DNA of 64,000 nt, taken from contig OZ020519.1 in the NCBI GenBank assembly GCA_963971425.1, positions 4,170,028-4,234,027 of the forward strand, written 5' to 3'. The notes below the pieces were generated by a model, which saw only the letters and a program-made list of their open reading frames with translations, was not told the DNA's origin and did no database searches. The position numbers and the translations under genes were made by a program. Source of the DNA: Bryoerythrophyllum caledonicum. Taxonomy: Eukaryota; Streptophyta; Bryopsida; Pottiales; Pottiaceae. Of the stretch, positions 1 through 64,000 are shown piece after piece (the stretch's first letter is position 1; every line of letters begins with the position of its first letter).

Positions 1-1890
1 CATGGCAGCGTAGATATATCATTCTACTGCCAAAGTCGAAATACAAGTGGGAAATGCCACTGCCGCCAGGGAGTTTTTTCCACCGCATGCAAAGGGAGGG
101 ATGCTTCAGATCCACCAAGTTATGGTATTCACTGAAATCCTCCTTGCCAAAAGCAGTGGCTGGATCAATGTATTTCCGAGCCAACTCTTCCTGAACACAC
201 TTCACAGACTGTAAGAAGTCACAAATGAAGACGTCTTGGGCTTGAGCAAACTTAATGAGGCAATGGACTGTAGTGAGCAGAGGCTGGAAAACCGCAAGAG
301 ACAACAACAACTCCAGATCTACGAGTAAATCAAAGTTATCACTTGCTGCAGCGACGTCCTTGTTCTTCTCACCCGGAACAGAAGTCATGTCCATGCCCAT
401 TTTGACAACAAGGGTCTTGTATTCCTCAAGAGCCCTTCTTGCTGGACTCCTCATGGATATCCAGCGTGTAGTGTTTTTTCGGAGAATTTTATTCCCCTTA
501 GTTTCCATGAGGTTAGCTAACTTTTGGAGCTCAGCATGACGCTTGTTGCTTCGGCAGAAGTAACTGTACAAAGACTGCAGGAAGGACTCAAGCCGAGAGA
601 CCATGGGGAAGTTTGAAAGAGTTGCAACACAGAGATTCACCCTATGGCCGCAACATCCCATTTCCAACGAAAATGGAGCCCACTTCTCACGAATCTGGGT
701 TGAAACCCCAGTCTTTGATCCTTGAAATGTGGATACATTATCAGATCCAAAGCACAGAAGTTTTGAAGCAAGCTCGGAGCGGGACAGGCCTCCTTCCCCC
801 ATCAGCGAGTGCATGATCACACTCGTGAGGTGGTTAGCCTTCCCCCCCTCCGTGACCTGAGACAAGTGAAGCAAGTGGGGAATTCTTTCCCAGTTTTCCA
901 TTGTGTACACATGTACACCAATCCAGCCCGTATGATCTATAGCAGTGACCTCGTCGGCACTAATGGAGATGATTCTCGCAGACTTAACAATGGACTTCAT
1001 GCAGTTTAAGACTGACAAATGCAAATACTCACTCATTTCCCATCCAGTAGACTCGGACCAATGCTTTCGTGGGAGACTTTTAGTCTTCAGGTGCTTAAGC
1101 AGAATTTCAGACCTCTCGTAATCAACCATTGGACGACCATGACGCAGGACTTCAAGCAAGGTTGAGAATTGAACTCCCTTTCTTTTGTAATCTGGATCCA
1201 AGCCCAGCAGCACCTGATCGGCTACTGTATCGGGGTTCCTCCCTGCAAATGTCTTGCAGTTCTTCAAGTGGGCACAGCTCAAAGCAGTATACTTGTCTCC
1301 CACCTTCAAGTCGGGGAGAGGATGACCATCGGCGGTGCAAGTTCTCTTGCCTTGGTGTTTCGCAAGGTTGTCATTCTTCGGGACGATGCTCTTTCTTCGC
1401 CCATTCACACGAGTGCAGATTGTGCACACAACAGCCACAAGAACCCCGTCGACGAACTCACCCTCGCCCCAAGTGTACTTCGCCGACCACGACTCATGCC
1501 ACATCCGAGTGACATCTAACGTCTTCCTCTTCTTCGTGGCGCCTCCGATCTTCCCCGATCCGCCAGGCTTCCTCTTCTTCCCCACCTCCTCCACTTCGTG
1601 TTCACCGCCACCGCTGACTTCTTCAGCACCAGCGCTCACCCTCTCGCCGCTGCTGACAGAGAGCTCGGACCAGGAGCAACCCTCTGACCGACGTGCAGGG
1701 GTGATCGAGTCCTCATTTCTCGTCTCAGAGATATGTGTCTCGCCACCAGGGACACCAGCCGCTGCCGATGGAGCGCCGAAAATCGGGGAAGGAGGCAGAT
1801 ATTTCCCAATGCCATTGGCATTGCGAGTGCAGCCTTGAATACAGCACCCGAAAATTCTCAGGCAATTGAAGCCGCGGTGCCATCTTCTTA
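1..1890 (-). CDS. hAT-like transposase, partial (C-terminus outside window)
   Basis: Read on the minus strand, one frame is open from the window edge to at least position 1890. The first in-frame ATG is at 1504, giving 501 residues before the edge; the true start was not found. Upstream of that ATG the frame carries basic clusters (KKRKPG, KKRKTL) that look like a nuclear localisation signal. After it comes a zinc-finger-like segment (VCTICTR, then H and C residues). The core resembles hAT/DUF4371-type transposases: SADEVTAIDHTGWIG, then GSDNVSTFQG, then a Cys/His stretch GCCGHRVNLC, then the TTRW motif. The two acidic sites fit the first two residues of the DDE catalytic triad; the last Glu and the dimerisation region would lie outside. 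No stop or frameshift is visible in 1.5 kb, so this copy may be young. The family call rests on motif order, not alignment. Confidence 0.72.
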
Positions 1891-1920
1891 AACCCTGTGC
1901 CAGTGCGCCCCTCGGAAAAC

Positions 1921-2130
1921 CAAACCCAATAGAACCGCCAAGAACACAACCAGAGCCCCCACCGAATCCAACAACAATAACACTATGGCAACAACAATAA
2001 CAGATCGGAATGGATCGCAAACCCAACAAAACTGCCAAAAACACAACCAGAGCCCCCACCGAATCCAACAACAATAACACTATGGCAACAACAATAACAG
2101 ATCGGAATGGATCGCAAACCCAGCAGAACC
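1921..2130. repeat. 97-bp tandem repeat, two copies plus a partial third
   Basis: Near-identical units start at 1921, 2018 and 2115 (each begins CAAACCCA), a period of 97 bp. The units hold AACAACAATAACACTATGG and GATCGGAATGGATCGC. They lie just upstream of the minus-strand transposase and could be its 5' untranslated or promoter region. Confidence 0.85.
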
Positions 2131-3632
2131 GCCTCAAACACAATTAGATCGCGCCAAAAAAATCCAACGACAAGAACTCGATACTTCTCGCAGAACAGGT
2201 TACAGCAGATCAGAATGGATCAGTAAACAACAGATCAGAAAGAAAACAGAATAGCAAGTGTGAGCCAAGCGCACTGCAATGAAACAAACCAAGAACAGAT
2301 TTATACAACTCGAGTCCAGCCAGGAGGAAATGAGAGGAGGCAACGACCTGCATTGGAGGTTTTCGAAAATCCGGCGAATTCAATGAGAGCCTCCACCTCG
2401 CCATCGTAGTGAATGCAGGAGAACGCCAATTCTCTTGTAATTCACGGCAAAAAAGAGGTGCAAATCTACAGATTAGCGAGCCCACTCCACCGCAATTACA
2501 AAGCCTCACAAATGCAAAGCCAGAGGAGCTGCAATCTTGAGGGAGCAGACAAGTTGTGAGCCAAGGATCATGACACGAAGACAAAGGTTGGTGAACGACA
2601 AAAACCCCCGAAGCTAAATAACCCAGGCTGGGGGAGACGAAGAAGGAGGAGAGGAGATTAGGGTTCGCTAATCATCTACGGCTAGGATGTAGCCGCCTAG
2701 CTAGAGATCGACGGCTGGGGGAGCTCTTAGGCTAATGATCATTTTTCGGATGTGGTCGGAGATGCTCATCACCATGCTGCCAAGTCGCAATAATCACATC
2801 CACATTTCTCATGAGTAGTTTATTTGCGAAATGTCACAATTCCATGACCCCTTTTCACACTGTACTAGTAGCACCCCTGTTCACACGGTAGCTTTCGAGC
2901 TAATTTTAGCCACTTATAATTTCACTGATGAGGTGGTGAATTCGCCCTGGGCGGTAATGAACCAAACAGGAACGGAAATTTCTTGAGTCTAGTAACTAGG
3001 TCGTTGGGTGAATTTCAGGAGGGGTGGTAAAACTCAGGGCGGTTACGGGAAACATTCTGCCAACTGTCTCTCGAACTTACAGGGAAGGAGGCTCAGCATG
3101 TCAGGGCCAGAAAAACTAAAAGTACTCCGACACAAGAGGCTCAGGTCCCGGAAAGCAGATTTATGGGTGCATGTGCAAGTTACTCGCACAGAAAGTCTAA
3201 TTGCGGCACGGAACTCATGAAGAAAAGACAAGAAACTGATTGCTTCAAGGAGACTACTAAAATAGCCTGCTGCTTTAAAATCATCGGATAGTGCGGCTAC
3301 AGTCCGCGTGAAGTTCAAAGTAGTGTAGCTTCCAACACGTGAAGTGTGGCCCACTTTCAAACGAAGGCAGCACATATGGCAGACAAAGGAGCACTCTTCA
3401 GGATATGCTCTGGCCCAAAATATGTGGTAACCACTGCGCAGTGTTCGTTCTCATTATTTTTCTGCACGAAACATGGACGAATCCATACTATTCGACCAAA
3501 GTGGGAAGTGATTTAATGAGGCAAAAGCAGGTGGGCCCGTTAGTTTTTTGGACCACGCGTACCCTAATCATTCACTTTGACTGCAATTATCTTTCCGTAT
3601 GTACGGCCAATATTCACCAAAGTTTACCCCTA
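2131..3632. other. Non-coding stretch, no gene seen
   Basis: Short open frames occur on both strands but none resembles a protein. 2600-2760 contains several CTAG-rich words and is probably the distal flank of the transposase element. No terminal repeat for that element was identified. Confidence 0.5.
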
Positions 3633-3940
3633 CACTAAAGATCTTATTTAGGGCGCGGACAGGACATCCCCACGCTCGGACTTACCCGAGGTGGGCCCCG
3701 TCTTAATTGCATGCGCTATTTTTCTGGCCCTCCCATTTTGGGGGGGTCAGAGGCTTTTTTTGGCTCTTTTTTTAACAAAATTGGGGCCTACGGCCCTAAT
3801 TTACTCCATAGATCCCCCACAGGCTAGAAATAGGTCGTCATTCAAAAACAAAATAGGGGCCAGGTTTTGGCCCCACCACCTCGTCCCCCACCCAGTAAGT
3901 CTCAGAGTGGGGGATGTCCTGTCAAATCGCTTATTTAGTG
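3633..3940. mobile_element. 308-bp inverted-repeat element (MITE) flanked by TA
   Basis: The ends are CACTAAAGATCTTATTT and, inverted, CACTAAATAAGCGATTT. Further in, both arms carry GGACAGGACATCCCC. The dinucleotide TA flanks both sides (3631-3632 and 3941-3942), which fits a Tc1/mariner or Stowaway-type target duplication. No coding capacity. Confidence 0.65.
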
Positions 3941-3942
3941 TA

Positions 3943-4461
3943 GTGGCACGAATAGTGTACTTACCTTAGTACACCTTTTGTAAATAAGTGGACAATTACT
4001 ATAAGCCTCACATGCCATTGATAATACTTGGAATCAACCACCTACCCTAGTACACTATTTGTAAAAATTATGACAATTAGACCCCAATCAACCGCCTACT
4101 AGCCACCATGCATTAATCACCCTTGTTGACTTCTCATCCACAAACCTTTATCTTTGCATCCCCAAAGTTTAAAAGTTAATATTCCAATCTTTACACATGT
4201 TCACAAACAGTTGTAGTTCACACTTAGTGTACTATTCTGTCACTACACTAATTGTGTAGTTGCCAATTAGTGTACGGGTTCGTATTTAGTGTCCACTACA
4301 CTAAATGAGATTTTTAGTATACCTCTCATATAATTCCAGAAATAGATCTTCCAATTACATTCTCATGAATTCCATCTTTGCAGTTTTTAATCACGGAAAT
4401 GGAGATTCCTCTCAAATGCGCCAAGGGGTAAACAAGTTCCCAACTGTTTTGACTTTGATCA
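3943..4461. other. Intergenic, AT-rich with TAGTGTA words
   Basis: No gene seen. 4230-4320 repeats TAGTGTA / TACACTA several times and may be remnants of the CACTAAA-ended element class found at 3633 and 28539. Confidence 0.4.
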
Positions 4462-4465
4462 TTAA

Positions 4466-5273
4466 CCCCTAAAGGACCAATGTCCCCTCGGGGGACGTTT
4501 TGAGTTTGGGTAAGGTACCACGTTCTCAATTCTAGGCATTATTTTCTGAGATTTTTTACTGAATGGCCAACTTTTGATTAGCTTTGCGTAGACACAAATT
4601 TCGTAGAATTCCGACTTACGGTTCAAAAGTTACAATTTATTTTCACTTACATATACAAATAGTGCATCAGTTTAGTGTGACATATCACAAATACTATCAC
4701 CAAACTTTAATAACTTCTAAATTCAATAGAAATTCGAGTTTTTGTCCATTTAAAAGACTGAAAATGTCCTCTTGGAAAGGAAATTGAGATCTTTGCATCT
4801 ACCGTACGGATTTGTGAATTTCAAATATTTGAGAAGGATATGATATATGCAAAATATAAAGTGTATTGTTGATTCTTGGCACATAGGTGCATTGCAGGAT
4901 TTTTTAGGACATCTTCTACACCTCTTCTACTTCTAAAATTTGGTGCACATGTGCCTAACATGATCCTTTTCAAGTTAAGACAATAAAATCACGGCCCATA
5001 GTGCAAAAAGTTTCCATAGAAGGTGGTCGAAGTTTGTTGAAGGTGTGTAGTATGACCTGAAAAAGAGATTATGTCGCTTTTCAAATGCTAATATCTTTCA
5101 ATCCGTGCGGTCAAACTTACCAAAATTTTCACCACACACTCTCATACAAGTCTAGAACAAGATCCTACGGTTAAATTTTCAAAAAAATGATTTTGTATCA
5201 TTTTGTGTTGATTGTGCTGAAAATGGCAGTTTTGGAGTGTTTTTGAGGAAAAATTGCCTTGGTCCTTTAGGGG
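4466..5273. mobile_element. 808-bp TTAA-flanked MITE, family A copy 1
   Basis: TTAA stands directly outside both ends (4462-4465 and 5274-5277). The inverted ends read CCCCTAAAGGACCAA on both sides. A second copy of exactly the same length lies at 60812-61619 and matches along its whole length with scattered differences. There is no coding capacity. TTAA target duplications with CCC-starting ends are typical of piggyBac-type elements (Kolobok also uses TTAA). It contains the internal words CCGTACGG, CAATCCGTGCGGTC and GATCCTACGGTTA, which also occur in other repeats here. Confidence 0.85.
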
Positions 5274-5343
5274 TTAACACACAATTTCTATCTTCAAACA
5301 AGACACTTAAGCCTTTCATCCAAGGCATTACAAAAGGTTTTAA

Positions 5344-5822
5344 TCCCTAAAGGACCTAGACATTCTAGAGGAATCTCTACTTCATTGATCAAAAACCGGC
5401 AAGATCTTCTTGTGGACTTCTATGACATGATGTGGTAAAACTTTTGTGAATTTCGACCATAAGGATTGAGAGATATGTTTAGGGATTAGACTTTAACTTC
5501 CCACTAGGTCCATGTGATAGTGGAGTTCCTAGCTTGTGATAATGTAGAGGTTTCAAGTGGCCATGGTTAAAATCGTTGATAACATGTCCGAGATGACCCT
5601 AAAGTACCTCGTTGATAGGTTGAGATACCCAAAATCATGTGGTTACGGATTTGATGCATTGTAGATTGATAATCTCAAAGTAATATCTTCTCTCACTAGT
5701 TAGGATTTTGCCGCAAGTTGCCAAAGCTTGAAATTCTACAATTGCATTCTCCATAATTTCATCTTGGTAGTTTTTAATCAATGGAGTAGAGATTACTCTA
5801 AAATGCCTTGATCCTTTGGGGA
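5344..5822. mobile_element. 479-bp TTAA-flanked MITE with ~50-bp inverted ends
   Basis: TTAA flanks both sides (5340-5343 and 5823-5826). The left arm begins TCCCTAAAGGACCTAG and continues into TCTAGAGGAATCTCTACT. The right arm, inverted, begins TCCCCAAAGGATCAAG and continues TTTAGAGTAATCTCTACT. The arms stay alignable for about 50 bp. Non-coding. Its right end resembles the right ends near 8350 and 50640. Confidence 0.75.
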
Positions 5823-5826
5823 TTAA

Positions 5827-7419
5827 TCCATAAAAGTGCTAAGGGATGTGTGGTGTCCCCTCTCACTTTTGCATTGCATTTTTTCAATGTTTGGCTTATT
5901 ATTTTTTGAATGATATTTTGATGTAAAGCGTTGCAATGGAAATGTAATTATCAAATTTTGTGAAAAATAATGTGACATCTTATGTGAAGAAGGGATTGAT
6001 TCAGACTTGGCTTATTTCGGTGTATTCATCTCATACCTACATATTTCCAAAAAATCGTATGTTATGTGCAATACTAAATATGCCATAAATAGCTCTTGGT
6101 ATCATATGGGATTAGCCCTTTAAGGTTGGGAAGGCCCAAATGTGGCCTCCAAGGGGGGGTAAAAACGCACTGTAGCAATGAATTGAGGAAGCATTGTCCA
6201 AAATACAGTTCACGACGGACGTGCAACATGTTACAAAGATTCTAATGAGACCATTTGTGTGCAAATCGGCTTAAAGGATCAGCGGTTAGCCTCATTTTAG
6301 TAGAGTGAATTCACAATGAAATGAACCTACTCCGTCAATGATGCTCTTCATGATCTAATACACTCCTAGAATCTATCCATCCAAAAGGAGGGCTCAAGCT
6401 GTAAAGGGTTAAGCCGCACATGATGCCATTGGTTCATTTGGCCAAAGAAGATGCTTGACTTGATACAAAATTCAATTATTTTTTACTTTTGCATTGGGCT
6501 TTGTATCTTTTTCAATTTTGCCTTCATTTCGCATCATCTAATTGTAATTACCTATATTGTCAATCATTATTGTTTTTAGTTCTCTTTGTAAACCTTATTC
6601 CTACAACATCGTCAAACAATGGACCCCCCTTAACTTTGAAAAATTCCTTATAATTCATTTGTTTGCATGAAGTGTTTTTTTAAATGTATTTTAACACTTT
6701 GTGACTTTTAGAATTGATATGTTTTGTGCAATTTGGCCATGTTTTGCACCCAATGTGGCTTGAAACGCTCATAGCATAGTCCAATCTTCAACATTTTTGG
6801 CAAGTCTCTAGTGGTATTCAAAATTATAAAAAAAACACTAAAACACATTAGGCAATTCTAAAAAGAAAAATTAGTGTTACGCATGCCAAACTACCTACAG
6901 TGGCAAAAAATTTGAACTCCTAACCCTAAATTCTCCCCAAATTCTCACAAAGCACACCAAACTTACTCGAAAACTTCTAGTTTTCAAGAAATAGCTTGGC
7001 CTTTTAGAGATTAAGGTGGAATAGATAAGGAGCCACATCCTCCATACAAACTACAAGCTTCCCCTATCTCCTATTACATTACATTATATTGATGTCAAGT
7101 TGACATAATGATGTTCAAATGATATGAAAATTACATTCAAATGAATTGTTTTCTTTACTTACAATACTATAATCTTTCAAATGTTTGTGCGGTCACGGTT
7201 TATGAAATTTTGTAAATATGTTTCTTAATAAGTCTTAATTCAAGATATCCGATGATTAAAACTAGAAATTAAGTTTTTTGTTTCTTTCCTTACTCATTGC
7301 TCTAGAATCAACAATTTTGAAGTGTTTTTTATGTAAGATAGTCAAAGAAATATAGGGGTTTATAGGAAGGGCTCATTATTTTGACCCTCTCAATTTTTGG
7401 ACTCCTTTTTGAGGCAAAT
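5827..7419. other. Repeat-rich non-coding stretch
   Basis: No gene seen. A possible further TTAA element runs from 5827 (after TTAA 5823-5826, beginning TCCATAAAAGTGC) to 7011 (ending CTTTTAGAGA before TTAA 7012-7015), but its ends match poorly. 7180-7360 contains a degenerate copy of the TTTCAA...GTGCGGTC module and the GAAGTGTTTTTT end seen in other TTAA elements. Confidence 0.35.
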
Positions 7420-7710
7420 TTTAACCCTTTAATGACAAGGCCTTGCACTAGCCCTTGGAAAATCTACAAATGATAATAGATGTGAAATGAAATAAGTTGA
7501 CAACATCTACACGGAAGGTACAATTCATTATTGACTTTTTCCACAAAAATCCATTGTAGTTCATCAATCTTCAACTGATTGGAGATTGGAAAGATGTGTT
7601 AGATGAAGAAAAGCGAAGTGCACAACTACTCCAAATAGTGCAAATCAATCCAACAATTGAATCAATGGTGGTTCTTCGAAAACCAATGAAATCAACCACC
7701 TTTTGGGTGC
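7420..7710. repeat. Dispersed repeat, also at 23018-23270
   Basis: The stretch begins with AACCCTTTAATGAC and continues through GCCTTGCAC, ATTGACTTTTT, and a block with AGATGAAGAAAAGCGAAG and CAAATCAATCCAA. The region at 23018-23270 has the same words in the same order and spacing. The start resembles TTAA elements (TTAACCCTTTAA), so both are probably diverged copies of one element. Confidence 0.6.
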
Positions 7711-8102
7711 ATAGAGCATCTCCACCCCGCCCGCCAACTCGCCCATGCAAGAAGGCAGACGGCGAGGTGGAAAGATACACGCGAGGCAGATGCTTTATGA
7801 AAGGCCGCAGTGTTTCAAAAATACCTCTCCTGCCCTGCAACTTGTAAGAGTATGTTGAAATAAATACGCGGCTCACTGTGGCCCAAATTCACGCCTTTGC
7901 CATGCGTGGCGTATTTTCAATAGTGAATGAAGCCATCAAAAGTTATGCATTGGTTTGGATATTTTGAGATTATTACGTCATGACGGTAGAAGGCCGTGGT
8001 CTTGCCAGCGAGCTCGTTGAATGCACTGGGGCCTGATGCACCCCAACTCAATAGGCTGCGCATCTTTGTCGAGGTAGAGGGCCCCGATGGAGATGCTCTT
8101 AG
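7711..8102. mobile_element. ~390-bp MITE with AGAGCATCTCCA ends
   Basis: The left end AGAGCATCTCCACCCCG is matched by the inverted right end AGAGCATCTCCATCGGGG. A terminus of the GAGCATCTCCA type is common among plant MITEs. Flanks are TGCAT and TAGTGC, and I could not define a target duplication. No coding capacity. Confidence 0.5.
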
Positions 8103-8109
8103 TGCTTAA

Positions 8110-8590
8110 CCCATAAATGCCCAAGTGTACCTACGGAATACAAAAATGTACACTTTAACCACAATTATCTTACCGTACGGTTAGAATTTTGACCGTACGG
8201 ATTAAAAATTCACCAAATTTTGACCACATCTTTTCACATAAGTTTAGAAGAAGATCCTACGGTTATGTTCCAATAAGTTCATCGTGGCAGTTTATAATCA
8301 ACAAAGTAAAGATTCCTCTAAAATGGCTTGGGATTTTAGAGATTCAAGGGTTAATCCTCTAATGTCAGAACGTGCCACTGGCGGCCACACTATTCTACAT
8401 GTATACTGCCGTATTTGAACATGATAAAGTTCAGATTTTGAAATGACTTTCAGAATCCAAATGAAAGATGTTACTTGAAAGATTTCCAAGCCAAGGGTGT
8501 AAGTCTTGCTAAACTTAAAATATTTATTTTTGTATTCTACAGATACGGTCCTATGTATACGGTTCCCGACTGATCGTTTAAGGGTTGATC
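8110..8590. repeat. Two adjacent repeat segments shared with 50.4 kb and 61.6 kb
   Basis: 8106-8109 is TTAA followed by CCATAAATGCCCAAGTGTACC. The same start (CCCCTACAGGCCCAAGTGTACC) lies at 50395, and both run to a CTTGGGGATTTAGAG-like end (here near 8350). The next segment, 8380-8590, matches 61640-61829 in word order: TATTCTACATG, AACATGATAA, AATGAAAGATGTTA, GGTGTAAGTCTTG, TTTGTATTCTACA. Confidence 0.6.
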
Positions 8591-11500
8591 CAAAATTGAA
8601 GCTCGCTACAGTGTCCGAATTTGTTCCAGAGGGCCCACTATGATGGTTTGAACTTTGATAATAGCGTATGCTACGGGAAGTTTCGGCAGGCAAGTGCCGA
8701 AGCATTTATTTATTATTTATGTTCGAAACTGACCATAGCGTAGGGTACTGTACAGGGTTTTAAATTTTTTGGCAGGGGCTCCACCCAGGGAAAAATAATT
8801 GGGGTGGGCCAAGATTTCTCCCCACCTGCCCGAGAACCGCTCGCTGACCAAACTTTGCGGGGGCAGCGCGCTGCAGACGCGTATTCGCGTCAGAACATTG
8901 TAGTTGAAGAGATTGTTATGATCGTGTAGACTGGGCTTTGGAAGGACTGTGTGGTTGAGGGTGCAAATCTGTGTAGGCTTGGTGGTAACGAAAGGAATTG
9001 CCAGGTTTGGTTGCGGACTCGATCGGATCTACTAGTATGGAGCACTTTGTCATCGGAGTTTGATAGAGTTGAGGAGACCTCGTGGTAAGTTTTGAAGCTT
9101 TGGTTTGTTGTGTTTGTGCTCAGGTGATGAGTCAGAACTTGGAGGAAGCAGCAAAGTCTTCAGTTCGGTACTGGATATGGAACCAGCAGTCATTATCGAT
9201 ATTGAAGTATATATTCAACTTGGTGCTTGCATGATCTGATGTAAGCGAGACTTGAACTTGTGTGTATATTCTGATGTTAGCTAGGACGTATACACGCTCG
9301 TTGTCCTGAAGCGACGTTGACACAGAAGTTTTATCTTGCAGTACTTGTTATATAGTTTCGACGTTGAACTGGTTCTGCTGCTGAATAATCGTGTGAAGGC
9401 AAACAACTCTGCTTTGTGTTGTTGGTATTGCGACGACTAGGTTGGGGGCCTAGTTTCGTTGCAGAATAGTTTCGTTGCACAACTTTGATTTGTACTATTG
9501 ATGTTGTCACTGATAGGCCGGGGGGCTAAGAAACGTGAAAAAACAGGTGTTTGTTGCTGGACTTTGACTTAACAAAACGACGGTACTGGAATCGCTTGGT
9601 CATCCCCAATCTATTCGTGTGTCTTGTTATTTCGTTTAGAAGCTACAAGTGGGTCATGCAATTCATGAAGGTCCAGTTCAGGCTATTCAGCGATGTAAAC
9701 GATTCTAGACTTTAGTAAATGATGCAAACGTATATGTAGATGTGGTCTATAACCGGGCTGCTGTCCATATGAAGTTTTGTGTAAGTGTTGCCCAACGTAC
9801 AAGAACCTGCTTTCAGTTATCATAATTTCCACATGAAGCCGGTAACGTAGACAGGGTTCCCTATGTATATAAATTGTAACACTATCACTTGTCATGTCTA
9901 CTGCAGATTGAATTTTGAAGCGGTGGCTAGAGTAGCATGGCCAGAAACTAGAGTTTCTAGTGCAAGGTCCTACATCAGCCGTATTCACTACTCTTCTTCA
10001 ACCAGTCGCTGGCATATACGTCTTGATGTCTATGCGATACCCATATGATACCGATTTTGCTTATTACTTAAATCTGCTCCAATCTGTGGCTGTCATTTAT
10101 TTGAAGACCTTTATTATCTCGAATATGGCAGGTGTTGGTTTTCTATTCAGTTATATGGAGCAACATATACATATTTGAGAAGAGATGGATTGTGACTCGT
10201 TTTTCTCATATACTCTCCACCTTGAGATGGATTATGACTCAATTTCCACTATGGAATTTGGTACAACGTATTTATTTATTGAAAACCTATTGTATTTTTA
10301 TGTGGGTCATCTTGGTTTGGTGCAAGACATGGGAAATGTGTGCAAATTGGGATGAAGTATGCGATTTTACGCAACATTGAAGTACGCTTGATGGTGAATA
10401 TTCGGATTTAAGTATATGCAAGTAAATTGGGTGGTGAACATTCAAGATAATAAAGGTCTTCAAATAAATGTTATATTGAAGTATATTGAAATGGTGGACA
10501 TTGGTGTTGGCTATAGCCCAAAAAGATGTCCAATTCATGATGGCAACTTCATGAAATATTTGTTTATGGATTGTGTAGTGGTGCGAGTGAGCACTACTAT
10601 GGTGAGTAGTAGGTTCGCTTGTACCTACCTATTGAGCTTGGTGGGCGAGGTAGGTAGATATGAGCAAACCTGTCGCTCATCACAGGAGGGCACGCTTGCA
10701 TGGCTACACATCGTAACATGTTTGCCAGGTAGGCGAGGTTGTCATATTTTGTGGTGAGTATTGTTTGTGGTGATGATTATTGATTGAATATGAAGTGTTC
10801 AATGCATTGTGGGCAAATTATAGGCGGCCTAGCAAGTTGGTAGACCACTATGAAGAACATTGAAGTAGATTGGATGGAGAATATACATTTCATGGTATAT
10901 TGAAATTGAATGGATGGAGAATATACAAAACAATGTACATTGAAGTTGAAAGACATGATAAACTTGGTTGTGATGTGTCAAGAGAACATTGGCAAGGATA
11001 GTTGGCGTTTTGGAGAAAGGAAGGTTAATGGAAGTGACATTCAAGATAGCTCCAACCAGAAGTTATGGAGTTTGGTTTGAAGTTGACTTGGATTGGAAAT
11101 AAAAGTATTGATAATCAAATTTTGAAATAAGTTGAAGTGATTTTGATGGAAGTGAACATGCATTATTTAGTAATAACTTATTCTTTTCTAGACATATTAA
11201 ACCATGAAGCTTGATTGTTGGTAGAGATTAGAATCATAGTTTTTATTTTTCCATGAGCAATAGACATGCTATTTGCTTGGAGATGTACATGGAAAAGAAG
11301 AAATTTGATGAAATTTTGTAATGTAAAGATATATCCAACAAAGAGTCTACAATAGAATGGTGGAGGTTTAGTAAAGACATGATTTGGAGAATTTCTCATC
11401 AATAAAGTTATGGGTGCATTTTTGAACACATGGCCATATTGAGCCATCTTGGATTTACAAAGATTCTTTCCAAATATTGTTTCCAATGACAGGTGAAGCA

Positions 11501-12940
11501 TGATACATTGTTAGGATCCATGTTTCTTTTAATTCCCACAAGGATGTCATGTCAAAGCTATAGAAATGGATCTTGGTGCTTTGAAGCTTCTTGAGATATT
11601 GCATTATGACATCCCAATATGAAGGCGTATGAGTATGAGAATATCATCAATCATGTTTACATTACTTAAAGGTACGATGGCACTTCTCTGTTGCGATGAA
11701 GCATATCTTATATTAGCCTCAAGAAATTTTCAATTTAGTTCCATTATTATTTTTTTTAATTACAAATCTAAATTGAAATTGTCCTATTTAGACATCCATT
11801 GATCATACATGCAGGAATTTGATTTGATACATGAAATGAAAACATGAAAACATAACCATGAAGACACATCTTTCTAGTATACTTGAAATTCCATGGAAAT
11901 TTAACTCGATTCACTCAGAACGCATTCAAACGTGAAGTGTATGACACCAAGTCACGAATCCGTGAAATTATTCCTTCATTTTATCATCTCCAACTATCCT
12001 CAATTAGAATGATTCAGTAGGAACATCTTGTGAGAAATTTATGTTTTACTTGTGAATCAAGATCAATTCAATTGAGGTGAATACTACCATGTTAAGTCTT
12101 GAAAGTAGCTTGGCATTGATGTGGGGATTATGAATTTTTTAATAATCTTGTGGGATATTTAGTATCAATAATTGTCTTTTCTTGCATTGTTTCAAGTTCA
12201 TTTTACGAGAGACCTAATTTGGGACGCTTTTGAATATGATTCTTTTGCTATCAAACAATGATTCAAAAAGTTTTTTACCTTGAAACATCTATGGATGGAG
12301 CTTGGCAACTATGTTTTATCTAGATTCAAGAACTTTATAGCGAGTCATCTCTTCAAGTGAGATAATTACTTGACATAATTCGTGAGTAGATTAATTTTTA
12401 TTATTATTTTAAAATTATTATTAAGATTTTAATAATAACTGGTTCATCTATGTAGTGTTGAATATTTATTCAGGTGATAATTGCTAAGAAACCAATACGG
12501 AAAATGTCCCAAAACAATGAATATGGAGCACAATGAATGTATTTGCTTAGTCAATGTAATTGAAGTCAATGCTTTGTCTACAGTGTCACAACAATGATGG
12601 GACGGTTAAGTTTATTGGGAATATTGAAAAAGCTAATCTTGAAGTGCTCCAGATTATTGGGAACATTGTTTGCCTCATCATGGGAACATTGTTGGCCATC
12701 TGATATTTGCTTTGATTTGCGAAAACGCTATAATCAATGGAGGGGCTTCTAGAAATTGGGAGACTGAAGTAGGAGGAAAGCCAAGAAGATACAAGAGCTT
12801 ACAATGGTTGCGACATAGGTGAACAATGTGCAGCAAGGTATAGGTAAATTTTTATTACCCATGTTCACCATCAATTTTGTTACTACCAGTACTGTAGTTG
12901 CACCTAGTATGTTGTCTGTATTCATGACAAACCTAAGACT
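8591..12940. other. 4.3-kb stretch without a recognisable gene
   Basis: Short open frames on both strands resemble no protein I know. 10370-11050 has a loose repeat of words such as ACATTGAAGT, TTGGATGGAGAATATAC and GGTGGACATTG, suggesting an old degenerate tandem array. 8860-9100 is more GC-balanced and could be an untranslated or non-coding transcript region, but I see no splice pattern that supports this. Confidence 0.4.
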
Positions 12941-13390
12941 CACAAAAGAAACCAGGATTCAATTTTCAAAATGGGATTTGATAGGGTTTGAAAATAGGAA
13001 TCAAACGAAAACTATAACAAAATTAGATAGGAATTAAAAAGAGTTGAAAAAATTCGAAAGGAAAAGTAAAATCAAATTCCGATTTTTTTTTGCAAGGCGG
13101 AATTAGAAATGGAATGAAAAACAATAAAAACGAATTAAAAGGAATAAAAAACGAATGGAAAGGAAAAGAGCAGATGAGAATATTTCAAGAGGATGAAAAT
13201 AATGTCGGATGAAATAAACAAAGCGGATGAAAAAGAGAGAATGAAAAAGAGTAAGAGGAATGCGAAAAGAATGAGAAAAAAGAATGAAAAAGGAGTATAA
13301 GGAATTTTATACTTTTTTGAAAAAATGAAAATAGCATAAGAGATCACTGCAATGTACGTTGGAATTAAAGCGTAAAAATTCACTCATCTC
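12941..13390. repeat. Purine-rich low-complexity tract
   Basis: From about 12950 to 13380 the plus strand is strongly purine-biased, with degenerate repeats of GGAATAAAA and GAATGAAAAA. The mirrored minus-strand translation (runs of F, L, I, S) is a compositional artefact. Confidence 0.65.
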
Positions 13391-13781
13391 TAAAACCCTC
13401 TAAGTTTATCCAAATCCGGGTTGAATTGTCAATCCCTATCCGGAGTTTGGTAACCTATTCTAGCATATTAATACATGGTGTTTTCAACCAGTTCAGGAAC
13501 GGTATTCAAACGTTTGTGTACGATTGAATGTACTGGTTCCCAAACCCAAGACAGCATCTATTCATGGATTAAGTGTCCAACCCAATGATTTGTAAGCAGA
13601 TTGGTGACTGATAAGCTCCTTCATGTCTCCTTAAGTGCACGTACAGACAGGTTGGTGTTCGTGAGAGTGGTGACTGTGAATACAGTTCTTGCCTCGCAAA
13701 GACGTGCTCTTCACGCAACCTAGGGTTTAAACACTGGTTGCCGTAATTCTCTGAGTTCGCGGAGGAGCCATCGACGGCATC

Positions 13782-13792
13782 GGTTTAGGGTT
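13782..13792 (+). promoter_or_regulatory. telo-box-like motif in the 5' leader
   Basis: GGTTTAGGGTT is the reverse form of the plant telo-box (AAACCCTAA), usually found close to transcription starts. It lies 17 bp before the first splice donor of the next gene. Confidence 0.35.
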
Positions 13793-13808
13793 CGCAGCAG
13801 CTGAGATC

Positions 13809-15463
13809 ATGTAAGTTGAAGGCCATGAGGACGTGGTTGATTATTGGGGTTAGGGTTACTGGGTCTCGGCGTGAGTGGTTGCTTCACGTCTCCTACTGGC
13901 ACCTCTGTTGTTGGGTAGTTAATCATCTTCATGACAGTCTTTGTCAGTACGATCCGTACGGGTTTGACAGCATCGTCGAAATCAGGAACTACTAGCGCCA
14001 TCTAGATAGTTCGTGACTGTACTTCGATGTCTAAGAGTTAGATCGTCTGAATGTTTTGTAAAGATCTGATCTGTATTGATGTTTTTTGCGTAGGGACCGG
14101 GACAACGGAGAAGCCGACAGTCGACAACGAAGACGACAACCCGGGTTTGCCGATCTTGTGCTTTTCGACATCATCCCTGGTGTCGATATCTATGGGCTAA
14201 TTCCCGATCCGCCGCCGGCAGTTTTTCCTGGTGATAATTTCTGTGTGCAACACTAATTTCCGCCCTTGCTTTCTTACCTGTCAAAAAGAGCTGTAAGTTC
14301 TGTACACGTCTAGTGTGTACGAGCCATTCGCAGTGTGTACTAACTGACGTGCGTGAGTTGGTTTTGCAGTCATCCTGGCACTGTACATGATCATTGTGCT
14401 CAACATTATGCTCAAGATTATACTCATCACCATGCTCAACGTTATGCTAGTGACGCTAGCCTCAGTGGCTGCTCAAGTCCCGCCTAATGTCGACAGTGAG
14501 GATCTAGAGGATTACGGCGACTCTTGCGACGAAGAGGACGAGGATGAGGACAAGGATGAGATCAATACCCATCCTCAGGAGTCTCCCAACTCAGGCGCAA
14601 TGCCTGCCTCGGTGCGTGCTCAAGTCCTTACCTCCGTCGACAATGAGGAAGAGGTTCACGGCTACTCTTCCCACGAAGAGGTCGATACTAACCCTCAGAA
14701 GGTGGAACCAGTTCAGAACGTTACACTGAATTACGAAGGAAAGGTGGACCCAGCAGCTCAGCACGAGGCTGTGAATCAAGCAGCAGTTGTCTCTAGACGA
14801 CCCGAAGAGGATCAGATTGACATGAGCAACACTGTGGTCCAGCAAGAGGAAGTTGATCCAGCTCAAGAAGGTCATGCATCGAACACTAGTAGTCCATCTT
14901 CGGACAGGAGCCGGGCAACTTTCAAGAGCATCGCCTCGCCTGACGGAGCAGTTGACCTGGAGATAAGCGAGGTTGATCCGACCGAAGCAGGTGCTGCATT
15001 GGATCACAGTCCACTTACTTTGAGTAGCCGCACCACTACTCTCCAACAGGACCAGGCCGCGCACGGATCAGTACTAGCGATGACGTCCCTAGCTGCAAGC
15101 AAGACAAACGCTGCTTTGACTGAAGCACCAAAGAGTCCTGGAGTCGAGAGTATCAAGGAGGAAGTAGACCTGCCATCTCTTGCGTTGCGGGAGGCGGTAG
15201 CAAGACTTCCTGGCACCGACGACGTTTACAATGCGGTTCCTACTCTTGAAGTCCATGTAACCTACAAACCAGAGACAACAAATGCTACTGCTGCTGCAAC
15301 CAACGATGCAGAGGTGACGACAAGCGTGCGATCGTCTTTGGATCGTATGAGAGATCAAGAGGGCACTGGGATGGCGTCTACTGTGCTTCAGAAGGAGGTG
15401 GAGCTCGTCACTCCGTCTCATGAGTCCAGCAACAGCTCCACCGCTAGCTCATCTTCGACTTGA
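13809..15463 (+). CDS. Unrecognised protein: hydrophobic segment plus acidic, Ser/Thr-rich tail
   Basis: Predicted exons are 13809-13810 (coding part), 14094-14230 and 14370-15463, giving 410 residues. The first coding exon supplies only A and T; the donor GTAAGT follows at once and the next exon begins with G, so ATG forms only after splicing. A stop at 13752-13754 and no ATG in the leader frame support this start. The second exon encodes MDRDNGEADSRQRRR then a proline-rich end (IPDPPPAVFP). Residues about 47-81 are a Met/Leu/Ile-rich hydrophobic stretch, possibly one or two membrane segments. From about 86 on it is acidic (EEDEDEDKDE) and rich in Ser, Thr and Glu with loose repeats of EVDPxxE. 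It ends in TGA. I do not recognise the family. Base composition matches the other genes here. The acidic tail could be disordered. Confidence 0.6.
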
Positions 15464-16907
15464 CAGAGCTGCTCCACTCACGTAATAACTTCTATCTCAG
15501 GTACGTACATGCATGGTTAGTTGTGCTCTTAAAAAAACCTTGTGTGTAGTACTTTTGAAATAGGTGCATTGTGGTTAATCCTGATAATGTCTATCTGATA
15601 AAAATATTCATAGCAGTTCCGTTATATAAGAATATGTTTTATAAGAAGTTCCTTTATCCAGAGTCAGTATTCATTCTCCCACTTCATGGAATGCTTGGTA
15701 TTCTCTCTTTCAACGTCAATGTGTTTCAAGAGAATTGGTATTTTGGGCAGAGAGCGACACTTCATCATGAAGTTGGGAAATTAACATAACTCCCACTTTA
15801 GAAGTAACTTTTCCATGAAATAGATTCTCAGACAATTAAGATAGCTCCCACTTTAGAAAAAGTAACTTTTTTATGAAGTAGATTCTCAGAAAATTAGAGT
15901 GTTGGTGTAACTCCCACTAATAATTACTTTGATTATTGGTCATTGACGTTACAGTTACTAATACCTGTTGAGTCTACAACTTGAGTAGACATGCGAATGG
16001 TGTTAGCCTTGGATCAAGTTTGATTTTAGGATTTTTTTTTTTTTTTGGTTGTAACCGTCATACAGAGAGCACATTTTTAAAATTTGAATCACTCAAGTGA
16101 GAATTGCTGTATTGACATGGTCTAATGCAAATGGCGGTTGACTCCAGGGACGTGGACTTCAGTTACGAATTAAGTGTTGCAACTGCATCATGGAACTGCT
16201 CCTTCATGGAATGAGCTTTTAGCCTTAGAATGCAGAGCGGTTCTTGAACGGCCTAGTACTCCATTATGTGGGGATCTCCTTTCAGTCCAAGAAAACCAGT
16301 TTTGGTTCCTAAGATGTTTTCTTGTTATCTAGTATTACGTTCTCTCTAGAAAATTACAGCCTCTATTAATAAATCCCTAGACGAGCTATCAGCAGGGTTT
16401 TCATGTGCTAGAATTAGTTTAGGGGTTTTCACAGAGTGAGGTAGTTGGAAAGAGGTTGTTGGATAAAAGACAGCGCTTTTGGTTAGAGGATTCTATCAGG
16501 ATTGGCCTAGAGTACCTGGATAGAATTTAACAGCTGAAGGAATGCATAATTACGCTATTATCGTTGTGTTTCTTACCAAGTTTTATAGATTTATATATTT
16601 TACGTCTTGAATATTGTGTTCAGTTATATGTGTAGAGCATTGCGGGTTTTGCAAGCTTTCAAAACCAAAAGCTGAATGAATGCTAACCGTGTGGGGGCAG
16701 TGTTCAACAAGCTCTTGTTGATGTTTGCAGTATCAACCAGTGATGTGCATGTCGAATCAACTATCTGACTTTCATCCGTGTCTTAATATGTAAGCAGGGA
16801 CCCAAGAATATACACAATCTGAAGGTTTAATAAAAATGGAATTACAGGGAGCGTTTAACTTCCTCATCAAATGGTTTTGAGCGGGTACAAATATAAACAC
16901 GCAACTC
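15464..16907. other. Intergenic
   Basis: No gene seen. CAG|GTACGT at about 15500 could be a donor of a 3' untranslated intron of the preceding gene. 15780-15920 repeats AACTCCCACTTTAGAA with AAGTAACTTTT three times as a small degenerate tandem array. 16030-16046 is a T run. Confidence 0.4.
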
Positions 16908-19900
16908 TTAAGAATTGATCTCTCTTGTCACCCTAACAACAAGCCTGTTCTTCTTGCCTGCAGAGAGTAGGAAAATCTTTTCATCTATAAAATCTTCAGC
17001 TGCCATGGTCTTCGCTTCATCTTCCACTTTCTTGTTGTTCAAATAAAGACCACCCTGCCAATACCAAAAACACAGACCACTAAGTATTTTTCTAGAACCC
17101 CAAATCACCCTTACAAGTCCACTAAAAAAAGTTCGGTACGCTAGAGTTATCCCTTAAGTTACTCGAAGTTTGAATAAAGTACACCCTCTTTACCCCTAAA
17201 TAGTTCTCAATTCATCTAAAATCAGTTCTAAGACGGCTAATGTTCATCAAGTTTGATCTCCTGCAAACACTTTCTTTACTCTCGAGGATACCTACAACTA
17301 CTTCAACAACCAAGCTCTTCCATGGACTTAATTAGAGGAATAGACCACCAAGAACTTCTATCAATCTAATAACTATCTCGAGTGAGAAAAGAGTAGTAAA
17401 ACGAAAGGAGCATCTTATTGAAACTCCGGGTGACTTTACAAGCAACTCAAACCTGTTAAGAAGACTATTCAGTGAGATGACTAATCTTGTAAGGATCACA
17501 ACTGAAGATCACCAAGCTCTTCTACTGATCTGACAACTATTCAGAGCGAGCAAAGAGAGAGAGTTCCACCAAAACTCAACAATCTTTCTAAAGGCAATAT
17601 CCGGGCACGAGACATACCTGTTTAATCAGGCGTCGAGCCGCAGCTTTACTCTGGAGCAGCCCAGTCCCAACACTCACATCCACCATAGAGCTCCCCACCA
17701 CACTCTCATACGCCACAGAGCACGACGGCACGTCCTTCGCAATTGCCTCCAACGCCATAGAGTCCAGTTCCGCCGCCGAACCGGGCGCCAACGCCTGCGT
17801 CGCCTTCACCGCCTCCGCCAGCCCTTGCTCCCCGTGCACGAACCTAGTCACCTCCTCCGCCAGCCTCTTCTGCGCTGCGTTTGGCGCATACCCAGGCTGC
17901 CCCATGGAAGCCTCCAACTCCTCAATCTCAGGGATCTCCAGGAAGGTGAGGCGTTTCAGGAACTTGACCACGTCCGAGTCTGGGACAGCGAAGAGGTGCT
18001 GGTAGAAGTTGTAGGGAGAGAGGGCGGAGGGGGCCAGCCAGATGGCGCCGGACTCAGACTTGCCGAACTTGGTGCCGTCGCTCTTGAGCAGCAGCGGGAA
18101 GGTGAGGCCGTAGGCTTGCTCTTGTTGGAGCAGGCGGCGGACGAGGTCGGTGCCTGCTGTGATGTTGCCCCACTGGTCGCTGCCTCCGATTTGGACCGAG
18201 ACGCCCTCCTCCTGCAGAAAATGCACAAGAAACCGGAGGAGGTTAGTCATCATCTTGACAGGTTAGAGTCGGTTCTGTAGTCACTTAAAGTTTTGATAGG
18301 TTACTCCCTCTGAATAGTACTAGATCAATAGGAGTGCTTGGTGGCCCTTCATTTGAAATACTTACAAGAAACCAGTATCATCTCACTGAATACTAAGATT
18401 CTCTTCTTGAATGAGCAGGTATCTTATCGAACCTTCGGGTGACTTAACAAATAACTCTATTTTCTTCTTAACTTTTACCTTAGAGAGATGCACGAAGTCG
18501 TACCCCTGGAGCAACTGATACGTGAATTCCGTGTAGCTCATGCCGTCCTCCGAATTCAGCCGTGTCTTCACACTCTCCTTCGCCATCATCGTCCCCACTC
18601 TCGCATACTTGCCGACGTCCCTCAAGAAATCCAGCAGCGAAAATTCCTTCCACCAGTCGTAATTATTAAGAACTACAGCTTTCGTATCCGCATCCGAGTG
18701 CACCTGCCAGCCAGTTCAAATATTAAACATCAAACAACCACAGCATCCCATACATTACACGAAACCCTGGGGATTATCTAAGTTATCAGTAAAGTCTGTC
18801 GAGAAGGTGGTTAGGAATTTGGAGGTTCGAAGGTGGCTAAAACACATTCTATGCTCGTTGAGGACAAGCTAAAATAAGCCTCAGCTATGTGAGGGGATAC
18901 ACCCAATGCAACATAAAGTTCTCCAATAGCTAGTCTTCACTATTCATGAGTTTCCTTGATGTTCTCCCAAGCTTCCCAAAACCAAGAAGGGACCAACGAG
19001 ACATGCATACCAAAGTTTCAATAAGATACCAACTGCGCTATTCATGCAACTACAACACAAATGCATTTGATATACATTTTAGGCTAAAACGAGAGATCAG
19101 AGAACTCGAGCTAGAGGCTGAAATAACAGAAATACCTCCAATATTTTGGCGAGAATTTGGGCAATTCCATTTGAATTCCTGGCTATGGTTTCGTCGTCAA
19201 GAACAGGGCGTTCTTTGCTCTTCCCGGACGGGTCTCCAACTCGCGCAGTGGCGCCTCCAAGCAACGCAACTGGGATATGGCCACACCTACACGACAGAAT
19301 CAGCACGAGTTCACCCCAACATGACCATTATCCAATGCTCAAAATCCTCATCCCATATCCATAATCAGCACATCCTTCAACATCATCTCCAAACAAGTCA
19401 TGGACACATAACCCTCGCCATCTATGTTTTACTGGAAACCGCAGACATGAACCCTAAAACTCTGAAGCTTGGTTTCAGCTCCAGACACATTGCCAGACCT
19501 GAACTTTAGAGATGTTATACTTGATACCCCTTCTTTTTACTACTCTTTCCTCACTCCAAAAAATGATTGCATCAATAGAAGAGCGCCGTGGTCTTACAAT
19601 TAAAAGAATATAAGAGCTTGATGGTTTCCAAACTCAAAGTAGTTTTATCCACCTCTGATTGAAAATAAAGAAAGGAGTTTGAATGAATTTCACCCGCCTT
19701 TCTCTCCTATGAGCTGATTTTAAAATGAAAACAAAAAGAGTATCTTGATCAAACATCAGGTAACATTCCAAATGACTTGCTTATACTGTTAAACCCACAG
19801 AAATGAGCCCTAAACCCTAAAAATCTGCACACAACGTGGTTTCAACACGGGAGAGAACTTGCCGTGAGGAATTCCGCACCTCTGGAACCACAATTCTAGA

Positions 19901-20205
19901 ATTCAACTACCCCACCAATCGCGACCTCTAGAGACAGAATTGGGACATTGCACACACCTTTGGAACCAGGAGAGCACGATAATCCCGAGCAAGTTGCCAA
20001 GGTGCAGCGACTCCGCAGTGGGGTCGAACCCGCAGTACACCTTGAGGCGCTGCTTCATGCACGCCTGCCGCAGCTCCTCGCTCGTCACGGACTCAATGAG
20101 CCCGCGCTCTTCCAACACGTCCACCACGTTCCGCGTCACGCCCTGCACTGCGACTCCCACGCTCGTCGCCGCCGCCGGAGCAGACGAGACGCAGAGGCAG
20201 AGCAT
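16908..20205 (-). CDS. Organellar (bacterial-type) tyrosyl-tRNA synthetase
   Basis: Five exons on the minus strand: 20205-19958, 19286-19136, 18703-18479, 18211-17618 and 17054-16908, all with GT-AG borders and consistent phase. They join to 454 residues ending in TAA. The enzyme charges tRNA-Tyr with tyrosine for translation in plastids and/or mitochondria. It has the class I signature in the form HLGN (residues 68-71) after [11 protein letters not shown], the GGSDQWGNI tyrosine-site segment (217-225), the KMSKS-type loop KFGKS (256-260), and a C-terminal S4 RNA-binding domain from about 388 ([16 protein letters not shown]). Length fits bacterial TyrRS (about 420) plus an N-terminal extension. 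The start is the uncertain part: ATG 20205 is the only in-frame ATG after an upstream stop, but the resulting N-terminus is a poor transit peptide. A better-looking one lies upstream in another frame. Confidence 0.92.
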
Positions 20206-20600
20206 GTCCGCCGCGGCACACACGCATTCCTCCTTTGTTGTTGGATATAGTACGCAGTTGTGGTTCTATTGAGGGATTGCAGAGGCCGGGCAGTAGCGAA
20301 GGCCTGCGACCAGCACCGCCGCAGCGTTGTGTGCGCCAGGCAATGCGACAGGCAATGCCCCGACGCCATGGCAGCCAATTCTCGTGCGACCACTTCACAC
20401 ATTCATGTTCGATGCTGCTCCAGACTCACAACGCTATCGTCTGCTTCAAGAGAAAAATGCCACAGCGGGCACCGGGCCTCTTTGTCCCCGGCCATAGGCG
20501 CCACTATCCTGTCTATTGCTATAGCTTGTAACCCCCTATGTCCCCAAGCTAAGAATGGAATTGGTACTTCAAACTTCTATGGGGCAAAGAGAAAGTAGAA
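20206..20600. other. 5' flank of TyrRS with a transit-peptide-like sequence in another frame
   Basis: On the minus strand, ATG 20369 opens a frame encoding MASGHCLSHCLAHTTLRR and more Arg/Ser/Ala-rich residues without acidic residues, typical of organelle transit peptides. This frame is offset from the TyrRS frame and stops at 20136. A splice that would join them needs an intron of only about 74 nt, so I did not accept it. Either the start is different or this allele carries a frameshift. Confidence 0.4.
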
Positions 20601-22282
20601 GCATTTTATGCACGTTGAAATGACCCCATGTTGTAGGGCAAGAGTCTTTCCTATGATATAGCCTCTTTCTAGAAATTTTGAGTGATTTATTCCAAATTTA
20701 ATCCATTAAGGCCTAACGTTCATTTTTGGGTTGTTTGGGCATGTTAAACCATGTAGCAAGCGTTACGAGCCACCTTTGAGAAAAACTTTAGGAAGATTTT
20801 GAGGCGAAGCAAGATGAGGATCTACTTTGACCGGTGCCACAAAACTTGATGCAAGCATTAGTGAGCTACAGTGATTTTACGTGAAGTGGGTTGTCATGAA
20901 ACATACCCTCTTTGTAAATGATGTTCTACATGATTTTTTACACTCGTAAATTCTCCGGGATCATTGGCTTTAGAGGATTAATAAGGTATGGCAATGAACA
21001 CCTTTTTTCTTGTACTCATCAATGGGATGTATCTCTAACTGCCCATGAAGCCAAAACCATCTCATATCCATAAATCTTAAATAAATCACTAAAAAAATCT
21101 TTGAAGACCTTAAATTGTGTATCTATATATAGAAGGATGCATACCTACAACATGGGGTCATACAAACACACTTTGGACAATGGAGAATCTACGAAAGTAA
21201 TAGATTATGTAAGCAACAGATACATTTCACTTCCTTATGTTTTTGATATGGGGTGAATATCATTGAAATGCTTGCTTGGATGCCTTTGGTGCTGATCTCA
21301 TTGAAGTGGGGTCGTGATTAAATGTACTCATTGTATAGATGTTGATTCGCATGATCTTTTACCCTCATAGATTCTTATTGGCCAAAAAAGTTCATTGGCT
21401 TTACATGGTCAATTTCTAAAAGACAATTTGTCCCATTGGAGGACAAATTGATTATAGATAGGTTCCTAAAAATCTAGTATTGAAGATAACTTTTAGAAGA
21501 TAACTTTTTAATGAGAATAGGAATACGGGTTATTACTCTGGGAAATTTTCTTTCCTTTTTTGGACTTACAGAGAAAAGATTATGGTGCTTCAAACACAAA
21601 AAAACTCAACTCTTATGGTAGTTGGGTATGGTACTATAGAGATGTATAGTGCTATTGTAGAGTTGACAATTGCACTTTTTTGAGGTAGATAGTAGTGAAG
21701 GAAAGTTTCTAGCAACCTTCATGGTTTTCATTTTAAAAGACATAGAAATTAAGGATTTAACTTTTTTTGGATAATGTTTTTTTATCGTCAGAATAAGTAA
21801 TAATAACTCTATTCACCGTTTGGATTATAGATCCAACTATTATTTTATTATTATTATTATTTTATTTTTCTGAGTAAAGGGCCACTTTCTATACTCCTAC
21901 TCATTGTAGGCCCATTTTTCTTATTGTTAACACCTGCATCACTTATGATTTTTTTGCATGCAATAGCCTAACACAAGGTACAACATAGATATGTTGAGTA
22001 TATGCAATGTGTAGAGGAAAAATATGCCATGTGTTCACTAATCATGTCCGGGCAAGATAGGAAAAATCAAAATTTTACTCTTTATAGGCATATATCTTTC
22101 ATTCCTCATTGTCAAAGTTTATGAAAGTTTTAGGGTGTCTTCTTGTTGTAGTTTATTAGAGGATCCCACAACTACAATTTAAAGTAGTATAAATAAGTCT
22201 AAAAATATCTCATCTCAAAGTGGCAGTTTTATGGTGGTTTTGTCGAAGCATAAGGGCCTATCCTTTAAGGGTTAAAGGGTAA
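20601..22282. other. AT-rich stretch with dispersed repeats, no gene
   Basis: 20910-20985 and 21330-21400 share words with each other (CATGAT, TTTTTACACTCGTAAATTCT versus TTTTACCCTCATAGATTCT, ATTGGCTTTA) and with about 6340-6400. The end at 22258-22277 (CCTTTAAGGGTTAA) looks like the right end of a TTAA element whose left end I could not place. Confidence 0.4.
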
Positions 22283-22320
22283 GTGTACATAAAAACAAAT
22301 TCAATTGCTTCTTTGACAAG

Positions 22321-22582
22321 AGGAATCATCTTCACGTTCAACCGGTCGCCGCACGTGGACAAGAAGGCGCGCGACCAGTTTGAGATGAAGACTCGCAAGC
22401 AGCTGCTGGTCATGGATATGGACGTGGGCAAGCTGCGGGAGAAGTACAACCAGCTCAAGAACCACAACATGCTGGGCGTGCAGCTCAAGGTGAACTTCCA
22501 TTACAAGACGCGCTTGGATATGAGCCGGGTCAAGGGCCATGTCACGGAGGCAACCGTCGTGGATCAGAAGCAGATCGAATGA
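22321..22582 (+). CDS. rps10: Mitochondrial-type ribosomal protein uS10 (RPS10), C-terminal exon
   Basis: The frame encodes [19 protein letters not shown] followed by [20 protein letters not shown] and a C-terminal part containing [14 protein letters not shown], then TGA. SPHVDKK.RDQFEM and KTRLD are characteristic of the plant mitochondrial S10 protein of the small ribosomal subunit. The frame has no ATG before the conserved core, and CTTTGACAAG just upstream can serve as a splice acceptor (AG at 22319-22320). This is therefore probably the last exon, with the targeting sequence in an upstream exon I could not find. The exon is GC-rich in an AT-rich repeat setting, which is like the other nuclear genes here. 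It could be functional or a stranded fragment; nothing in the exon itself is broken. No organellar context is present. Confidence 0.75.
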
Positions 22583-23017
22583 CTAGATAAGACGAGAGAC
22601 GCAGGTAATGTGTGAAAACCACCTTAAGGTCATAAAGCATTCTTTCACTTGTTAGAGACTCTCCCAAGGCCTTGTTGGCATAAAAGGGTTAAGGCCCATC
22701 ATCCAACTCCATCCCAAAACCCATCACCCACACATAACTCTTCAAGGCCTACAAGGTTAGAGGCCTAGGAAGAATCTATGAGCATACTAGATCATGCTAA
22801 ACATCATCTATAGAGATGATACATTTTATCGTGACCCCACTTCACAAAAATCATTGTAGTTTGCCCGTCAGACTTTGGTGCACAATCTCACCACATTTGT
22901 CGGAAGTGCACAGATCCTTGGAACTTAAACTTAAGTCATAGATCGAACAAAGATGAAATATTGGTCCACTAAATTGGTAAATTTCTCCAAAAGTGACAAT
23001 CTATGGGCCTCTTGTCC
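22583..23017. other. Non-coding, repeat-derived
   Basis: TAAAAGGG before TTAA at 22689-22692 and TTAA followed by CCCGTTAACG at 23018 look like borders of TTAA elements. No gene seen. Confidence 0.4.
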
Positions 23018-23270
23018 TTAACCCGTTAACGATGTGACCTTGCACGGAGCCTACAAAAATCTACGAACGTAATAGATTAGTTGCAAAAAAAATGAACATT
23101 TATAGAAAGGAACATTTCATTGTTGACTTTTTTCACAGAAATCATTATAGTTTGTTAATGCCACAACCGATTAGAGATAAGGAAGATGGGGTAGATGGAG
23201 GAAAGCGAAGCACATAGCGAACCGGGCTACTGCAAATCAATCCAATGGTTCAATTAGAGGTGGCACCCCG
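23018..23270. repeat. Second copy of the 7420-7710 repeat
   Basis: TTAA at 23018-23021 is followed by CCCGTTAACGATGTGACC, TTGCAC, ATTGTTGACTTTTTTCACA, AGGAAAGCGAAGC and CAAATCAATCCAA, in the same order as at 7420-7710. Confidence 0.6.
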
Positions 23271-23349
23271 AAAGTTTAGGTCATGGGTTAAGTTCAAATT
23301 TCTTTCTATCTTAAACACCTGAGGACCGTCAGGATCCAGACACACAAAT

Positions 23350-23394
23350 CCCCCAGAGGGAGTAGTGTATAACCCCAGAGGGAGTAGTGTATAA
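23350..23394. repeat. 22-bp unit in tandem, two copies
   Basis: CCCCAGAGGGAGTAGTGTAT occurs twice in direct succession, immediately before the TTAA-type element at 23395. Confidence 0.85.
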
Positions 23395-23402
23395 CCCTTT
23401 AA

Positions 23403-25114
23403 CGACGAGCCGACCATGTGCACATTTGAAATGTACCTGTTGCAGTCATGTTTTCGTCAAAGATGTTCCTGTTGTTCTCATTTCACATTTTTGCTTGTCG
23501 TTAAAGGAGAAAAGTGTCATGCCAAACGACAAAGATAGGAGCCTCCTCGATCACATTTTGAACGTTTTGTCAGAAGCAGGTCAGTGGATGGATCGATACA
23601 ATGGGAGAAAAATAATGCGCTCAATCACAGAGTGCATGCAGGGTCCTTTGCTTTACGAAACGTTATACAAGTCTAGTGGATATCTTTGATGTCCAAACAG
23701 ACGCTGCAAGAGTTTGCTTACGCACTGACTCTGGAACCATTGAAGCAATCAATCCTAAATAAGCCTCTTGATCTGGAGCTGTTTGGCAAGACTTGTGATT
23801 TGAAAATTGACGTCAAGGATTGGCGTTGGTCTACAAGAGGCATTTTCAAAGAAACTCATTTCTTCGCACATGAAACTTGCCGAGGGTACCGATACATAAT
23901 AGATACACATTCGAAGCATTTGAAGGGCGACAAGACGTCGCAGGCTAAGGAATTCGTTGCCGGATAGAGAAAATCCTTCTCAAGCATCCTTGGCATAAAT
24001 GGCTGCCCTCTAAAGTTTCAATTGTGATTTGGCTTATTCTTAACCCTTTACCGCCCAGGACCTGTTTCTGGAATACCAAGCATTCTGCTAATTTTTTTCT
24101 TTGAACCGGATTTGATGGAAATACAATGCCTAATATTAATATCTAACCTCACAAAAATTGAACTTAACCCATGACCTAAACTTTGGGGAAATTTTGCACA
24201 ACATCCAACGGTTGATGGAATAGATTATAGTGTTTAAAGTTACCATTTGTTGGTAGTGAAACCTGTGGATTTCGGAGGGTGTACTACTTTAACCATCAAT
24301 AGATTCTTGCAAGAATTTTTTTACTTTGAATAAGAGCGGTTCACATGTGCACTAGGTTGATAGCTTTCGCATTGACATATCATATGTGAAGAAATATTTA
24401 TACTCAATTATTGGTGATTTTTCCTATTTCCTACTTGATTGTATACAAAAATGTTCCAACCTTGTACGAATCAAAGCGGAAGTTTTGTATGTGAGGAGAG
24501 AGATCAACAAACACAAAACAATGAAGAATGTGTCATAGAGGAAGTTCAATCAACATTAAGACCAAAATCAATGTGCATGTGTGTGAAATACAACATAGTA
24601 TGTGGCATGGTATTCACTGTATTCACTATATTTTAGTATATCTGGTGTATTTTGTGTTGTATTCCTAGCTTTTCCAAGAGTTCTATAAATCCAAATCATG
24701 ATCTAATTGTTGGAGAGTGTTCATGTAATGTGTGCGCAAATCTGAACCTTGTATCTTGAAGCCTAGTTCCTCATGGATTTCATGCAAATTGAGTTTGAGC
24801 ACCTCCGGAGTCCCATTTCGGGCTTCCTGGGCGCTAAAGGGTTAAATGGCATATCTCCCCTAATCCTAATTTCCTTCCGAGGGACATTAGTAGTACATGT
24901 AGGCGTTCGAGAGCCTCACTTCCAACGGTGGGAGACTCTAGAGCGTCTTCTTCATTGGACACAAATTTCTCTTGTGAGTCAAACTACATTAAGTGCTGTC
25001 CCCGATGGTGACCGTGTGAATGATGTATCTCCTTTTGCTGATGAGGAAGATGGTTTACTTCAAGTCGAGGACGAGCTTCAAGCCCCAGTGCGCTTTTGGA
25101 TCTTTGGACTATAG
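23403..25114 (+). pseudogene. Broken coding remnant inside the TTAA element, family unknown
   Basis: Three plus-strand segments read like coding sequence: 23403-23689, 23689-23967 (frame changed by one near 23686), and, beyond the nested element, about 24846-25114. The second contains DVKDWRWSTRGIFKETHFF and ends in a stop. The third contains VREPHFQRWETLERLLHW. I do not recognise a domain, and no clear DDD/DDE residues could be assigned. Being enclosed by the element's inverted ends makes a former transposase or accessory gene possible, but that is inference. Confidence 0.35.
24044..24841. mobile_element. 798-bp TTAA-flanked MITE, family B copy 1 (nested)
   Basis: TTAA flanks both ends (24040-24043 and 24842-24845). 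The ends are CCCTTTACCGCCCAGG and, inverted, CCCTTTAGCGCCCAGG. It is inserted into the element at 23395-25570. A relative lies at 61833-62704. An incidental 65-codon frame inside it (24439-24636) is not a gene. Confidence 0.82.
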
Positions 25115-25574
25115 GCAATGACTAGGCAATGATCCTTTTCACATGCTTATCTTTTGTGTGATTCTCTTGCTTGTTGGTCTTTTAATGTAGTTTGTTTGTC
25201 TTAGATTTAGTGCCTATCACCTGACACGTTGCTAGGATTGGACTGTTGCTTTCGCTTCCGTCTTGACTGGTTCTACGTCGATACTTTGGTTCATATCTGG
25301 GGTCCTCTCCCGAGGCTGCTCCGGGTTCTTTATGTGATTTCCTCCTTCTTGGCGCTCTTCATTGGACGTCTTTTACCTCTTTGGCGGTTAGGACTTGGGA
25401 TGCTCTCTCCGTTTACCTTGACTCCTGCCGGGTACTTCCCTCTTGGGCGTGTATTTTGGCCCTCGTGCCTATTTTTTTAACCTATCCCAAAGTGGGTTTT
25501 GAGCTCCCAAAAAACAGTCTCATCGACCACTTTTTGGTCCCTTCGTCTTGGTCCCTTCGTCGTTAAAGAGTTAA

Positions 25575-26251
25575 AGGGGTCAAAGCCTGTAAATGTCACA
25601 GAAACGCGCGAACAAGTTGGCACACAAGCCACCCAATTCCCCCCAACCTGCCTTTGCCCAATCAAACCCTTCAAGAAACAATAACAATTGCGCCATGTGA
25701 CACATGAAATCCGACGTGGCTGCCACGCGAGCATAACCACGCTCTAAAATCTCCTTTCACACCGCCCTATGAGTCGCACCATTGACGAGACCAAAGCGCA
25801 CCTGCAGCAGTGGAGGCCCGAATGCCGGGTCTCCTCTACATCGATCGCCCCAATCATCTCCTCCAGAGATTCCTGCCCCTGCACGAGATCCCTTTTCCAG
25901 CATCTCGCTTGCCGATCGCGGATGTCATGTACACAATCCATGTATCGTTGCGTCTGTTGCCGAGATGCGCAGAAGACGTTGGTTGTCGACGCCGGCATCT
26001 TAATCTGTGGGATCATACATGTGATAACTCGAAGTTGTTTCGCTATGTTGAGAGCTAGTATCACGTTCCTAGTGCTGTTTACAAACAGTACTGCCAATTC
26101 ATTTCCTCGTGTTGCTGCAGTGCCTGTTACGGCAACGTCGTACTACGCTGAAGAGGAGAGGAGGAACCTGATCGAGAGGAGTGTGAGGTGACAGGGGGGT
26201 TGCAGTTTGAGGAGGAGAGTCCGATCGAGTGAGTGAGCTGTGCTTGGGGTT
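25575..26251. other. Upstream region of the acyltransferase-like gene
   Basis: GC rises towards 26200. The open frames on both strands in 25770-26190 overlap each other and show no homology I can see, so I read this as promoter and 5' leader. Confidence 0.4.
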
Positions 26252-27805
26252 ATGGCGGATTCCGTGGTGGTGCAGACGGCGAATCGGAAGCTGGGCAAGA
26301 CGGAGACGAATTGGATAGCGGCAGTGGAATCAGGGACAGGCACGACGATAACCTCGATTCTGTTTGCGCGCTGGGTGCCAGTGGCGGAGCTCGAGGGCGC
26401 GCTGCAGGATCTCTTGCAGGTGCATCCGCGTCTTCGCTCCGTGATTGTACGAGAAGGAGGTGAGTATTTTTTTCAGACTCGCGAGGATGCGCCGTGTGTG
26501 AGCGTCTGGGAGAGCGAGGAGAGAGCATTTGACGACAAGGAGGAGCCATGGCACTCGGTTACGGAGGAGGAGCTCAACACGCCATTTCCGACGGAGTTTC
26601 CGATCCCAATGTTCGTGCCAAAGCTGTTCCTGCTTCCGCACTCGCAGTCGCTCCTCGTGCTGCGCCTCCATGCCGCCGCGGCCGACATGGCCAGCACCGC
26701 TACCATGGTGAACCACATCGTCCGCGCTCTTCACAGGAAAACTAGCTGCAACGGCGGATCAGCAGTTGGTAGAACTCTCTTCCTTCCGTCCGTGGAAGAC
26801 GCCATTCCATCCGGGCAGGCCAGCAAGCCGTTCTGGGCGCACGGCGTGGACGTCGTGGGCTACGGCCTGGTGTCGCGCCGTCACGCCTTTCTGCCATTTG
26901 AAAACACCGACAGCCCGCGCGCGTCGCAGCTCCTCCGCGGCGCGTTGTCTGTCGACGCCACCAGTCTGCTCCTCAAGGTAGGGTCCTTCACTTCCAATGC
27001 CAAGCTCGATTAGCTACATCATTAATGCTACCAATCTGCTCCTCAGGGTAAGGTTCCTCACTTCCGATGTCCACACAATGTTGACACTGCTAGCTCCATT
27101 TGGGTGTACAGGAATGCACGCGCCACGGCGTCCACATCCACGGCGTGATCAACGCTGCAGCGCTCAAGGCAGTCGCAGCGTACAAGCGCGTGGGCGCCAA
27201 AGGCGAGCATTACGGCACAACCGTGCTGCTCCAGTGTCGGGACCGTCTGCAGCCTGCGCTTCCAAAGTCCTCCATCGGTGAGCAGTCCTTCCAATTCCCG
27301 AGATATCCTTCGGCGAGTTAAAGATTAATCTCTATCATCTTTTATGAAAGCAGGGTTCTACCACGCAGCGCTTGTGAGGACGATTCACACCTCGGAGCAG
27401 GAACCGTTCTGGGACCTGGCGACGCGATGCGCGCAGGACGTCGACACAGCCATCCGGAACCGGAAGCATTTCACGGACATGGGAGACTTGAATGCGCTCA
27501 TGGTGCAGGCGATGCGGTTTCCCAATCTGACGCCGAGCGGGAGCCTCCGGACCTCGGTGCTGTCCACCATGTACGAGCCCGTGGTGGAGCCGGATCTCGA
27601 GGGGGACGAGGCCGCGGCGGCCGTGGGCGTCAAGGATTACTTGTCGTGCTCGTCGACTCATGGCGTGGGCCCTTGTCTGGCGATATTCCCTTTCATGCGA
27701 GGAAATGCTCTGCGATTCTCGTTCGTTTACTCGTCGCCGTTGTATTCGAGGTCCTTGATGCGGACGCTTGTGGATTCAATTCTTTTCTACCTCTCTCCAG
27801 ATTAG
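26252..27805 (+). CDS. Condensation/acyltransferase-fold (CAT-like) protein
   Basis: Three exons, 26252-26977, 27112-27277 and 27354-27805, with GT-AG borders and matching phases, give 447 residues ending in TAG. The start ATG 26252 precedes MADSVVVQTANRKLGKTE. The N-terminal part has the look of the chloramphenicol-acetyltransferase-like superfamily: GxxExNW start, TSILFARWVP, then ALQDLLQVHPRLRSVI. The active-site region is RLHAAAADMAS (His140, Asp145), an H-x4-D spacing rather than the usual HHxxxDG; the position of the catalytic second His is Ala. The second exon has HGVHIHGVINAAALKAV, typical for the C-terminal half of these proteins. The usual DFGWG motif of BAHD enzymes is not seen. 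It could transfer an acyl group or have lost catalysis; the substrate cannot be inferred. No targeting signal is obvious. Confidence 0.72.
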
Positions 27806-28538
27806 TATCAATCTAATCTTGTCAATATTTGTGATGTGTGGTACTGAATCAACGATCAATTCAACTCTTTGTGCACATTGCTCATTGAATGCTCACTGAA
27901 ATGTTGGGAGCATCCTTTCGTTTTGAGATTCTTTGGTAGTTCTAGACTTCTTTGGTACATTCTTTCTCCTGCTTCGTATCCAATGTCGAACAGAGGAAGA
28001 AATACAGTCAGCTCCCTTTACAAGAGCATCTGTTCAACAGCCAGCTTCCTCTGCAACAATCCCCTCCCTCTATAACAGATGTTTCAACAAACAGGGCTGT
28101 TGTAGAGGAAGCTGAGTGTAAATGCTAATGATGCGCCTCACATTTTCTTTTGTTGCTTCTGGGACGCTGAAACCTCATTGATCCTTAAACGTCAATCGGG
28201 AACTGAATATACCGGCACATATTTTATATTGTAGGATACAAAAAAATGTATTAATGTTTAGCAAGACATACACCTTTGGATTGAAGATTCTTCAACTAAC
28301 ATTTTCATTTGGAGGTGATTTCAATATCAGAACCTTATCATGTTGAAGTATGACACTATACGTGTAGAATATTGTGGCCACCGATGGCACCATCTGACGT
28401 TTAACACTTCAGCAACAAATCGGTCATTGTTGGACGCAACTATCTCTATTTTGCTCAAGAAGGTAAGGAAAACAAAAAGACTTGAAAGTACAGCAGAAGA
28501 TGGCCAACAAGTGTGCTATGTTACCTTTTTCTTCACTA
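27806..28538. other. 3' flank and intergenic
   Basis: 28001-28120 contains an imperfect inverted pair (AGCTCCCTTTACAAGAGCATCTGTTCAAC near 28010 and GTTTCAACAAACAGGGCTGTTGTAGAGGAAGCTG near 28080). No gene seen. Confidence 0.35.
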
Positions 28539-29236
28539 CACTAAAGATGATATTTAGTATTCGCAACACTAATTACGAACTTGAACGCTAAATGTCAATT
28601 ACCCTACTAATGTAACAACATTAAATGTCAATTTAAACACCAATTGTCAATTTCTGTAACTTTTGCCCTTATTATATTTTAACATATTGACATTTAGTGT
28701 TGGTTATGTAACAATGTCATATGCCACATTTCATTGCAAGTCACCCAAATCTCGCCACATGTCAAAAGAAAACCTTCCATGTTGTGCTGATTTTTTTAAG
28801 GTTGGATTTTCAAATGATGATTTCGGGGGCAGTTTTTGTCCAATTTGAGATTTTCTGGAGCCTAACTAAACTGATTTGAAAAGGCGCTTCCAATGGCATC
28901 TTACCCCATCTTCAAATTCGTCTTAAATAAAAAGTTATAGTGAATAATTTTGGGCAGATTTCTTGAGTTTTGGTTGAAAGTTTGAGGAGGCATATCTTTA
29001 TCAATTTCGCACCAATCCTATCGATTGAGGTGACCAGCTTCTGTGTTTTTTCAAGGAGATTCCATCGGTATACAGTACATCTTCTAATTCGTCGTGATGC
29101 AAAAGTTATGAGCAATTTTGTTAGACTGATTTTTTGACATTAAACACTAAATGTAAACAAATTGACATTTAGTGAAAGTCAGGTCATAGGGGTAGTTACA
29201 CTATTGATCCCTAAACACCAAATATCATCTTTAGTG
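28539..29236. mobile_element. 698-bp inverted-repeat element flanked by TA
   Basis: The ends are CACTAAAGATGATATTTAGT and, inverted, CACTAAAGATGATATTTGGT, each flanked outside by TA (28537-28538 and 29237-29238). The same CACTAAA start and TA flanks occur in the 308-bp element at 3633. Internal words GACATTTAGTG repeat. Non-coding. Confidence 0.7.
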
Positions 29237-29238
29237 TA

Positions 29239-31125
29239 TTGGTTTTCCACAGGCCAGGCATACATTTCGAAGTATTCGTAGCAGAAGCCGCATATGGTTG
29301 CCAGGGTGAAATATTGGTTGAGAGAGAATTACGTGGGCAAAGTGACCTAAATATATATTGGTCCACTACTTATATTGTAAATACTATAAGATTCAATGCA
29401 GTAAATATTTTTGGGTTTGTTGCACCCTAAACTATGCGTGGGGGAAAATGTAACAAGATATGTGAGGACAATTTGGTTCGAAAGAAGCTTTGATGCTCCT
29501 CCAAGGTTGGGTGCACATCATACATCGTAATTCTGTGGATACCATCAGCAAAAGTCTGGAAGTTTTTTTTGTTGAGGTCTCGTGTGAGTTGCTAGGAGAA
29601 TTTTGTGGCTATTTGGTTGATCGATATGTTAAGCTCTAAACCTAAACCTGTGTATACCTGGAACATGTAACAAGTCATGTGAGGACAGTTTGGAGTTTAT
29701 GTTGTTTGAAAGGAGTTGAAGATGGGAGAGAGGAATGCACCACCGCGTATCCAATCACATGAAGCTACAACAATAAATACAAAAGGAATGACGAAGCTCA
29801 TTCATGTAGCTCATCTCTTGGTAGAGAGATGTAGCAGATTTGAATGAGCTGATATCATAGAGGTCTGGAGAAGATCCTGCTTTGGAGTTGAGAGCGAGAC
29901 TTGAGTTTGCGGCTGCGCATCTAACATCACGCAAGTTCTCTTCTTCAACCACCAGGTTTAAGAAGTCTAGACTGGCAGCCATCACTCAATGTATAAAACA
30001 ATAACAAATTATAGACAAAAGGTAGTAAAAGAAGTCCCTAATATCCCATTAAATATTTTCTACACATGTTTCATAATTTATAGTTTGATGTCCTTGTAGC
30101 AAAATAGTTGTTAGCATTTATGGAATGAACTTGGTTTTTTATAAGTGAATGGTTTTATTCCGCACTAAATACTTTATCTTTTAACACAAGTGATTTAGAT
30201 AATTATTGGATATAATTTGCCACAGTTTTAGAAACAAATAGTTCAAATTCTAACATATAGAAAACCAATAGGGGAATAAGATGTCATATAGAAGAGTAGA
30301 AAAATGTGATTTCAATGGTTTTTACAATATGGGACACCAAACACCGAATATAGTGTGGAATAGAGTAGTTTGAGTTTCTGCACTAGCTGAATATTTTCAT
30401 TCAATTAGCAACAACCTCACATTTGCTTGAAAATGAATACTCAGCTGAAATTAGGGTTATATACTTAGGCAATTTACGTTTGTAAATATGTTTCATTTAG
30501 ATTAAAAAACATATCATATCACTAACTACACGCAATTAAGCAATTATGCACTTAGCCAAGTGCACTGGTTGCTGGTAGAAAGCCGCAAGGAATTTGCTCA
30601 TAACTTTTTTTCAAATCAAAATTTGGCAAAAGTTTAGTATGTTTTTGGTCAAAATTTTTTGGTGTTTGTTGTGTCATACATTGGCATCTTCATGTTCATA
30701 TCAGTAATATATTTTTTACATTTGCTATCTTTTTTTAAGAAAATATATGATTTCTAATCTAGTTTACAAATCGTGCTACAAATTTATAATTTGTAGCACA
30801 AAGAGATTATAAATGTGTTATGAGTTATTATAGGATTTTAGAGTACTGCACTACAAATACAATGTGTAAGAGATACAAAAATATATATGCAATTTCCAAC
30901 AACAGTGTAAAGTACCTCACTGTATTTTATAATGCAAAAACATACATAATCAAGCAATTCCACACTATTGCTGAGGAATTCTAAAATCAAACATATCATA
31001 TGGGCCACCCAATATATAAATATATAGCACCCACCCAACGATAGACACATCTCAAACTGCATTATACTAACGTACTTGCCACCTAAACCGCGTGCATGCT
31101 CTACTATAGTATATAGCTCCAGGGC
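29239..31125. other. AT-rich intergenic stretch
   Basis: No gene seen. 29410-29750 repeats the words GTAACAAG...TGTGAGGACA...TTTGG twice (29449-29474 and 29667-29692). Most of 30000-31100 is AT-rich with no coding signal. Confidence 0.4.
30773..30799. repeat. 27-bp perfect hairpin
   Basis: GTGCTACAAAT is followed by TTATA and the exact inverse ATTTGTAGCAC. It lies about 330 bp beyond the 3' end of the large decayed gene and could be a terminator-like or element-end structure. Confidence 0.7.
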
Positions 31126-34100
31126 TCAGAGCTCATCTTCTGGCGGAACGACTCCCTCCACGTGTCCAATGGCGTAACCCACCATAGTGGACAATTCATG
31201 ATCCTACACTGGATGATCTCCCACATCTTCGATGCCAGTGGACGCACACTCAACAAATCGGTAATTGCCAGGAACACCCTCCCGCGTATGCATTACGCTA
31301 TCATCATTGTAGAAAAAGCCATCCTCTGAATTGAAGGACATCTCTCGCTCTGACGAGAAGGCCTCCTGAAATGCAATGATGTCCTCGGATATGCTAGATC
31401 TTGGAACGGAAGGCAAACTTGGTCCGGTATCACTCTGAGTACCTCCGAATGTCTCTTGTGTCTCCGATATTGGCTCTGATTGAGAAGGCATCGAAGGCTG
31501 TGGAATCCTCCTTTGCACCGAAAAAAACTTCAATGAATCTAATTCTTCTTCCTCCATCTCCAACCTAGGACCATCAAATGTACGCCCCCCTCCTGCCCTT
31601 GCCGCCAAACTAACATCTATTACACCGGTATCTTGCATCCTCTCTGTAGGTGTTGCAGACGTCTCCCCTGAAGTATCTCCCACCGTCCGCTGCGTTGATG
31701 GAATCCTCTCTCTTGGAGGAGATTGGTTCACTCCATCTTCATCGGCGTCTGAACTAGTGCGAGATGAGAAATCTTCAGTGGTACCTGAACGTGGCAATCT
31801 CTCATTTAAACCACCTCCATCCTCATTATCGTCTTCATTCCTCACTCCACCAACCGCCTCTTCGGTCTCAGGTATGATGTTGCAACTAGTACTTGTTCCA
31901 CCATTCCTAACCAACAGCTGTCCTTGAAAATTGTCGAACAACTCATTGTATAGGAATGAAACTCTGTCTGTACAATCGTCAATGATACAAATCTCCGATC
32001 CCTAGAAATCTCCTTCAAGGATCGTGGGAATGGCCGTAGATATGTTACACGCCACTAAACCCCAACCATGGGGCAAGTATGAGCCCACTAGTCTTGCCAG
32101 CTTTGATGGAGATCTCTCAAGTGAATCAACTTCAGAGGGTTGGCGTGCCGCATTCCAGTCATCCAAGAATACAACCGGAAGTGGAACGTCTTCAGAAACA
32201 TAGTTCGGGCCAGGAGATGTACCCACAGGGTGCTGCATACAAATCACAACATCGCCAATCGGTTGTACTACTTGCTCCAGATGCCCATTCTCTGTAAAAT
32301 CGAGAGCATAGGGATTAACTGAGTTGGGATCAAATGCCCAGCATCCACGTCGCATAGTACATCCCTCTCGAAGCTTCACCTTCGTGAGTAATTCCTCGTT
32401 AGCATACACGGCCGCTGGTAACAAGAAGATGACGTTCCATCGTTCAATATTCGCCATCCATAATGTCAACTGTGCAAAAGCTGCGGATAACTGGGCGTCT
32501 CCTCAATGGCCATCTCCATGCCTTCCACCGCCACGTCGACAATCAATCACCTACAAACATGGTTTCCCGAGCTCTATGTAATCGGTGCGGAATAATTCTC
32601 TTCTACACCGAACCGGAAGAAGATTCTCTGTGTTGTTCTGGCCTGGCCTCTTGACTTCCATCTGCCATTTCCAATTAGCAGTAGCCAGTCCTCCCACATC
32701 CACGGATAGTCCAATGTATCCACGCCCCCTTGCTGCAATGTCACCATAATGAAACCTAATGGAAGGGGGGATGAGATAGCTTGTCTTCCAGTTTAGACAC
32801 CTTCCCCGCACAGGAGCAGTCCAAGCTTTTTTCGTGGTAGCATTCAAAAGCTTCCCAAAGGTATCAAGTTGTGCGTTACTCCTCGGAAAATAATTCCCTA
32901 CACAGATACAAAAGAACTCCTCCATGGAATCAGGTGTACTTTCCTTGTTCTCCACCATCAACCAACGGATGGAATTCATCACAGCTTCTTGTCTCTGATA
33001 TCGATCAACCACACCAGCAATCATACGAGGATGTGGATTCTTGTCTTTTACACCGTCGAAGTAATATGCTTGACGAGGTCTTACTCCATCCTCCGTCACC
33101 GGCTTCATTGCAGCAGACTTTGCCAATCGAAGATAATATGGAATTGGAACCCTACCTAACGGCCTCAACCAATTCTGGGTCATCTCCTTTCTTGTTGGTC
33201 GTGCGTCCACATTTGGATCCAGCTCTTTCTTCCTCGCCATGTCCTTCCACTTGTCCTCTTCCTCTTTGCTGTAAAAGAAAATGTCGTCTTCGTAGTCCTT
33301 GCATACTTGAATGATAGCTTGGAAGCAGTCATTGCTCGGATTCCATGCATGATTGGTCAGATCCTCCATGTTTTTGGCCAACCTCTTCACCGTGACAACT
33401 CCATCCCCTTTGGGCAACTTATGCACTGCACTTGCCGCACTCACCAAAGCAACAGCCCTGCGTGCATCGTTCGCACGTAGTGTGTTATCAGGCCTCCCGT
33501 ATAGATCCCAAATCTGACGGATCTTCCTCAAATCCTCCTCCATGGTAGAATATGATTGTCTGTGGAACTCCGCCACGTTGATCCGTGCAGACTTCTCAAT
33601 GTAAAAGCGACGATCATCATACACTACAAAAGAAGCCTCCCGCCGCTCGAACGTGTCGAGGTACTTATTTAAAGGCATAGTACCATCTCTCCGTTGTTGC
33701 TGTGCAAACTTACAAGCTGCTACTATGTGTTGCCCATCCACCAGTTCCCAAATTATATGATCTTGAAGCCAAGAATACTGGGATCCCATGGCACCCTGTG
33801 CAGAAGCACTCCCGTGTGCAATGAACATGCGCTCTAATTCTCGTGCGGTTCCTACCAACGGAAATGGCAGCTCCTCCTTCTCAATGACACCATCATCGGT
33901 GGTTGTATGCAGGATGTATCTGATCGGTCGAAGTACCAATCTACTCACCCGACTCACGGATTCTGGGTCTCTTAAGCGGTTAAATACTTCTCTGACCCTC
34001 TTCTGTGATAAAACCCGGTGGTTCGTTTCCGGGTTCTCCACAGAGACAATGCGGTCTATGTGTGCCTTAAACACAAAATTTCCCCACATTGATCCTTTTG

Positions 34101-35118
34101 CAATCTCCTCTGCTGTAGGCACTGGTGCTTTTAAATACATTGAAGTTGGATCATCCTGCGGTATCTCCGCAATGTCTTCAAAATCCTCTGGTACATTGTC
34201 CGATAGGTCGTGAAATGCTTCTTCCTCTGGCACCGTGGCTGACAAATGAGCTAAATCTCCCAGTGTAGATGTTTGGGCCCTACGATGACCATCGGACGTC
34301 CTTAGGCCCGACCTAGGAACCCTCCCACCCGAACTTACACTTCTCCCAATCAACCTCCTCCGGCTGGGATCCAATCTTGATGGGCCTTCTCTTGAACCAG
34401 AAGCTACATCACTCTCAACACGCCGTGGCCTCTTCGTAGGATGTCTACTCGTTAAGGGGGGATTGGGTAATGTTTGTATCGCAGAAGTCGTGGTGGGATG
34501 TTGGCCTCCACTTCCACTCCCCCTCTCCATTGGTCGCCAATCTAATTGCAACGGCTCAGCTAGAATTCGATAAACTTCAGTTTCTTCTCGTTCCGCTGCT
34601 GGGGCTCGAGTTGTCGCACGTGATGGGTCCCTCTCCCGTAATGCCTCATATCTAATATGTTCCTCCATAATCTTCTTAGCCTTCAATACCATCTCCGATG
34701 AAAACGCTAAACATGCTAAGACATTATTGTCTCTAGCAGTACGTGCCGCAAGAGAGATGTTCAACCAAAACGTCTGCAATGATTTGAGAAACTTCACTTG
34801 ACCTGGATTTTGAAGAAGATTCAAAGGGACACGTGCAAGAAGCAACTTCTTCGAAAGAGAAGTCTTCAACTCCGATTGACCTAGACCCACTTCGCAAGTT
34901 ACGTAAACCATATCATCACTTCGAAGAGTGATTGCCTGGATTTTGCCAAAACTCTTCCCCCACGCTGATGTACGCTTCCCCAGCTCAAAGGGATAATCCG
35001 TCACCCACAAGAAGGCGCTCGACTCATCTACATCCGCAATCCACCAGCCGTGGCTCTCCCACATTCTGTAAATTTTTGGTGGTGCCATAGCGCTACGCTC
35101 AAAAAACCTGTATATCAT
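31126..35118 (-). pseudogene. Large decayed gene with a ParB-like DGQH segment
   Basis: A single minus-strand frame runs from ATG 35118 (or 35088, MAPPKIYRMWESHGWW) to TGA 31126-31128, about 1,330 codons, broken only by four in-frame stops: TAG 32551-32553, TGA 32503-32505, TAG 32002-32004 and TAG 31204-31206. Coding-like sequence continues after each stop, so they look like nonsense mutations; a short intron could also remove the first two. The first 855 codons hold an ordered N-terminal part, a Ser/Arg/Pro-rich linker with basic PTKRPRRVE (about 227-235), and a second folded part. There, WELVDGQHIVAACKFAQ (DGQH at 461-464) resembles the ParB/sulfiredoxin-fold signature DGxHR. The C-terminal third is acidic and low in complexity. 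No database family is recognised with certainty. Size, decay and setting suggest a gene of a large mobile element. Confidence 0.6.
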
Positions 35119-36112
35119 TACAAAACGATAGTCCCTATTAGTATGGAATAAGAATTTTTGGATCTCTACTCATTGCACAACTTTATTGAATTTGCTACAC
35201 CCCTTGTCCACCTCTAAAAACTTTTGTACTACACAAGATCTAAATCCAATACCATAGTGTTAAGCATGGTGTTAGTTCTTTGGTTAAATAGCATATTAAT
35301 CCAAGTCAATTATTTTCACACATTGTCACACATTTTCGGCCACGGTACCAAAAAATCTTCCACCTTTCCACATAAAACTTTGAGATCTTCGTACGATTCA
35401 GTTTTGTTTTCTCTTATGGCATTATGTGATGTAAACCTTCTTATTGACCATTTGGATTCTCAATTAATACAATATAAAGGTCACAAAAAATTATAACGTG
35501 AATTGTGAATTATTGAACCTCCACTCATTGCACAATTTTTTTGAACATGCTACACTCCTCCGCTACGTCTAGAAATTGGTGTATAAGGAATTAACATCAT
35601 GCTTAACATTATGGTAATTAATTGAGACCTTTTAAAGCGCAAAAATTGAACACCAAGTGATGTAAAACTCTGTTGATCCAGAATACGGAGTGAAGAAAAT
35701 TAGCCCTTCTCTCTACTTCAAACACTGTAATCTTTCAATCCGTGCGGTCTAAATTTATGGACTTTTGTGAGTGCATAATTGCTTAATTGTTGTGGAGGCC
35801 ACAAACTGAGAATTGACCTAATGAAACACCAGACAACATCCCTTCGAGGTGAACGAGGCAAATGCAACATAGGACATTCTCTTCATTATGGCAAAAGCCT
35901 GGAGCTCAAAAAGAAAGAAAAAAAAACAGCATGGAAGAACCACAATGACAGGCATATGTGGAAAAAACAGTGCAGCCAATGGACTTGGAGACCGGCTCAT
36001 CGAACAGCCTTAAAAATGATGTACATAGTCTAAATTTTGTGAGCGCATAATTTTGTGAGGGCATAAATCCGGGTATCAACCTAGGGTATCAGGCAAGGCA
36101 TTTCCAAGTCTT
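35119..36112. repeat. Fragments of TTAA elements (family C)
   Basis: 35130-35780 shares, in order, the words of the elements at 38246, 39881 and 58305: CTCATTGCACAA, TTTGAAT/CATGCTACACCCCT, TGTACTACACAAG, AACATCATG, CTCTACTTCAAACACTG and TTTCAATCCGTGCGGTC. No complete ends were found. No gene seen. Confidence 0.55.
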
Positions 36113-36115
36113 ACA

Positions 36116-36137
36116 AGGGGTGTGCGCGCGCACACCC
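36116..36137. repeat. Perfect 22-bp GC-rich palindrome
   Basis: GGGGTGTGCGCGCGCACACC continues into CC and reads the same on both strands. The alternating purine-pyrimidine core could adopt a cruciform or Z-form. A related imperfect palindrome lies at about 37380. Confidence 0.85.
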
Positions 36138-36169
36138 CTGCCGTTTATTGTGAGGAAGGTTTTTGTGAA

Positions 36170-36960
36170 CGAGCCTAGGGTTTCCTCTAACTTGAGAGGG
36201 AGGTTTCTGTGAGGGAGGCTAGGGTTTGGCACTTACTTGTGAGGGAGGGTCGGTGTGAGAGCTACAGTTTTGAGAGGAGAGAGGGGTTGCGAGGGGCTGC
36301 GAGAGAGCTACGATTTTGAGGGAGAGTATACAGAAGGTGCGAGGGGCTACAATTTTGAGAGGAGAGAGGGGCTGCGCGGTGCGCTATATAGCTATGCTTT
36401 TGAGGAAGAGGAGAGAGAAGCTGCGAAGGGCTACAGTTTTGAGAGGAGAGAGGGGCTGCGAGGGGCTGCGAGAGAGCTACGCTTTTGAGGGAGAGGAGAG
36501 AGAAGCTGCGAGGGGCTTCAGTTTTTAGAGGAGAGAGGGGCTGCGAGGGGCTGCGAGAGAGCTACGCTTTTGAGGGAGAGGAGAGAGAAGCTGCGAGGGG
36601 CTACATTTTTTAGAGGAGAGAGGGGCTGCGAGGGGCTGCAGGACAGCTACAGTTTTGAAGGAAAGGAGAAAGTGGCTGCGAGGGGCTGCAGGACAGCTAC
36701 AGTTTTGAAGGAGAGGAGAAAGTGGCTGCGAGGGGCTGCAGGACAGCTACAGTTTTGAAGGAGAGGAGAAAGTGGCTGCGAGGGGCTACAATTTTGAAAG
36801 AGAGAGGGGTTGCGAGGGGTTTTGAAGGAGAGAGGGGCTGCGAGGGATTTTGAGAGAAGGTCTGTTGGGTGGGGGCGTCGAAGGGGGGGAGGATTTTGTG
36901 TGAGGGAGGGTCTGTGCTGCTAGGGAGAGAAGGTCTGTTCATAGGGAGAGAGAGGGTTTG
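36170..36960. repeat. Complex minisatellite (GAGGGGCTGCGAG units)
   Basis: Units built from GAGAGGAGAGAGGGGCTGCG, AGGGGCTGCGAGAGAGCTAC and TTTTGAGGGAGAGGAGAGAG repeat with a period near 70-80 bp. From 36640 on, a 50-bp version (GGGGCTGCAGGACAGCTACA plus GTTTTGAAGGAGAGGAGAAA) repeats three times almost perfectly. Plus-strand frames across it stay open but encode only the repeat (for example RRERLRGA) and are not treated as genes. Confidence 0.88.
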
Positions 36961-37380
36961 TTGCTAGGAAGACATGCTCCAACTCTCTCACACCATATAT
37001 GCGTTGTTTCAGGTGGACGAAGTTGAAGCTGATTGAGCAAGATGAGAGGCCGGCGGTGGATGAGCGGTACACTCAGGCGCAGAGGCTCTACCCGTGTCGT
37101 GCCGAGATGTGGTTGAGATGAAGCTCCGCCGCCTTTTTCTGGACTTGAAGCTGGCGCTTGCACCCCGGCGCCGAGGAGCTCGCACAACCTCGCGCGCGAA
37201 CTCTCCAACAGCGTCGTCGCGCACAACCTTGAGTGCTGCAACCCCGCCCGCGCGCACTCTCCAATGTCGCAACAGCCTCGTCGCACACACCCTCCAACGC
37301 TCCAACCCCGCGCGCACACCGTCGACAACTATGTTGAAGTCGATGCAGCACAGTCGCGCTGCCCTTGAGCTGTAGGAGAG
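36961..37380. other. GC-rich stretch between minisatellite and CTAGGG repeats
   Basis: Open frames exist on both strands in several phases, which is what GC-rich sequence gives by chance. None has a recognisable domain. 37150-37330 repeats words such as CGCGCGCA and CTCCAAC. Confidence 0.4.
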
Positions 37381-37381
37381 G

Positions 37382-37401
37382 TGTGCGCACGCACACCTTG
37401 G
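37382..37401. repeat. Imperfect palindrome related to 36116
   Basis: AGGTGTGCG and CGCACACCT flank a two-base centre. Together with the palindrome at 36116 it brackets about 1.26 kb of minisatellite and GC-rich sequence. Confidence 0.7.
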
Positions 37402-37419
37402 TCGATATCTACGACAATG

Positions 37420-37690
37420 TCGTGGCTAGGGTTAGACTTGTTAGGGTTTCTATTATTAGGGTCGGCAGCTAGGGTTCGGTTTTAGAGTTGCGGCTAGGGT
37501 TGGAGATTGTGGCGGCTAAGCGGCTAGGGTTTCGGGTGTTGTTCAACGGCTAGGATTTGGGATGAGTTAGGCTGGTTGGATTTTTTTATGGCTGCTAGGG
37601 TTAGCTTCATGTATGGCTGCTAGGGTTAGCTTCATGTATGGCTACTAGAGTTTTTTATATGGTTGCTAGGGTTTCAAGCTAGACTCTTTT
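37420..37690. repeat. Degenerate GCTAGGGTT repeats
   Basis: GGCTAGGGTT, GCTAGGGTTAGCTTCATGTA and variants recur at least ten times, partly as a perfect 28-bp direct repeat near 37590-37640. The unit resembles telomere-type TTTAGGG but is irregular. Confidence 0.7.
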
Positions 37691-37739
37691 GGATACCTCC
37701 AACATTTTAATACTGTGTTGCGGGCTGCAGTCAGTAGTT

Positions 37740-38240
37740 AATGGCTTCTTGTATGTGTAAATTCTGAACTTCGTTTGAATTTGTAATTTTCAGTGATCAA
37801 TGATTTCGTGTGATCAATGATCTGAACTTCTAATTTCGTGATGTGTGTAAATTCATGATTTGTGTAGTTTGAGTGATCTGAACTCATTAGAAGTGAACTA
37901 CTAATTTGTCTAATTTGAGTGATTTGAACTTGAGTGATTTGAAATTTGTGTGATTTGAACTTCTGATTTGAGTGTCTAATCTGAACTTCCAATCTAAACT
38001 TGTGTGATTTGATCTTCTAATGATTAGAAGTGAACTTCTAATAAGTAGAACTTCTAATCAAATTAGAAGTTCAGATTTGTGTGATAACTGCAAATTTCTG
38101 TGATCTAAACTTCTAATTGTGTAATTTGAGTGAACTTCTAATTTTTGTAATTTTAATGATTTGAACTTCAAAGTTCGTGATGATCTGAATTGATTAGAAG
38201 TTCTAATTTTGTGATGATCTGAATTGATTAGAAGTTCTAA
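37740..38240. repeat. AT-rich degenerate satellite (GAACTTCTAAT units)
   Basis: GAACTTCTAAT, TTAGAAGTTC and GTGATTTGAACTT recur in both orientations about twenty times. Non-coding. Confidence 0.75.
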
Positions 38241-38245
38241 GTTAA

Positions 38246-39876
38246 CCCCTAAGGTACCAAGACAGTTTTACACCAAAAACACTTCAAAATTAATGGATTC
38301 TAGTGCAATGAATAAAGAAGGTAACAAAAACTTTGATTTTTAGTTCTGATCATAGGATCTCAATAAAGGCTTATTAAGTAATACATGTACAAAATTCCAT
38401 AAACTTTGACTGCACGGATTGAAAGATTATAGTGTTTGAAGTCAAGCAAATGGTTCATTTTCTTCCCTGCGATTAGTGGATCACCAGACTTTGACTTCAG
38501 TTGGTGTCAAAAATTTCACTACACAAGGTCTAAATCTATTACCATCTCGTTAAGCATGATGTTAGCTCCTTACACACCAATTTTTAGAGGTAGAGATAGG
38601 GTGTACCATATTCAAAACAAGTGTGCAAAGAGTGGAGGCTCGAAATTTTTTAATTCACACTTTATTTTTTTTTTAACTTAATTTGTTTTTGATTGATAAT
38701 CCAAATGGTTAATAAGAAGGTTTACATTACATATTGTTGTGGAAAAAAAAAGTGAAAAATATGAAGATCTCTAGGTTTTATGTGGAAAAGAAGTTTTTTT
38801 GGTACCTTGCCCGACAATGAGTGGCAATGTGTGAAAATGTTTGACTTGGGTTGGTATGCTATTTTTCACTAAAGACACTTGGGAGTTTTCATCACATAGT
38901 TTTAACAAAGCACCATATACATTTTATGCAGGTTCCACAAGTAGGAAAGAGTTGAAGAGCATCTCAACCAATAGTGGGGGAATGGATATTTAATGATAAG
39001 CGCCATCAAATACCAGAGCTTATACTGCTAATACCTGCAACGTATCTTGAGGTAAGAAATAATTTGTTATTCATTTTTGAAATTGATTCCCGATTGATCC
39101 TCTATTTTTTGTTGTTGTTAGAATGACCTACATTTGGAATTACAAATCCTTTCTTGTATTAGCGGTTGTAACAAGTTTCAATGGTGTCAATAATAACAAG
39201 TAATTTTATTTCCTTTCATATTTTTAAATTACATGCTTTGTCTCTATTGAAATTTCTCAATTAACCCAAGTCAATCATTTGCACACATGATCACGCATTG
39301 TAAGGCAAAGAACCCAAAAAACCTCTTATTTTCCACATAAAATTTAGAGATATTTATATTATTTTCATTTTATTTTCTGAATCAGATGATGTGGTGTAAA
39401 CCTTCTCTTTCACCATAATACATACGGATTCTTATTATAAGACATGGTTTCGTCTCAAAAAAATAAAGCGCAACTTGGTAAATTTTGAATCTATATCCCT
39501 TGTACAATTGTTTTGAATATGCCACACCCCTTTTGAACCTCAAAAAAATCGTGTACAAGAATATAACATCATCATTAATATAATGGTAAAGAACTTAAAC
39601 ATTTTGTAGTGCAAAGACTCGACACCAAGTAAAGTCAAAGAAAATTCTCCTCAACCTAGGAAAGAAAAATATCCGTGTTGTCTACGTCAAACACTAATCT
39701 TTCAATTTGTGCGGTCAATCTTTATGAAAATTTGTGAGGACGTTACTTCTTAAGTATGAACTAAGTTCATATGCTTAGACGTATCCATAAAAACTTTTTG
39801 TTTCCCACTATACTCATGGCACTAGAATGAGCGGTATTGAAGAGATTTTGTTGTGAAAATGCCGGTCCTTTAGGGA
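38246..39876. mobile_element. ~1.6-kb TTAA-flanked element, family C
   Basis: TTAA flanks both sides (38242-38245 and 39877-39880). Left end CCCCTAAGGTACCAAG, then ACACCAAAAACACTTCAAAA; right end, inverted, TCCCTAAAGGACCGGC, then ATTTTCACAACAAAATCTCT. The two halves look like long diverged inverted arms, with GACTGCACGGATTGAAAGAT near 38410 and the inverse type TTTCAATTTGTGCGGTC near 39705. Non-coding. Confidence 0.65.
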
Positions 39877-39880
39877 TTAA

Positions 39881-40816
39881 CCCCTAAGAGCCCAAATAAG
39901 AGCCCAAATGTACGTGGGGGGTACAATTTAGATTTTGTGGAGGTTATTAAAATTTGATATATTATCTTTAAGACCAAAAATTCTTATACTGTATTGTCCC
40001 TGATAAGAGCTCCATGTAGATATTTTTTATGAATCATTTCAGGATTCATGGTGTGAAAGTTAGTACCACTCAAACTTAGAAATGGGGACTCTGGGGAGCT
40101 TCCAAATTTTGCGACGAGTCTCTATTGACATTGAGATTTTCCATACAAGTAGATAATATTACCTTATTTGAAAAAATAATTTTTTTTTTGTCTGTAGTGA
40201 AAAAATATATATTTTAATTGAAGTCAAACATTTTTACACATTTCGGGCAAGCGGGGAAAAAAACTCATGCTTTTCTACATAAAACTTAGAGATCTTCTTA
40301 TTTTTCTCTACTTATTTTTTCAACAAGAATATGTGGCATAAACCTTCTTTTGACTGTTTGGATTATTATTCTAAAACATGTCAAATTCTCAGAAGAATAA
40401 ATTGTGAATTGACAATTTTTGAACATCCACACCTTGCACACTTGTTTTGAATATGCTACACCCCTTCTCTACCTCTGGAAATTGGTGTATTGAGAACTAA
40501 CATCATGCTTAACAGAACGGTAAAAGATTTAGAACTTTTGTAGTTCAAAAATTTAATACCAGGTGAAATCAAAGTCTGTTGATCCACTCAACGCAGGGAA
40601 CAATATCAACCATTTTCTTGACTTCAAACAATAGAATCTTTCAATCCGTGTAATCAAAGTGTATGTTATTTTTTTAGTATGTTACATAGTAAGTCTTGAT
40701 GGAGATCCTACCGTCAAAAGGATAAATATAAGGTTTTATTTTCTTCCTTACCCGTTGCACTAGAATCAACCATTTTGAAGTGTTTTTCGTGTGAATTTGT
40801 CACAGGCTTTTAGGGG
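39881..40816. mobile_element. 936-bp TTAA-flanked element, family C, adjacent copy
   Basis: It begins CCCCTAAGAGCCCAAAT directly after the TTAA that ends the previous element, and ends GGCTTTTAGGGG before TTAA 40817-40820. The internal order of words matches 58305-59251. Two elements sharing one TTAA means one inserted at the border of the other. Confidence 0.65.
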
Positions 40817-40820
40817 TTAA

Positions 40821-41238
40821 GTAAAATACTCACAAAGTTTCCTAAAATTTGACCGCACGGATTGAAATTTTTTAGTTTTTATAGTAGACAACATTGGTTC
40901 ATTTTTTTCCTAAATTGGGTCGATTACTAGAATTTCACTTTACGTGGTTACAAAAGTTAGCATTACCTAGGGTCTAGGTTCATTACCATAATGTCAAAAA
41001 TAATATTAGTTCCTTGTACACCAATGTTTAGGGATGGAGTAGAGGTGTAGCATATTGAAAGACACATTGCAAGCAATTGTGCGCTCTACAAATGTTAATT
41101 TTTTTCATTTCAAAGAAGTTTTATCAAAAGGTTCAATATCATCATCAAATTATGAACATTAAATATGCCATCAGAAACATATCTTCTATCAGATGCATGC
41201 TGATTTAGAGGTTAACAATTAGTACAATTTTTTCACTA
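40821..41238. other. Upstream flank of the DUF7869-like gene, with a repeat fragment
   Basis: 40840-41100 is an inverted family C fragment (TTTGACCGCACGGATTGAAA and later TTCCTTGTACACCAATGTTTAG). 41100-41238 has no clear feature and may hold the promoter. Confidence 0.4.
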
Positions 41239-43810
41239 ATGTATTCGCCAAAATGTTTTTTATTTTCAATAGTGATAATGGAGAGCCGTACAATTCAGAC
41301 TCCTTCGATACGGCCACACATCCAAAGGGATAATATGGTTTCCAATATCTTAGTGGGGGCCCGATTAGTACGAGTGGCACGTGCAAGGCAAATTCAACAA
41401 AGATTTTTTGAGGTCATGACATATGAATTGGGAAGGACAGTAGAATTGCTCTCTGAAAGAAGAGATGTGGTGGGCTTAGCAAACAAGGAGCATGCATTCA
41501 AAAGCGGCATGGAATTGAATGGATCGAAGTTGTTCCCGTTCGAGGTGGCGGTGCGTATCACTAGGGTAGATGATGCATTGCATTGGACTGGAGAGATTGT
41601 AGGAGAACGACTTGGCATGTGTGTGGGCTTGATCATTCGTTGGCACCGGTCTTTGCTACGTACAGTGGCTGTAGAACCGGGTACTCCAAGTGCTCCTAAT
41701 GACCTTGGATCACGAGTAGCGCCTACAGGAATGATGGCCCCAGAATTTGATTTTCCCGAATTCATCAACACTTCAGGATCAACCGAGAGGTCTCGACGCA
41801 GTAGTCAAGCTTCTAACGCCGTAGATGAAAATTCACCGTTTTCCCAACCTACTCCCTCAAATATCCAAGACTTGCCCCATGTAGATGGATTTGCTTATGT
41901 TAGACCAGCACGTCGTCCCTATTCTATGCAAAATAGGAGAAGGAGAGCCATCATTGATAGAAGTTGCACCATCTAAGGTATCCCTTAGAAGCGTGGAAAT
42001 TGCAATGGCACAAGGAGGATGCAAACGGAATTATTTGAGGGACGTTCCAGCAAGGTATCTATTGGACATGCGATATAATGCATGGGCCAGTGAGTTTTCA
42101 GTACGAAGTACGTGGATGAGACAGATGTTGGTTTCTTTTTACACAAGGACGGAAGGAACTCGTCGAGACAAGTTTGTAACAAAGTTAGATGGGAAACAAG
42201 TTTGCAATGTTTGCTACGCTATTGGGGTTGGATATTCACAGAGGCGCTTTAAGCAATTGAAGAAGGATTATCTAATATATGGAAGAGTGACATCGATTCA
42301 CAGCAATACCCTTTCAGATCCAATTAGAGAGAGTACTAGAATGTCTGCGGCAGAGGCTTGTTTTAAATCGTTTGTCGATGAAGCTGGTTGTCCTCAACCT
42401 CATCGTTGTATTTGCCGTAAGAGTGACAACAAAGTCATGCCACTTATTCTCCTTCCTATGAATACTACCAAATTTGATATATTCAATTACGTGAACGAGG
42501 AGGTGAAGAGAATTTGTAATGGAGAAATCATTTCTATGAGTTCGTTCCGGAGGATGTGGCGCATCAAGTATCCCCACGTTTAGGTACCTCCATTCTCGAG
42601 ATTCTCAAATTGCTATCATTATTGGGAGTATAAATGTGCCATGGAGGGAACCACCAATGCGGATGCAAGGATAAAGATAAAGGAGTTGTTTATGTTGCAT
42701 CTGCGCAACCAGATGGAAGAACGTAGGCATTATTGGATATTCAATCGGTCGTGTTATATTAACCCTGAGTTGTACATGTGCATCATAGTGGATGGCATGG
42801 ACCAAAACACGACCATGGTAACGAGGATGTGTCAGACTGTGAAGAACATTGAACACCGATTTGTGAAGACCCACCTGTGCGAAGCTCGTCTTCATGGGAT
42901 CGATTTATATTGCGACGTGTGGTTTGAGGCTCACCACAAACATGATAGCAACCAAGTCGTGAGTACATTGTTGTACGTGATAGGGGATGTGTTGCGGAGG
43001 AAGGGCTTTTTGCAACCAACATTACGAATCCATGCGGACAACTGCACACGGGAGAACAAAAATATTTATATGTTTGCTTTATGTGCTACATTGGTGGGAT
43101 TGGGGTTTTTTCAGGAGGTGGAGCTATCTTTTCTCATAGTGGGCCATACATATGAAGATATTGATCAACGTTTCAGTTGTATATCAAATACGTTGAAGAG
43201 GTCGGACGTGGACTCGTTGAAGGAAATAATGAGTCTTATAGAACGAGGAACATCTCCTACGGACGCATTTGTTAGCGCCCCGCTCCTAGAAAATATATGG
43301 GATTGGAAATTCTTTACAACTCCTCACTTACTGACAGGCCATGATTCATAAGTGGGCATAACATTTCCGCACCACATGCGATTCTATATGGAAAATCGAG
43401 AAGGGACTCGTGAGGTTCAAGTACAACACAAGCATTATTGCAAGGATCCATGGGGACCGGAGGCAGGAACAAAAACTTTGAGGTCGTTGCAAAGTAGAGA
43501 TGAGCGACTAGGGTTGTCATACTGGACGGACGTCCAGTTCGTCCGTCCGTCCGATTCGACCATCCGATAGAGCTCTCGCTCGTCCTTTACAGCCAACATA
43601 GGGTTGACTTACCTGCAAGGTAAAAAACAAGCGACGTGGCAGCCACATATGAACTAAAGTGATGCCACGCAGGATTTAAACTAACAAAATGAATAGTTGA
43701 CTACATAAAATAATATATTGGCCGCAAGGACGTGTCCGCCCCTAAATAATAGAGGCGGGGACATCACCGCCCCTAAATGGTAGGGGCGAAGATGACCCCA
43801 CCCCCAAATG

Positions 43811-45035
43811 GCAGGGGCGGAGACGTCACCGCCCCTCCCCGCCCAATTTTGGAATCAGGATCTTTGAACGGCCATATCTCACTCAAAAATAGTCCAAATT
43901 AAGCATGTGATATGTTTTTTGGCATCTACAAAAAATTTAGATGCCAAATCACACCTCAAACGCTTGATTTGGGCTATTTTTGAGTGAATTATGCCCATTC
44001 AAACATTCTGACTCCAAATTTAGGCGGGGAAGGGGCGGGGACGTTAGGGGCGGGGATGTCTCCGCCCCAAAATGGCAGGGGCGGAGACGTCACCGCCCCT
44101 CCCCGCCCAATTTTGGAATCAGGATCTTTGAGAGGCCATATCTCACTCAAAAATAGTCCAATTAAGCGTGTGATATGTTTTTTGGCATCTACGGAAAATT
44201 TAGATGTCAAATCACACCTCAAACGCTTAATTTGGGTTGTTTTTGAGTGAATTATGCCCATTCAAACAATTTAACTCCAAATTTAGGCGGGGAAGGGGCG
44301 GGGACGTGAGGGTGAGGACTCAACCCTTTGAAGGTTGTAGAGGAACAAAGTTGGGCAAACTCCATTCTCGCCTTGGCAAAGGCCTTCCTCCTTCCCATGC
44401 GTTAGAGAAACGATATTTTTAATGTAAATTTAGTTTTCCTTCCAACTTCTAGGGAATGACATGATTGCTGTGATGATTGAGGAATGCAAAGATCTTGTCG
44501 GAACCAAATATAGCGACTTTTTGTTCTAAATAATTCTATTGGACTTGAATTAGGAGAAGAAGAAGAACTACGGTCTTCCAATGGGACCGGCGTGAATGTA
44601 GTGTTTGTTCATTCTCTTCACTAAGTACATGGCCACGGGACATAGGCTAGTGTATAAAGAACTACTTTCCCCTCTCGAGGATCAACACTTTTCCACACTA
44701 AGTGCTTCCCTACACTAATTGCATTAAAGATAACCAACATGTCATCTCCCCCAAGGGCTTTGTGGGTTCTCATACAACGAGGCCGTGGGATCTCCCACCA
44801 TAATTGGGTGGACTATGGTGGTACTTGAATTAGAATGTTGTATTACGCTGTAAACAACAAATTCTTTTTGACATTTTCAAAGAAGATAATATTCTTTGCA
44901 CAAGTAAAACCTCCTTTATTATCGACGGACAAATACCATTGAGCAATGTAGTTTTAATGTAAAGATGTGTTCTTAAATGACTCATCTTGAGGTCATATTC
45001 AAATTTAATAAGCATAATGTCGAATCATCCAATGT
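43811..45035. repeat. Left arm of a 1,225-bp inverted repeat
   Basis: It corresponds end to end, without net insertion or deletion, with 47439-48663 in reverse. I noticed only scattered single-base differences. The outer part holds a duplicated unit of period 264 (43811 and 44075) with G-rich words GGGGCGGGGA and GGCAGGGGCGGAG. Open frames such as 43984-44250 appear on both arms because the arms are copies; they do not look like genes. Confidence 0.92.
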
Positions 45036-45064
45036 CCATATATCCCTTGTGTAACAACCCTTAA

Positions 45065-46149
45065 CCCCTAAAGCATCAATTCAACAGTTTTGGTATGATT
45101 TAGGGTCCGGTCAGGCTCCCTATGAGTCAAATTTTACCGGATGTGGCTGTAACTTTGGCACAGCATGGGAAATTATCATATCTTCCTAACAAGACCAAAT
45201 TTTACTTTCATCGGGCCCGTAGTTAAGAAATAATTCGTGTTTAAAGATCAAAATTCAATTCAGGGCAGCTGGGGCAGGTTTGTGGCCAATGGGAGTGGTG
45301 TACCAAATCTGTGACAGTCTACAGTGACTTCCAAATGATCCTTTCTGAAATCGTTTCACAATTTTTTTTAAAACTTGATTTTGAAAAATCCAACCGTAGG
45401 ATCTTGTTTAGAGCCATCCAATTAGTGTACGTACCAAGTTTTGTAAATTTTGACCGTACGGATCTTGAGATATATTCAGTCAAAGTTCCAAGTTTTATAA
45501 AAACTTTCAGGCAGATCAACAGTGATTGGGTCACCTTCGTCACCCATTTTTCCTTCACCATTTTCTCCTCCTAAACCACAGTATATGCTGTAAAATTCAT
45601 ATCTATTTTGGATTTATTTATTTTTTGGATTTCTTTCCTCTACAATTTCTTTTCCATACAAATGCATGTATACATCGTTCGGATTTCAAAAAATAGATGA
45701 TCTTCTTAGGCATTTGTAGTGTGGAAAAAGAGCCAGTGTATATGCATTTCATTTGACTCCCGTCACTGAAAATGTGGTTTTCCAATGCTTCTGTGTGTTG
45801 TATTGTCTTCAATTTTTTTGAGCATACTCCCAACTCACTTTAGAATCCAAAACTGAAGAGCCTCCAACCACACGATCTCAAAAAATTGGCTGTTTCACTC
45901 TCCGAAGGGTGGCTGTCCCTGCCGGGCAGTACCAAAAAAAACTTTTCTCTCAAGTTCAAACCTTATGATCTTCCAAACGGTGAGGAGTTACAATCTAAAA
46001 TTCTGTGTACACATACATGTACAAGTTAGGTACTAGATCCTACGGTTAGATTCTTTAAAATACGTTCGAATTTGCATAATTCTACCTTGAACTAAAACAG
46101 GGCAGAATTGAGGCAGAATTTGGGATTTTATGGCCAAAAACTTTAGGGG
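45065..46149. mobile_element. 1,085-bp TTAA-flanked element in the loop of the hAT
   Basis: TTAA at 45061-45064 and 46150-46153. The ends are CCCCTAAAGCATC and, inverted, CCCCTAAAGTTTT, so 9 bp agree. It carries the CCGTACGGATC / CCGTAGGATCTTG words near 45390-45465 and GATCCTACGGTTAGATTC near 46030. Non-coding. Confidence 0.7.
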
Positions 46150-46153
46150 TTAA

Positions 46154-47438
46154 ACTTTACTTTACAAAGGAATTACGCAACTTAACTTTACAAACGAATT
46201 ATTTAAACATGCAATAAGAGAGAATTATATATATCCCCAAATATAAGGGCTTGTGTAAACTTCTAACCACGGAGGAAATGTACAAGTTACCCAACAATAA
46301 AATGTTGCATGAGTGCCCCACAATAAATACCCCCTTTTCATCCATTGAGAAATAGTGAGAACCTAAATCAATATAATCTACCATTCAAATTTTGCACCTA
46401 TTTTTTCCATGATATTTTGTATGTATCAATTACATAGTTCTTTGACATTATATCTTTTTATATATTACTTATAACCATATTTCACACTTTTAATGCAATG
46501 TATGTTTCATGTACTTTCTTTATAAAATTTATCCTAAATGAATATTTTTGCCCCTATTTATTTATCGTACGTCGTTTATACAATTTATGCGAGTGGCCCC
46601 TTCGAGATTACTTTTTTTCCCAACTTCCCCAAAAAGTGTAAACGTGCTCTACTTGGGTTAAAATGTATTTTAACAACAAAGAAAATACTATGTTTTTGGA
46701 ATCTTAGAAGAAGGTAATACGCTTTATATATAAGTATTCTACAATTGAATCCAATGTTAAGAAGGGGCATGGAAAGATAAACAAAAAAGTTAAGGAACAT
46801 ATAAATAGTTTGCACGTGTTAGAGGAAATGTAATAGTTTCCATTTGAACATAAAGAAATTGACATTTCCAATTTATATATACGGCATATGTATAGTACAT
46901 CACAACGTCAAAATTATATTTATTTAGGAAAAGAATTTCATACAAACCATACAAAGTTCTATCATTATTGTATATAGACATGAGTTCAAGAAAGAAGTTA
47001 ATAGTTATGTCCTATATTGCTAGAAATTTTAGTAGAGCTTCTATTGACATTTATATTTTTTGTACATCTATATGTATACTAAAAAACATTTGGTCGTGTA
47101 TCTCTCCCCTACATCCATAGCTTTTACAATAGACATGTTTAATGTGACCTTTTGAAGGTGTCACCCTTAGTTGCAAAGCCTTTTGGAGTTTCATCTAACC
47201 TTTGCAAGGTTTAATCAATTTAAAGTTTTTTTGACACCATTTAGTAAGAAGTGTTGTGAGAGAACCACTTCGACTTTGGAACATTGTGGCCTTTCGAGAA
47301 TGCTTTTATTTGCATCATCTTTCTTTATGATTGAATAAAGCGATAAATAATCATAGCCTCAACAATTTAAAGATAGATATTTCATCAACCCCACGGTTAT
47401 GAAGAGTAATTCGTGGATTGTTCCAAAGGGGTTGTTAC
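46154..47438. other. Rest of the hAT loop, AT-rich
   Basis: No gene seen. It is AT-rich with scattered TATATA stretches. The last bases before the right arm (TTCCAAAGGGGTTGTTACAC) correspond to GTAACAACCC at the left arm border. Confidence 0.5.
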
Positions 47439-48663
47439 ACATTGGATGATTCGACATTATGCTTCATAAATTTGAATATGACCTCAAGATGAGTCATTTA
47501 AGAACACATCTTTACATTAAAACTACATTGCTCAATGGTATTTGTCCGTCGATAATAAAGGAGGTTTTACTTGTGCAAAGAATATTATCTTCTTTGAAAA
47601 TGTCAAAAAGAATTTGTTGTTTATAGCGTAATACAACATTCTAATTCAAGTACCACCATAGTCCACCCAATTATGGTGGGAGATCCCACGGCCTCGTTGT
47701 ATGAGAACCCACAAAGCCCTTGGGGGAGATGACATGTTGGTTATCTTTAATGCAATTAGTGTAGGGAAGCACTTAGTGTGGAAAAGTGTTGATCCTCGAG
47801 AGGGGAAAGTAGTTCTTTATACACTAGCCTATGTCCCGTGGCCATGTACTTAGTGAAGAGAATGAACAAACACTACATTCACGCCGGTCCCATTGGAAGA
47901 CCGTAGTTCTTCTTCTTCTCCTAATTCAAGTCCAATAGAATTATTTAGAACAAAAAGTCGCTATATTTGGTTCCGACAAGATCTTTGCATTCCTCAATCA
48001 TCACAGCAATCATGTCATTCCCTAGAAGTTGGAAGGAAAACTAAATTTACATTAAAAATATCGTTTCTCTAACGCATGGGAAGGAGGAAGGCCTTTGCCA
48101 AGGCGAGAATGGAGTTTGCCCAACTTTGTTCCTCTACAACCTTCAAAGGGTTGAGTCCTCACCCTCACGTCCCCGCCCCTTCCCCGCCTAAATTTGGAGT
48201 TAAATTGTTTGAATGGGCATAATTCACTCAAAAACAACCCAAATTAAGCGTTTGAGGTGTGATTTGACATCTAAATTTTCCGTAGATGCCAAAAAACATA
48301 TCACACGCTTAATTGGACTATTTTTGAGTGAGATATGGCCTCTCAAAGATCCTGATTCCAAAATTGGGCGGGGAGGGGCGGTGACGTCTCCGCCCCTGCC
48401 ATTTTGGGGCGGAGACATCCCCGCCCCTAACGTCCCCGCCCCTTCCCCGCCTAAATTTGGAGTCAGAATGTTTGAATGGGCATAATTCACTCAAAAATAG
48501 CCCAAATCAAGCATTTGAGGTGTGATTTGGCATCTAAATTTTTTGTAGATGCCAAAAAACATATCACATGCTTAATTTGGACTATTTTTGAGTGAGATAT
48601 GGCCGTTCAAAGATCCTGATTCCAAAATTGGGCGGGGAGGGGCGGTGACGTCTCTGCCCCTAC
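47439..48663. repeat. Right arm of the 1,225-bp inverted repeat
   Basis: Reverse copy of 43811-45035 of identical length. Outside the arms the two ends of the element (43522-43810 and 48664-48846) are different in sequence but alike in content (GGACGG and CGCCCC words). Confidence 0.92.
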
Positions 48664-49817
48664 CAATTAGTGGTGGAGACGTCCCCGCCCTAGTGCCACG
48701 GTGGCATGACACGTCCGTATGTGACGTGGCGATCACAATAAAAATTTCTTACTTGCAAAAAATTATTGGGCGCATTTCGGGCAATCCGTCCAAACCGTCC
48801 GTCCGTACCGTCCAAACCGCCCGTCCGATCACCTCAACTCGTCCGTTATGACAACCCTGTGAGCGACCATCGTTTGCGGAAGTATTTGCAGCGGACGAAC
48901 GAGAGTTGAAGGCTTTAGATGACTTCATCATATATAAACAAAGGTGCATTCAAAGGTTGCAGCATGAGGACAAAAATCGTGAGGCAAAAGTAGAGGCTGA
49001 ACGATTGAAAATCTATTTAGCTGAATTTCCACACAAAGACCGTAGCAATGTACATCGTTCCTCACTGTTTTGGCCTTCAAAGTTCTCCAACACCGGACCA
49101 ACAAAAAGTGCATCTTTGGATGTAATAGATGGTGCAAGAGAAGAAAATCGCGAGATAAATGTGGTAGACCAGATAGTGGCGATGCTTCCAAATGCCGAGA
49201 CTCGACGATACTTTGGTCCTTGTAGAGGAAGACCCTCTAATCAAGCACTGCGTAGGACACAACGAACAAAGCACAACTATGTGGAGGAACGAGCCGAAGA
49301 AGGAGCAAGGAATGAAGGTAATCACGACCCATTTCCACCATTCAATCCACAATCTGATATCCGTTGTAGACAATTTGTAGCCTTGAGTGTTGATCGAGCA
49401 GAGATAGAAGGCGGTGTATCATTCTATGTAGGGAAAGTGATTGAGGAAGGAAAAAACCGATGGAGACTTAAGATAAAGGTTTGTTGGTATTGGCCCATCA
49501 TCCAAAGGGGGGTTGTTGATGGCCATGGGTCTTCTGCACAACGGTATGCAAATTGCATGGATTCATTCTGGGAGCCATCTGGGGAGAGCCATAGTTGGGT
49601 GGAGAAAGATGCATGCATTTTTTCATGGGTAGAGACACCGGAAAGAACCATGTCCGGGGCCAGCGGGTGGAGAAAGCGCAATGTATTTGGAGTACAGGTT
49701 GAAAGTAGGATTCGCATTCTTCAATCGGCAAAGGCTCACATACTACAATATATTGCAATGCAAACCGAAGCTATCGATGACGACCGTTTGCAAGCAGCCC
49801 TAAATTCTATGGAGTAG

Positions 49818-52211
49818 ATAGTGTGCCTTTATGAGAGTATACTAGTTGTATATGGTATTTGATATAGAGTGTATGTGTAAGAGTAGTATATTCTAAGGGT
49901 GATATAAGACGTTATGTCATTAATCCTATAGAGTAAAGGTGTTTTTACTATTGGTACTAAGTCCAATTATAGAAGCATCTATATTTAGTTTCCACCATAG
50001 TATGCATTATGTACTACGTAGAATATCTTTTAATCAATTGCCAACCCTTGCATAAAGTATGTTTTTTTGTGATTACGCCTGTTTGTATACTACAATCCTT
50101 CAAATCTATCTTTGAAATATTGTGAAACTATATGAAATACATATTTATCTACTGTAAACGAGGGGCCACAAAAAATTAGTTGAAAATGCTTTAAAATCGC
50201 TTCCAATATTAACAACCATGATTGTACAAAGAATTGTTGTAGAAGCATTTTTTTTTCTTTAAAAAACATTTTTTTAAATTTGAAAAACATTTTTTTTGGC
50301 AATTTTGAGAATTTTGTTCGCAATAGCCACTGTTGTAACTAAGTGCACTTTTATTTGGTGAGTGCATAATTGCTTAATTGCGTGTTTAACTTAACCCCTA
50401 CAGGCCCAAGTGTACCCACGGGATTAAAAAATGTGTATTTTTATTGCAATTATGTTTTATTCCGTACGATCAAATCTCATGAAATTTAGTCCACATCATC
50501 TTTTATAAGTCTAGAAGAAGATCCTACAGTTACATTTTCAATAAGTTCATCTTTGCAAATCAATCAACGAAGTAAAGATTGATCTAATTTTGCTTGGGGA
50601 TTTAGAGGTTATTTCATCTAATTTTGCTTGGGGATTTAGAGATTATTAGAATGTTTGAAATACATTTTTCATATTTTCTATTTTTAAATCAACGTTGCAT
50701 CTAAAGTGTCCAAGGAGTGTTGCAAAGAATACATAGATTTTAAGTAAAGTTATTTTCAATTTACTATTCAATTTACTATTTAATCAAATTTCAATAAAAA
50801 ATAGTACCCAATTTATTACATTAATTTAGTAATACTATATGCCGTGGTCGCATTCAACACCTGCGTGTCGAAATATATATTTTTTAATGCATGTGTTTTG
50901 GATAGAATGGATATTATAAGGTATCAACAAACATTGGACAGATATCACCTAGATATTGTACGAGTGTCACGGTGGTATTATAGGGGTACCAAGAAATGAG
51001 AATGGAAAAAAACCATTACAAACATATTAAAAATTAAAAAAAATGTAAAAAAAAACCCACCTCCCCTATTGCCCTCCCAGTTGGAGGGGAAAAAAACAAA
51101 AAAAAAAAAACAAAAAACCCACCACCCGCTGTCGACGCCCTTCACAGCTCGGAAGAACAAATTATTATTAAAAATATATATATTTTAAAAAAAAAGAAAA
51201 AAAAGTGAGGTAATTGCCACCAACAAAGCAGCACTATGGCTATGGTGGATCCCGCGCACCCCAAATGAACAAGATTTGTTTATTTCTTTTTTATTGAATG
51301 TTTTGAAGACTCTTCTTACATTCCAAGTGTAATGCATGAAGACCTTGACTTCAGGTGGAGAGGGTGAATGAGGTGGTCCCCAATTTCAAGCGCTGCCTTT
51401 CCCCATAATGCTTCATTTATTCCATAAATTCATGAAAACGAGGGATTTATCTATTTTTAGTCTTTTCTTCTAAAATTAGTGAAGGAATCAATTTTAAGTT
51501 TACTTTGTTGGGATTCTCAAATGCAACAACTTGTATGAAACAAACAATTTCAAATCACTTGTGTAGTAATTGTCATCATTTCTACCCCTTTTCACTAAAG
51601 TATATATTTCTACATCTCTTCCCCTCGAACTGACCAAAAATTTTGCACACAAATAGCCAACAACATATGAGTCATATTGGTAAAAGATTCGATCACTTTT
51701 GAGTGTAAAAACTAGAAGATATGCCTAGTCAAAATAGGCTGACCTTGTTAGGCAAGGGGGGAAAAATACTTTTCTTTGCACTTCGAATGCTATAATCTTC
51801 ACATCCGTGCGGTGGATTGCAACCAAATTTGTATTGTAAGTTCATATACATGTCTATTTTAAGATTGTATGGTTATAAGTCTAAAATTAGACTTTAATGT
51901 TAGATTTTGTAGCCACTTATTGATGATGGCAGTTTTGAAGTGTTTCATGAGGGAAAATGCCTTGGGCTTTTAGGGGTTAAGTGTAGCGGATCCCCATTGT
52001 TCAAAGGCAATCCCAAGTTAAACTTACGCCCAATACTTATTTTATGTACCCATTATATACCAAGTTGCATAAATATGTAAACTTAAAAGTATAATCTTCC
52101 AAAAACATAGAGAAGCTTTGCCTTACAGACACATATATTTTAACTAGTGTTGGTACCCGTCGTTCCGACCGGAGAAGGTTTTTTATTAGTGCTCCTTAGA
52201 ATAAAATTTGT
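49818..52211. other. AT-rich intergenic stretch with TTAA-element pieces
   Basis: 50391-50394 is TTAA followed by CCCCTACAGGCCCAAGTGTACCC; the piece to about 50650 resembles 8110-8350 and carries a 34-bp tandem duplication (ATCTAATTTTGCTTGGGGAT unit). 51000-51220 is rich in A runs with CCCACC. A right end CTTGGGCTTTTAGGGG with TTAA (51977-51980) has no left end that I could fix. No gene seen. Confidence 0.45.
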
Positions 52212-52541
52212 TTGACGTATTATATTTTAGATTGCAATTTGCATCCCTTGGAATGTCGTGCGTTGATCCGTGAAACGTCGTCATTCCGTGCGGCAAGGAT
52301 GGCACGACTGTTGAAGTACTCCCACGCATTAGCTTTGACGTCAGCAAACATAGACGGCATTGATCAAGCCGTTCAAGGTGTGATTGCCGACAATCATCAC
52401 CTGTGGACACCTGATCATGTCATCTTTCACCTTCTCCAGCCTGTCCTCTCCCAACACCAGGAGCTACTTTGGAAATGTACGGTTGCCCAAATCTACACCG
52501 CGTTCACCAACAACAGCGCACATGTTCCGGCGAAATCTTAG
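52212..52541 (+). CDS. Hypothetical 100-residue open frame
   Basis: The frame contains SFRAARMARLLKYSHALALT and ends HVPAKS. It is more GC-rich than its surroundings and has balanced composition, so it may be a fragment of a real gene or element. No family is recognised and no proper start context is evident. It is followed at once by telomere-like repeats. Confidence 0.25.
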   Translation: MTYYILDCNLHPLECRALIRETSSFRAARMARLLKYSHALALTSANIDGIDQAVQGVIADNHHLWTPDHVIFHLLQPVLSQHQELLWKCTVAQIYTAFTNNSAHVPAKS

Positions 52542-52646
52542 ATTTAGGATTTAGGCTTTTAGAGTTTTTAGAGTTTTTAGGGTTTTAGGGATTTAGGGGT
52601 TTTAGGGGCTTTAGGATTTTTAGGGTTAGGGTTAGGGTTAGGGAGT
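52541..52646. repeat. Interstitial telomere-like tract
   Basis: Degenerate TTTAGGG units (TTTAGGATTTAGG, TTTTTAGGGTTTTAGGG) end in four perfect TTAGGG repeats. TTTAGGG is the usual plant telomere unit. Confidence 0.8.
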
Positions 52647-53117
52647 GGCGGACAGACTGACTGTCGCCTATTATATAGGTAGATATATGAACCAACCAAA
52701 ATGTTGGTGGCCCTACTATAGATCGTAATTCTAAGGATACTCCACTTTGGATCACTGGGAGAATTCACATCAACATCAACCACAGGCAGTTGTTATATTG
52801 TTGCAACACGAGTGTTGCAACAATATAACGCTAAGTTAAGTGATTTCACTTTGGACAACATCCCTGCAGCTTCAGACGTGATGGATGGTAATAGACACCT
52901 TGGATGTAGAAAATCATGAGACGAAATCTCAGATACAAGAATCTTCGAAAGAATGGATCCCACAGCAGATAGCACTGGAGGGCAGGAACTTTGTACACAC
53001 AGTATTTACACTAGTCTACAAGTCATATCTCTCTCTCAGCCAAGTGTGCCCGTTATTTCTGTGTGGAACTCATCAATGAATGGCTAAAGACGCTAGCATA
53101 AGAGGTGTGGAAACTAG
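52647..53117. other. Intergenic, 3' of the copper ATPase
   Basis: 52793-52826 holds an inverted pair (TTATATTGTTGCAACAC and GTGTTGCAACAATATAA) forming a strong hairpin. Nothing coding is seen; part is likely the 3' untranslated region of the ATPase. Confidence 0.5.
52793..52827. repeat. 17-bp-arm perfect hairpin
   Basis: TTATATTGTTGCAACAC, one base, then its exact inverse GTGTTGCAACAATATAA. It lies about 290 bp beyond the stop of the copper ATPase and could affect its 3' end. Confidence 0.75.
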
Positions 53118-56100
53118 CTACTGCTGTGCGCTTCTTTCGATATCCTCCACCACTCGAGGTCGTTTGTAACGCTTCAGCCAAAGGGAAGAGCACACCACCG
53201 ACACCGACGACGCCGCCATCGCTGCGCCGGCCACCCACGGAGGCAGCCGGAACCCTGTGCTTGGGAACAGCACTCCAGCCGCGATGGGAATGCCCAGCAC
53301 GTTGTACCCCAGCGCCCACACATAGTTCATCTGAATCCGCCGGAACGTCTTCCGCGACAGGTCGATTCCCGTGATCACGTCGTCCAAACTGCTCTTCATC
53401 AGCACGATGTCTGCGGCTTCGATGGCAATGTCCGTCCCAGCTCCTATCGCCATGCCCACGTCCGCTGCCACCAATGCTGGCGAGTCGTTGATACCGTCGC
53501 CCACCATGGCCACTGTCGTCCCCGTTGCCTGTACCACAATCCATGCACAAATGTTCAGCAAATCTGTACAACCAATGCATGATGAAGACCTCATGTATAA
53601 CAACCATGGCTGCAAGTGAGAGACTAAGTCGGGACTGAACGAACCTGTATCTCTTTCACAATTCTGGCCTTGTCCTCCGGCAACGACTCCGCGTAGATTG
53701 CGGGCCTCTCGATTCCCAGCTCCCGTGCAATGGCCGTGGCTGTGCCCCAGTTGTCCCCGGTCACCATCATGCTGCGGACGCCCATCGACTTCAGGATGCT
53801 GATCACCTTCGCTGCCTCTGGCTTCACGGGGTCCGCGATTGAAACCACTCCGACCACCTCATTGTTCACCGCCACAATGACCCCGGTTCTGGCCAAGGTC
53901 TCTGTTTCGTGCAGGTGCTCCTGGACCTCTTCGGAGATGGCGACGTGGGATTCCTTCATCAGCTTCATGTTCCCGACGAGCGTAGCCTGGCCATCCACCA
54001 CCGCGCGCACACCTTGCCCGGGAATGGACTCGAAATCGCTCACTTCATGCTGCGACGGCTGCTCGCCGTTGACCCTCTTGGAGAACTCAACGATGGCTTT
54101 TGCAAGTGGGTGTTCGCTGTTAACCTGGACGGAAAAGAACCAAGGTATAAATTATCGCCTCAACAAAGAAATCAGAGGACTGCCCAGCTTGAACGTACTG
54201 GAAAAACTTCACTAACAAGAAGCGATTTCCACTACCTCGAATGAACACCATGGCTAGTAACATCAACCTACTTTAGAAAGCGGCGATCATGATTCTGAAG
54301 ATAGAACGGGAGCTTACCTCAGCTGCTGCAATTGTATCATAGAACACAGGGAGACGGACATCATTGAACAGTTTCGTGCCCACAACGATAGGCTTGCCAA
54401 TGGTCAGCGTTCCAGTCTTGTCAAAGATCACTGTCTTCACCTGCAAGTGAAAACACAGGCACACATGAGCATAAAAACTCCGAGTAAATGAGTACAATTA
54501 AGGTAAAGCTAGAAAGTGAGCTTCTAAGCTTCGAAGTAAGCACGCAATACCGATCGATGCACATGACTGTTACAACAACCAACTGTCATTCAATACATCA
54601 ACTCGCGATCCATCAGCACATCGCGAACTCTGTCGAAGCCATGTTGCCAGGATAAATGGCAATGCAGATACTCGGGCAAACAGTGAGTATGAGAGAGAAT
54701 AAAGACCTTATGAGCAGCTTCCAGTGCTTGGCCTCCTTTGATGAGGATACCCTGAGTCGCACCTTTCCCTGTCGCCACCATAATTGCAGTCGGTGTGGCA
54801 AGCCCCAGAGCACAAGGGCACGCAATCACCAGTACTGAAATGCCGAACTGCAGAGCTAGCTCGAACTCGTCCATTGAGTTTGGAATCCAGGACTTCGGGT
54901 ACGACCGCGCTTTCCCGCTCACAAACCATGCCAGCCACACGACGAATGACAAAACCACCACCTGCGCGCCACATTCAGAGCAATTACTTAGAATCATCAA
55001 CACACATTGATCGGCTACAGCTATTCAAAAATTCCTCATCCTCTGCTAAATGAGTCCAAGAGTATCCGATACGTTCAGTCTTGAAAGGAAAAGTGGGCAT
55101 TCAGGCGATGGAGGACAGAAACAGTACAATGGGCACAAAATATTTCGAAATTCGATCGGCATATTTCTGGACCGGCGCTTTCCCCATTTGAGCCGCTTCC
55201 ACCAACCGCACAATCTGCGCCAATGCCGTCTCCGACCCAACATGAGTCGCTCGAATGTGCAGAACACCGTTGTCGTTCATGGTGCCACCGATCACTTTGT
55301 CTCGCAGCTTCTTCGGCACGGGCCGAGCCTCGCCAGTGATCATGCTCTCGTTCACAAAGGACTGCCCCCAAATCACCACACCATCCGTCGGCACTTTCGA
55401 TCCCGGCACCACCTGCTCAATTTGTTGACCAGCTTTCCCGAGTTAGCAAAAGTACTAAACCAGCACAACAGCATGATGACAGGGATGGCGACCAAGTTCG
55501 TCCAAGAAATGTCGAATCAATACGCAAATATCCAAGAAGCTTCCCGTCTCACACTAAGCAATTTATCGCACGCTGCTCCCCTTCATAATCATGATTAACA
55601 GTCTTCCAACCACACTCTAGAAGCTACAGAACACATACTCAACAATCACAGATGTACCGCAGCTGTAACGAATACAAATGCCAAGACGGGTCAGAAGACA
55701 AACCTTGATGATGTCTCGTCTCTGGATCAGCTCCGACGCGACCTCTCTCTCGCTCGTCACGTTTCCGTCCACGTTCACCGTCAGAAGAATTGCCGTGTCC
55801 GGGGCCAGATCCATCAGCTTCGCTATGGCTTCCGACGTCTTACCCTTAGCCATCACTTCCAGATACTTCCCTAGAATGATGAACGAGATCAGCATCGCAC
55901 TCGTCTCGAAGAAGTCCGTGCCCTTGAATTCCGACGACGTTGCTGCCCGCAGCACCGTGTAGACGGAGTAGAAGTAGGCCGCATTGGTGCCCATTGCAAT
56001 CAGCACGTCCATGTTCGCCGACCCGCGACGCAGAGCCTTATACGCCCCGGAGTAGAACCGCCTCCCGATGATGAACTGCACAGGGGTCGACAGAATCCAC

Positions 56101-57278
56101 CGCAGCAGAGCCCCGATCGACAGGTTGTTCACCGTCCCCTTCTCCAGCCCCTCCATCATGCCCGGGATGTACATGAACACCATCGACAGCAGGAACACCG
56201 GAACAGTGAACACCAGACTCCACAGGAAGTACTTCTTGTGGTGCCGGATCTCCAATCTCCTGTCGTGGCTGCCCTGCCCAGGCGGCGCTGTCAATTTCGC
56301 CTTGAAAGCTCCGGACTGCTCGATAGCTTCTATGAAGAACCTCGGCCCAGTCTTCTCCGGATCGTACGATACTGCAGCCGTCGCGCTGCTGCGATCCACA
56401 TCCACCGCCGCCACTCCTGCGAGAGCCGACAATATCTCCTCCACCAGCTGCAGATCCGCAGAGTCCGTCACGCTCGCCAGCTGCAGCTGAACCCTATTGA
56501 TCTCGTCGCTGGTCCCCTCGTCGTCCACGCTCAGCAGCTCGGCTTCATAGCCTAGGTCATCGATGGTGATGGCCAGCTGCACTCGAGAAACCTTGCCAGG
56601 ATCATGCCGTACCTCGCATTCTTCCGTGGCCAGGGCCACCACAGCCTTGTGCACCCCAGGAAGCTTGCCCAGCGCAGACTCGATGGAGTTCGAGCACGAC
56701 GTGCACGTCATGCCCTTGATCCGGAACCGGGTGGTGATCCTGCTCGGCTGGCTGGCGTCGTTCGGAATGATGGCCGCCTCGAACCCGGCATCCTCGATCG
56801 CCTCTCGGATGCTCTCATCCTGCACAAAGGCTGGCCGGTACACGACCTGCGCCCTGTTCTGCAGCACCGCCACAGTCGCCTCCTCAATACCCGGCAGCCT
56901 CTTCACAGCCTTCTCGATGGACCCGGCGCAGGCCGCGCACTCCATTCCTGTCACCTGCACATGAGGATTCACAAACATTCCGTTCAGAACTCGCATTCAC
57001 CGCCCAACTCGCGGAACGTGAATCCAAAGAAATCAACGAGAGCAACTCACCCCACCCAAAATGAATTCACCACCAACACGCACCTGGAAGCTGGCTTTGC
57101 GAATCTCGGACACGTCAATCTCGCTCCGAGACGGCGACGCCGGGTAGCTCGGCATGGACGGGTACCGCGACGACGACGACGAAGTGAGGTCCCTCGCGTT
57201 CTTCTTCTTGCGCCGCCTCTCCTTGTCCCGCTCCGACCCCGGCCGGGGCTGCACCACCACCTTCAACATAGTCTCCAT
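53118..57278 (-). CDS. P1B-1 copper-transporting ATPase (HMA5/RAN1-like)
   Basis: Seven exons: 57278-57084, 56954-55704, 55412-55128, 54961-54707, 54440-54318, 54124-53645 and 53528-53118, all GT-AG and in phase, giving 999 residues, the usual length for plant HMA5/RAN1. It pumps Cu(I) across a membrane using ATP. Two N-terminal metal-binding domains carry CxxC (Cys71/74 in GMECAAC, Cys149/152 in GMTCTSC); a third domain-like stretch (about 205-275) lacks CxxC. Further landmarks: TGE (508-510) in the actuator, CPC (625-627) in the transport helix, DKTGT (Asp669 is phosphorylated), SEHP (706-709), and GDGINDSP from 873. NYVWALGYN and MAASS in the last helices are typical of Cu(I) pumps. The first 65 residues are Arg/Lys/Ser-rich. 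HMA5 types work in copper export and RAN1 types in the Golgi for ethylene receptors; the sequence alone does not decide. All key residues are present. Confidence 0.95.
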
Positions 57279-58304
57279 CGCTCCCCAACCCAGCTGACCC
57301 ACTTCAACTCTCCTCTGCCTCTCAACCAAACTCCGTCCCAGCAAAACCTCTCGCGATATCAGTGACTGTGCTCTCAACAACCTGAACTCGGAATTAGCTA
57401 ATCATCGAATGGTTTGAATCGCAGGCCGCAAGCGCTTAAAGTAACGCTCCCGCCGTCTACCGCAATCTCAATTCCTTCGCCACCACGCAACGAGCGCTGC
57501 CGTGACCACCTGACGCGCTCCCCGACGGCTGTGATTCCAGCTCCGACGCCGAGAATCCGAAACCAACCCGCCAATCGGAGTCCATGCACGACGTGAACCC
57601 ATTCAAAAAGCATGGGCCGACACCCGCAGTCGAAGCTTCAACCATCCACGCCGCATATTCCACGGCAAATAGATAACTTCAAGTATTCCGGAAAAGCATC
57701 GGCCGACACGCGGTAGAAGCTTCGACCTGATCGAGAGAGGTTTCCATTCTCTGGAAACTTCGGACTACTTACTCTAAATTTTATGTTCAGTGTAGGCACA
57801 CCATATGATTTTACAAATGCTGCTAGCAATTGGCGCTTTCTTTGAAACGCAATAGTCCAACCATTTTAATGTAGTTTTTATATCACAAACTACTGAAAAA
57901 AAAAAGGGTAACATGATTCACGGCACGGTTGTTTGCGCAATCAGCTGCACGGTTCTCTGCAGAGTTTTTGTAGTTCATTGCACCGTTGATTGTGTGGTTG
58001 ATCGCGGCGTGGTTCACTGCGTAGACTATGATTTTAGTAGTATGAATAAGTTTTTAATCTCAATTAATACTTTTACCAACTATGATCACCCTCTTAATGT
58101 ACACCAAACATTGAATATAGTGCGGGTTGATTGGTAATGTGGGTGAAAAATGATGTGGACTGCATCAATTTTGGTTTTGGAACTCAATTGGTGTGGATAC
58201 ATTTCAACATGTGTCATGCCATTCTTTGCCACCTCACCGCGACTCACTACCAAATATCTTCCACTCCTGGTTGTTTGCCGCTACCTCTTCATAATCCACA
58301 TTAA
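57279..58304. other. Promoter side of the copper ATPase and intergenic
   Basis: 57280-57660 is GC-rich and likely holds the promoter and leader of the ATPase. The overlapping open frames on both strands have no visible homology. 57910-58020 repeats GCACGGTT / GTTCACTGC words. No other gene seen. Confidence 0.45.
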
Positions 58305-59251
58305 TCCATAAAGGCCCAAGAGTTCCCTCCGGAGACTTTTGAAGGTTTAGGCAGATTCCTATGGTGTCAATTTATAACATTCCTTTTTGAAATTTTTATT
58401 GTAGATGGACATTACTAAAAGCTTCGTGCAAGTCCAATTCTTCCCTAAATCCAACATTTTATGAAAAAGTTTTAGGGTTTTGAATTTCAAATGGGGAGAC
58501 CGGGCACGTCGGGCAACCCCAAAAATTTTTGCTAGGACAATCTATTGAACTTGAGATTTTTAGTACCATCAAATAAAATTATTTCCTTTCATATTGTCAA
58601 AAAAAAAACCTTTTGTCTTAAGTGGAAAATAGCATAACAATCTAAGTCAAATGTTTTCACACATTATCACACTTTGTCAGGCAAGGTACCAAAAAAACTT
58701 CTTCTTTTTCACATAAAACTTAGGGATCTTCATATTTCTTACATTTTATTTTTTCTACTACAAGATGTGGTGTAAACCTTCTTATTGACCATTTGGATTA
58801 CCATTCTAAAACATATTAAGTTCACAAAAAAAATAAAACCTGAATTGGCAAATTTTGAACCTCCGCTCCTTGCACATTTGTTTTGAATACGCTACACCCC
58901 TTCTCTACCTCTAAAAATTGGCGTGCAAGGAAATAACATCATGATTAACATGATGGTAGTGTTTTCAGACCTTGTGTAGTACAAAAATTTGACACCAAGT
59001 GTAGTCAAATTTAGTTGATCCACTCAAAGCAGGGAAGAAAAAGAATGGTTTTCTCTACTTCAAACACTGTAATCTTTCAATCTCTCAAGTCAAAGTTTAT
59101 AAATTTTGTGAGGACATTAATGAATAATTATTCATTTAGATCCTACAGTTAGATGTAGAAATAAAAGGTTTTCATTACCTCATTACTCATCGCACTAGAA
59201 CAAGCAGTTTTGAAGTGTTTTTGGTGTGAAAATGCCTTTGGCTTTTGGTGG
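58305..59251. mobile_element. 947-bp TTAA-flanked element, family C
   Basis: TTAA at 58301-58304 and 59252-59255. The ends are TCCATAAAGGCCCAAG and, inverted, CCACCAAAAGCCAAAG (imperfect). The interior shares the ordered words of 39881-40816, such as GTGGTGTAAACCTTCTTATTGACC, CTACACCCCTTCTCTACCTC and CTACTTCAAACACTGTAATC. Confidence 0.7.
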
Positions 59252-59255
59252 TTAA

Positions 59256-60807
59256 TATTGTGTCAACAATTTTGAAACATCCAATATTATTTTTAAGGAA
59301 CATGGTTTGGTGTGAATTAAGAATTGAGGATTGTTTGAGATCGTGGTTTGATGTGGATTGAAAAATGATGTGGATGAATGTAGTTTGCGTGTACTAGAAT
59401 TAGTGTAGGTATTTTGAAATAGTCTGGTCCACACTATATGCAGTGTTTGGTGTAGTATAGATAGTTTTACTCTAAGTAAAAGATCTTTATCAAAAGTAAA
59501 ACGTTATAGTGCTTTCAAGTCATAAAGTACCACTACACTAAACACAAAATTCAGTGTTAAGCTAAGATGTCACGGCATATGTTCCTTCACTCCATGCTAC
59601 CCACTCATTGATGTTCAAGTGCTCGACTGGACGTAAGCACTTGAAGTTCAGAATACGACTAGATTCATTTTTTTTTATAATTTTTTTTGGCACATACAAG
59701 TTGCTATTTTGGCAACTTTTGGCAATCTTGTTAGGTAAAAAGAAGATTTGACAACCAGGAATTGAACCTGCAACCATTCCATTTGGAGACACATTGGGTA
59801 TCTTCCACCACAACGCGGGTAGTTTAGGGTCATCTCAGACCTACTTGATTCATTTTTAAGGATGTAATAGTGCGCACCTTCACATCGTCTTCACTTTGTG
59901 TGATGTCAATACTTTAGATACCAATTTTTAAGGGTATTGGAGGAGTGAAGTATTCTTAAAAAATTGCAATATAGAGAGGTTCAAAATCACCTAACCACAT
60001 TTTTGTGTAAATTGAAAGTCCAAATGGTCAAAAAAAATAGAGTTAACATTTTTCAATTATACTTAACAATATTAGAGTAGCTAAACAACAAATCCATTAA
60101 ATTAATTCAAAAAATCAATGTTGAATTCTTTTGAGAAATCAACAAATAGAAATTTTGAAGAAGAACAAAGGAGTTCAATTATCAAAAAAACTAAATGTTT
60201 TTGAGAATGTTTTTGGTATGCATCAAACAAATATTGAGCATAGTTGAACCTACTATCCTTCTATGACAATATATCATTACTAGAAGTCTAACCACCTTTG
60301 ATGATTTGGAATTATCTCAACAACAAATCAAGTTAGAAGAAGAAGAATTTCAACGTCCAAAGGAGGCTGGTATGAATAGAGTGTTTGTTTGTTCCATTGC
60401 TGAATCAATGTCCACTAGACAAAAAATTACTTTCCCCTCTTAAAGGTAGAAACTATAATATATGGAGTTCAAAATGCCATATATGTTATAATTTGGATTT
60501 AGATGGAGAGGTAGGAGGGTATTACGTGTAGCATGTTTGATCTTATTTGTTTTTTTTTCATCAAATTTTGTAAGTCAAATTCTATTGTGGGTCATGTGGA
60601 TTGGTAGGGGTTGGTTGTTTCTCAAGCTCTACTTATGACATAGGATAGACATGGCATGTTGGATAGCTATGGTGTTGATGTTTTTGAATGTGTTCCTTTA
60701 AGAGTCAATGGGATTCTTAAAGTATCTTCAATTGATCTCATGGAGGGAATATGAGTTGGAGCTCTAACCCTTCTTGTAATTATAATCAGAGGGTCAAATT
60801 TCTACCT
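59256..60807. other. AT-rich intergenic stretch
   Basis: No gene seen. 59255-59400 resembles the other side of the preceding element (GAAAAATGATGTGGA at 58146 and 59363), so that element seems inserted into an older repeat. On the minus strand, 59800-59745 has a B-box-like GGTTCAATTCC that could come from a tRNA-derived SINE. 60337-60415 shares a module with 44553 and 62203. Confidence 0.4.
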
Positions 60808-60811
60808 TTAA

Positions 60812-61619
60812 CCCCTAAAGGACCGATGTCCCCTTGGGGGACATTTTGAGTTTGGGTAAGGTACCACGTTCTCAATTCTAGGCATTATTTTATGAGATTT
60901 TTTATTGAATGGCCAACTTTTGATTAGCTTTGCGTAGACACAAATTTTGTAGAATTCCGAATTATGATTCAAAAGTTACAATTTATTTTCACTTACATAT
61001 ACAAATAGTGCAGTAGTTTAGTGTGACATATCACAAATATTGTCACCAAACTTTAAAAACTTCTAAATTCAATAGAAATTCGAGTTTTTGTCTACTTAAA
61101 AGAAAGAAAATGTCTTCTTGGAAAGGAAATTGAGATCTTTGCATCTACCGTACGGATTTGTGAATTTCAAATATTTGAGAAGGATATGATATATGCAAAA
61201 TATAAAGTGTATTGTTGATTCTCGGCACATAGTTGCATTGCAGGATTTTTTAGGACATCTTCTACACCTCTTCTACCTCTAAAATTTGGTGCACATGTGC
61301 CTAACATGATCCTTTTCAAGTTAACACAATAAATTCACGGCCCGTAGTGCAAAAAGTTGCCATAGAAGGTGGTCGAAGTTTGTTGAAGGTGTATAGTATG
61401 ACCTGAAAAAGAGTTTCTGTCGCACTTCAAAGGCTAATATCTTTCAATCCGTGCGGTCAAACTTACCAAAAATTTTACCACATACTCCCATACAAGTCAA
61501 GTACAAGATCCTACGATTAAATTTTCAAAAAAATGATTTTGTATTATTTTGTGTTGAATGTGCTGAAAATGGCAGTTTTGGAGTGTTTTTGAGGAAAAAT
61601 TGCCTTGGTCCTTTAGGGG
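60812..61619. mobile_element. 808-bp TTAA-flanked MITE, family A copy 2
   Basis: TTAA at 60808-60811 and 61620-61623, inverted ends CCCCTAAAGGACC. Same length as 4466-5273 and alike throughout, with single-base differences (for example GGACCAATG versus GGACCGATG at the left end). Non-coding. Confidence 0.87.
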
Positions 61620-61639
61620 TTAAACATGATAAGGTCACA

Positions 61640-61829
61640 ATATTCTACATGAATAGTGTCATATTTAAACATGATAAGGTCAAGATATTGAAATGACCTC
61701 CAAATGAAAGATGTTAGTTCAAGAATCTTCAATTCAAAGGTGTAAGTCTTGGTAAACTTTATACATTTTTTGTATTCTACAAGTAAAATACGTGCATGTA
61801 TATATGGTTCTCAACTGACGTGTAAGGGT
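61640..61829. repeat. Copy of the 8380-8590 repeat
   Basis: Shares the ordered words AACATGATAAGGTCA, AATGAAAGATGTTA, GGTGTAAGTCTTGGTAAAC and TTTGTATTCTACA with 8380-8590, and ends in TGTAAGGGTTAA beside the next element. Confidence 0.6.
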
Positions 61830-61832
61830 TAA

Positions 61833-62704
61833 CCCTTTAGTGCCCAGGTCATATTTCTCCAAAACCAAGATATGTGCTGATTTTTTTCTTTGAAACATTT
61901 TTGGTGGAAATATAATGCCTAATTTTAGTATCCAACCTTACAAAATTGAACTCAAACCATGACCTAAACTTTGGAGAAAATTTGTACAACATCCAACGGT
62001 TGATGATATAGATTAGTGTTTAAAGTTATCGTATATTGGTGATGAAAATTGTGGACTTTGGAGGGTATATTACTTTATCCACCAATAAATTCTTGCAAGA
62101 ATTTATGTACTTTGGATAAAAGAGGTTCACATGTGCACTAGGTCAATGGCTTTGCATTGACTTATCATATGTGAAGAAAACATTTACAGAAGAGAAGAAG
62201 AACTCCAATCCCCGAAGGAGACCGGCATGAATGTAGTGTTTGTTCATTCTCTTCACTAAGCATAAGGCCAAAAACATTTACACATGATTAGTGATGATTT
62301 TTTTACTTTTGTCTACTTGATTGTATACAAAAATGATCCAAATTATATGAAGTAAAACAAAAAATTTGTATGCGATGAGAGAGATCAATAATCACAAAAG
62401 AATGAAGAATCTCTTAAAGACAAATTTCAAACAAAATTACAAACCAAAATCATTTTGCATGTGTATGAAATACAACATAGTATGCGGCATGGTATACATT
62501 GTATTTTAGTGTATTTTGTCTTGTATTCCTAGCTTTTCCATGAGTTCTATAACTCCAAATCATGATGTGATTTTTGCAGAGTGTTCATGTAATGTGTGCA
62601 CAAATCTGAACTTCAAATTTCACAACTAACTCCTTATGGATTTTATACAAATTAGGTTTTAACACCTCCAGAGTCCCATTTTGGGTCTCATGGGCACTGA
62701 AGGG
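61833..62704. mobile_element. 872-bp TTAA-flanked MITE, family B copy 2, with a small insertion
   Basis: TTAA at 61829-61832 and 62705-62708. The ends are CCCTTTAGTGCCCAGG and, inverted, CCCTTCAGTGCCCATG. It matches 24044-24841 except for an 82-bp insertion at 62189-62270 flanked by the 12-bp direct repeat AAAACATTTACA. Confidence 0.82.
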
Positions 62705-62708
62705 TTAA

Positions 62709-63459
62709 TACAACCTAGGAGAAGAAACCAAGTCAGTTGGTCTATGTTTTTGCACGAGAAGAACGCCTGAGTATTGAGGCTGCTCCACACCAAATCCAAG
62801 GTCGAGAGTCCGTCGGTTTCCACCAATGAGATTGCTTGAATGGCCAAAGTCCGGCCTCTCGGCCTTCACACCAAAGGCCAAAGTCCAAAGGTTGTCGATT
62901 TCCAATGTGCTTACATGGCAGTACTTTTGGAGAGTTTGGCGCGAAGGCAACGGACTCCCGAGCATAAACTTAGGTCGCAGTTTTTAGTCGATCTAAACTT
63001 CCTTCAAGAGTCCGTCGATGATTTCAATAAAATAATCAAAATCTGACAAGATCTGGACCATTAGATGAAAGATGCCAAATTTTTTGGTTGATTTTTTTGG
63101 TTGATTTTTTTGGTTGATTTTTTTTGGCGTAATGATATGGAGTTCAGACTTCGGACTTGGGCTTTGGGCTTTCACAGTAGAGCCGCCCAAAGGCTTCAAT
63201 ATATGTATATTTTGATGTTTTTTTTAAATCCAAAAGTTAGGACTCTCGCAATAGTTTGGGCAGAAATTTTGACGGACGGACTCTCGACTTGGCCCAGAAG
63301 CGTCCCTTAGAAGGGTATCAACCGGTGCCGGGATCCTGGTATCAGACTAGTATTGCCCGAGTATCGATTGTTCGAGCAGAAACTGAGTTGATGGATCGGA
63401 GAGAGAGCGAGAGAGACAGACACACAAACACACACACATAGACAGAGAAGTGAGTGGTG
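62709..63459. other. Upstream region of the last gene, with an inverted-repeat pair
   Basis: CCAAGGTCGAGAGTCCGTC (62797-62815) and the inverse of CCAAGTCGAGAGTCCGTC (63275-63292) may end a 0.5-kb MITE. A microsatellite of TTTTTTGGTTGA units lies at 63078-63127, and GAGAGA / CACACA repeats at 63400-63440 are probably in the 5' leader of the next gene. Confidence 0.45.
63078..63127. repeat. 12-bp microsatellite TTTTTTGGTTGA
   Basis: Four consecutive units with length variation in the T run. Confidence 0.85.
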
Positions 63460-63679
63460 ATGGCGTGTGAGAAGTGCAATGTGGCGGAGCAGCTAGACCA
63501 GGTGACGACGCAGGAGGCGGACGGCCTGGAGGACGAGGAGTCGCTGCGCCGCAATGCGCTCAAGGCCACGGGCGCCGAGCTCATCCAGGGCGACAGCGAG
63601 GGCGTCAACGGGATCCGCGTCTCTGGATGGTGCATCCGCACTCGCAAGGCGCCCATTCTCAAGATGGGGCCCCGGGAGA
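63460..63679 (+). CDS. First exon of an unrecognised gene (continues past the window)
   Basis: ATG 63460 opens MACEKCNVAEQLDQVTTQEA, followed by an acidic stretch (DGLEDEESLRRN) and VSGWCIRTRKAPILKMGPRE. GAGAC|GTGAGC at 63679 is a good splice donor, and the following 320 bp are intron-like (T-rich, no long frame). GC-rich codon use agrees with the other cellular genes. The CxxC pair at residues 3-6 could bind metal together with later cysteines. I do not know the family. The leader has CACACA and GAGAGA repeats. Confidence 0.6.
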
Positions 63680-64000
63680 CGTGAGCCATCATCTCCATTC
63701 CATTTCATTCTAATTTGCTCTTGAAAAGGTCTAGGGTTTTTGCCTTGCTGCGAGAACGAGAGTGATGTTCATGAATTGAGATTTTTTTGATGTAGCGGGG
63801 GGTTGATGTTGATTAATGGAGATGGCCAGTGCCATCGATTGGGTTTGGATAGGTTCTTCAATACGAATTGATATTGTTTGAGATGTCGTTGATATTATCG
63901 AGGGTTTCAGGGTTCAGGGCTGCTTTCTAGCATGGGATTGAGGATTGGTGTCGATCTGGGCGTGGATTTGAGACGGCTAGTGACATTGATTGGGTTCCTA
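63680..64000 (+). other. Probable first intron of the last gene
   Basis: Begins GTGAGCCATC, is T/G-rich and without a coding frame up to the end of the window. Confidence 0.5.

Follow-up and report, generated by a model that had tools for sequence, protein, structure and literature searches.

The long inverted repeat in the window, which is the whole 64,000-nucleotide stretch of Bryoerythrophyllum caledonicum DNA that was analyzed, is a recurring feature of a transposon family and a record of recombination inside a transposon, not a one-off accident. The family is very probably a foldback-like group of hAT elements in which recombination between the arms made the arms alike and inverted the loop between them. 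The window copy would then be an element whose arms were homogenized by arm-to-arm recombination.

The window copy is a nonautonomous hAT-type element of 5,351 bp (43509 to 48859, plus strand). hAT-type elements have short terminal inverted repeats (TIRs) with the consensus CAGGG..., and the left TIR TAGGGTTGTCATA (43509 to 43521, plus strand) and right TIR CAGGGTTGTCATA (48847 to 48859, minus strand) are of this type, with 12 of 13 positions identical. The flanking target-site duplication (TSD), TGAGCGAC at 43501 to 43508 and at 48860 to 48867, has the 8-bp length of hAT insertions. The element interrupts a high-copy repeat with a DUF7869 open reading frame (ORF), present upstream at 42641 to 43351 and continuing downstream at 48906 to 49817 (both plus strand). 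Empty-site copies of this repeat confirmed the insertion: with the flanks fused at one copy of the TSD, all 40 genomic copies scored, out of 684 first-look candidates, matched across the join at 93 to 96%.

Base-by-base comparison bore out the arms of 1,225 bp without net indel (43811 to 45035 and 47439 to 48663) that had been reported in the initial annotation. In an ungapped alignment of 43784 to 45048 with 47426 to 48690 there were 20 mismatches in 1,265 positions, 16 of them at the two edges (10 outer and 6 inner). The remaining four (43961, 44850, 45008, and 45009) are the only differences between the arm cores at 43820 to 45035 (plus strand) and 47439 to 48654 (minus strand), which are 99.7% identical over 1,216 bp with no indels; the lower-identity extensions reach 43784 and 45048 on the left and 47426 and 48690 on the right. 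BLAST gave 2196 bits (E value of 0.0), which excludes a chance match. In the window alone, any similarity past the inner edges of the arms did not exceed that of shuffled sequence (32 of 300 shuffles reached it). Each arm includes two tandem GC-rich units, which on the left (43781 to 44312, plus strand) have a period of about 263 bp, are 92% alike, and are each an imperfect palindrome; their counterparts lie at 48162 to 48690 (minus strand). The remainder is a 723-bp arm interior of type I, at 44313 to 45035 (plus strand; the basis of the family tree) and at 47439 to 48161 (minus strand).

Outside the arms the two sides do differ, as had been noted earlier, over 275 bp on the left (43509 to 43783, plus strand) and 169 bp on the right (48691 to 48859, plus strand). 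This difference excludes the TIR as well as a 31-bp GC-rich repeat located at the inner borders of both ends. These ends are side specific: the left one is present at the left side of family copies, and the outer 17-mer of the right one occurs 268 times in the genome, versus 0 for a reversed control. The loop of the window copy (45036 to 47438, plus strand; 2,403 bp) includes the 1,283-bp family loop (46156 to 47438, plus strand), which across the family may point either way with respect to the ends, and a TTAA-flanked element (TTAACCCCTAAAG...CTTTAGGGGTTAA) at 45061 to 46153. The latter is missing from all 22 other printed copies, 19 of which have TTAA at the site. This TTAA-target element, 1.1 kb long, inserted into the loop in the window copy.

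Of the 58 ORFs of 45 or more amino acids that overlap the element, 20 were scanned against Pfam, and none had a match above the cutoff. The nine arm ORFs scanned likewise had no match above the cutoff, a result that very diverged or short remnants could escape. One ORF at the border between the TTAA-flanked element and the loop had subthreshold matches to DUF3275 and SMN_YG-box, and one arm ORF had such a match to DUF2982. There was no Rfam match at gathering score within the window. Copies of PF05699, the hAT dimerization domain, are many in the genome (150 scored of 1,150 candidates). On C1 and C2, the contigs compared, a transposase partner was not found: none of the 36 PF05699 copies listed lay less than 12 kb from any of the 90 right ends listed.

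Comparison with the window's own 437-Mb genome gave a family of at least 69 loci, a lower bound obtained from 120 entered hits in 71 clusters after clusters less than 12 kb apart were merged. The 40 stretches fetched were those that best matched the arm or the loop of the window copy, and 17 of them were excluded as incomplete, split, or rearranged; at least four of those excluded have both ends with the second arm short or absent (L023, L026, L031, and L037). Both arms, the loop, and both ends are present in 21 copies, and the 20 other than the window copy share its arm-loop-arm layout between the same two ends. The shared anatomy runs from the left end through 1 to 3 tandem GC-rich units, the arm interior, the loop, the inverted arm interior, and the inverted units (again 1 to 3 on that side) to the right end. 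In 19 of the 21 copies, window included, an 8-bp TSD with no more than two mismatches lies exactly at the TIR edges (12 perfect, 5 with one mismatch, and 2 with two); in L015 and L032 a TSD fits only after the edge is shifted. Because the 20 other copies share the layout at other sites, the repeat is older than the window insertion and is not an assembly error. Patterns built from the GC-rich units had zero matches in viral_contigs or genome_contigs, and relatives of the DUF7869 ORF were absent from viral_contigs; therefore, the comparison rests on one genome.

Near identity of the two arms recurs across the family. The arm interiors, about 720 bp long, differ at 0 to 5 sites in 15 of 23 elements and at 16 to 74 sites in the other 8. 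Further arm pairs outside the 23 are not near-identical (L038, 90.3%; L027/L028, 98.5%; L022, 98.0%), and their inclusion makes the share 15 of 26. Median identity of the interiors within elements is 99.44%, versus a mean of 94.22% between elements (1,012 pairs). In the 15 elements with near-identical arms, 78 columns have a base in both arms of one element that is absent from the other sampled elements, versus 21 private bases found in a single arm. Because the arms are near-identical within copies and only 94.2% identical between them, and because so many private bases are shared by both arms, the comparison points to arm-to-arm gene conversion as the probable source of the near identity. 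Two arm types, I and II, split on the tree with 100/99 support; 14 of the 23 elements have two type I arms, 3 have two type II arms, and 6 are mixed, with type II on the same loop side in 5 of the 6 (the exception is L044). At 14 diagnostic columns, L041 has the same mosaic pattern in both arms, and L042 and L013 have single-arm mosaics. In L020 and L035 the sequence of the other side extends beyond the arm/loop border. The initial annotation had proposed an inverted duplication or gene conversion between the arms after the element formed. Arm pairs, private bases, tree, and mosaics support the gene conversion; an inverted duplication in this copy is not supported, since the layout is common to all 20 of the other fetched copies that have both ends.

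The loop lies one way in 13 of 23 copies and is inverted in 10. With 14 unfetched loci read from coordinates, the counts become 24 and 13 of 37, a split not clearly different from even (P = 0.10). Grouping the inverted-loop copies as one clade was rejected on the loop tree (log likelihood 165 lower; p-AU, 4e-65), on which at least seven changes of orientation are needed. For example, L012 and L013, about 41 kb apart on C4, have sister loops (100/99 support) with the cassette in opposite orientations. Their arms follow the loop: the left arm of L012 is 97.2% identical to the right arm of L013, and the right arm of L012 is 96.2% identical to the left arm of L013, versus 93.8 to 93.9% for like sides. 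Since both orientations occur and the inverted form cannot have arisen just once on this tree, these patterns point to recombination between the arms as what may invert the loop. At no single site were the two orientations both seen; we therefore infer, rather than observe, flipping in place.

A plausible mechanism is homologous recombination between two arms, within one element or between elements, during repair of a break such as one left by hAT excision. Such recombination would copy one arm onto the other, and the loop would invert when the event was resolved as a crossover or by arm switching. The differing outer ends lie outside the arms and thus would stay fixed; presumably, they are required by the transposase. 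A more specific version is put forward only tentatively, with rather less than even confidence: the family may be an invertible-segment hAT in which recurrent arm recombination, perhaps linked to repair of the break left by excision, homogenizes the arms and repeatedly redraws the loop orientation, giving a genomic mixture of two isomers with fixed, different outer ends.

It is possible that inversion and homogenization came about only by template exchange between elements and not between the arms of one element. The loop of L018 groups with those of L019 and L020 and its ends group with those of L009, L011, L014, and L021, in an ends tree that is weak (good support for 1 of 18 inner branches) and a loop tree in which several branches are also open. 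This discordance indicates that between-element exchange also occurs, and it could yield some inversions without intraelement crossover. Mixed-arm copies fit such exchange as well, and unsampled copies could still be donors. However, the 78 private columns in 15 elements point to copying within the element lineage, and exchange between elements as the only process is unlikely.

A silencing role is similarly improbable. The putative read-through hairpin RNA would give rise to small interfering RNAs (siRNAs) that target related elements, the mode of silencing proposed for Mu killer of maize. The arms are very long and near-perfect, and because their sequence is multicopy, targets exist for the putative siRNAs. 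Mu killer, as described in the available excerpt, is also a long inverted repeat of transposon origin, but it is a single silencing locus that duplicates part of mudrA (PMC3440606). In contrast, the repeat here is a multicopy family feature, a spread that suggests an ordinary mobile element, and the scanned arm ORFs had no transposase or other coding domain, so the sequences matched by any hairpin RNA would be arms of the family and not a recognizable transposase gene.

It is less probable still that the arms belong to a separate long-TIR transposon, foldback or MULE-like, that nested in the hAT element and was carried along. Arms with tandem GC-rich units do resemble foldback ends, and first-look candidates for the arm (3,929) far outnumbered those for the loop (486). 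However, arms and hAT ends occur together in the 21 copies with both ends, in searches not designed for arm pairs lacking hAT ends, and nesting of a transposon that made a target duplication of its own was rejected for want of a convincing duplication at the arm edges: short matches there numbered 37, versus a shifted-register mean of 8.4, and 28 of the 37 fell within the GC-rich palindrome at 43823 to 43830. Such nesting could nonetheless be the very old origin.

A recent one-off inverted duplication within this single copy would account for the sharp arm edges and the 99.7% identity over 1,216 bp, but it was rejected and is very improbable, because arms, loop, and borders recur in the 20 copies elsewhere (18 with an 8-bp duplication at the edges) and the two old arm types predate the copies. 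Assembly errors are common at long inverted repeats, but the arms have mismatches, the loop is not shared by the arms, TSDs are present, and the structure recurs at independent sites, which removes the possibility of misassembly raised in the initial annotation and leaves an artifact scarcely credible.

The family is a hAT equivalent of the foldback-type transposons, of which Galileo is one. According to the excerpts available, Galileo is a P-superfamily foldback-like transposon of Drosophila whose TIRs are >99% identical within GalileoN-1 and -2 and about 7% apart between copies; GalileoN-4 and -5 have the middle segment in opposite directions, and recombination and conversion were invoked by the authors, who describe chimeric copies (PMC2775673, PMC3573991). 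Long, internally repetitive inverted arms, near-identical within copies, and a middle segment in both directions are common to both. Galileo differs in its superfamily, its 7-bp TSD, and arms that are the termini; here, the TSD is 8 bp and no transposase was found in the ORFs scanned. In the chimeras GalileoN-4 and -5, which lie at breakpoints of chromosomal inversions, the TSDs have been exchanged; the mixed-arm copies L012 and L013, in contrast, keep perfect TSDs of their own. Among the other mixed-arm copies, L042 and L044 have a TSD with one mismatch, L015 has one at a shifted edge only, and L046 is missing one end.

The excerpted description of gadMor-hAT-1784 of Atlantic cod is of a hAT-derived element without transposase, with inverted arms of about 600 bp made of tandem units of 167 to 169 bp (PMC12368964). 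It resembles the present family in its hAT type, its two long inverted arms of tandem units, and the lack of a transposase, here in the scanned ORFs. It differs in that it has short internal sequence only and its arms are called TIRs; the passages shown mention no loop inversion or within-copy arm homogenization. Tetris (PMC4079207), Tm1 (PMC3169594), and MULEs with tandem TIRs (PMC3310237) are presented in the parts shown as mostly nonautonomous foldback elements with inverted tandem-unit arms around a middle domain, an arrangement also found here. In this family the arms stop short of the termini, as the outermost 275 bp on the left and 169 bp on the right are unlike each other. Foldback elements are described there as mostly of the Mutator superfamily (PMC4079207); Tm1 commonly has 9-bp TSDs, and the TIRs of one element average 93.15% identity, versus the within-element median of 99.4% here (PMC3169594). 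A literature search, with most subscription journals outside its coverage, recognized no plant hAT element that has foldback arms or a middle that flips.

Here a hAT family has a foldback-like anatomy, which is more familiar from elements of the Mutator and P types. The usual view of long inverted repeats is that they are unstable or trigger silencing; this family appears to have kept one until two arm types diverged. Through its dozens of copies, conversion and crossover events between inverted repeats can be counted as they arose naturally in a plant-like genome, and it becomes testable whether these events occur in place or during transposition.

The hAT-type element occupies positions 43509-48859 (5,351 bp) and has 13-bp inverted ends, identical at 12 of 13 positions, flanked by a perfect 8-bp duplication, TGAGCGAC. 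It splits a DUF7869 open reading frame (42641-43351 and 48906-49817), in which an in-frame stop lies upstream of the insertion; the high-copy repeat concerned looks like a mobile element encoding a DUF7869 protein. The insertion is precise: once the two sides are spliced so that a single duplication remains, they match the repeat uninterrupted at 93-96% in all 40 genomic copies scored, drawn from 684 first-look candidates. Compared with each other, the arms at 43784-45048 and at 47426-48690 differ at 20 of 1,265 ungapped columns, 16 at the two edges and 4 within a 1,216-bp core, and this base-by-base alignment agrees with the initial annotation of a 1,225-bp inverted repeat at 43811-48663. Reading inward, each arm opens with a tandem pair of GC-rich units (each about 263 bp long and an imperfect palindrome; 92% alike), after which comes a 723-bp interior. 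Of the 58 open reading frames of at least 45 amino acids overlapping the element, 20 were scanned, and none had a Pfam domain above the cutoff. An arm module of about 83 bp (44558-44635) is found again at 62193-62270 (85% identity; site 62175-62285) and, more weakly, near 60.4 kb (60335-60421). By eye, the 62193-62270 module is an insertion relative to a related copy near 24.4 kb, flanked by a AAACATTTACA duplication, and is possibly a small SINE-like insertion.

Arm, loop, and left end served as queries against the host genome (437 Mb, 894 contigs), and the best 40 candidates scored for each query gave 97, 40, and 55 matches, respectively. The 120 matches that were strongest (40 per query) place the family in at least 71 clusters, or at least 69 if clusters less than 12 kb apart are merged. 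Thirty-nine stretches were retrieved, making 40 with the window; the analysis used the 23 in which the two arms and the loop are contiguous, and 17 were excluded as incomplete, split, or rearranged. Both ends are present in 21 of the copies used, with one to three GC-rich units per side. The 8-bp duplication at their edges is perfect in 12, has one mismatch in 5 and two in 2, and is found only with a shifted edge in L015 and L032. The proposal that an inverted duplication arose in the window copy fails because the arm-loop-arm layout is common to these 21 copies, the window copy included. The layout was inherited, although an inverted repeat in every family member does not follow from copies selected for having both arms. 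At least four excluded stretches (L023, L026, L031, and L037) have both ends but a shortened or missing second arm.

The 2,403-bp loop of the window copy contains a 1.1-kb element flanked by TTAA (45061-46153). This insert is missing from all 22 other copies compared, in which the site reads TTAA (19 copies) or TTCAA (3 copies); it therefore arrived later and, among the copies examined, is confined to the window copy. Other repeats in the window share its type of end, for example those at 4462-5277 and 60808-61623; further related repeats lie at 38242-38877, 40104-40820, and 58524-59255. Most have TTAACCCCTAA-type ends at TTAA, a target site from which we presume that they are piggyBac-like.

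Gene conversion between arms, also suggested initially, is supported. The arm interiors within an element differ at 0 to 5 of about 720 sites in 15 of 23 elements and at 16 to 74 sites in the remaining 8; identity has a median of 99.44% within elements versus a mean of 94.22% between elements (1,012 pairs). Further arm pairs are 90.3% (L038), 98.5% (L027/L028), and 98.0% (L022) identical, and counting them brings the near-identical share to 15 of 26. Among the sampled elements, the 15 near-identical ones have 78 columns with an element-private base in both arms versus 21 with one in a single arm; the other 8 have 11 and 99, respectively. In contrast, pairing left arms with the nearest arm of another element gave 13 shared private columns in 23 pairs. 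A tree of the 46 arms resolves two old types (support, 100/99), combined as I+I in 14 elements, II+II in 3, and mixed in 6, with the type II arm on the same loop side in all mixed elements except L044. Most simply, this pattern would imply an ancestor whose two arms differed and, among its descendants, several conversions to I-I or II-II. Mosaic arms (both arms alike in L041; one arm each in L042 and L013) and sequence from the other side extending across the arm-loop border in L020 and L035 fit conversion tracts.

Judged against the left end, loop orientation matches that of the window copy in 13 of the 23 copies and is reversed in the other 10. Twenty further loci are represented by match coordinates alone; adding the 14 of them with a listed left end brings the totals to 24 versus 13 of 37. 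The remaining 6 are outside this count, as are the excluded stretches, which also occur in both orientations (for example, the window orientation in L023 and L034 and the inverted one in L024 and L031). When the inverted copies were constrained to a single clade in the loop tree, the log likelihood fell by 165 (p-AU, 4e-65); the loop tree itself requires a minimum of 7 orientation changes, a rough figure because several inner branches are weak. Copies L012 and L013 lie 41 kb from each other and differ in their target duplications, both of which are perfect; they have sister loops (100/99) in opposite orientation, and the arms go with the loop, so the arm-loop-arm cassette apparently turned around while the ends stayed in place.

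Both arm likeness and loop inversion are best explained by homologous recombination between the inverted arms. Noncrossover copying would make the arms alike, and a crossover or arm switching would invert the loop; this may occur at the insertion site itself, in the course of repair following excision, or with another element as template. The ends and loop of copy L018 have different relatives, which suggests that exchange between elements also occurs. Five copies, L019 (3' part), L029, L031, L036, and L038, carry a small palindrome in which arm positions 1 to between 102 and 117 lie beside inverted arm positions 1 to 224 or 225, and in four of them it adjoins a piece of shortened loop that begins at q631 or q670. 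These are derived forms with a truncated arm. That such forms, which lack a complete second arm, occur in multiple copies suggests that spread of the family does not depend on an entire inverted repeat.

Elsewhere in the window, a 714-amino-acid open frame (2-2143, minus strand) continues beyond the window edge; it has no Pfam match, and by eye we take it to resemble a hAT-type transposase. A search of the window allowing up to two mismatches found no ends of the studied family near this frame, apart from one site within it, at 1363, with a single mismatch. The window also carries a tandem array of GA-rich units of 85 and 170 bp (36261-36819), a TTTAGGG array, and a metal-ATPase-like gene with three HMA stretches; we regard the last two as plant-like features.

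A Pfam scan of nine arm open reading frames found no transposase domain, so a putative silencing hairpin RNA would match the arms of the family rather than a recognizable transposase gene. Mu killer (PMC3440606), which duplicates transposase sequence, differs in this respect. In the P-type element Galileo, terminal inverted repeats are >99% alike within two copies and about 7% apart between them, and in two other copies the middle segments point opposite ways (PMC2775673, PMC3573991), the same signature of alike arms and both middle orientations. A hAT-derived element of cod is likewise described as having long inverted arms built of tandem units (PMC12368964). What sets the family described here apart from these known kinds is its hAT type combined with a plant-like host genome, the position of the arms inside distinct fixed ends, and the frequency of both loop orientations.
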